Assembly (NCBI GenBank): GCA_011620585.1
Contig: WOYV01000036.1
Span: forward strand, 1-37,249
DNA from: Draconibacterium sp.
GTDB lineage: Bacteria; Bacteroidota; Bacteroidia; Bacteroidales; Prolixibacteraceae
Direction of reading: 5' to 3'
Length of the DNA: 37,249 nt
Below, in pieces: positions 1-37,249 of this stretch. A model generated the notes under the pieces. It was given only the letters and a program-made list of their open reading frames with translations, was not told the DNA's origin and ran no database searches. Position 1 is the first letter of the stretch. Each line of letters starts with the position of its first letter. A program made the translations under genes and the position numbers.

Positions 1-425
1 GGCACCCAAACTTAAGCTTGCAGATTTTAGAAAATCCCTTCTGTTATTCATGAAGTGTTTTTTGGTCTTGTAAATATAATTTGCACAATTTAAGATGAAA
101 TTATCTTAAATAAAAATTTAAAATGCAAATAAGTATTTTAATGTAATTCTTTGTTTTGTTGAAATTTCTTATGTGCCAGATATATAGTTGATTAGATGAT
201 GTTCATTTGTTTTTAATGACTTATCATTTTTAGGCTGATAACGATTTAAAGCGAATTTGGAAGTGGGTAGATTGGACGAATTTCTAAATAATTCAAGCGC
301 AAAAAAAAATAAATCGCAGTGGAACTCTTGTAATTCAACGCATTGAGAAATTGTTCTTATTTAGAATGATTTTGAGTATTGACTTGTATATTTTATTATC
401 GTAACTTGCTCTCACTGTTAAATCA

Positions 426-437
426 TTTGGATCCAAA
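426..437. promoter_or_regulatory. Perfect 12-bp palindrome, candidate operator
   Basis: TTTGGATCCAAA reads identically on both strands and lies about 135 nt upstream of the first eCIS gene. Position and symmetry suit a dimeric regulator, but one 12-bp palindrome in AT-rich DNA can arise by chance. Confidence 0.3.
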
Positions 438-505
438 AAAATGGGTCCATACAATACAGAAGATAGACGCCAAAGCCCTTTTTCATTAGATTTTTATAGG
501 TATGC

Positions 506-532
506 AAACATGTGTAAAGGTAAAACATGTGT
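506..532. promoter_or_regulatory. Direct repeat AAACATGTGT x2, candidate regulator site
   Basis: AAACATGTGT occurs exactly at 506-515 and again at 523-532, a 17-bp period. Each copy contains the 6-bp palindrome ACATGT. The pair ends 38 nt before the first start codon of the operon. Such direct repeats are typical of regulator sites near promoters, but no regulator gene is in the window to pair it with. Confidence 0.35.
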
Positions 533-570
533 GTTGATAATTTGACTTACTAAATCTTAATGAGAAGATC

Positions 571-1167
571 ATGATTTATGAAACCCTTCAGATTCTGAAA
601 GAACAACTCGAGAATTATTTCGAAGAGGCGGGGCTTGGCAAAAACATTATCCTTGATAATATTGCCCTTTGGGAGTCGGGGTCGCAGGATGCCGACCGCC
701 TTGATGGAAAAGTTGTACTCACTTTACTAAATATGGAAGAGGAGTCGACAATGAAGAATACCCCTTCGGTAAAAGTGGTTAACGGAAAATCGGAGTACTT
801 TAATCCCCCGGTTAATCTCAACTTGTTTCTTCTGGTGAGTGCCAATTGTACCTCGTATGAGCTTTCGTTGAGCAGCATTTCGCGAACCATCGAATTTTTT
901 CAGGGAAAAAAGACATTCACGTCAGCCAATACGGTTTATAACCGTTTGAACCCATCATTACACCCGGTCGATCACTTCAAATTTGTAGTTGAATTGTTTA
1001 CCCCGGGTTTCGAAATTCTTAATCATATCTGGGGGACCTTGGGAGGAAGACAGCTTCCTTCGGCGCTTTACAAAGTTCAGATTATTGAAATCAGCCGCCA
1101 GAAAAAACTGGCCAGTGGCGGTTTAATCACGCATATTGATGGAACGCTTAACCAAATTACGGAATGA
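571..1167 (+). CDS. eCIS tail terminator / cap protein (DUF4255, Afp16/Pvc16-like)
   Basis: The 198-aa product resembles the DUF4255 family, the N-terminal domain of Pvc16/Afp16, which caps the distal end of the tube and sheath and sets where polymerisation stops. Visible hallmarks are the N-terminal helix beginning MIYETLQILKEQLENYF, the central segment NPPVNLNLFLLVSAN, and the following ISRTIEFFQGKKTFT segment, an order typical of this family. It is the first gene of the operon. Its stop overlaps the next start (ATGA at 1164-1167), which suggests translational coupling. In Afp and PVC the terminator gene is last, so its leading position here is a layout difference. The start is preceded by an A/G-rich stretch but no strong Shine-Dalgarno sequence. 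Confidence 0.85.
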   Translation: MIYETLQILKEQLENYFEEAGLGKNIILDNIALWESGSQDADRLDGKVVLTLLNMEEESTMKNTPSVKVVNGKSEYFNPPVNLNLFLLVSANCTSYELSLSSISRTIEFFQGKKTFTSANTVYNRLNPSLHPVDHFKFVVELFTPGFEILNHIWGTLGGRQLPSALYKVQIIEISRQKKLASGGLITHIDGTLNQITE

Positions 1168-2036
1168 CATTCTCGATTAAATATAAACCATTGTTTTCAG
1201 TTGATATCCTTCATAAATACTATTTGAATAAAGGAAACGACGATTTTTTCACAATGGATCAGGATGAAAAAAACAAGCAGCTTACCGGTTACGATGTATC
1301 GAATTTCATGAGAATTACTCCTACAGCCGAAAGTTACCAGGTACTGATGAACCATAGAATGGTTTTTAAAGTGGTAAATACCGGGTTTGTGGTATGGATA
1401 CAGGTTTCAGAAAATCGGGATACTGTACCGCTGGTACCGTTGGGCAATTCGCCGGAACTAAGCTTTTTGTTGACACTTGTAAATCACTCATTCATCAACT
1501 TCAGCAAACTTGATGCCTCAGTTGCCGGTAAACTATTCTTCTTCTCCAATAGAAAGCCCGCAGGGGAAAGTCCCTCATTTCCCCTGGTAAGGAGAACAAA
1601 CAACAGCCAGGAAATAAGCGACAGCTTTACTTTAAGCACAGAAGTAGCAAATCAGTTAAAGTCTGGTTTGTCACCCGACGAAAAAAGACAATTGTTTGGC
1701 ATCGTTCGGATGGGTATGAAAGGCGAAAATGCTTCAATGGACATCATTAACAATCAAGGTGAAATACACAATCCCGCGAAAGAATTCCAGGTGGTTTTTG
1801 GAAACCGCGAAACTACCTGGAGATATTTTTTTGATAAAGATCAGCAGATTAAACCCAGCGACGGTGTAAAAAAGGAAAACGGATCAGCCCGGCAACTCAT
1901 AACAAAAAAGACACATCCACTAACCGAAAAAGGATTTGTTAGTGTTGACCTTGGAGGGAAGGAACTTCCAAACCCCGATGTTTTGGTTATCAAGCCAGGC
2001 GAAGCCAACACAATATACTCAGAAATATACATGTAA
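1164..2036 (+). CDS. Unrecognised eCIS-associated protein between terminator and sheath
   Basis: I do not recognise a named family in this 290-aa product. It has no signal peptide, no membrane segment and no obvious catalytic motif. Predicted character is mixed alpha/beta. It starts with short hydrophobic strands (SIKYKPLFSVDILHKYYL), has a central Ser/Asn-rich stretch (about residues 125-155) and ends with a hydrophilic tail that closes on a short strand (NTIYSEIYM). The start overlaps the terminator gene by 4 nt and the sheath gene follows after 18 nt, so it is almost surely co-expressed with structural tail genes. From position alone, a cap-proximal or sheath-end adaptor is a reasonable guess. 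An assembly chaperone is another. Confidence 0.6.
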   Translation: MTFSIKYKPLFSVDILHKYYLNKGNDDFFTMDQDEKNKQLTGYDVSNFMRITPTAESYQVLMNHRMVFKVVNTGFVVWIQVSENRDTVPLVPLGNSPELSFLLTLVNHSFINFSKLDASVAGKLFFFSNRKPAGESPSFPLVRRTNNSQEISDSFTLSTEVANQLKSGLSPDEKRQLFGIVRMGMKGENASMDIINNQGEIHNPAKEFQVVFGNRETTWRYFFDKDQQIKPSDGVKKENGSARQLITKKTHPLTEKGFVSVDLGGKELPNPDVLVIKPGEANTIYSEIYM

Positions 2037-2054
2037 CATTAAAATTAATCAGTT

Positions 2055-4142
2055 ATGGCAACAACCTACAAAACTCCGGGCGTTTACGTCGAGGAAATTT
2101 CGAAATTACCTCCATCGGTAGCGCAAGTTGAGACTGCTATCCCTGCTTTTATTGGTTATACTGAAAAAGCTACCAATAAAATTAAAGGCGACCTGAAAGG
2201 TGTTCCCACCCGAATTACCTCAATGTTGGAATACGAAACGTATTTCGGTTTTGCAAAACCCGAAACAACCATTGGAATCACAATCAACGACACTTTGGTA
2301 AATGGAGTGACCAAACGCGACCTGGTAGTTACCCAGCCGGTTTCACGCGAACCGTTCCTGATGTATTACTCCCTTCAAATGTACTTTGGCAACGGAGGCG
2401 GGCCCTGCTACATTGTTTCGGTTGGGCGCTACGGAAGCGATTTGGATGACAGTGATACTGTGGTAACATCAATCAACGATTCCGACGATTTTAAAGATGG
2501 CCTGGATGAAGTTGCAAAAGTGGATGAAGTAACATTAATCCTTTTCCCCGATGCAACCGCGCTTTCGACTGCTTCTGTATTTTATGGTTTGTACAACGAT
2601 GCACTGGCTCAATGCAATAAACTACAGGACCGCTTTACAATTATCGATACGCTGAGCTACGATGCTTCAAGTCCCACTGACACCAATATTGCCGATCTTC
2701 GTAAATTCATCAGTTCCGACAAACCTTTGGTCAAATACGGTGCGGCTTATTATCCCTTCCTGAAAACCATTTTAAATTATCGTTTCGATGAGAAAAAGAT
2801 CGTTGTTTCGCATTATTCGTACGATGCAACTGCCTACGAAACCATTGATGCCAATGTAACTGCCATCGAAAGTCCGGGTACCGGGTTACCGGCTACCATT
2901 GCCGAACTGGTTGATTTAACAACTACTCCCGGCGATATTGCAGGGGCAGTGAGCGACGTACTTTTACAAATGTACAGCGCGGGAGGCTTTGATTTGGGAG
3001 GAACTTTCGCGAGCGACGATGTCAAAAAAACAACTTTCCTTGGTTTGGTCGAAACGCTTCTGGGATCTTTGAGCGATCTCGACGATTTCAAAACAAAACT
3101 GAACACCGAAGCCAAAGCAGCATCAAAAACAATCTCAGATGAGAATCCGACAATCGCGGCCGGTATCGATGCGGCGCTCGTTGCGTTTAATGCCGATTTT
3201 ACAGGAGCAGGAAAAATTGATGAGGTTTATAAAAATCTGCAAGAGCTTTATGTAAAAATGCAAAACGCCGACACTTCTGCCAAAGTGAAGAATTTATTGA
3301 ATGTAAATGCTGTGAATTTTGATCTTGAATTGAAGAAACTGGAAGACTACACGCCCTTAAATACGCAAACCGGAATCGCTTTAACCACGGATGCTTTTGC
3401 CAACGTTATTTCAAACATGGCTGCTTTGATTGTGGAGATACGCAAAGTAGAAGGAAAAGACGTAAACAACGGCGCTTTGAATGGCCGCAGCCTGGGTGCG
3501 GTAAAACTGGAAGACGATGCTGCATACAATAAAATTCTGACCGCCATCGGTAATCTTCCGCTTGAGTTACCGCCAAGTTCAGCCATGGCTGGAGTCTACG
3601 CCCGGGTCGACAACAACCGCGGGGTTTGGAAAGCCCCGGCAAATGTTAGCTTGAATTACGTCTCAGAATTAACTGTTAAGGTAACAAACGATATTCAGGA
3701 CGACCTGAACGTACACACGCAGGGAGGGAAATCGATCAATGCAATCCGTGCCTTTACCGGCAAAGGAATTCTGGTTTGGGGAGCACGGACCCTTGCAGGT
3801 AACGATAACGAGTGGCGTTACATATCAGTTCGACGCTTTTTTAATATGGTTGAAGAATCGGTTAAGAAAGCTACCGGAGTATTTGTTTTCGAACCCAATG
3901 ATGCAAATACCTGGGTGAAAGTAAAAGCAATGATCGACAACTTCCTGAATAAACAATGGAAAGCCGGGGCGCTCGCCGGACCAACTCCCGACAAAGCTTT
4001 TTATGTGAAAGTAGGTTTGGGCGAAACCATGACTGCACAGGATATTCTCGAAGGATATATGATCATCGAAATCGGTATGGCAGCCGTTCGTCCGGCTGAA
4101 TTCATTGTTCTGAAATTCTCACATAAAATGCAGGAAGCTTAA
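2055..4142 (+). CDS. Contractile tail sheath protein (Afp2-4-like)
   Basis: This 695-aa protein forms the contractile sheath around the inner tube. The N-terminus has the diagnostic sheath motif TPGVYVEEI (residues about 7-15) followed by AIPAFIGYT. The C-terminal third has the conserved sheath core, with NRGVWKAPAN (about 522-531), FEPNDANTWV (about 612) and a last segment GMAAVRPAEFIVLKF that exchanges strands with neighbouring subunits. Between about residues 270 and 500 lies a long insertion, low in aromatics and rich in Ala, Asp and Thr, probably the surface-exposed domain. Afp and PVC carry several sheath paralogues, but only this one is seen here. It is a plausible highest-expression gene, with an A-rich leader and no Shine-Dalgarno sequence. 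Confidence 0.96.
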   Translation: MATTYKTPGVYVEEISKLPPSVAQVETAIPAFIGYTEKATNKIKGDLKGVPTRITSMLEYETYFGFAKPETTIGITINDTLVNGVTKRDLVVTQPVSREPFLMYYSLQMYFGNGGGPCYIVSVGRYGSDLDDSDTVVTSINDSDDFKDGLDEVAKVDEVTLILFPDATALSTASVFYGLYNDALAQCNKLQDRFTIIDTLSYDASSPTDTNIADLRKFISSDKPLVKYGAAYYPFLKTILNYRFDEKKIVVSHYSYDATAYETIDANVTAIESPGTGLPATIAELVDLTTTPGDIAGAVSDVLLQMYSAGGFDLGGTFASDDVKKTTFLGLVETLLGSLSDLDDFKTKLNTEAKAASKTISDENPTIAAGIDAALVAFNADFTGAGKIDEVYKNLQELYVKMQNADTSAKVKNLLNVNAVNFDLELKKLEDYTPLNTQTGIALTTDAFANVISNMAALIVEIRKVEGKDVNNGALNGRSLGAVKLEDDAAYNKILTAIGNLPLELPPSSAMAGVYARVDNNRGVWKAPANVSLNYVSELTVKVTNDIQDDLNVHTQGGKSINAIRAFTGKGILVWGARTLAGNDNEWRYISVRRFFNMVEESVKKATGVFVFEPNDANTWVKVKAMIDNFLNKQWKAGALAGPTPDKAFYVKVGLGETMTAQDILEGYMIIEIGMAAVRPAEFIVLKFSHKMQEA

Positions 4143-4172
4143 TTCATTCAATAAAATTTAAAAGAATACATC

Positions 4173-4619
4173 ATGGCTAAAACATATCCATTACCAAAGT
4201 TTCATTTCTTGGTGAGCTTTGGAGGCGCAGAGTTTAACTGCACGGAAGTTTCGGGACTTGATTTCGAACGCGAAGTGATTGAGTACCGCTCGGGTGCCGA
4301 TATTGAATATCATAAAATAAAACTGCCCGGATTATCGAAATACAGCAACATTACCTTAAAACGCGGAACCTTTGCCGACAAAGGCCGGGAGTTTTACGAA
4401 AGCTGGGTTAAGACTGTTTATTTACAGGAAGATGGAGAACAGTTCCGTGGCGATCTGGTGATCAGCTTGCTAAACGAAAGCCACGAACCGGTAGTGAGTT
4501 GGAAAGCTGCTAATGCGTACATCACCAAAATTCAATCGACCGACCTCAAAGCCGATGGAAACGAGATTGCGATTGAAACAGCCGAGATTGTTCACGAAAA
4601 ACTCACCATGGTAAAATGA
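4173..4619 (+). CDS. Inner tube protein 1 (gp19/Hcp-like, Afp1-like)
   Basis: The 148-aa product matches the T4 gp19-type tail tube family used by eCIS as the main inner-tube subunit. It has the family opening KFHFLVSFGGAEFNCTEVSG, in which a beta strand is followed by the conserved VSGL turn, then GLSKYSNITLKRG, the beta-hairpin with the LKRG motif, and near the end ESHEPVVSWKAANAYITK. Hexameric rings of this protein stack into the tube through which cargo passes. It follows the sheath after 30 nt and overlaps the next tube gene by 4 nt (ATGA), so sheath and tube are made together. Confidence 0.95.
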   Translation: MAKTYPLPKFHFLVSFGGAEFNCTEVSGLDFEREVIEYRSGADIEYHKIKLPGLSKYSNITLKRGTFADKGREFYESWVKTVYLQEDGEQFRGDLVISLLNESHEPVVSWKAANAYITKIQSTDLKADGNEIAIETAEIVHEKLTMVK

Positions 4620-5059
4620 CAAAAAGTAATTATCCACCGGTAGGTTTTCATTTCATGGTCGAATTTCCCGAGATTTCTTCCAACAGTGGCGACAATCGCT
4701 TCCAGTCGGTTAGCGGATTAAGGGTTGACATTGATACGGAAGAAATCGCCGAAGGGGGAGAGAACCGGTTTAAACACAAGGTCCCGGTTCGCAGCAGGTA
4801 TCCAAACCTGGTTTTGAAACGCGGAATGCTCATCGATTCGGATGTGATCAGCTGGGTACGAGACGCAGTCGAAAACTTTGAGTTTAAACCTACAAATGTG
4901 GTAGTGAAATTACTAAACGAAAAACATGAGCCACTCGTTAGTTGGAACATTGTCCATGCTTACCCGGTGAAATGGAATCTTGACGACTTGAATGCCGAGC
5001 AAAACAAACTGGCTATCGAAACGCTCGAACTGACCTACAATTACTTTAACAGAATTTAG
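4616..5059 (+). CDS. Inner tube protein 2 / tube initiator (gp19-like, Afp5-like)
   Basis: This is a second gp19-type tube protein of 147 aa, clearly paralogous to the gene before it. The matching blocks are FHFMVEFPEISS, SVSGLRVDID, YPNLVLKRGM and KHEPLVSWNIVHAYPVKWN. In Afp, PVC and AlgoCIS the second tube paralogue forms the specialised ring that joins the spike hub to the main tube, and the gene order here (tube, tube, Afp6-like, LysM) matches that role. The start codon overlaps the upstream stop (ATGA), so translation is likely coupled. Confidence 0.92.
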   Translation: MTKSNYPPVGFHFMVEFPEISSNSGDNRFQSVSGLRVDIDTEEIAEGGENRFKHKVPVRSRYPNLVLKRGMLIDSDVISWVRDAVENFEFKPTNVVVKLLNEKHEPLVSWNIVHAYPVKWNLDDLNAEQNKLAIETLELTYNYFNRI

Positions 5060-5061
5060 TT

Positions 5062-5220
5062 ATGCCGATCGAAATTAAGGAATTACACATCAAAATCAAT
5101 GTTTCGGAAGAGAATGCCCGGAACCGTCCTGTTCAGGAAGATATAACTAAAAAGGAAAAACTGATAGAGGCCTGTGTCGAACAAGTGATGGAAATCCTGG
5201 CTAAAAAGGAGGAACGTTAA
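5062..5220 (+). CDS. Small DUF5908/Afp6-like eCIS protein, 52 aa
   Basis: A short frame starts 2 nt after the second tube gene and ends 1 nt before the LysM gene. It encodes 52 residues beginning MPIEIKELHIKINV and ending in a charged helix (VEQVMEILAKKEER). This opening matches DUF5908, the short proteins found at the Afp6/Pvc6 position of eCIS operons. Its exact structural role is not well established. The perfect fit between neighbours and the conserved genomic slot make it real despite its length. Its last codons also contain the AGGAGG that serves the next gene. Confidence 0.85.
   Translation: MPIEIKELHIKINVSEENARNRPVQEDITKKEKLIEACVEQVMEILAKKEER
5207..5212 (+). promoter_or_regulatory. 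Strong Shine-Dalgarno sequence for the Afp7-like gene
   Basis: AGGAGG lies inside the last codons of the 52-aa gene, 9 nt before the ATG at 5222. Strong Shine-Dalgarno sites are uncommon in Bacteroidota, so its presence supports this start. Confidence 0.6.
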
Positions 5221-5221
5221 A

Positions 5222-5944
5222 ATGTCGGGAGAACTTACAAAACTTCAGATAAAAGCCTACCGCGACGAGCAATTCAACCACGAAATTGCCAATGGCGAAT
5301 TCAGGACCCTGCTTAATCCCGAAAAGTATGTATTTAAATACAAGGTAGAACAAAACAAACAGCAGGCTTCGGGAACCAGTTCCACGGCACCGCGTTACAA
5401 CCGTACCCCACCTGAAGACCTCGAACTGGAGTTTGTTTTTGATCGGACTGGCGTTTTGATCAATTACGGAAACCCGGCAACTGCTGCCGACGACCAATTG
5501 TCGAAAGACGAGGGTGTTGGAATTGCCGGTGATGTGGATCAATTTAAACGAGTTGTTTTCGATTACAACGGCGACGAACATCGTCCGAACTACCTGGTTA
5601 TTACCTGGGGGGCTTTGCTTTTTAAAGGCGTTCTTACCGAAATGGACATTACTTTCAAACTGTTCAAATCCGATGGAACACCGCTACGCGCCCTTGCCAA
5701 CGCTAAATTCAAAGGTTTTATCGAAGATAATCTTCGTGTAGCGCTCGAGAACAATTCATCGCCCGATCTTACACATGTCCGCATGGTTAACGAGGGCGAT
5801 ACGCTTCCATTGATGACCTACCGGATTTACGGAGATTCGAAATATTACCTCGAAGTGGCCAAAGCAAATCAGATCACCAATTTCAGAAAATTAAACGTTG
5901 GGCAGAAGATTTTTTTTCCACCAATTGAAAAAGTAGCAAAATAG
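5222..5944 (+). CDS. LysM baseplate/hub adaptor (Afp7-like)
   Basis: The 240-aa product corresponds to Afp7/Pvc7, a hub adaptor with the same role as T4 gp53/gp54-type LysM proteins. It connects the tube initiator ring with the spike and baseplate. The N-terminal two thirds contain the conserved FRTLLNPEKYVFKYKVEQ region and LVITWGALLFKGVLTEMDIT, both typical of eCIS LysM proteins. The C-terminal part (about residues 188-236) is a LysM-like fold with MVNEGDTLPLMTYRIYGDS and LNVGQKIFFPP. It is cytosolic or particle-bound with no signal peptide. Downstream, the spike gene follows after 8 nt. Confidence 0.92.
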   Translation: MSGELTKLQIKAYRDEQFNHEIANGEFRTLLNPEKYVFKYKVEQNKQQASGTSSTAPRYNRTPPEDLELEFVFDRTGVLINYGNPATAADDQLSKDEGVGIAGDVDQFKRVVFDYNGDEHRPNYLVITWGALLFKGVLTEMDITFKLFKSDGTPLRALANAKFKGFIEDNLRVALENNSSPDLTHVRMVNEGDTLPLMTYRIYGDSKYYLEVAKANQITNFRKLNVGQKIFFPPIEKVAK

Positions 5945-5952
5945 ATAAAATA

Positions 5953-7698
5953 ATGCCTGAAGAAAGAGTCATACGAACTGCCCGCGCGGCCGATCTGGTC
6001 ACCTTCAAAATTCTGGTTGATGGAACAGAACTTTCGTCGTCGTACCAGGTTTTGAGTATTACGGTTGAAAAAGAAATCAACCGGATTCCATGGGCAAAGA
6101 TCGTATTACTCGACGGCGACCCGGCTCAGCAGGATTTTGTGTTAAGCAACGAAATATTCTTTGCACCGGGTAAGGAAATCGAGATCAAGGCGGGTTATCA
6201 TTCCGATGAAGAAACCATTTTTAAAGGTTTGGTAATCGGCCATAATCTGAAGATCAGAAGCGACAAGGCTCAATTGATAGTGGAATGCCGCGACCCGGCT
6301 GTAAAACTTACTGTCGGGCGAAAAAGCAAATATTTTTACGATAGCAAAGACAGCGAGATTTTGGAACAGATCATTTCTGGTTACGGATTTCAATCGAATA
6401 TCGAAGATAGTGCGGTTCAATATCCCGAAATGGTGCAATATCGTTTGAGCGACTGGGACTTTTGTGTTACGCGCGCACAGGCAAACGGTAAAATTTGTGT
6501 GGCCGACGACGGAGTGGTTTCAATAGTCGCTCCCGATTTTGAGCAAAGCGAAAAGGCAACCTTGGTTTACGGCGCCACGATCCTGGATTTTGATGCTGAG
6601 ATCGATGCACGAAACCAGTTTGCCAATGTTACTTCTTATGGTTGGGATGTTGCCAACCAGGAAGTTTTGGAACAAGAATCGAATACTGCAAATGTTCAAC
6701 TAAATGGAAATATAGAGCCTGACGAGCTGGCTTCGGTGATCAATCTTGTGAAATTGGAATTGAGGGACGGAAGCGGATCTACTGATGCCGGATTACAGGC
6801 TTGGGCCGATGCGAAAAAGCTTTTTAACCAACTCTCGAAAGTGCGTGGACGGGTAAAATTTCAGGGCTTGCCCGAGGTGAAACCCAATACCACTATTCAA
6901 TTATCAGGGGTTGGCGACCGTTTTAACGGGAAAGCTTTTGTGTCGGCCGTCCGTCATCAGCTTGCCGAAGGAAACTGGACTACCGATGCACAATTTGGTT
7001 TCGATCCAACCTGGTTTACAGAGTCACATCTTGTCAATGAAGTTCCTGCTTCAGGCTTGATTGGAGCGGTTAACGGACTTCAAATCGGAAAAGTATCTCA
7101 AATACACGACGATCCAAATAGCGAATATCGTGTGTTGGTGCGCCTGCCCTTAATCAGCAATGAAGAAAAGGGAGTTTGGGCACGGGTTGCCACTCTCGAT
7201 GCTGGAGATAACCGCGGTTCTTTTTTTCGTCCTGAAATTGATGACGAGGTGCTTGTTGGCTTCCTGAATGCAAATCCAAATTATCCGGTAATTCTTGGAA
7301 TGTTGCACAGCAGTGCGCTTCCGGCGCCTCTGGAACCTGAGGAACCTAATAACGAAAAAGGATTTGTTACCCGAAGCGAACTCAAATTCATTTTTAACGA
7401 CGATAAAAAGTCGATCGTTTTAGAGACACCGGAAGGAAGGACAATCACTTTGGACGATGATTCCGGTGAAATCAGAATCGAAGACGAATCAGGGAATGTC
7501 AGCACTTTTGATTCCGACGGAATTACGATTGAAAGTCAGGGAGATATTTCCTTAAAAGCCTCGGGTGACATTAAACTGGAAGGAACAAATATTTTATTAA
7601 CAGCCAATGCTCAGTTTAAAGCGGAAGGTACTGCCGGGGCCGAAGTCTCAACGAGTGCCACAGCAATTTTAAAAGGATTATTGGTACAAATTAACTGA
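5953..7698 (+). CDS. Spike hub protein (VgrG/gp27-gp5-like, Afp8-like)
   Basis: This 581-aa protein forms the trimeric central spike beneath the tube. Residues about 1-370 look like the gp27/VgrG hub, with AGYHSDEETIFKGLVIGHN and the YRLSDWDFCVTRAQANGK motif. Residues about 378-455 form a gp5-like OB fold (VSQIHDDPNSEYRVLVRLP, PEIDDEVLVGF, NPNYPVILGML). The remainder (about 465-581) is a needle-like beta-helix of short strand repeats (RTITLDDDSGEIRIEDESG, GDISLKASGDIKLEG). No lysozyme domain sits between the OB fold and the helix, as expected for eCIS. The PAAR tip gene follows after 1 nt. Confidence 0.95.
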   Translation: MPEERVIRTARAADLVTFKILVDGTELSSSYQVLSITVEKEINRIPWAKIVLLDGDPAQQDFVLSNEIFFAPGKEIEIKAGYHSDEETIFKGLVIGHNLKIRSDKAQLIVECRDPAVKLTVGRKSKYFYDSKDSEILEQIISGYGFQSNIEDSAVQYPEMVQYRLSDWDFCVTRAQANGKICVADDGVVSIVAPDFEQSEKATLVYGATILDFDAEIDARNQFANVTSYGWDVANQEVLEQESNTANVQLNGNIEPDELASVINLVKLELRDGSGSTDAGLQAWADAKKLFNQLSKVRGRVKFQGLPEVKPNTTIQLSGVGDRFNGKAFVSAVRHQLAEGNWTTDAQFGFDPTWFTESHLVNEVPASGLIGAVNGLQIGKVSQIHDDPNSEYRVLVRLPLISNEEKGVWARVATLDAGDNRGSFFRPEIDDEVLVGFLNANPNYPVILGMLHSSALPAPLEPEEPNNEKGFVTRSELKFIFNDDKKSIVLETPEGRTITLDDDSGEIRIEDESGNVSTFDSDGITIESQGDISLKASGDIKLEGTNILLTANAQFKAEGTAGAEVSTSATAILKGLLVQIN

Positions 7699-7699
7699 T

Positions 7700-7993
7700 A
7701 TGCCACCAGCAGCAAGAATAACCGATATGCATACCTGTCCGATGGTAAATCCGGGGCCGGTACCCCATGTGGGAGGGCCGATACTTCCGCCAGGTTGTCC
7801 AACTGTAATGATTGCCGGAATACCTGCCGCCAGGGTAGGGGACATGGCGGTTTGTACAGGACCTCCCGATTCGATTATCCAGGGATCAGGAACCGTAATG
7901 ATCGGAGGAATGCCGGCTGCACGAATGGGGGATATGACTGCGCACGGCGGCTCAATTATAACCGGGTGTCCAACCGTAATGATAGGAGGATAA
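7700..7993 (+). CDS. PAAR-domain spike tip protein (Afp10-like)
   Basis: The 97-aa product is an almost pure PAAR repeat protein that caps the spike needle and sharpens it, usually with a bound zinc ion. It opens MPPAARITDMHTCP, and the PAAR-type phrases IPAARVGDMAVC and MPAARMGDMTAHGG follow, each after a TVMI(A/G)G turn. Candidate metal ligands are His11, Cys13 and later His/Cys residues in those repeats. It is stand-alone, without a fused extension, so no toxin or fibre is attached here. It shares its end with the Shine-Dalgarno sequence of the gp25 gene. Confidence 0.93.
   Translation: MPPAARITDMHTCPMVNPGPVPHVGGPILPPGCPTVMIAGIPAARVGDMAVCTGPPDSIIQGSGTVMIGGMPAARMGDMTAHGGSIITGCPTVMIGG
7984..7989 (+). 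promoter_or_regulatory. Strong Shine-Dalgarno sequence deciding the gp25-like start
   Basis: AGGAGG sits inside the final Gly-Gly codons of the PAAR gene, 6 nt before the ATG at 7996. The same frame is open far upstream, to 7795, beneath the PAAR gene. This site and the family's normal length support 7996 as the true start. Confidence 0.65.
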
Positions 7994-7995
7994 AA

Positions 7996-8406
7996 ATGGA
8001 ACAAACACTTACATTTATAGGAAGAGGCTGGAGTTTTCCCCCTGAATTCGAAAGGGGAACAAAGACTGTGAAAATGCTTGAAGAAGAGGCTGATATTTTG
8101 AGCAGTCTCGAAATTTTATTGTCAACCCGGCTGGGAGAAAGGATTATGGTCCCCGCTTATGGCTGTAATCTGGATGAACTGCTGTTCAAACCTATGAACC
8201 TGACGTTAAAAACTTATGTCGTCGATCTGATTAAAAGGGCGATTTTGTATCACGAGCCCCGTATCGATGTACACAAAATCTGGATCGATCCGCTGAGCGA
8301 AGCTGAAGGTGAGTTACTCATCAGGCTTGATTTTACGATCCGTTCGACAAACTCAAGGAAAAACATGGTATTCCCGTTTTATAAAACCGAAGGAAGTGAA
8401 ACTTAA
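7996..8406 (+). CDS. Baseplate wedge protein (gp25-like, Afp9-like)
   Basis: The 136-aa product is a gp25/GPW-type baseplate protein, a conserved part of contractile systems that helps start sheath assembly. Its signature region EADILSSLEILLSTRLGER followed by MVPAYGCNLDELLF contains the typical Arg-x-Gly-Glu-Arg and Tyr-Gly-Cys motifs. The ending (LDFTIRSTNSRKNMVFPFY) is also family-typical. I use the ATG at 7996, because the longer in-frame opening upstream overlaps the PAAR gene and reads as non-homologous, Asn/Arg-rich sequence. Start and PAAR stop are 2 nt apart. Confidence 0.94.
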   Translation: MEQTLTFIGRGWSFPPEFERGTKTVKMLEEEADILSSLEILLSTRLGERIMVPAYGCNLDELLFKPMNLTLKTYVVDLIKRAILYHEPRIDVHKIWIDPLSEAEGELLIRLDFTIRSTNSRKNMVFPFYKTEGSET

Positions 8407-8416
8407 ACTCTGCTAA

Positions 8417-11400
8417 ATGGCCAATTGTGGTAAAGACATATTATTGAATCGCGAAGGGACCGAACAACAACAACGGTTTACCGATGCACTCAATCCTGAC
8501 TGGGTGAAGTTGAACGACTTTGGTTTGGAAGAGTGGATGAATTTTGCGTGGAATTTCGCAAGCCAGGTAAATTATTTCGGAATTGAAAATGACAAAATAC
8601 CACTGGGGAACTGGCAGGAATTCTTTCTCTCGAAAGCTGAATTAAAGAGTTTTTTAAAAGAAGTGGAACTTAGTTCGGAAGTTACGCCGCATCTGGCGCT
8701 TTATGTTACTTTTATTAAACTGCTCGGATATTCTAAAGATCATTTTAACCGGCTCACCAAACGTCATCTCGATTTTTACTACCACGATGTGCTGAAACTG
8801 GAGAAAGAACCGGCAAAGCCCGATCAGGTTTATGTCCTGTTCGAACTGGCAAAAAATGTGGTATCTGAGCAACTTGAAGAAAATACTCAACTGGATGCCG
8901 GAAAGGACAGCTCCGGGAAAAAGATGGTGTATAAAACCACCGAAAAACTGGTCGCCAATCAAACAAAAGTTTCGCTCTTAAAAAATGTTTATAACGACCA
9001 TGATGCAAAAAAACTGAAAGCAGCTGAAATAGCCAATTCATTTGATGGCAAAGGGGAGGAGCTTCCAAAAGGGACAACAGCCTGGTGGCCGTTCGGTCAT
9101 TACGAAAATTCGGGGGCTTCTGATTTTCCGGAAATGGATGATGCAAAAATCGGTTTTGCCATTTCCGGAGAAATTCTGGAACTGGCTGAAGGAAACCGTA
9201 ATATTCAAATTAGCCTTTCTTTTAATCAGAAACTTTCTAAATCCTACCATCTGCCCGATCTGGATGCTTCGCTTGAAATGTATTGCACCGGTGAGAAAGG
9301 CTGGCTGGGGCCATTTCATCCCTTCGACAATGTAAGCGGAATGAATGATAAAGTTACTTATCAATCCGGTTCACAAGACGATCGGTCGAAACTGAATATC
9401 TTGTTTCAAATTCCAAAAGAAGAAAAAGCCATTGTTTCATACGATCAGAAAATTCACAATGAAACCTTTGGTTCTACCTATCCCATCGTCCGGGTTCTTT
9501 TTAAAACAGCAGGTGAACTGGGTTTTGATCTTTATCGCGAATTGGTCGACAAAACATTGCTCTCCATCAGGGTGGATGTATTGGTTACCGGGGTTGGCCA
9601 TGCAAAACTGTACAACGATATTGGAGATATAAATAGCAAGAAACCATTTTATCCATTTGGAACACAGCCCGTTGTAAAATCAAAATTTTATATCGATTAT
9701 CCCGAATTGTACAAGAAAAAGTGGCAAGATGTTTCAGTTGCAATCCAATGGAAAAATACACCCGAAGATTTTTCCCAATGGTATGCTGCATATCGCAGTA
9801 CGTTTAGGACCCAAATCAGTGCCACCGATTTTATTACCGGGATTCTTAGCCAGGATTATCTCAATTCGCTGTTAGATAATCAAAGTTTAGCCCTGAAAAT
9901 GAAAACAGAATTCGATGCTTCGAAAACAGTGGATGAAGAGATTCAGAAAATTCAGTTCAATAACCTGATTGTCTGGAATAACGAATATTTTACCGCAGCT
10001 GCCGAGATCATTGAAAATGAGGAGTGGTCGGTACTGAGCGGGAAAGACAAGCTTCCATTATTCGATACTAAGGAGGAAGACGGAACTTTCACAATGAATT
10101 TTGAACTTACAAATCCTGCCCCGGGAACCGATGATGCAGGACCGGTAAGACTTTCGTTAAACCATTCATTTCTGCATGAAATGTATCCGCGTTTGTATGC
10201 ACTTGCCATGAGTAGCGAAGATAAAAATGTACTGATCCCAAATGAGCCCTACACTCCTTTTATCGAAACGCTTTCGCTCGATTATACTGCTTCGGCACAA
10301 GTTATACCCGATGGCTTGACTTATTTGCAGGAAGATTTTGAACTCTACCACGAACATCCTTTTGGTCAGGCAACAGAAAATATAGCAACAAGAATTGCCA
10401 ATGGAATTGTGGATGAGCAGGAAGCCCAAAAGCTTCGGATCGTTCCTACTTATTGCAAAGGTGGCGAGTTTTACATCGGGCTTGAAAATGCACAAAATAA
10501 GCAAATCGTTTCATTGCTGATACAGGTGTTGGAAGGAAGCGAGAATCCGGAGGCTGATTCCTTTATCGGCAATCAAAAAGTGGAATGGTGGATGCTTTGC
10601 AACAACGATTGGAAACCGCTTGATACAAGCGATATTATTCTGAATGAAACAGGCAATCTTCTGAAATCAGGTATTCTGCGTTTTGCCATTCCAAAAGAAG
10701 CAAGTAATTCAACTACTTTGCTTCCGGCTGGTTACCACTGGCTTAAAGCCCGGATTCATAAAAGCTACGATGCGGTTCCGAAAATGATTGGCGTTCACGC
10801 TCAGGCCGTACAGGCAAAATTCGATGATAATGAAAATTCGTTGTCGCACTTAGCAACAGGTTTACCGGCCGCTTCCATCTCAAAAATGGTGAACCGCTTA
10901 CCACGGGTTAAGGCGCTTACGCAACCATACAACTCATTCGGCGGTGTTCCCCAGGAAAGCGACGAAGCGTATTATCGTCGGGTTAGCGAAAGGTTGCGTC
11001 ATAAAAACAGGGCCATTACTTTATGGGATTATGAGCATCTGGTTCTTCAGAATTTTCCTGAAATTCATAAGGTGAAGTGCCTGAACCATACCCGTTCAGT
11101 TTTACAGAACAACAAACGAAACACCCGCTACCTGGCCCCCGGAAACGTAAGCCTGGTAGTGATTCCTGATATAGTAAACAGGAGTGTATTTGATATTTAC
11201 AAGCCTAGGGTGAGCAAAGCAACACTCAATCGAATAGAGGATTTTTTCCATAACTTAATTTCTCCGTTAGTCCAATTAACGGTTTTAAATCCCGAATACG
11301 AGGAAGTACGCGTAGTTTTAAAAGTACAGTTCATAAAAGGATTTGACGAGGTTCATTATAAAAATGTACTGAAAAATGAGCTCACGCGATTGCTTTCTCC

Positions 11401-11677
11401 CTGGGCTTTTAACACCGGGGCCAGCATCCGTTTTGGAATTTCGCTCCATAAAAGTGTGGTTATTCATTTTGTTGAGAAACTGGAATATGTCGATTTTGTT
11501 ACCGATCTGAAGTTGTTTCAGTTGAACGCTTCAACAGGAATTGAAAACGAAGTCAGTGTGGCCGTACCTTCAAGCCCGGAAGCTATTCTGGTTTCGTCAA
11601 AAACACATATTGTTGACGATTACGAAAACCTTTGCACAAAACAAGATATCGAACCCTCAGAATCATGTCAGAAGTAA
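8417..11677 (+). CDS. Baseplate protein J-like (Afp11-like)
   Basis: A 1086-aa protein forms the larger wedge component of the eCIS baseplate, equivalent to Afp11/Pvc11 and related to phage J/gp6. The N-terminal part (about 1-150) is helical, with a Trp/Phe-rich opening. The middle is large and beta-rich. The C-terminal quarter holds the J-type signature GGVPQESDEAYYRRVSERLR (about residues 843-862) with NRAITLWDYEHLVLQNFPEI. It ends in a typical repeated beta-alpha fold (VRVVLKVQFIKGFDEV). It overlaps the next gene's likely start by 13 nt. The end of the protein has a short Cys-containing tail (NLCTKQDIEPSESC), whose role is unclear. Confidence 0.93.
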   Translation: MANCGKDILLNREGTEQQQRFTDALNPDWVKLNDFGLEEWMNFAWNFASQVNYFGIENDKIPLGNWQEFFLSKAELKSFLKEVELSSEVTPHLALYVTFIKLLGYSKDHFNRLTKRHLDFYYHDVLKLEKEPAKPDQVYVLFELAKNVVSEQLEENTQLDAGKDSSGKKMVYKTTEKLVANQTKVSLLKNVYNDHDAKKLKAAEIANSFDGKGEELPKGTTAWWPFGHYENSGASDFPEMDDAKIGFAISGEILELAEGNRNIQISLSFNQKLSKSYHLPDLDASLEMYCTGEKGWLGPFHPFDNVSGMNDKVTYQSGSQDDRSKLNILFQIPKEEKAIVSYDQKIHNETFGSTYPIVRVLFKTAGELGFDLYRELVDKTLLSIRVDVLVTGVGHAKLYNDIGDINSKKPFYPFGTQPVVKSKFYIDYPELYKKKWQDVSVAIQWKNTPEDFSQWYAAYRSTFRTQISATDFITGILSQDYLNSLLDNQSLALKMKTEFDASKTVDEEIQKIQFNNLIVWNNEYFTAAAEIIENEEWSVLSGKDKLPLFDTKEEDGTFTMNFELTNPAPGTDDAGPVRLSLNHSFLHEMYPRLYALAMSSEDKNVLIPNEPYTPFIETLSLDYTASAQVIPDGLTYLQEDFELYHEHPFGQATENIATRIANGIVDEQEAQKLRIVPTYCKGGEFYIGLENAQNKQIVSLLIQVLEGSENPEADSFIGNQKVEWWMLCNNDWKPLDTSDIILNETGNLLKSGILRFAIPKEASNSTTLLPAGYHWLKARIHKSYDAVPKMIGVHAQAVQAKFDDNENSLSHLATGLPAASISKMVNRLPRVKALTQPYNSFGGVPQESDEAYYRRVSERLRHKNRAITLWDYEHLVLQNFPEIHKVKCLNHTRSVLQNNKRNTRYLAPGNVSLVVIPDIVNRSVFDIYKPRVSKATLNRIEDFFHNLISPLVQLTVLNPEYEEVRVVLKVQFIKGFDEVHYKNVLKNELTRLLSPWAFNTGASIRFGISLHKSVVIHFVEKLEYVDFVTDLKLFQLNASTGIENEVSVAVPSSPEAILVSSKTHIVDDYENLCTKQDIEPSESCQK

Positions 11678-14415
11678 ACAAACATATCACACTTCCTAAA
11701 AGCGTGGCTACATCCGACGATCTGGATTATGCTTTCCTTCGTAAAAAAGGACAGGAATATATCGAGAAATTGTCGGGCAGCATTTGGACGGATTATAACG
11801 AGCATGATCCGGGAATCACGATTCTCGAAATGCTTTGTTATGCCATCACCGACCTGGGAGCGCGCATCAATATGCCGCTCGAAAATATTCTTACACCTCC
11901 TGAGGGCGGAGGTTCGGTAGCCGATCAGTTTTACAGGGCCATTCAGATTCTTCCGTCGAAACCCCTGGCCGAAGCTGATTACCGGAAGCTTTTTATCGAC
12001 ATCGATGGGGTGAAAAACTGCTGGTTGCGAAAGTTTGAAAAAACAGTGTACGTGGACTGCAAAAACAACCGGCTTTCATACAACAGGAAGGATTTTGCTG
12101 ATATAGATAAGGAAGATCGCAGTACGTTTGTTTTGAACGGATTATACCGGGTTATTGTTGATTTTGATGAAGAGGTTTTAAAAGATACCGAAGATAAAGA
12201 GGCGAAGAAACAAGAAATCAGAAGAGCTGTAAGAACCTTGTATCACAGTAACCGGAATTTGTGTGAAGACCTCGTAAAAGTTGAAGAAGTGCAAGCATTT
12301 CCGGTTCAGGTTTGTGCCAGTATCGAGGTCCGTCCCGAAGTTGATGAAGAGCTGGTTCATGCAAAAGTTTTGTGGGCCATCGATAAGTATTTTTCTCCCG
12401 GTCTGCGCTTTTATTCCTTGCAGGAAATGCTGGACAAAGGATATACTACTGCACAAATTTTTGAAGGCCCGCTGCTGCATCATGGTTTTATCGATCCTAA
12501 CGAGCTGGCGGCTGCTAAGCTTCGGAAAGAAGTGCGGTTGTCCGACCTCGTGCAACTGATTATGGATATTGAAGGTGTTCGCTTAATAAGAGATATCTCA
12601 ATCAACGATTGCAGCGAGAATAGTGAGGCAAAAAACGAATGGCTGGTATGTGTGCCCAACGATAAAAAACCTGTTCGGTGCCACCAGGGCGCTTTCAGCT
12701 ATTATAAAGGCGTTCTTCCGGTAAACGTGAATTCAAAAAAGGTAAAAGAATACCTCGAAATTTTGCGGGCGACTGAAAAAAGTGAGCAGGAGCTTGCAGG
12801 TGTAGGCATGGATATTCCTGTCCCAAATGGCGAATTTCTATCAACCGGCGAAACGACAACGATCCAAAACGATTTTCCGGAAACATACGGAATCGGAAAG
12901 CTTGGTTTGAGTTCCAAAGCGTCGGCTAAAAGACGGGCACAGGCAAAACAACTCAAAGCTTACCTGCTTTTCTTCGATCAGGTTTTTGCCAGTTATTTTG
13001 CGCATTTGGATAAGGTAAAAGATATTCTGTCGGTCGACTCAAAATTGGCCCAAACCTATTTTACCCAGGCAGTTCAGGATGTGCGTGGCCTGGCCGGGAT
13101 TGTTGATGAATATAGTTCAGATCCAGGCGTTTTAACCGAAAAGTTGCTTTCGGAACTCGACAATAATATTCCCCGGAAAAATAAAGTTCTGGATCATTTG
13201 CTGGCTCGCTTTGCCGAAAAATTCAGCGAATATTCCTTTCTGATGAAAGAATTGTACGGAAGTTTTGCCGATCAGTCCATCATAAATGCCAAAGAAGTAT
13301 TTCTCTCTGAATATGGTGAAAAATACAATGTTTACGGCGAGAGTATCAATCATGGAATTAGCAACTGGCGAGGCAGTGCATTTAATTATTTCCGTCAAAA
13401 ACCGAAAAATCTGTGGGATACTGAAAATGTAGCAGGTGCCCAGAAACGGATTGCGCGCTTGTGTGGAATTAAGGATTACCGCCGGCGAAAGTTGTCGGGG
13501 TCCTTCGCCGAAATCTACGATCTGATTGATTCGGATGGGGAAAAAGTATATCGTTGGCGGATTTGGAATCAAAAAGGTGAAGCTGTACTTTCTGCTACGG
13601 TTAATTACAAAGCGCCCCGTTTTGCCGAAACCGAAATGTATCAGTCGGTTGTAAAAGTGGTCGAATGCGATCCGGATTTGGTAACGAAAGCATTTGAAAA
13701 AGAAATGAAAGATGAAGCTGTAGTTGCGAATTTTGAAATACAACGGGCCGAAAGTGGGTTGTACTCCTTCGGCGTGATCAACGTAAATGCTGATCCGAAA
13801 AGCGCCGACAGGATAATTGCCCGGCAATTTTTGTACTATGATACTCAAACTGAACTTCTGGAGGCGATTCTGGATTTAATCAAATTTCTAAGAACAGATT
13901 TTGCCGAAGAAGGAATGTTTATCGTAGAAAATATTTTGTTGCGTCCCAATGTAAATGAAAAAGAAGGATTGATGGATCAGTTTATGCCTGTTTGTACCGA
14001 TGGCTGCGAAAGTTGCGAACCTGTCGATCCTTATTCATACCGGGTAACGGTGGTTTTGCCGGGCTGGACCTACCGTTTCAGAAACATGGACTTCAGAAAT
14101 TTTATGGAAGAACTGATTCGAAGAGAGTTGCCTGCACATGTATTGGCGAGGATTTGCTGGATTGGTGAGCGGGCAGGTACTGTGGAAGATTCTGATAACG
14201 ATATGATCCGCTTTGAGCAGGACTACAAAGAATTCCTGCTTCGGAAAACAAAGTCGGGACAGGCGCAGAATGCACCCGTCCTGAAGAAACTAATCAACAC
14301 GTTAACATATCTAAATTCGATCTATCCGACAGGAAGATTGATTGATTGCGAAGATGAAGAAGATTCGCTGAAAGGCCGCATTGTTTTGGGCCGTACAAAT
14401 ATTGGAAACCTTTAA
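11665..14415 (+). CDS. Baseplate wedge protein (Afp12-like)
   Basis: The product is 916 aa from the ATG at 11665. A further-upstream ATG at 11632 would add 11 residues inside the previous gene, so I prefer MSEVNK. Family hallmarks are YNEHDPGITILEMLCYAITD (about residues 42-61), AKQLKAYLLFFDQVFASYF near 425-443, and the C-terminal DPYSYRVTVVLPGWTYRF with the ending PAHVLARICWI. These are characteristic of Afp12/Pvc12, which pairs with Afp11 as the baseplate wedge. A Cys-rich stretch (CTDGCESC, about 776-783) precedes the last domain. The next gene follows after 11 nt. Confidence 0.92.
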   Translation: MSEVNKHITLPKSVATSDDLDYAFLRKKGQEYIEKLSGSIWTDYNEHDPGITILEMLCYAITDLGARINMPLENILTPPEGGGSVADQFYRAIQILPSKPLAEADYRKLFIDIDGVKNCWLRKFEKTVYVDCKNNRLSYNRKDFADIDKEDRSTFVLNGLYRVIVDFDEEVLKDTEDKEAKKQEIRRAVRTLYHSNRNLCEDLVKVEEVQAFPVQVCASIEVRPEVDEELVHAKVLWAIDKYFSPGLRFYSLQEMLDKGYTTAQIFEGPLLHHGFIDPNELAAAKLRKEVRLSDLVQLIMDIEGVRLIRDISINDCSENSEAKNEWLVCVPNDKKPVRCHQGAFSYYKGVLPVNVNSKKVKEYLEILRATEKSEQELAGVGMDIPVPNGEFLSTGETTTIQNDFPETYGIGKLGLSSKASAKRRAQAKQLKAYLLFFDQVFASYFAHLDKVKDILSVDSKLAQTYFTQAVQDVRGLAGIVDEYSSDPGVLTEKLLSELDNNIPRKNKVLDHLLARFAEKFSEYSFLMKELYGSFADQSIINAKEVFLSEYGEKYNVYGESINHGISNWRGSAFNYFRQKPKNLWDTENVAGAQKRIARLCGIKDYRRRKLSGSFAEIYDLIDSDGEKVYRWRIWNQKGEAVLSATVNYKAPRFAETEMYQSVVKVVECDPDLVTKAFEKEMKDEAVVANFEIQRAESGLYSFGVINVNADPKSADRIIARQFLYYDTQTELLEAILDLIKFLRTDFAEEGMFIVENILLRPNVNEKEGLMDQFMPVCTDGCESCEPVDPYSYRVTVVLPGWTYRFRNMDFRNFMEELIRRELPAHVLARICWIGERAGTVEDSDNDMIRFEQDYKEFLLRKTKSGQAQNAPVLKKLINTLTYLNSIYPTGRLIDCEDEEDSLKGRIVLGRTNIGNL

Positions 14416-14426
14416 TTACAGAAGCG

Positions 14427-17400
14427 ATGGCATCGAAATTAACACAAATCACCAGTGGGTATCATACTTTCGTCGAAAACCAGGTACTAACAGAAAACCA
14501 GTTAAACGAATTCGTTTCGTACTTCGACGACCAGGATCGTTTATCAAGGGTTTTCCTTCATGGAGTTGGAGTGGTTTGCGGGTTTAAACTCGCTGTTTCT
14601 GCGGCAAAAATTACCATTTCGCAGGGGGTAGGTATTACTACCGACGGCGACCTGGTCCAATTAAAAGAGGCCCTGAAAGGAACAACAGACAGAAAACTGG
14701 TTGACGGTTCGCTTTCGTTTACGCATTACCGTAAATTCAAGGATGAGGAGGCCTTTTATGCACCTTTCAGAAAGCTGAAAGGCAAAAAGGAACTTTCGAG
14801 CGCCACTCTCGAAATGTTTGAGTTATTTCCAGATAATGTGGAGAAAACAAAAGCCTTAACCGAACTGTCGGGGTGGAAAGAAATGGCAGTTGTGTTGTAT
14901 CTCGAATCATTTGCCGATGACGGGGACCTTTGCACAGCCATCGATTGCGACAACCAGGGCATCGAACAGGTGAACCGGTTGAAAGTGTTGTTGATGCCAA
15001 AAGCCGAAGCTGAATTTCTTGCTTCCAATGATCCTGTATTTTCTGAATACAATAACATCGACAGCTATTTTAAACTTCCTTCACCCGCGGTTAAAAGGGT
15101 TGTTCTAAACCAGGTGTATACTTCGAAATACGAAGATTTGAAACGTGCTTATTCCGATGCCATCGTTAGTGGGAATACGCTAACTGGTTTAAAGGATGGA
15201 ATCACGGTTCTGGCAAATAAATTTGATGATTTACTTAAACTGAACCTGAAACAAAGTGAGCTGGATATTACGCTGAAACGGCTGGATTCCCTTTACTCAT
15301 TTAAAACCTACGGCGAACCATTCGATATTCAATATCGCTACGATTTTCTGAAAGACCTTGTGGATACTTACCACGAAATTGTGGCTTTGCTGCTCGATAT
15401 CAGGCAAATATGTATCCCGGATACCACTGCTTTCCCAAAACATCTTATGTTGGGCCTAATCTCCGAAATTGGTGACGAACCAAAACACTTGCGGCACGAT
15501 TTTTATCCGGCAGCCACAGCCGGGTGCGAGATGAGGGAAAAAGCCAGGTCGCTTTTCGAAAAGATAATTGTGCAGATTAAAAGTTATACCGTAAAATCGG
15601 GCGAAATACGAATCACGCCATCCAATAAGCTAAACCAACTCAGTCGGCGGAGTATTCCGTTTTATTACCTGGTTAACAGTTCCCTGCTTCAAACGTGGAA
15701 TTTCGAAAAGACCAGGATTTACCGACAAAACCAACAACTTACTTATCACCGCGAAAATGTGGCAAAACTACCTCAATTACAGGAACCGCTATTTTATAAT
15801 ACCGATCGTTTTGATTTCTACCGGATTGAAGGACACCAGGGAAAAGACTACCGCGATGTGCTGGAAGACCTGAACGATCAGAAAACAGAATATGGTTTGT
15901 CATTCGATATAAAAGCGCTTTCGGTGAACATCAACACCGAAACCCTGGATGTGGATGATTACGAGTGCGAATTTGAAGACCTGAAAGTGATGCTGAAAGC
16001 CTGGACTTCGGAACAGGATTGCATCCTGGCGCAGGTCGCTTCTTTTTTCTCCAGTTTTAGTACAAAAGTGCCGGGTGCCAATGCGAAGGAAGCCGAACTC
16101 GATTTGAAACCGGGCGTGCGGAATACTGCTGCTTTTACCAACCTATCTGAAGCAAGCAAGTCCAGGAATTATTCACTGGTCACGAGTACAGGTACAAAGT
16201 CATTGTATCAGATGGCCAATAAGAGTAATGTGGTAAAAGACAATATGAGTGTGGTTGATGACACGCTGGGTGTTGAAATGAAAAAGGCTATTGAAGAAAC
16301 CAAAGGTGGTTCGGTAAACGACCTGATTGCCAGCTCGCGCACAAAAATTCTTGAAAAAGTAAATACCGACGAGTGGAATGCCGAACCGGATTTAAAGGAT
16401 TTCATAGCTAACAAGTCAGTTGAACTAATGGCTTACATGCACATTTTAACACAACAGATGCCTGTTGCTCTAAATGTAGTTGATCCGCTTAAAGTAAAAG
16501 ACTATAAACTTTCACTGAGTCAGTTATGTTCGCTGGTTCAGAAACTAAAAGCAGGTTACCAGTCCACTCAATTATCAGTTGGTTTGCGGGCTTATACCGG
16601 TTTGCTGATTAACCAGTTGTCGACAGTTTGCTGTTCGGGTAAAAAGCTGGAGGTATTACTCGAAGAAGTGGACGACCGCAAAGGGCAGATTCTGTTACGT
16701 CTTCAACTTTCGAAATTTATTGAACAACATCCCGGACTGGAGCACAAAGCCGGTGTTGAACCCGGTGGAACTTTTGTTATCGTTTATAAGAACAAGGAAG
16801 TGGCCCCTTTGTCGCAGGTGCCGGGCAACACCGTGATTGCTGATTTCGCGCTTCCTTATATGTGTTGTTCCGATTGTGCTTCTATCAACTACATTATTGC
16901 AAAACCGGAAGCCAGTTTACGTCTGGAGCGAGATAAATATTGTCTGCTTACCGATACCGATCCGATTCTTTACCAGGCTACACCTGTAGATGGAGTGGTT
17001 GAAGCCAGCCCCGAAACTTCAGGTATAAGTATCGAAGATGGTAAAATCGTGGTGTTACCCGATGTTTTCGATCAAACGATGCTGGGCAAAGCCATTCGCT
17101 TTACAGTAAATAAACAGGTAACCGATGCGGTACTTACTGTTTATCAGGGCGTGGCAGCCGATTTTAAAGTGCCGGAAGGGCCGACAGACCAGGCAACACA
17201 TCGCTTCGAAGCCAACGGGAAAAATCTTGAAGGGGCTTCTTATTTATGGGACTTTGGCGACGGATCAACTTCAAAAGAAACAACGCCAACACATACGTAT
17301 AAACTTCCGGTAAACGATCAGGATAAAGTAACTGTAGTATTGATTGTTACCGCTGCAAACGGAATTTGCAAAACACGTGTCGGGCACGATATTACATTTG

Positions 17401-18431
17401 TAGAAATTAAACCGGAGATTGCGTTGAAGGTTCCGGTTTATTGCGAAAACGATAAAACCCCTTATCCGTTTACGGTAACACCCGAAGGTGCAAAAGTCGG
17501 GATCAGTGGACCGGGAGTACAACTGGGAAGCGACGGGCTGTTTCATTTTGTCCCGGCTGCGGCAAACGCGGGAATTATCAAATTTGTTTTGAATGGCGAA
17601 GATGCCGGAATAAGCGTTCGGGTTGTGTCGGCGCCGCAGGCTGCTTGCAGTCCCAGACAAGTGGAAAACCAGTTGGTTATTTCCAACTTGTCGAAAAATG
17701 CACACGACTTCGAATGGTCGATCAACGGATCAAAACAAAGCACTGCGAATCTCGATCCAATCGTGATAAATCTTACCCCGAACAGTCCGAGTGAATGGAA
17801 GATAACGCTGATTGCAACGGGGGCAGAAGTTTGTCCGGTTAGCAGAACTTCTGTTGGAATTACGACCAAATATATAGAGGAAACGCCGGTGAATAACTGC
17901 GTGGAAGAAGCAAAAACCGCCATTTTAAACGATTTCAAGATACTTTCAACCATTAAACCTGATACCAGCGGTATAGTTGGAGATATTCTGGTTCAGACAC
18001 AAAGTATCTATGGCGGAACTACAGAGTTTAGCAAAGGCGTTATTGACCGGATTGATGATTTCATGAGCGGTAAAGCCAATAGCGAAGTTCGGGTTATGTT
18101 TGAAAAACTTTGGAACAAAACATTCGATATGATCATTGAAATGAGCGGGCAAGCCGAAATTCAAAAGCAACTGATAACCTTGTTCGAGCTTCAGATACGA
18201 CTGTTTTACAATGTAATGGGATGCCAGAGCAACGAAACACTTAAAGCATTTGGCGATACGTTGGATAGTCTGCTCAATCAGTTACTGGACTTCTATAACC
18301 AATTAAAGGAGCGCCAGATTTCATTCAGTGAAACAATGAAAGCGTTTATAAAAGAATACGCTGCAAAAGTTGCTGACCTACTTTTCCTTGCTGAACATAC
18401 AAAAATTGTAATCAATAATGCATTAATCTAA
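14427..18431 (+). CDS. Large PKD-containing eCIS structural protein in the Afp13 (fibre) position
   Basis: The 1334-aa product lies between the baseplate genes and the tape measure, where Afp/PVC have the tail fibre. Its N-terminus (about residues 1-75) reads FVENQVLTENQLNEFVSYFD, then a GVGVVCGFKL and ISQGVGITTDGDL segment, a beta-sandwich opening seen in baseplate-attached proteins. Residues about 150-800 are mostly helical with coiled-coil character. A Cys motif (CCSDC) lies near 812-816. A PKD domain centres on WDFGDG (941-946), followed by a further Ig/PKD-like region to about 1145 and a helical C-terminus. There is no collagen-like or adenovirus-fibre repeat. A baseplate-anchored target-binding or surface appendage is the best guess, since PKD domains often bind glycans or proteins. 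Confidence 0.7.
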   Translation: MASKLTQITSGYHTFVENQVLTENQLNEFVSYFDDQDRLSRVFLHGVGVVCGFKLAVSAAKITISQGVGITTDGDLVQLKEALKGTTDRKLVDGSLSFTHYRKFKDEEAFYAPFRKLKGKKELSSATLEMFELFPDNVEKTKALTELSGWKEMAVVLYLESFADDGDLCTAIDCDNQGIEQVNRLKVLLMPKAEAEFLASNDPVFSEYNNIDSYFKLPSPAVKRVVLNQVYTSKYEDLKRAYSDAIVSGNTLTGLKDGITVLANKFDDLLKLNLKQSELDITLKRLDSLYSFKTYGEPFDIQYRYDFLKDLVDTYHEIVALLLDIRQICIPDTTAFPKHLMLGLISEIGDEPKHLRHDFYPAATAGCEMREKARSLFEKIIVQIKSYTVKSGEIRITPSNKLNQLSRRSIPFYYLVNSSLLQTWNFEKTRIYRQNQQLTYHRENVAKLPQLQEPLFYNTDRFDFYRIEGHQGKDYRDVLEDLNDQKTEYGLSFDIKALSVNINTETLDVDDYECEFEDLKVMLKAWTSEQDCILAQVASFFSSFSTKVPGANAKEAELDLKPGVRNTAAFTNLSEASKSRNYSLVTSTGTKSLYQMANKSNVVKDNMSVVDDTLGVEMKKAIEETKGGSVNDLIASSRTKILEKVNTDEWNAEPDLKDFIANKSVELMAYMHILTQQMPVALNVVDPLKVKDYKLSLSQLCSLVQKLKAGYQSTQLSVGLRAYTGLLINQLSTVCCSGKKLEVLLEEVDDRKGQILLRLQLSKFIEQHPGLEHKAGVEPGGTFVIVYKNKEVAPLSQVPGNTVIADFALPYMCCSDCASINYIIAKPEASLRLERDKYCLLTDTDPILYQATPVDGVVEASPETSGISIEDGKIVVLPDVFDQTMLGKAIRFTVNKQVTDAVLTVYQGVAADFKVPEGPTDQATHRFEANGKNLEGASYLWDFGDGSTSKETTPTHTYKLPVNDQDKVTVVLIVTAANGICKTRVGHDITFVEIKPEIALKVPVYCENDKTPYPFTVTPEGAKVGISGPGVQLGSDGLFHFVPAAANAGIIKFVLNGEDAGISVRVVSAPQAACSPRQVENQLVISNLSKNAHDFEWSINGSKQSTANLDPIVINLTPNSPSEWKITLIATGAEVCPVSRTSVGITTKYIEETPVNNCVEEAKTAILNDFKILSTIKPDTSGIVGDILVQTQSIYGGTTEFSKGVIDRIDDFMSGKANSEVRVMFEKLWNKTFDMIIEMSGQAEIQKQLITLFELQIRLFYNVMGCQSNETLKAFGDTLDSLLNQLLDFYNQLKERQISFSETMKAFIKEYAAKVADLLFLAEHTKIVINNALI

Positions 18432-18432
18432 T

Positions 18433-19980
18433 TTGACAACATTAGGTAATCATATCATCGAGAGAGTTCATGTGGATGTATATCTTCGGGACGAAAAGAA
18501 AGCGCATCAGATCAAAGATCAGATTAGTGGATTTTTACAGAACGATGTATTTCCTGAACTGGAAAGCCTTTTAGATGAAATGAACGCCGGTAATCAGATT
18601 ATTCGTTACACCCAACTTGTTTTTGATATGAAAATCGAAAATTGGGAGCAGCGTTACCAGATAAAAAAAGAGCTGGTGCAAACCCTTCGGCAAAATATCG
18701 TTGAGTCGTTGGGTGTAAAAGTTCCTAAAACCGGCGAAAGATGGCGATTGGATGGAACCGGAAAGATTCTCGACACCGATTTGCACGGGGAATTTGTTAG
18801 TCCGGCACAGAATAATCGCAAAACGCTCTTGTTTTTTCTGGAACATGGTTATCTGCCCTGGTATGGAAAACGAGCCAATTTGGATGGGATATTGGAGGCG
18901 AAAACATGGGGGAAATTAGTAAGTGACGATTCTTTTGCTGTTCCACTGATCTCACTTTTAAATGAAAAAGAAAATGCAATGCAACGATTTGTGCTTCAGC
19001 TTTCCAGCTTGCATGTTATTTCCTTTTTAAGGGCTAATAACATTTTTATTGATCGCTCCGGATTTGAAAAGTTTTTGAAAACACTTTCAGCAAAATCACA
19101 AAAATTACTTATCGAATATTTACTGCGTGTTTCCGTGTCGTCCGGCAAAGAAATTTCCGGAAGCCGATTCTCGCAGCTGTTAAGTAGCTTTTTGAAAGAG
19201 GGCGTAGTTTCACCATCGGAAAATATAGCTAAGATAAATAATGAACTACATAAAAAGCTTGGGAAATATTTGAAGGATAGTGTTGTCCGTCAGTATTTTG
19301 AAATTGGAGAAGAAGAAATAAAAGATATTGTGATGTTTAAAGGGCGTCACCCGGTTGAACACACAAAAAGGGGGTCTATTCTAATCAAAGGGCCTATTGT
19401 TGAAAATGACCCAACCGTTATTTCAAAAGGATCAGTATACACTGATTACGAAAAAGAACCGCTGTTTTTCGAAAATGACACAGGTGAAATCATCGTTCGA
19501 AATGCAGGACAGGTTCTTTTTCATCCTTTTTTGAAATACTTTTTTGAACACTTCGATTGGTTAAACAAGGAAAACCAAATAAAAGAGGAATACCGGATAC
19601 TGGCTTTGCAGTCAGTACATTTTTGTGCAACCGGTGCAGAAACCTTTTGGGAGGAAGAGATGATACTGGAAAAGTTTCTTTGCGGCGTTAAGCTGGAAAC
19701 ACCTGTTCCTGCTCTTAGTCTGCTAACGCCGGAAATCAAAAAGGAAGCAAATGAAATGCTGGAACAAGTTGTAGACAACTGGAAAGTGTTAAAAAATACT
19801 TCGGTTGAAGGAATGCGTGAGATGTTTTTCCATCGGGATGGAAAACTTGTTCGATTGGATAAAAATTTCAAACTGATTGTGGAACGAAAAGCACAGGATA
19901 TTTTACTGGATAAGTTGCCATGGGGCGTGTCCATTATTAAGTTACCGTGGACGGAGCAATTGTTATTTGTTGATTGGTAA
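18433..19980 (+). CDS. CIS tape measure protein (CIS_TMP, Afp14-like)
   Basis: The 515-aa product carries the features of the contractile injection system tape measure family, which sets tube length and occupies the lumen during assembly. It has the opening HIIERVHVDVYL, the conserved AGQVLFHPFLKYFFEHFDWL block (about residues 358-377) with a later HFCATGAETFWEEEM, and the ending LPWGVSIIKLPW...LLFVDW. The start is TTG at 18433, 1 nt after the previous stop. An in-frame GTG at 18472 would cut off the conserved opening, so the TTG is preferred. At 515 aa it is short for a tape measure, which would predict a modest particle length if the length rule holds. Confidence 0.88.
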   Translation: MTTLGNHIIERVHVDVYLRDEKKAHQIKDQISGFLQNDVFPELESLLDEMNAGNQIIRYTQLVFDMKIENWEQRYQIKKELVQTLRQNIVESLGVKVPKTGERWRLDGTGKILDTDLHGEFVSPAQNNRKTLLFFLEHGYLPWYGKRANLDGILEAKTWGKLVSDDSFAVPLISLLNEKENAMQRFVLQLSSLHVISFLRANNIFIDRSGFEKFLKTLSAKSQKLLIEYLLRVSVSSGKEISGSRFSQLLSSFLKEGVVSPSENIAKINNELHKKLGKYLKDSVVRQYFEIGEEEIKDIVMFKGRHPVEHTKRGSILIKGPIVENDPTVISKGSVYTDYEKEPLFFENDTGEIIVRNAGQVLFHPFLKYFFEHFDWLNKENQIKEEYRILALQSVHFCATGAETFWEEEMILEKFLCGVKLETPVPALSLLTPEIKKEANEMLEQVVDNWKVLKNTSVEGMREMFFHRDGKLVRLDKNFKLIVERKAQDILLDKLPWGVSIIKLPWTEQLLFVDW

Positions 19981-20108
19981 GCTATGAAACGACCTTGCAA
20001 CTTGTTTGGGAACCCTTTTAATTTGATGAAAATGATAGCGTTGCTATTAATCAGATTGGGGAAGAGGGAGTTACATCGAATTCCATTGAAATAAACAATT
20101 TTAATGAG
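19981..20108 (+). other. 128-nt gap between structural and cargo genes
   Basis: This is the longest gap within the eCIS operon. A 36-codon frame (19984-20094) exists but resembles no family. The frame of the next gene is open back to about 20022 without an ATG, GTG or TTG, so an extended N-terminus using a non-standard start cannot be excluded. No promoter box is evident. Confidence 0.4.
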
Positions 20109-21956
20109 ATGAAACGAGGAAACAGAATTTACAGATCGAATTACAGTGGCCGAAGAAATCATTCGCCGTTGTTTTCACAATCCGGGGAGTCATCTTTTTT
20201 TCCGGCACAGGCCAAACTTACAGTAGGCCAGCCAGGTGATCGTTTTGAGCGGGAAGCAGATCGTGTTGCAGATGTCGTTGTCAGTCAAAATGCACAGCAT
20301 AGCTCTTTAATCGGATTGGATAATAATGGGTTTAGTAATGCTGGAAAAAGTATTTCAGAAAGTATAACGCCGCTGGTTCAGCAAGAAATGGAAGAAGTTG
20401 GCACGGCACAGCGGCAGCCAAAGGAAGAAGAGGAAGAAATTGCACAACCAAAACTGGAGGAAGAAGAGGAAGCTGTTCAGGCCCAGACAGAAGAAGAGGA
20501 AGAAGAGCCGGTTCAAGCCAAACAGGATGAGGAAGAGGAACTACAGATGCAGCAGGAAGAAGAGGAAGAAATAATGCCAAAATCTGAAGGAAGTGCGCAA
20601 CCTGCTTCAAATGTGGAAAGCACTTTGGCTTCAAGTCCGGGAAGCGGATCAAAAATGGACAACAACATTCGTTCTGAAATGGAAAGCGGTTTTGGAGCCG
20701 ATTTTAGCCAGGTAAGAATTCACACAGGGCACGATGCTGTAAATATGAACCGCCAAATGGGAGCACAAGCTTTTGCTCATGGTAACGATATTTATTTTAA
20801 TAAAGGAAAATACGATCCTAATTCGCAAAAAGGAAAGCATTTGCTGGTACACGAACTTACGCATACCATCCAGCAAAAAGGTTTTGTAAAGGCCGATGTG
20901 CAAACCACGATGGATGATAACCGGGATCTTGTGTCGGATCGATTTAGTGGTAATTTACGATTGGAAGCCTGTTTGGATGGAGAACGAACGCTGAGTTATG
21001 GAAGTACAGGGCGACCGGTTTCATTAATACAGCAGGCTTTGGTTGATGCCGGTTTCCCTTTGCCGGTGTATGGCGTTGATGGGATCTTTAAAAATGAAAC
21101 AAAAGCAGCAGTGGAAAGCTTTCAACGTTCATCATCGTTACCGGAAACAGGAATAATTGATGCCCGAACCATGGCTTCGCTCGACGGATTATTCTCTTGG
21201 GGAGCGCCAACTTTGCCAACCGGAACTCCAGCAACTGAAGCTCCAACCATTACTTCTTCAACCATAAGTATTGCTCCCGACGGAACTGCCGATGAACGTA
21301 CATTGGTTGGAGTGGGAGAATTTGTTCGGTTTACCGGAAACACAGAAGGTATCTGGACTACCACTGCCGGGCGAATCGTTGGTTTGAATTCGGGGCAAAA
21401 CATGGTGTGGGAAGCGCCGCCGGTACCGATGCTTAGTGTTATTACACTTACCAATCAGGCCGGTTCAACCTCCATGATCATGTCAACTACTGCTCCTGAC
21501 TCAATTTCCTTAGAGCGGTCAGCAATTCTTCCTATCCCTGCCGGAACATTGGGCGCTGCAATGGAAGCCGATATTACGGTTCATCCCTTAAACGTAAACT
21601 TTGGGCGTACGCTGTGGTTCGAAGAACCCGGTCCGGCAACCAATGTAAGTGGTTATTTTAACCAGTTTTCTGCTGCCGATCTTCATCATGATCCCAATCC
21701 GAATTATCTGCCGTTTGATGATATGAATACCGGGCTAAACGATGAGGCTGCATGGAGGGGAGGTAATCCACCATACAGCAGAGGTTATCACGAATGGGTG
21801 ATTCCAAACAAATACAAGATTGACGGAGAGTCGGATGCACAGGGAAGGGTTTTTACAAATGTTACTCAGTCGTTCTTTGTAACTCCGGGAGGTAGTTTTA
21901 TAGTAGCCAAAGCAGGAGCATTTATTTTTCGGACACTGAACAATTTTACGCTATAA
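20109..21956 (+). CDS. DUF4157 eCIS cargo candidate with peptidoglycan-binding domain
   Basis: This 615-aa protein is a likely eCIS-associated cargo. The N-terminal motif TVGQPGDRFEREADRVAD starts at Thr38. Residues 105-154 are an acidic repeat region of Glu runs separated by Gln/Ala/Pro spacers. The DUF4157 (eCIS core) domain spans about 190-258 and ends with an intact zinc-protease-like motif HELTHT, with His248, Glu249 and His252. A PG_binding_1-like repeat follows (about 287-358, with GSTGRPVSLIQQALVDAGF and GVDGIFKNETKAAVESFQ). The C-terminal 250 residues are beta-rich, with the segment ERSAILPIPAGTLGAAMEAD, and are not assigned to a characterised family. There is no signal peptide, as expected for a particle-loaded protein. 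Cargo status is inferred from domain and context. Confidence 0.8.
   Translation: MKRGNRIYRSNYSGRRNHSPLFSQSGESSFFPAQAKLTVGQPGDRFEREADRVADVVVSQNAQHSSLIGLDNNGFSNAGKSISESITPLVQQEMEEVGTAQRQPKEEEEEIAQPKLEEEEEAVQAQTEEEEEEPVQAKQDEEEELQMQQEEEEEIMPKSEGSAQPASNVESTLASSPGSGSKMDNNIRSEMESGFGADFSQVRIHTGHDAVNMNRQMGAQAFAHGNDIYFNKGKYDPNSQKGKHLLVHELTHTIQQKGFVKADVQTTMDDNRDLVSDRFSGNLRLEACLDGERTLSYGSTGRPVSLIQQALVDAGFPLPVYGVDGIFKNETKAAVESFQRSSSLPETGIIDARTMASLDGLFSWGAPTLPTGTPATEAPTITSSTISIAPDGTADERTLVGVGEFVRFTGNTEGIWTTTAGRIVGLNSGQNMVWEAPPVPMLSVITLTNQAGSTSMIMSTTAPDSISLERSAILPIPAGTLGAAMEADITVHPLNVNFGRTLWFEEPGPATNVSGYFNQFSAADLHHDPNPNYLPFDDMNTGLNDEAAWRGGNPPYSRGYHEWVIPNKYKIDGESDAQGRVFTNVTQSFFVTPGGSFIVAKAGAFIFRTLNNFTL
20421..20570 (+). 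repeat. Glu-run repeat tract, period about 33 nt
   Basis: GAA/GAG-rich DNA encodes residues 105-154 of the 615-aa protein as five Glu runs (4-6 residues each) separated by 5-7-residue spacers such as IAQPKL, AVQAQT and PVQAKQD, roughly an 11-residue unit repeated. Similar acidic linkers occur between the N-terminal motif and core of other DUF4157 proteins. The tract is likely flexible and prone to length change. Confidence 0.75.
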
Positions 21957-21995
21957 ACGGCATTTTTTGAATTTCTAAAAGGTAAACGATGATTT

Positions 21996-24900
21996 ATGTA
22001 CGAATCAAAATCGGCACAAAAAAGTAGTACCCACTCTTCCGCTTCAAACCGGAACGAGCCTTTTATCCAGCCCAGTTTAAAGGTTGGACAACCGGGAGAC
22101 AAGTACGAAGTTGAAGCCGATCAGATGGCCGATCAGATTGTACAGCAAGGCACGGTACAAAACATCTCGCAGGATACTTTTTTCCCTACCTCCGATAGTG
22201 TAAATGCCAAATTTCAGAATTCCTCCGGGGGATTTTTTGGCGCGGGAACAAGCGCTGAGAAATCGGACGAAGAAGAGCAGCTAAATGAACCGGAAGAAGA
22301 TGCCCTTCAGGCTGGTTCAATCGTCCGGAAAAGTACCGATATCCCCGAAGAAGAACCGGAATTACAAACCAAGTCTGATACTCATAATGATGCAAGTTTG
22401 GTGGAATCGTCACTTGAAGCTTCAAAAGGCAGTGGAAGTTCGCTGAGCGGCGATACGAAAAGTGAAATGGAATCGGGTTTTGGAGCGGATTTTGGCAGTG
22501 TTCGGATTCACACCGGAAGCGATGCGGTGCAAATGAGTGAAAAGCTGAATGCCCAGGCTTTTACACACGGAAACGATATTTATTTTAACGAAGGAAACTA
22601 TAACCCGGCAACCGAATCGGGTAAACATTTGCTGGCGCACGAGCTGACACATACGGTTCAGCAGGGAGCTTCAGTCCAGCGTAAAATGATCCAGAAGCAG
22701 GAAAATGATTCCTCAACTCTTGAACCGGAAATGCCTGAAATGGTAAATGAAAATACTTTCCGCGGAAGTGAAGGGATCATCAATAAATCTCAGCATACTT
22801 TTGAAATTCCGGAGGTCAGTATTCCGGCGTTTAAAAGAGATTTTACACCAGCTTCTAACTTAACTATAAGAAGGGGGCGACCTGAGGGAGAAAGACGAAA
22901 TACACGGCAACGAACTTTGTGGGACGCCGCCGCACGCGAGGGAGCAGGCTTAAATACCAAACTCGATCAGAAAATAGCAAAGGCAGGTGCTTTTGGTGAA
23001 ACTTACAATCCAGTTTATTATATGAAAGTTGGACGGGGAAGAGGAGATTCTCAGCAATACCTGGTGGGTACCCGAACATCTATACGAGACAGGCTTTTAC
23101 GACCTTATTGGAGACCCGGTGGACAAATGCAATTATTTGAAGTGGATCATAAACTGGAATACCAGTTGAGTGGAGAAGATAGTTTGGATAATTTATGGCT
23201 GCTGGAAAGAGAAGCAAATGGAAGTTCCGGTAGAAATATAGATAAAGAACTGGAACGAAAAACGAATCGTTTACTCCATGCTTCATCCGGAACGGCTGTC
23301 TGGAACAATGAGCAGGCGCCGAACTTTCGGGAAGCAAAGCGGAATTTCGATATTACCTTTCAGGCTGTTAATTTCGATTTACCGTATGATCACGCCGGAA
23401 ATCCGCCCCATTCTTATTCTTTGACTGAAATAAAAGACAATGCATCTCATCTGAATGCGGTTAATCCAATGACAATGAGAGATGTAGAAAGAGCAGGTAT
23501 TCAGGGGTCTCCCACTAGGCTCGTGATATTTAATAATGCCACCGGTGGCAGAAGCTTCCCAATCGAAATCCCAACCGTTGACGCTACTTCGGTACCATTC
23601 ACTAACCGTCATTTTCTTCCGGGGTTTATACCAACTACCGCTGAGATTCATCCTGAGCAAACGAACTTCGTAAAAATCAATGGGCAATTATGGTCGTCCA
23701 ATCCAAATTTATACGGGCACGGATTAAATACTTATGTTGAGGTTGCTCAAATGGAAGGAGTTCCCCATACCGGACGGTTAAATGTAACTGCATTGCGAAG
23801 TCAAATTGAAGAGCTGTTTGGTTCTGAAAATATTCAGGTAACAAATCTCAGTCCGGTGCGCATTACGTCAATAGATGTGGATGCACAGGGGAACATGATT
23901 ATTCATGGAAAGATTATTACCAATATTCCGTTGATAGACAATGCCAATATTGACCTGGTTATTGAGGGGAATGATATTCGGGTGGAAAAAACTTTTTACG
24001 GGAGCGACTTCTCAATTCCGGGACCACTGACGGTTACCAATTCAAGTTTAACAGTCGCAATAAGCACAGAGAACGGATTTGTCCTTTCCGGTGAGGCCGG
24101 ACTTGAAATCTCAAATCTTGCTGAAGGGCAAATTTCTGCATCAGCCCGTTCCGGGCGGAGAGGAGGAGAAAGTGCAGGTTTTGATCTGAGTGGATATTTA
24201 GAATTTGATACCCAATTATTTGACCCTGCACGTATTGATGTTAGTTATGTAAACAAAATACTTACTGTTGGTGGTAGCATAACTATTCCTGAAGGGAAAG
24301 TCCCGGGTATAAAAACGGCAACGCTAAATGCGATTTACAGTGAAAACAATTTTAACGCCTCCGGCGATGCCGAACTCGATATTCCCGGAATCGAACAGGG
24401 AACGCTTTCTGTAAATTACGGGGAGGAAGGTTTTTCCATGTCCGGAGATTTTAACCTGAGTTCTGAAATCCCCGGGATACAGGGCGGAACTGTGTCGGCG
24501 CGGGTAGGAAAAGAGGAAGGTGCAGAAGGTTATGATATTATGATTTCCGGTACAGCACAGCCTGATATTCCCGGAATCGACTCAACGTTGACCGTTAGTT
24601 ACGAAAACGGTGCGCTTACCATTGAAGGGCAAGCAGCTTACGAACGCGGAATGCTCAGTGGAAATGTACGTTTGGGTGCTACCAACCGAACCATTGGTGA
24701 CGACGGCCAGCCTACAGGCGAGCCTGATGATACGATGCGGGTTTACGGTGGCGGAGATCTCACGCTGCAACTTACACCGTGGCTGGAAGCAACGGCCGGT
24801 GTGCAGTTTCTTCCAAACGGTGAAATTGAAGTAACCGGCAGGATTGGTTTGCCAAATACAGTGGATGTTTTTGACCGGCGCGAATTCAACCGAAATCTTT

Positions 24901-25562
24901 TTACAGTGCCAACGGTTGAAATCCCAATTTTTGCTATTCCGCTGGGACCACGCAGTATTGGTTTGGTAGCACAAATTAGTGGAGGACTCGATTTTTCAGC
25001 CGGATTTGGTCCCGGGCAGTTGCGCGAAGTGAATGCCGAGGTTACCTACAATCCTGACCGTGAAGATGAAACCGAAATTCATGGCCATGGCGAGTTTGCG
25101 ATTCCTGCGGATGCCGGACTTACTTTGCGTGGCGATCTCGGATTGGGCGTAAGCGTGGCCATTGCCAGTTTGTCGGGGGGTATTGAATTGGCCGGAACAC
25201 TCGGTCTGGAAGGAGAAGCTTCCGCTATGGTTGATTTATCATGGAGCCCCCAAACAGGAGTGGTACTCGATGCGGAAGGACGAATCACGGTGAATCCAAA
25301 ATTTGTGTTCGATGTAAATGCCTTTGCCCGCGCGAGCCTCGGCATTGGCTGGTTTTCGATCTCAGAAACCTGGAGATACAATCTTGCCTCGTTTAGCTGG
25401 GGACCCGATATTCAATTTGGAATAGTGTTCCCGGTTCATTACCAGCAAGATCAGCCTTTTGATATTTCATTCGACGATATTGAAGTAATCTATCCCGACC
25501 TTGACGTAATTGATATGGCAAAAGGACTGGCACGCAATATTAAAGATGACATTTTTGATTAA
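21996..25562 (+). CDS. DUF4157 eCIS cargo candidate with HNH-like nuclease motif and beta-repeat C-terminus
   Basis: The 1188-aa product shares its N-terminal plan with the preceding gene. The motif VGQPGDKYEVEAD starts at Val30, an acidic linker follows, and the DUF4157 core ends in HELTHT with His215, Glu216 and His219. Downstream, residues about 370-412 carry an HNH-like signature: VDHKLEYQL with Asp384-His385, DNLWLL with Asn399, and EAN with Asn408, followed by GSSGR. The spacing (14 then 9) fits HNH folds, with Asn in place of the last His. Residues about 560-1188 are long beta repeats around VPGI/IPGI motifs at 769, 796, 825 and 858, then a glycine-rich beta region. No signal peptide is present. 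A delivered nuclease toxin is the leading hypothesis. The function of the repeat region is unknown. Confidence 0.75.
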   Translation: MYESKSAQKSSTHSSASNRNEPFIQPSLKVGQPGDKYEVEADQMADQIVQQGTVQNISQDTFFPTSDSVNAKFQNSSGGFFGAGTSAEKSDEEEQLNEPEEDALQAGSIVRKSTDIPEEEPELQTKSDTHNDASLVESSLEASKGSGSSLSGDTKSEMESGFGADFGSVRIHTGSDAVQMSEKLNAQAFTHGNDIYFNEGNYNPATESGKHLLAHELTHTVQQGASVQRKMIQKQENDSSTLEPEMPEMVNENTFRGSEGIINKSQHTFEIPEVSIPAFKRDFTPASNLTIRRGRPEGERRNTRQRTLWDAAAREGAGLNTKLDQKIAKAGAFGETYNPVYYMKVGRGRGDSQQYLVGTRTSIRDRLLRPYWRPGGQMQLFEVDHKLEYQLSGEDSLDNLWLLEREANGSSGRNIDKELERKTNRLLHASSGTAVWNNEQAPNFREAKRNFDITFQAVNFDLPYDHAGNPPHSYSLTEIKDNASHLNAVNPMTMRDVERAGIQGSPTRLVIFNNATGGRSFPIEIPTVDATSVPFTNRHFLPGFIPTTAEIHPEQTNFVKINGQLWSSNPNLYGHGLNTYVEVAQMEGVPHTGRLNVTALRSQIEELFGSENIQVTNLSPVRITSIDVDAQGNMIIHGKIITNIPLIDNANIDLVIEGNDIRVEKTFYGSDFSIPGPLTVTNSSLTVAISTENGFVLSGEAGLEISNLAEGQISASARSGRRGGESAGFDLSGYLEFDTQLFDPARIDVSYVNKILTVGGSITIPEGKVPGIKTATLNAIYSENNFNASGDAELDIPGIEQGTLSVNYGEEGFSMSGDFNLSSEIPGIQGGTVSARVGKEEGAEGYDIMISGTAQPDIPGIDSTLTVSYENGALTIEGQAAYERGMLSGNVRLGATNRTIGDDGQPTGEPDDTMRVYGGGDLTLQLTPWLEATAGVQFLPNGEIEVTGRIGLPNTVDVFDRREFNRNLFTVPTVEIPIFAIPLGPRSIGLVAQISGGLDFSAGFGPGQLREVNAEVTYNPDREDETEIHGHGEFAIPADAGLTLRGDLGLGVSVAIASLSGGIELAGTLGLEGEASAMVDLSWSPQTGVVLDAEGRITVNPKFVFDVNAFARASLGIGWFSISETWRYNLASFSWGPDIQFGIVFPVHYQQDQPFDISFDDIEVIYPDLDVIDMAKGLARNIKDDIFD
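24300..24587 (+). repeat. IPGI beta-repeat region in the 1188-aa protein
   Basis: Four copies of the PGI-type motif (VPGI at residue 769, IPGI at 796, 825 and 858) are spaced 27-33 residues apart, each followed by short alternating strands with SG turns. This is a protein-level repeat. At DNA level the copies are only moderately similar, for example attcccggaatcga near 24381 and 24567. Confidence 0.6.
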
Positions 25563-25572
25563 TAATTTAGAC

Positions 25573-26427
25573 ATGGATAAATTGATTGAATTAAATAACC
25601 AGGGAGTTACACATTTTCTGAATCAGCGGTTTAAAGAAGCTGAAGATTCGTACAACAAAGTGCTGGAGATGGATGCACACAATGCTACGGCACTGAATAA
25701 CCTGGGATTGCTTTACCATCAGCAAAAACAATACAACGATGCAGAAAAATGTTTTGAGGAGGCGATTAATGCAAACCCGAGATCTTCTTATTATCTAAAT
25801 CTTGCCAATGTGCAGGTCTTTCTAAAGAAATGGGATGTGGCTGAAAAAAATTATAACAAGGCTTGTAAATTGGATGCAAGAAACCAAAAAGCCAAAATTA
25901 GTCTGGCTCGTTTTTATGAAACCCGGCAATTTTATTCAAAAGCTGCTGAAGTTTGGTTCGATTTGATCATACAAACCAACGAAACTGAATACAAGATAAA
26001 CCTGGCCGGAAACAAAATGGCAATGGGGCAGTTTGAAGAAGCATTGGCCATTCTTTCAAAACTAACCGATCAGAAAGAAGCTGCCATGGTTTATCATCAA
26101 ATCGGCATTTGCGAGTTGAACCTGAAGAATTACGGCTTGGCGCTGCTGGCCTTCCGCAACAGCCTTGGGCTTGCTCCCGACAATTTGGGTACACGTCATT
26201 ACATGGCTGTGACTTTGCTGGCGGCAGGAGAGTATGAGAAAGCGTTGAGGGAATTCGATCTTCTTCTGAGAATGGAACCCAAAAGTATAAAGTTTCGTTT
26301 GGATAAGGCTTCGGTGTTGCTGTCGCTAAAGCGCACTGGCGAGGCAAAAGCGTTGATCGACCAGGTTTTAATACGTGATCCGGAGAATGAAAAAGCAATA
26401 AAATATCTTAAATTGTTAAACGTTTAA
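25573..26427 (+). CDS. TPR-repeat protein between cargo and ATPase genes
   Basis: The 284-aa product from the ATG at 25573 is built from tetratricopeptide repeats. Clear copies are LNNQGVTHFLNQRFKEAEDS, ATALNNLGLLYHQQKQYNDA and AMVYHQIGICELNLKNYGLA, with several degenerate ones reaching the C-terminus. An upstream ATG at 25510 would place 21 residues inside the previous gene, so the later start is chosen. TPR proteins mediate protein-protein contacts. With no signal peptide it is cytosolic, and its position between the cargo genes and the ATPase suggests an assembly or cargo-loading adaptor, which is inference. It starts 10 nt after the cargo gene stop. Confidence 0.85.
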   Translation: MDKLIELNNQGVTHFLNQRFKEAEDSYNKVLEMDAHNATALNNLGLLYHQQKQYNDAEKCFEEAINANPRSSYYLNLANVQVFLKKWDVAEKNYNKACKLDARNQKAKISLARFYETRQFYSKAAEVWFDLIIQTNETEYKINLAGNKMAMGQFEEALAILSKLTDQKEAAMVYHQIGICELNLKNYGLALLAFRNSLGLAPDNLGTRHYMAVTLLAAGEYEKALREFDLLLRMEPKSIKFRLDKASVLLSLKRTGEAKALIDQVLIRDPENEKAIKYLKLLNV

Positions 26428-26438
26428 GAAAATATTTA

Positions 26439-27794
26439 ATGGTTGTATCGGCTGTAAATAGGATGGAAAGTATTTACCAACAGGTTTTTACTTTTGTTCG
26501 GATGGGAATTCTACATCGGCTAAACCTGGATTTCAAAAAAGAGAATCATTCAGAGTCGGGCATCCCCGATTTTTCGTTTGGGACAGATACGATATTAGGG
26601 AAATTTATTGCCGAAAATAAATTAAGTAGCGAAGAAGTTTTTTGCTTGTTTCTGGCGTTAATGCCGCATTTATCGCCCGGTTTTATTTCTGGTGTAGTTG
26701 GGGCATATCTTCCCAATGGAGGTGAGTTTCCGGAGTTTGGTGGAGTAAAAGGTAAAAACCACCGTGGAATTATTCCAACCGGAGAAACGGTTCTTTACCT
26801 GCTGGCCGGAAAAGACCTGGTAAAAAGAGTGAAGATGATCCGCATGTTTGAAGAAGACCACCTGTTTGCGCGGAAGAATGTTCTTTTTCTGGATCAAGTT
26901 CTGGCCGGAGAACCCAAAATGAGTGGTCGCCTGGTGTTGGATGAGGAATATGTCGATCTTTTTCTAACCGGTAAAATATCAAAACCAAAACTTAATAATG
27001 ACTTTCCTGCTCAACTGATTACTACTCAACTCGAATGGAAAGACTTGGTTTTGAATGAGAAAACACTCGATGAAATCAAAGAAATTGAGACCTGGTTAAA
27101 ATTCAATGCCGATCTGCTTGACCAATGGAAATTGCATGGAAAAGTAAAACCCGGGTTTCGCGTGCTTTTTCACGGGCCACCCGGAACCGGAAAAACCATG
27201 ACTGCCTGCCTGCTTGGGAAATATACCAGCCGCGATGTGTTCAGGATCGATCTGTCGATGGTCGTCTCAAAGTACATCGGTGAAACTGAAAAAAATCTTT
27301 CCAAACTTTTTGATAAGGCAGCCAACAAAGACTGGATTTTATTTTTTGACGAAGCCGATTCCATTTTTGGAAAACGCACCAATGTAAGGGATGCACACGA
27401 TAAATATGCCAACCAGGAAGTTTCGTATTTATTGCAACGCATCGAAGCCCACGACGGTCTGGTAATTTTGGCCACCAATATGAAAGCAAATATCGATTCT
27501 TCCTTTACGCGCCGTTTTAATGCCATTATCGAATTTGAAAATCCCGGACCGCAGGAACGCCGGAGACTCTGGGATAATTATTTGCCTGCCGGCATTGAAC
27601 TCGATCAAGCCATCAACCTAAACGAGATTTCGCGAAATTACGAATTAACGGGCGCAAACATTGTTAACGTCATTCAGTATGCTGGTCTCCAGACTCTTGA
27701 AAAGAAACGTAGCTCGCTTGTTAAGGAAGATATGCTGAAAGGAATTCATAAAGAATACCTCAAGGAAGGAAAATTAATTAGGAATGCGGAATAA
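26439..27794 (+). CDS. AAA+ ATPase of the eCIS (Afp15-like)
   Basis: This 451-aa protein is the AAA+ ATPase found in most eCIS loci (Afp15/Pvc15), needed for assembly or cargo handling. The Walker A motif GPPGTGKT lies at residues 246-253 (Lys252), the Walker B FFDEAD around 302-307 (Asp304, Glu305), then RRFNAIIEFENPG with the arginine-finger region. The N-terminal 200 residues are a non-AAA domain typical of this family. ATG 26439 is used, but ATG 26463 (MESIYQQVF) is equally plausible. It is the last gene of the operon, 11 nt after the TPR gene, and its end overlaps a possible longer form of the next gene. Confidence 0.93.
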   Translation: MVVSAVNRMESIYQQVFTFVRMGILHRLNLDFKKENHSESGIPDFSFGTDTILGKFIAENKLSSEEVFCLFLALMPHLSPGFISGVVGAYLPNGGEFPEFGGVKGKNHRGIIPTGETVLYLLAGKDLVKRVKMIRMFEEDHLFARKNVLFLDQVLAGEPKMSGRLVLDEEYVDLFLTGKISKPKLNNDFPAQLITTQLEWKDLVLNEKTLDEIKEIETWLKFNADLLDQWKLHGKVKPGFRVLFHGPPGTGKTMTACLLGKYTSRDVFRIDLSMVVSKYIGETEKNLSKLFDKAANKDWILFFDEADSIFGKRTNVRDAHDKYANQEVSYLLQRIEAHDGLVILATNMKANIDSSFTRRFNAIIEFENPGPQERRRLWDNYLPAGIELDQAINLNEISRNYELTGANIVNVIQYAGLQTLEKKRSSLVKEDMLKGIHKEYLKEGKLIRNAE

Positions 27795-27800
27795 ATTCAG

Positions 27801-27831
27801 TTTGTTCTTTTCGTCGAAAAATGTAAATTCA
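27801..27831 (+). promoter_or_regulatory. Candidate Bacteroidota promoter for the esterase gene
   Basis: TTTG at 27801-27804 is followed after 19 nt by TAAATTCA at 27824-27831, which matches TAnnTT of the -7 box but not its last two bases. It lies between the eCIS ATPase stop and the esterase start, so it would let the carbohydrate genes be expressed apart from the eCIS operon. Confidence 0.4.
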
Positions 27832-27855
27832 CGAAATAACATTCATGTCAAACTT

Positions 27856-29118
27856 ATGAATTCACTTCGATTTCTGCTCGTATTTTTACTTTTCTCCCCA
27901 GCGCTGGTGTTTTCGCAAGCCAATTACGATGAAAGTAAAGTACCTGGTTTCAAATTACCGGATCCACTGATTTCATTTCGTCAAAGGAAAATCAGGAACG
28001 TAAAACAATGGGAAAAGACTCGGCGTCCCGAATTACTCGATTTCTTTACAAAAAATATGTATGGCGAAATTCCGGGGAAACTGGAAATATCCTCGTTTAA
28101 TATTTTGGAACAGGGGGATGATGCATTCAACGGAAAAGCGAAACGCAGGCAGGTTGAACTCACTTTTGAAAAAGGCAAGCACAAAATACACTTTAACATT
28201 TTAATGTATCTTCCGAAGGGAGTGGAAAAAGCCCCACTTTTCCTTGGTTATAATTTCTCGGGGAATCATTCGGTAGCCAGCGATCCGCATATTCTTATTT
28301 CCACTGCCTGGGTAGAAGACAATCCCTCGCTGGGCATTATCAATAACCAGTTTACCGAACAATCACGCGGGGCAAAGGCCAATCGCTGGGCAATTGAAAA
28401 GATGCTCGATGCCGGTTTTGGACTGGCAACGATTTACTACGGCGAGGTGGATCCGGATAAAGAGGATTATTCCGATGGTATTCAACCTTTTTTTTATGTC
28501 GATGACCAGAAAAAGCCCGCGGATAACGAATGGGGTTCTGTGGCAGTTTGGGCCTGGGGATTAAGTCGCGCAATGGACTATCTTGAACAGGATCAGGACG
28601 TGGATGCTCAAAAAGTAATCGTATTCGGGCATTCGAGGCTGGGAAAAACTGCATTGTGGGCTGGCGTCAACGATCAACGATTTGCGGGAGTAATTTCCAA
28701 CGACTCCGGGTGTGGGGGAGCTGCGCTATCGAAACGCGAATTTGGGGAAACCATTAAGCTGATTAACACGAGTTTTCCGCACTGGTTTTGCAAGAACTTT
28801 AAAAACTACAGTGGAAACGAAAAGGCGCTTCCCGTCGATCAGCACGAGGTGCTTGCCATGATTGCCCCACGGCCATTGTATGTAGCCAGTGCCGAAGACG
28901 ACCAATGGGCTGATCCTGGAGGGGAGTTTTTATCGGTGGTGTATGCCAGCCCGGTGTATAAATTATATGGGGTTCAGGGGATTACCCAAACTGAAATGCC
29001 CGCTGTGAACCAGCCAGTAATGGGGCCGGTAGCTTACCACATCCGTAGTGGAAAACACGATGTTACCGAATTCGATTGGGAGCAATATATTCGGTGGGCT
29101 AAACAATACATTCAATAA
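27856..29118 (+). CDS. Secreted glucuronoyl esterase-like alpha/beta hydrolase (CE15-like)
   Basis: The 420-aa product (from ATG 27856) begins with a clear signal peptide, MNSLRFLLVFLLFSPALVFS followed by Q. The catalytic serine is in GHSRLGKTALW (Ser260), the serine-arginine-x-glycine-lysine form found in CE15 glucuronoyl esterases. NDSGCGGAALSKREFGE follows, and the candidate catalytic histidine is His401 in RSGKHD. Such enzymes cut ester bonds between lignin and glucuronic acid on xylan. The acid of the triad is not assigned. An ATG at 27784 would add 24 residues overlapping the ATPase, so the signal-peptide start is preferred. The product is probably periplasmic or secreted and has no clear link to eCIS function. 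Confidence 0.82.
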   Translation: MNSLRFLLVFLLFSPALVFSQANYDESKVPGFKLPDPLISFRQRKIRNVKQWEKTRRPELLDFFTKNMYGEIPGKLEISSFNILEQGDDAFNGKAKRRQVELTFEKGKHKIHFNILMYLPKGVEKAPLFLGYNFSGNHSVASDPHILISTAWVEDNPSLGIINNQFTEQSRGAKANRWAIEKMLDAGFGLATIYYGEVDPDKEDYSDGIQPFFYVDDQKKPADNEWGSVAVWAWGLSRAMDYLEQDQDVDAQKVIVFGHSRLGKTALWAGVNDQRFAGVISNDSGCGGAALSKREFGETIKLINTSFPHWFCKNFKNYSGNEKALPVDQHEVLAMIAPRPLYVASAEDDQWADPGGEFLSVVYASPVYKLYGVQGITQTEMPAVNQPVMGPVAYHIRSGKHDVTEFDWEQYIRWAKQYIQ

Positions 29119-29138
29119 AAATGACGAACTCAAATACC

Positions 29139-29867
29139 ATGAAACGCATTTTATTTTTTTTCGGAACAATTGTAATTCTGGTTGCTTGTAAACAAGTGCA
29201 AAAACCACAAACCATTCACCTGTTTAATGGTATTGATTTGAGCGGTTGGCATGTCGATGTTCCGGATGCAGATACCAGTCCCGGTATCGAAAAATCATTT
29301 GTTGTAAACGACTCGTTGCTGATAAGTATGGGAGAACCCCGCGGACATTTGATCACCGATTCGGTTTTTAGTAATTACCGTTTGGATGTGGAATACCGCT
29401 TTGCATCCGAACCCGGAAACTGTGGAATTTTGGTACATGCATCCACACCACGTGCCTTGTATCAAATGTTTCCAAAATCGCTCGAAATTCAGATGCAAAG
29501 CGGCGATGCCGGCGACTTCTGGTGTATTGTGGAAGACATCACCGTGCCCGACATGGCAGAACGCCGCGGGGCTGAAGAAAGCTGGGGGATCGTTGAAGGG
29601 AAAAACAGGCGAATAGTTAATCTTACCGGTGGTTCGGAAAAGCCGCTGGGCGAATGGAACGCCATGAAAATTGAATGCGTGGCCGATACCGTTAAGGTTT
29701 GGGTTAACAATGATCTGGTCAACTATGGCTATAACTGTACGGCTTCCAAAGGACAAATTGCCGTGCAGGCTGAAGGCGCCAAAGTGGAATTCAGAAAAAT
29801 TGATTTAACACCGATAGAAAAGATAACTCCTGGTTCGGAGTATGTTTTTGAGGGACTTTCAAAATAA
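29139..29867 (+). CDS. DUF1080 (3-keto-disaccharide hydrolase family) lipoprotein
   Basis: The 242-aa product starts MKRILFFFGTIVILVAC, a lipoprotein signal peptide with the lipidated cysteine at residue 17. The DUF1080 hallmark LFNGIDLSGWHVD follows, then the concanavalin-like body with FRLDVEYRF-type strands (YRLDVEYRFASEPGNCGI) and AMKIECVADTVKVWVNNDLV. The family includes 3-keto-glycoside hydrolases and carbohydrate-binding proteins of Bacteroidota. An ATG at 29121 would add 6 residues in front of the signal peptide, so 29139 is preferred. It follows the esterase after 20 nt, and the two probably form a small polysaccharide-related unit. Confidence 0.85.
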   Translation: MKRILFFFGTIVILVACKQVQKPQTIHLFNGIDLSGWHVDVPDADTSPGIEKSFVVNDSLLISMGEPRGHLITDSVFSNYRLDVEYRFASEPGNCGILVHASTPRALYQMFPKSLEIQMQSGDAGDFWCIVEDITVPDMAERRGAEESWGIVEGKNRRIVNLTGGSEKPLGEWNAMKIECVADTVKVWVNNDLVNYGYNCTASKGQIAVQAEGAKVEFRKIDLTPIEKITPGSEYVFEGLSK

Positions 29868-29868
29868 A

Positions 29869-29892
29869 AAAGGGAACCCACAGGCCCCCTTT
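29869..29892. terminator. Bidirectional terminator between convergent genes
   Basis: AAAGGG (29869-29874) pairs with CCCTTT (29887-29892) around a 12-nt loop, between the ends of the DUF1080 gene and the minus-strand PLP enzyme gene. A/T-rich flanks on both sides provide the U tract in each direction. Confidence 0.6.
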
Positions 29893-29914
29893 AATTTATA
29901 GTAGTGCAAATCGT

Positions 29915-31177
29915 TTATTTGTCAACTTCAACTTTTGCCAGATTATCACTTTTATATTTGCCGGCTTCCAGTTTAACTTTAACTTCCTTGAAAGCATCCA
30001 ACGTGATTGCAACATCATCCAGGGTATGCACGGCTGTTGGAATTAAACGTAAAAGAATTTCGCCTTTCGGAATCACCGGATAAACTACCATTGAACAGAA
30101 AATACTATAGTTTTCGCGTAAATCGTAAACCATTTGCGAGGCTTCTGGTTCACCGCCTTTCATATAAACCGGGGTAACCTGTGTATTGGTTTTACCCAAA
30201 TCGAAACCTGCTTCTTTTAACCCACCTTGCAGGGCATTAACAACGGTCCAAAGTCTTTCGCGCAATTCAGGCCGGGTACGGATTAAATCCAAACGTTTCA
30301 GTGCACCAATTGTCATCGCCATTGGTAAGGATTTGGCAAATGTTTGCGAACGCATATTATAACGCAAAATGTAGCAAATATCTGTTTCGCAGGCAATAAA
30401 ACCACCAATTCCGGCCATTGCTTTGGCAAAAGTACCGAAGTAAAGATCAATTCCATCCTGTACTCCAAAATGTTCACCCGAACCGGCGCCGGTTGGCCCC
30501 ATCGTACCAAATCCGTGTGCATCGTCAACAAACAAGCGGAAATCAAACTCTTTTTTTAGTGCAACAATTTCGTCGAGTTTACCAACCTGGCCCGTCATGC
30601 CAAAAACACCTTCGGTAATAACCAGGATACCTCCGCCATTTTCAGCAGCAAGTTTAGTTGCAAAGTCAAGCATTTTATGCAGCTTATCCATGTTGTTGTG
30701 CTGGAATACGAAGCTTTTCCCTCCTTTGGCTTTGTGAAGGAAAACACCGTCCATAATACAGGCGTGTGATTCCGAATCATAAACAATAACATCTTTTCGG
30801 CTGGCAAGAACATCGATCGCAGAAACCATTCCCTGGTAACCATAGTTCAACAGGAAAGCGTCTGGTTTTCCAACAAATGCAGCCAATTCACGTTCCAGTT
30901 GTTCGTGTTTGACGGTTTGCCCCGACATCATCCTGGCCCCCATCGGGTAAGCCATACCATACTGGGCAGCAGCTTCGGCATCTGCTTTTCTCACTTCCGG
31001 GTGGTTCGCCAGTCCCAGGTAGTTGTTCAAACTCCAGGTTAAAACTTCTTTTCCGCGGAAGTTCATTCTGGCTCCAATTTCACCTTCCAGCTTTGGAAAA
31101 GCAAAATATCCGTGAATTTGGTCCATCCACTTACCAATGTCACCTTTATTGTTTCTGAATTTTGCGAAAATATCCAT
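29915..31177 (-). CDS. PLP-dependent alpha-oxoamine synthase (SPT/KBL/BioF-like)
   Basis: The 420-aa protein belongs to the alpha-oxoamine synthase family of fold-type I PLP enzymes, which join an acyl-CoA with an amino acid. The signatures are WSLNNYLGLANHPEV near the N-terminus, LNYGYQGMVSAI, FVDDAHGFGTMGPTG, and the PLP lysine in FGTFAKAMAG (Lys252). In Bacteroidota such genes often encode serine palmitoyltransferase-like or related activities, but the substrate cannot be decided from sequence alone (serine, glycine or alanine). There is no signal peptide, so it is cytosolic. It is single-gene and convergent with the upstream carbohydrate pair, and it has its own promoter at 31213-31243. 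Confidence 0.85.
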   Translation of the reverse strand: MDIFAKFRNNKGDIGKWMDQIHGYFAFPKLEGEIGARMNFRGKEVLTWSLNNYLGLANHPEVRKADAEAAAQYGMAYPMGARMMSGQTVKHEQLERELAAFVGKPDAFLLNYGYQGMVSAIDVLASRKDVIVYDSESHACIMDGVFLHKAKGGKSFVFQHNNMDKLHKMLDFATKLAAENGGGILVITEGVFGMTGQVGKLDEIVALKKEFDFRLFVDDAHGFGTMGPTGAGSGEHFGVQDGIDLYFGTFAKAMAGIGGFIACETDICYILRYNMRSQTFAKSLPMAMTIGALKRLDLIRTRPELRERLWTVVNALQGGLKEAGFDLGKTNTQVTPVYMKGGEPEASQMVYDLRENYSIFCSMVVYPVIPKGEILLRLIPTAVHTLDDVAITLDAFKEVKVKLEAGKYKSDNLAKVEVDK

Positions 31178-31212
31178 GATAATTTCTTATTTAAGTTTCG
31201 ATTATACGGGTG

Positions 31213-31243
31213 CAAATGTAAACTTTTTTAAAATCTCAGCAAA
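31213..31243 (-). promoter_or_regulatory. Bacteroidota promoter for the PLP enzyme gene
   Basis: On the minus strand, TTTG (31243-31240) is followed after 19 nt by TACATTTG (31220-31213), an exact match to the TTTG / TAnnTTTG consensus. Transcription would start near 31207, giving a leader of about 30 nt before the ATG at 31177. Confidence 0.75.
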
Positions 31244-31384
31244 TGTGTTAAATAATACTAAGCAGGTTTCAGTTTGTATAAACTTAGGTGTATTTTAGGC
31301 GCCTCACAGATTTCGAACGAAAGTTCTATGCCACTTAAAATGAATTAAATAAGTAGTGTTAATAACTCGTTCGGTGATTTGCAT

Positions 31385-31431
31385 TTTGGAGATCAATATG
31401 TTTCAGGTATCTAAAAAAAAGTATATTTTTG
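31385..31431 (+). promoter_or_regulatory. Overlapping candidate promoters for the bamD operon
   Basis: Two candidates overlap. TTTG at 31385-31388 with TATCTAAA at 31408-31415 (19-nt spacing) matches only the TAnnT of the -7 box. TTTC at 31401-31404 with TATTTTTG at 31424-31431 (19-nt spacing) has a perfect -7 box but would place the transcript start almost on the start codon. Which one is used is open. Confidence 0.4.
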
Positions 31432-31435
31432 CGCC

Positions 31436-32257
31436 ATGTTTATGAAAATGAGAATTCTGGGAATCGGATTGGTACTTTTTACGATGGTTTTGGCATCGTG
31501 TAGCGATTATAATAAAATCGTGAAAAGTTCGGATTACGAGTTTAAATATAAAAAGGCTGTTGAGTACTACGAGGAAGGTGAGTATGTGAGGTCGGGAACC
31601 TTGTTCAAAGAGTTGGTTACTATTTATCGAGGAACAAGTCGGGCCGACCGGATTTACTATTATTATGCCAAAAGCATGTTGGGACAGAAAGACTACCTCA
31701 TGGCCGGTCATTATTTTCAATCGATTGTGAAGGAATTTCCGATGAGCGAGTATGCTGAAGAAGCCCATTTTATGGTTGGCTACTGCGAATACCTGCAATC
31801 GCCTAAACCCAGGCTCGATCAGCAGATCACACAGCAAGCCATCGATGCCCTGCAATTGTACATTAATTTGTATCCATACAGCGATCGGGTAGATGAAGCC
31901 AACCGCCTGATTGACGAACTTCAGGACAAATTAGTGTACAAGTCGTATTTAAGTGCTAAATTGTACTACGATTTTGAACAGTACAAGGCGGCGGTTGTTG
32001 CATTAACAAACAGCCTGGAGAAATATCCCGACAGCAAGTACCGCGAAGATTTGAAATACATGTTATTGAAATCGAAATATTTGCTGGCGGTTAATAGCGT
32101 TAGCGATAAAACCGAATCAAGATATTCAAGTGCGCTCGACGAATACTTCTCATTTATTGATGAGTATCCCGATAGCAAATACAAGAAGGAGATCGAGAAA
32201 TATTACGAAAAGGCCTCCGAAATTTTACATTACAAAGAAGAAACAATTATTAATTAA
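31436..32257 (+). CDS. bamD: Outer membrane assembly lipoprotein BamD
   Basis: The 273-aa product is a BamD-type lipoprotein of the Bam complex, which inserts beta-barrel proteins into the outer membrane. The signal ends in a lipobox LASC with cysteine at residue 22, followed by TPR-like repeats (YKKAVEYYEEGEYVRSGTLF, MAGHYFQSIVKEFPMSEYAE and others). The start could be 31436 or 31442 (MKMRIL), 6 nt later, and either gives a fitting signal peptide. It heads the bamD - rpoZ - coaBC run common in Bacteroidota and is separated from rpoZ by 1 nt, so the run is co-transcribed. Confidence 0.93.
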   Translation: MFMKMRILGIGLVLFTMVLASCSDYNKIVKSSDYEFKYKKAVEYYEEGEYVRSGTLFKELVTIYRGTSRADRIYYYYAKSMLGQKDYLMAGHYFQSIVKEFPMSEYAEEAHFMVGYCEYLQSPKPRLDQQITQQAIDALQLYINLYPYSDRVDEANRLIDELQDKLVYKSYLSAKLYYDFEQYKAAVVALTNSLEKYPDSKYREDLKYMLLKSKYLLAVNSVSDKTESRYSSALDEYFSFIDEYPDSKYKKEIEKYYEKASEILHYKEETIIN

Positions 32258-32258
32258 G

Positions 32259-32594
32259 ATGGATTATAAAAAAACAAAAGCTGCACAGAGTACCATTTCA
32301 CGCGATTTGGATGTGTTGACACAGGAAACCGGTAACATTTACGAAACCGTGATGGTACTGGCCAAAAGAGCCAACCAGATTTCTTCGGAATTGAAAGAAG
32401 AATTGAACCAGAAATTGCAGGAATTCGCTTCTTACACCGATAACCTGGAAGAGATTTTCGAAAACAGGGAACAAATTGAGATATCGAAATTCTACGAACG
32501 TCTGCCAAAACCGACCCTGATCGCTTTTGAAGAGCTGAAAAACGATGAAATTTACCATCGTAACCCGGCTCGCGAAAACAAACAGCGCTTATAA
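32259..32594 (+). CDS. rpoZ: RNA polymerase omega subunit, Bacteroidota type
   Basis: The 111-aa product is the omega subunit as found in Bacteroidota, where it is annotated by synteny and family. Its key features are STISRDLDVLTQETGNIYET, where the usual omega start region lies, and VMVLAKRANQISSELKEEL, which holds the conserved RANQ helix. The start at 32259 lies 1 nt after bamD. The frame is open further upstream, but that part lies under bamD. It stabilises RNA polymerase assembly. Confidence 0.88.
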   Translation: MDYKKTKAAQSTISRDLDVLTQETGNIYETVMVLAKRANQISSELKEELNQKLQEFASYTDNLEEIFENREQIEISKFYERLPKPTLIAFEELKNDEIYHRNPARENKQRL

Positions 32595-32603
32595 GCCAGG
32601 CCC

Positions 32604-33809
32604 ATGCGGCTGAAAGATAAAAATATTATACTTGGTATTACGGGAAGTATTGCCGCCTACAAGGCAGTAATGCTTCTTCGTCTTTTAGTAAAGGAAGGTG
32701 CCAGTGTTCAGGTGGTAATTACGCCGGCAGGTAAAGAATTCATCACACCGGTCACCTTATCTGCGCTTTCGGGTAAACCCGTTATCAGCGATTTTTTTGG
32801 AAGCAACGACGGAACATGGAATAGCCACGTCGATCTTGGATTGTGGGCCGACCTGATGGTTGTTGCTCCTGCTACTGCCTCTACGCTCGGGAAGATGGCC
32901 AATGGAATTGCTGATAACATGCTTATTACCACGTATCTTTCAGCCAAATGTCCGGTGTTGGTTGCCCCGGCCATGGATCTCGATATGTTTGCGCACCCTT
33001 CTACACAGCGTAATTTGCAGATACTCAGAGAATACGGTAACTCTATTATCGAACCTGCATCGGGCGAGCTGGCCAGCGGGCTCGAAGGAAAAGGCCGGAT
33101 GGAAGAGCCCGGACACATTCTTGAACAAGTGATACAAACACTTGCAGGTAAAAAAAAACTTCTGAATTTTAGCTTTCTCGTTACGGCAGGGCCAACTTAC
33201 GAGAAAATCGATCCCGTACGTTTTATCGGAAATTATTCAAGCGGTAAAATGGGTTATGCCATAGCCGAAGAACTTGCTGAACAAGGCGCCCGCGTGGTTC
33301 TGGTTTCTGGTCCGGTTTCGATTTCAGCTCATCATCCCAATATTAAAGTCCTTCGGGTTGAGTCGGCTAACGAAATGTACGAACAATCGGTTAAAGCATT
33401 TCAGGAATGTGATGGCGCTGTGATGTGTGCAGCCGTGGCTGATTTTACACCTGCTGATAAAACCACCGTTAAAACCAAGCGTGGTAAAGAAAACTGGATG
33501 ATCGAACTAACACCCACACAGGACATAGCTGCTACTTTGGGGAAAATGAAAGCAGGCAAACAAGTGCTGGTGGGTTTTGCGCTCGAAACCAACAACGAAT
33601 TGGCGAACGCCGTTTCGAAACTCAAAAAGAAAAATCTTGATTTTATAGTACTAAATTCGCTGAACGACCAGGGAGCCGGCTTTAGTGTCGACACCAATAA
33701 AATTACCATCGTAGGCAAAGACAATAAAATTACTAATTTCGAGTTAAAACCAAAGAAAGAAGTAGCAGCGGATATTGTGGCGAAGATCATTGAATGGAAA
33801 GGACTTTAA
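32604..33809 (+). CDS. coaBC: Bifunctional CoaBC (phosphopantothenoylcysteine decarboxylase/synthase)
   Basis: The 401-aa protein catalyses two steps of coenzyme A synthesis. The N-terminal flavoprotein decarboxylase (about 1-180) has GITGSIAAYKAVMLLRLLV, SHVDLGLWADLMVVAPATAS with the active histidine, and the lid motif PAMDLDMF. The C-terminal synthetase (about 187-401) has VTAGPTYEKIDPVRFIGNYS, CAAVADFTPADK, GFALET and the KKKNLDFIVLN segment. Length and domain order are normal. It lies 9 nt after rpoZ and 1 nt before the DUF4835 gene. Confidence 0.97.
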   Translation: MRLKDKNIILGITGSIAAYKAVMLLRLLVKEGASVQVVITPAGKEFITPVTLSALSGKPVISDFFGSNDGTWNSHVDLGLWADLMVVAPATASTLGKMANGIADNMLITTYLSAKCPVLVAPAMDLDMFAHPSTQRNLQILREYGNSIIEPASGELASGLEGKGRMEEPGHILEQVIQTLAGKKKLLNFSFLVTAGPTYEKIDPVRFIGNYSSGKMGYAIAEELAEQGARVVLVSGPVSISAHHPNIKVLRVESANEMYEQSVKAFQECDGAVMCAAVADFTPADKTTVKTKRGKENWMIELTPTQDIAATLGKMKAGKQVLVGFALETNNELANAVSKLKKKNLDFIVLNSLNDQGAGFSVDTNKITIVGKDNKITNFELKPKKEVAADIVAKIIEWKGL

Positions 33810-33810
33810 G

Positions 33811-34722
33811 ATGGGAAAACGGATTTTTATAATACTGGTATTGAGTTTGGGTTTGATAGTTACATTATCTGCGCAGGAATTGCGTTGTAACGTTACCGTT
33901 TCGGCACGTGGAATTCAGGGCGCCAACCAAAACCTGTTCCGTACCATGCAGTCGGACCTGTACGATTTTATGAACAACCGCAAATGGACCGACAATGTGT
34001 TTGATTACGATGAAAAGATTCGTTGTAACATCCTTATTCGTTTAGACGAGCAGATATCGGCTGACGAGTTCAAAGGTTCGATACAGGTACAGCTCACCCG
34101 TCCGGTTTTTAATTCAAGTTACACCTCCACCGTGCTGAATATCAAGGATAACGATTTTCATTGCAAATATGTAGAGTTTCAACCGCTTGAATTCAACGAA
34201 ACCTCTAACCGCGACAACCTTACCAACATCATGGCTTATTATGCCTATGTAATTCTTGGATTTGATTACGATACTTTTTCTCCCGAAGGGGGGACGCCAT
34301 TCTTCGAAAAAGCTCAATCGATTGTCAATAATTCGCAGAATGCCCGCGAAAAGGGATGGAAGGCTTTTGAAAGCGAACGTAACCGTTACTGGCTGATTGA
34401 GAATATCATGAATAAATCGTATTCCTCGTTCCGTAGTGCCATGTATACCTACCACCGCCAGGGGCTCGATATAATGTCGGACAAGGTGGAAGAAGGTCGG
34501 GCCAGCATTGCCGAATCGTTGCGCGATATTCAGAAAGTGTTCCGCCGCCGCCCGTCAACCTATATTTTGCAGATGTTTTTCGATGCCAAAGCCGATGAGT
34601 TGGTAAATATATTCTCAAAATCGTTTCCCGACGAACGCAACCGTGTACTCGCTATTCTTAACGAAGTTGATCCTTCGAATGGGAACAAGTACAAAAAAAT
34701 ATCTGAAAGCGACGAGATGTAG
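33811..34722 (+). CDS. DUF4835 family exported protein
   Basis: The 303-aa product starts MGKRIFIILVLSLGLIVTLS with a Sec signal peptide ending at AQ. It belongs to DUF4835, a Bacteroidota family of unknown function found after coaBC. Visible blocks are LRCNVTVSARGIQGANQNLF, the YAYVILGFDYDTFSPEGG region and the C-terminal SKSFPDERNRVLAILNEVDP. I use the ATG at 33811, 1 nt after the coaBC stop, because the longer frame lies within coaBC. It is a periplasmic protein of unknown role. In many relatives recN follows, but not here. Confidence 0.88.
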   Translation: MGKRIFIILVLSLGLIVTLSAQELRCNVTVSARGIQGANQNLFRTMQSDLYDFMNNRKWTDNVFDYDEKIRCNILIRLDEQISADEFKGSIQVQLTRPVFNSSYTSTVLNIKDNDFHCKYVEFQPLEFNETSNRDNLTNIMAYYAYVILGFDYDTFSPEGGTPFFEKAQSIVNNSQNAREKGWKAFESERNRYWLIENIMNKSYSSFRSAMYTYHRQGLDIMSDKVEEGRASIAESLRDIQKVFRRRPSTYILQMFFDAKADELVNIFSKSFPDERNRVLAILNEVDPSNGNKYKKISESDEM

Positions 34723-34836
34723 CGAAATTGTCGGAAGATTAACGCCCGAACGTTTAGCACATTTAGCTCAACTATTACTTCGTATTTTCGTTAACCCTGC
34801 ATAAAATTCTTCATCCTGTTGCAAAAACTCTCCAGG

Positions 34837-35131
34837 CTACTTGTATTGCTGAACTTCAGGAAAGGCATCCACATTCGACATTTTTGCTACCAGCAGAGCG
34901 GCCACCGAGTCGGCAAAAAAGAAACCGAAATTGGCACAAATCAAGCTAAACAAAACCACCGCCGAGAACCAGGTGATAACTGCGGCTACCAGATCGGGAG
35001 CCGAATGAAGAGCTTCCGAAAGAATACCCAGTACCTGTAAGCAAGCCGACAATCAATTTAAATCCGGTCAGGAAAATCGCTGCCAGAACAGAAATAAATG
35101 CCCCTCTGTTTTTCTCCTTCACTACGGTCAT
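34837..35131 (-). pseudogene. Frameshifted and internally deleted cation diffusion facilitator remnant
   Basis: On the minus strand the start at 35131 gives MTVVKEKNRGAFISVL then LTGFKLIVGLLTG, the first helix of a CDF-type transporter. A frameshift near 35030 (two bases missing relative to the expected GS-L-G reading) moves on to LGILSEALHSAPDLVAAVIT, the family's second helix with the conserved Asp. The middle of the protein, including the histidine-rich loop, is gone, and the frame resumes with NFGFFFADSVAALLVA, typical of helices 5-6. It ends with an early stop after FPEVQQYK. Only about 95 of the usual roughly 300 residues are left, so it cannot be functional. A shifted frame runs on to a stop at 34791. 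Confidence 0.75.
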
Positions 35132-35326
35132 TGAGCTGAAATCAGATAAAGCAAAAATCCGGAACTAGTTTGAACAGGCGATGAATCAGGTTTTGCTTTT
35201 TGGTTTTTTAAAGTTTCTCAACGATAATAAATTTAGATTCGAAATATCAGAGAGTAAAAGATGACAACCCTGTTTTTTGCTGTACCCAAAATTTAACAAA
35301 TCGCTGTAAATGAAAAATAAATTTCA

Positions 35327-35345
35327 TTTGCCGGATAACGGCAAA
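35327..35345. promoter_or_regulatory. Perfect inverted repeat upstream of sulP, candidate operator
   Basis: TTTGCCG (35327-35333) and CGGCAAA (35339-35345) form 7-bp arms around GATAA. The repeat covers the place where the -33 box should be, 10 nt before the -7 box at 35356. That position suits repression or activation by a dimeric regulator. Confidence 0.45.
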
Positions 35346-35355
35346 ACTTTGTCTC

Positions 35356-35363
35356 TACATTTG
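35356..35363 (+). promoter_or_regulatory. -7 box of the sulP promoter
   Basis: TACATTTG is an exact TAnnTTTG match, 20 nt before the start codon. No TTTG lies at the usual 19-nt distance, where the inverted repeat sits instead, so an activator may be needed. Confidence 0.5.
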
Positions 35364-35383
35364 CAGCCTCATAATTTACAGGT

Positions 35384-37018
35384 ATGGATAAAAAGGCATT
35401 GTTTCAGCCTAAGTTGCTGAGCGTGTTGCGGCAGGGGTACACCCGGCAACAGTTCACCAGCGATTTGTTTGCAGGAATTATTGTGGGAATTGTGGCGCTT
35501 CCACTCGCGATTGCGTTTGCCGTTGCATCGGGTGTATCGCCGGGAAAAGGGCTGATTACCGCCGTGGTCGCAGGTTTTATCATTTCGGCACTCGGTGGCA
35601 GCCGGGTGCAGATTGGCGGTCCAACCGGAGCTTTTATCGTTATTGTATTTGGAATTCTCGAAACCTATGGTTTAAATGGCCTGATGATTTCCACCATCCT
35701 CGCCGGGATTATTCTCATTATTTTTGGCCTGCTCAAATTAGGGTCGTTGTTAAAATTTATTCCGCATCCGCTAATAGTTGGATTTACGAGTGGCATTGCC
35801 CTGGTTATTTTTTCGACACAAATAAAAGATGCGCTGGGCTTGAGCATCGAACATGTTCCCTCGGAGTTTCTTCCCAAGTGGGGCGCTTATTTTTCGTCGC
35901 TTTCCACTATCAATCCATGGGCTATTGGCATTACCCTGGTTACAATATTGATCACTGTGGGTTTTAAGCGGATCTCCGCAAAGATTCCGGGTTCGTTTGT
36001 TGCCATTGTGGCGATTACTGCATTGGTGCAAATTTTAAAGCTACCGGTAACCAGTATCGAAACCGTATTTGGCGACATTCCCAATAAAATTGAACTGGCA
36101 TTGCCAAGTTTTAAACTGGCCGAGCTGAGTTCTTATCTGGCGCCCGCGTTGACAATTGCTCTGCTGGGTGGTATCGAATCGCTTTTATCGGCGGTAGTCG
36201 CTGATGGAATGATCGGCGGGAATCACCGTTCGAATACCGAACTGATCGCCCAGGGAATTGCCAACGTGGTAACTCCTTTATTTGGCGGAATTCCGGCAAC
36301 AGGTGCCATTGCACGTACGGCCACCAACGTTAAAAATGGCGGACGTACCCCGGTAGCCGGGATTATCCACGCTTTTACCCTTTTACTGATCATGCTGTTT
36401 GCGGGGCAGTGGGCCAAACTTATTCCAATGTCGTGTCTGGCAGGAATCCTGATCGTGGTTTCGTACAACATGAGCGAGTGGCGTGCCTTTGTTTCCATTC
36501 TGAAAGGATCGGGCTTCGATATCCTGGTATTGCTGGTTACTTTCTTTTTAACCGTTCTGGTCGATCTTACTTTTGCTATCCAGATTGGGGTGGTGTTGTC
36601 GGCACTTTTGTTTATGAAACGCATGGCCGACAGCGGTTCGAAAACTCCGATAGAAGTTGACAGCGATGTGCTCGAAAATTATGCCGAATTGCCCGAAGGC
36701 GTTGCCATTTACGAAATTAGCGGACCCTTCTTTTTTGCTTCGGCCAAACAATATTGTTCTACCTTGAAAAGCATTGGTTCTTCTTCCCGAATCCTGATTA
36801 TCCGAATGCGACATGTTCCGTTTGTCGATGCCACCGGAATGCAGAACCTGAAAGCTGTGATTCGCGAACTGCATTATTTCCGTACAAAGGTTATTCTTTC
36901 CGGAGTCCGCCCCGAAGTGCTAAAAGAACTTGAAAAATGCAAAGTTCATGATTTACTGGGAGAAGGGATGATCCTGCCCAGCTTTGACCTGGCGCTTAAA
37001 AAGGCTAAGGAGTTGTAA
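35384..37018 (+). CDS. SulP-family anion transporter with STAS domain
   Basis: The 544-aa protein is a SulP (SLC26-type) inner-membrane transporter for sulfate, bicarbonate or similar anions. The opening FTSDLFAGIIVGIVALPLAI is the family signature, followed by GGSRVQIGGPTGAFIVIVFG and about a dozen hydrophobic segments. GNHRSNTELIAQGIANVVTP is the conserved cytoplasmic segment. The C-terminal STAS domain (about 440-540) has FVDATGMQNLKAVIREL, with the phosphorylatable-type Asp-Ala-Thr-Gly site. The substrate cannot be determined here. It is monocistronic as far as visible, starting 20 nt after a -7 box. Confidence 0.93.
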   Translation: MDKKALFQPKLLSVLRQGYTRQQFTSDLFAGIIVGIVALPLAIAFAVASGVSPGKGLITAVVAGFIISALGGSRVQIGGPTGAFIVIVFGILETYGLNGLMISTILAGIILIIFGLLKLGSLLKFIPHPLIVGFTSGIALVIFSTQIKDALGLSIEHVPSEFLPKWGAYFSSLSTINPWAIGITLVTILITVGFKRISAKIPGSFVAIVAITALVQILKLPVTSIETVFGDIPNKIELALPSFKLAELSSYLAPALTIALLGGIESLLSAVVADGMIGGNHRSNTELIAQGIANVVTPLFGGIPATGAIARTATNVKNGGRTPVAGIIHAFTLLLIMLFAGQWAKLIPMSCLAGILIVVSYNMSEWRAFVSILKGSGFDILVLLVTFFLTVLVDLTFAIQIGVVLSALLFMKRMADSGSKTPIEVDSDVLENYAELPEGVAIYEISGPFFFASAKQYCSTLKSIGSSSRILIIRMRHVPFVDATGMQNLKAVIRELHYFRTKVILSGVRPEVLKELEKCKVHDLLGEGMILPSFDLALKKAKEL

Positions 37019-37249
37019 TGGACAGATTGCTTACCCGTAATTGATTATAAAGTTCCGTGCGCTGATAAACGAACTGCGACTTTAGCGCCTTGATTGCTGC
37101 ACCGATGCTGCGCTGAACCGGGGCTCAGCGGAATTCAGCATTGCTAAATTTGTACTTTGTTACCTGCTGGGCTTTGTTTTCAGTCATTATATTTTCAATT
37201 TTAGCGCTATCCCTATTTTGTTTTAGGGTCGGCAAAAAAAGCGTTGGCA
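37019..37249. other. Non-coding tail after sulP
   Basis: There is no gene in these 231 nt. It contains a GC-rich hairpin (37111-37130, listed separately) and a short inverted repeat CCCTA / TAGGG at 37211-37228. Confidence 0.6.
37111..37130 (+). terminator. GC-rich hairpin downstream of sulP, possible terminator
   Basis: CGCTGA (37111-37116) pairs with TCAGCG (37125-37130), with additional CC/GG pairing inside the loop. No T-run follows, so it is at best a weak intrinsic terminator or an RNA-stabilising hairpin. Confidence 0.35.

What the first reader, a model, noticed from the sequence alone, without database searches (positions are those of the whole stretch)
20109..25562. Tandem DUF4157 cargo pair with shared front and unrelated payloads
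The two genes share VGQPGD and a DUF4157 core nearly identical in phrase order (SEMESGFGADF, VRIHTG, HGNDIYFN, HLL.HELTHT) but diverge completely afterwards. This looks like a modular delivery head with swappable payloads, comparable in principle to the polymorphic toxin idea. Both HELTHT motifs are intact, so the head may itself be a protease, possibly releasing the payload.
Basis: partly seen in the sequence, partly recalled or inferred. Interest (0 to 1): 0.8.

Follow-up and report, generated by a model that had tools for sequence, protein, structure and literature searches.

The report
Injected proteins with a rearranged protease
Two neighbouring genes of a bacterial injection machine encode cargo proteins that share the same front; that front looks like a zinc protease whose parts have been rearranged, and only one of the two cargos carries an exchangeable, probably DNA- or RNA-cutting part, which sits in the middle of the protein and not at its end.

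Summary
The pair is real: two DUF4157 (eCIS_core) cargo genes in a Maribellus-like eCIS locus, heads 61% identical over 96 aa, tails unrelated. A constant peptidase head with variable payloads, perhaps self-cleaving, was published in 2012, and tandem DUF4157 cargos are known from AlgoCIS, so that part is not new. (1) P1 is not polymorphic: its tail stays 93-94% identical in three related genomes. (2) In P2 the exchanged part is internal: against one relative head 88%, C-terminus 93%, middle 27%. The middles are diverged versions of one HNH-nuclease-like domain, with no covarying immunity gene; a TPR gene accompanies P2-type cargo (10 of 10 complete slots, 0 of 47 others; one incomplete slot lacks it). 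(3) The 'VGQPGD' front is part of the peptidase: its ExxA helix, which follows HExxH in many heads of other phyla, lies before the core here. Of 170 heads, 141 carry it N-terminally; 18 carry it, or its ExxA, after HExxH (8 by profile, 10 by eye); one of the 141 has both. Profiles align at 96% and 100% probability in reversed order: a circular permutation. Activity, self-cleavage and targets are untested.

The parts
20109..21956 (+). P1: DUF4157 cargo gene 1 (615 aa), tail not exchanged
20211..20291 (+). P1 VGQPGDRFEREAD motif (aa 35-61); Glu47 predicted third zinc ligand, permuted to the N-terminus
20292..20654 (+). P1 acidic linker between motif and core
   Evidence: charge table
20655..20882 (+). 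P1 eCIS_core with HELTH at aa 248-252
21009..21182 (+). P1 PG_binding_1 domain (aa 301-358)
   Evidence: E 3.3e-13
21219..21953 (+). P1 conserved C-terminal region, no Pfam match
21996..25562 (+). P2: DUF4157 cargo gene 2 (1188 aa), head - variable middle - fixed C-terminus
22071..22148 (+). P2 VGQPGDKYEVEAD motif (aa 26-51); Glu38 predicted third zinc ligand
22149..22442 (+). P2 linker between motif and core, acidic in part
   Evidence: charge table
22443..22670 (+). P2 eCIS_core with HELTH at aa 215-219
22710..24267 (+). P2 internal variable cassette: no DNA match to three Maribellus loci there; its protein is 22-33% identical to the other middles that BLAST matched
23145..23231 (+). HNH-like motif DHxxExQ...N..L....N...G (aa 384-412) inside the cassette
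24268..25562 (+). P2 fixed C-terminal region, 93% identical to the Maribellus copies; residues 762-1090 related to the trunk of a Tenacibaculum cargo
25573..26427 (+). TPR protein, seen only beside P2-type cargo; start codon uncertain (open frame from 25510)
18433..19980 (+). CIS tape-measure protein, upstream border of the cargo slot
26439..27794 (+). AAA ATPase, downstream border of the cargo slot

Best explanation
P1 and P2 are two cargos of one eCIS particle, encoded in a cargo slot between the tape-measure gene and the AAA ATPase gene. Each begins with a short N-terminal stretch (probable loading signal; inferred) followed by a zincin-type peptidase domain that is circularly permuted: the helix with the predicted third zinc ligand (Glu47 in P1, Glu38 in P2) comes first, then an acidic linker, then the core with HExxH. 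P1 carries a fixed tail with a peptidoglycan-binding domain. P2 carries the polymorphic part, an HNH-nuclease-like cassette of about 520 aa, inserted between the head and a fixed C-terminal region of about 430 aa, and exchanged as a block between related bacteria. The TPR protein encoded next to P2 most likely acts as a chaperone or adaptor for its fixed parts, not as a cassette-specific immunity protein. After injection the head would refold, assemble its active site and may cut next to itself to free the payload. Shown here: architecture, permutation at sequence level, cassette difference with sharp edges, TPR association. Inferred: zinc binding, proteolysis, nuclease activity, loading, chaperone role.
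For: Permutation: 141 of 170 heads have the motif upstream (HMM 8 bits or more; best of the shuffled controls 3.9), all 141 with ExxA, and one of them (L029) also downstream. Of the other 29: 18 have the motif or its ExxA after HExxH, 4 are cut at the 5' end, 3 are weak upstream cases, 4 have neither. Of the 18, 6 exceed the best shuffled score with the HMM made of upstream motifs only; 8 do with a second HMM into which downstream segments had been added; 10 were judged by eye. In 16 of these 18 the invariant columns include HExxH, QQ and the downstream E and A. Profile-profile: N-motif (36 of the 141) to columns 100-124 (96%, E 3.8e-9), core to columns 6-91 (100%) (no control profile was run). 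The unpermuted profile finds BepA, an M48-type zinc protease, E 1.7e-4, with ExEAD aligned. Cassette: window against L004 head 88, middle 27, C-term 93, TPR 83%; DNA gap 22710-24267; same pattern in L026/L022 and L191/L194. HNH: PF01844 hits 5 of 9 and 4 of 4 middles, all under the cut-off; D, H, E, Q, N, L, N, G of the motif invariant in 9 of 9. TPR in 10 of 10 against 0 of 47 distinct complete slots, and 5 of 5 genomes found later.
Against: No structure could be predicted. Searched alone, neither the permuted motif nor the core finds a zinc protease in the PDB, and the best motif hits are designed helical proteins. In the BepA match the best domain alone has i-Evalue 0.028 and the ExEAD part alone 350. 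No HNH match reaches Pfam's cut-off; the window's own middle scores 13 bits against 21.4. L020 has a P2-type gene without a TPR gene. In AlgoCIS, HExxH mutants of Cgo1 stayed toxic. Four cargo heads have no ExxA motif on either side and could be inactive, and three domain matches lack HExxH. The heads are related, so counts are not independent events.
Confidence: 0.72

Rival explanations
1. The N-terminal VGQPGD-ExEAD motif is an independent eCIS loading signal that only resembles the peptidase helix, and the head is a non-catalytic packaging or chaperone domain.
For: Danov et al. propose a chaperone role for DUF4157 and describe an N-terminal signal (passages); the N-terminal 40 aa are 97% identical between the window and L004 in both proteins.
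Against: HExxH intact in 115 of 115 heads above 80 bits; the same motif occurs after HExxH in heads of other phyla, and one head of 141 has both; Glu and Ala of the motif are invariant in both positions.
Confidence: 0.2
2. The P2 middle diverges by rapid point evolution under diversifying selection, not by block exchange.
For: Middles of the P2-type genes compared are homologous and keep the HNH-like residues.
Against: 93% identical C-term and 88% head beside a 27% middle, with loss of DNA similarity at both edges; the same in two further pairs.
Confidence: 0.12
3. The TPR protein is an immunity protein for the P2 nuclease that recognises all alleles.
For: It directly follows P2-type genes and was found in no other slot.
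Against: It stays 83% and 97% identical where the middle is 27% and 42%; pairwise identity follows the head (r 0.94) more than the middle (r 0.50), over 9 of the 11 P2-type genes, pairs not independent; its TPR-family matches include a type III secretion chaperone family, under cut-off.
Confidence: 0.2
4. P1 is not a toxin cargo but an accessory particle part, for instance a plug or an anchor to peptidoglycan.
For: Fixed tail with PG_binding_1; proteins of 253-280 aa that match the P1 tail profile but have no head occur in the same slot in some relatives.
Against: It has the full cargo head; both AlgoCIS DUF4157 proteins fill the tube lumen.
Confidence: 0.3

Closest known systems
PVC-metallopeptidase polymorphic toxins (Zhang et al. 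2012, PMC3482391)
   Same: DUF4157 head with HExxHxxQ, variable toxin, a notable part without immunity gene, proposed self-release
   Different: their signature puts the Glu after HExxH; here it is N-terminal; P2's variable part is internal; P1 is not variable
AlgoCIS Cgo1/Cgo2 (PMC8894135, passages)
   Same: two DUF4157 genes with similar N-terminal parts and different C-termini
   Different: the paper calls the N-terminal part disordered; permutation, internal cassette and TPR partner are not mentioned in the passages I saw; orthology not tested
Haloarchaeal DUF4157 toxin-immunity pairs (PMC11566945, passages)
   Same: DUF4157 toxins delivered by a CIS
   Different: toxic ones have downstream partners that prevent toxicity; P2 has no neighbour that covaries with its payload
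BepA (M48-type metallopeptidase, PDB 6ait)
   Same: HExxH and ExEAD, matched by the profile of unpermuted heads
   Different: order of the two motifs reversed in the window heads; only weakly related
HNH endonucleases (PF01844)
   Same: DH...N...N residues, sub-threshold match
   Different: below Pfam cut-off; internal in a carrier protein

Membership tests
eCIS DUF4157 cargo | PF13699 domain over cut-off | tested here: met
   106.7 and 106 bits, cut-off 22
eCIS DUF4157 cargo | encoded in an eCIS locus | tested here: met
   sheath, tube, spike, PAAR, gp25, tape measure, AAA in the window
eCIS DUF4157 cargo | present in the particle lumen | not testable with these tools
   needs purified particles
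PVC-metallopeptidase | HExxH | tested here: met
   115 of 115 heads above 80 bits
PVC-metallopeptidase | conserved Glu after HExxH | tested here: not met
   no column after QQ reaches 85% in 115 heads, within the stretch aligned; the motif is upstream
PVC-metallopeptidase | zinc binding and proteolysis | not testable with these tools
   structure prediction off
classical polymorphic toxin | constant N-terminus with exchangeable C-terminal payload | tested here: not met
   P1 tail constant; P2 payload internal
classical polymorphic toxin | adjacent immunity gene that covaries with the payload | tested here: not met
   next gene is TPR, 83% against middle 27%
HNH nuclease | DH-N-N residues | tested here: met
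   invariant in 9 of 9
HNH nuclease | Pfam score over cut-off | tested here: not met
   best 19.5 bits against 21.4; window's middle 13 bits
M48-like zincin | HExxH followed by ExEAD | tested here: not met
   both motifs present, order reversed
AlgoCIS Cgo1/Cgo2 | sequence orthology | not tested
   that genome's proteins were not fetched

The most novel reading that the evidence does not exclude
The circular permutation is a safety catch of delivery: with the third-ligand helix separated from the HExxH core by a flexible acidic linker, the peptidase cannot form while the cargo is held in the tube, and it assembles, and frees or activates the payload, only after ejection.
Probability: 0.22. Interest if true: 0.82.

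Novelty: new variant of a known kind. Interest (0 to 1): 0.62.

Why it matters
DUF4157 marks more than a thousand predicted eCIS cargos (1130 in Danov et al., passage), yet its function is called elusive there. If its hallmark N-terminal phrase is one half of a permuted zinc site, the old question whether the domain is a working peptidase becomes testable with one residue per protein, which is not among the mutants described in the passages I saw, and the domain borders used for signal prediction and cargo annotation need redrawing. The internal cassette shows that searches for toxin domains at C-termini can miss eCIS payloads.

Tried and rejected
A third DUF4157 match in the same assembly (C82, 23 bits) falls in frame into an ORF at 7000-8517 of L119 that looks like a Gfo/Idh-type oxidoreductase by its sequence (name recalled, not searched); rejected as chance. 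Immunity gene for P2: none between P2 and TPR. PDB searches with P2, the P2 middle and the P2 tail found nothing. The match of P1 to PDB 4nso (E 1.7e-5) is mostly the peptidoglycan-binding stretch and was not pursued. Phylum sample with the P2 middle: 8 of 395 genomes match, the window's own included; 5 others are long matches and 2 are short. Papers with DUF4157 and 'permut': 2, seen in the listing only, off the subject by title. Jana et al. 2020 (PMC7073777, outline and passages) concerns another toxin head, TANFOR.
Full report
Setting. The window lies in an assembly of 3.9 Mb. Its nearest named relatives are Maribellus (heads 95-96% identical). It holds an eCIS locus: cap, sheath, two tube proteins, CIS_tube, spike, PAAR, gp25, baseplate, a PKD protein (fibre-like by position; inferred), tape measure, the two genes of the finding, a TPR protein and an AAA ATPase.

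P1 and P2 share one significant segment, from the VGQPGD phrase to just after HELTHTxQQ. Both HExxH motifs are intact.

What is already known. DUF4157 as a constant N-terminal metallopeptidase before variable toxins, thought to release the toxin by self-cleavage, is in Zhang et al. 2012 (PMC3482391, section 13 read whole; further passages). Geller et al. 2021 (PMC8213781, passages) and Danov et al. 2024 (PMC11297309, passages) extend it. AlgoCIS Cgo1 and Cgo2 are two such cargos with similar N-terminal parts and different C-termini; in the double mutant about 93% of tubes were empty (PMC8894135, passages). Haloarchaeal DUF4157 toxins have partners that prevent toxicity (PMC11566945, passages).

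Relatives. A scan of named genomes gave 30 loci. In the window's family 66 of 140 genomes have an eCIS_core match, in a phylum sample 65 of 296, the window's own included in both. From 120 loci including the window, some of them overlapping, I took 160 matching ORFs, 127 distinct, reduced to 116 after dropping weak and contained ones; 112 of these had tails of at least 40 aa and fell into 40 clusters.

P1 is constant. Its tail is 92.9-94.0% identical in three Maribellus genomes, 78% in two further genomes and 52-58% in eight more, over nearly its whole length; two more share only its C-terminal part at 33-34%. Close relatives show no exchanged stretch; in more distant ones aa 441-480 fall to 22-37%.

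P2 is exchanged in the middle. Against L004 the head is 88%, the middle 27% and the C-terminus 93% identical over aligned positions. At DNA level similarity stops at 22709 in three Maribellus loci and resumes at 24268 in two of them and at 24357 in the third. The pattern recurs in L026 against L022 and L191 against L194. Most pairs of middles that BLAST matches are 22-37% identical; near-copies and one pair at 69% are higher. All nine aligned ones keep D, H, E, Q, N, L, N and G of an HNH-like motif; a pattern of this motif was found in 11 of 116 cargo proteins, all of the P2 type. PF01844 HNH is found below cut-off in 5 of 9 and 4 of 4 further middles. Of 395 genomes of a phylum sample, 8 (the window's among them) match the middle.

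Contrast with C-terminal tips. Against L008, four other Flavobacterium cargos are mostly over 90% identical in their first 1050 residues or so, while the last part differs wholly or in part in three and not in L017. The next gene goes with the tip in two pairs: L008 and L017 96% and 97%, L015 and L020 66% and 55%. Of the other 8 pairs that have a next gene, 6 show no similarity of it and 2 a weak one (20-21%) beside a weakly similar tip. Against a strict rule, L008 and L017 share 56% over about 210 aa of their tips with L014 although the next genes are unrelated, and L009 has no such gene. A Tenacibaculum tip matches a DNA/RNA non-specific endonuclease over cut-off. P2's C-terminal region is related to the part before that tip, so the modules are in a different order in P2.

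The TPR gene. Of 57 distinct complete slots, 10 have a P2-type gene and all 10 a TPR gene; 47 have no P2-type gene and no TPR gene. Five genomes found later agree, 5 of 5, two of them with the same P2. L020, whose slot was incomplete upstream, has P2 without TPR. TPR does not vary with the middle.

The head. Zhang et al. place the third ligand Glu after HExxH. In 115 heads no column after QQ reaches 85% in the stretch aligned. Counts over 170 heads: 141 upstream, of which one also downstream; 18 downstream; 4 cut; 3 weak upstream; 4 with neither. Of the 18, 6 exceed the best shuffled score with the HMM of upstream motifs only, 8 with a second HMM to which downstream segments had been added, and 10 are by eye. 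In 16 of the 18 the only invariant columns are A, G, H, E, H, Q, Q, E and A. The upstream motif of 36 heads has D, E, A and A invariant. Profile comparison aligns the motif to the end and the core to the beginning of the unpermuted heads. The unpermuted profile matches BepA, and the first Glu of its ExEAD falls on residue 158 of the chain; counted from the HExxH this would be Glu201, which I recall as its third zinc ligand (numbering and role recalled). Among Pfam families, M48 is found below cut-off in 3 of 16 and M78 in 4 of 16 such heads. Hence Glu38 of P2 and Glu47 of P1 are the predicted third ligands. The linker between motif and core has a median of 103 aa and 22% acidic residues, against 12% after the head. 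I found no paper that describes this permutation (searches; 'permut' does not occur in the held text of Zhang et al.).

Limits. No structure, no activity. PDB searches with the separate pieces did not find a zinc protease. 13 of the 18 downstream heads came from one plasmid search, of which I fetched 20 of 90 records. Upstream heads are mostly Bacteroidota, with cyanobacteria and two proteobacterial plasmids; downstream ones are spread over several phyla (and the plasmid records).

Noticed in passing
L008, L014, L015, L017, L009 (Flavobacterium), 7200 to about 12280: C-terminal tips of a 1297-1464 aa DUF4157 cargo are exchanged and the next gene partly varies with the tip; candidates for toxin-immunity pairs, one next gene weakly SUKH-like.
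   Followed up: partly
L089_8521, L102_6959, L094_11060, L099_11253: Four cargo heads keep HExxH but have no ExxA motif before or after the core; possibly inactive peptidases.
   Followed up: no
L029 8967-14180: A Chamaesiphon cargo has the GxPGDxYExEAD motif on both sides of the core, as a duplication intermediate would.
   Followed up: no
L008 4280-6529 and relatives: A P1-position Flavobacterium cargo has a second zincin-like stretch, HELSHVAQY, unlike the head.
   Followed up: no
window 20108-27773: Apart from the P2 middle, this stretch from P1 to the AAA gene is more similar to three Maribellus loci (81-87% DNA) than most of the other eCIS genes; tape measure protein 77-78% there but 39-40% in two other relatives. 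It may have moved as a block.
   Followed up: partly
window 27784-29867: Glucuronyl esterase-like and 3-keto-disaccharide hydrolase-like genes follow the AAA gene directly and are kept in five relatives.
   Followed up: no
L030 237-2063 and L031 2820-5225: Two cyanobacterial cargos are identical over 550 residues and then differ at the end.
   Followed up: no
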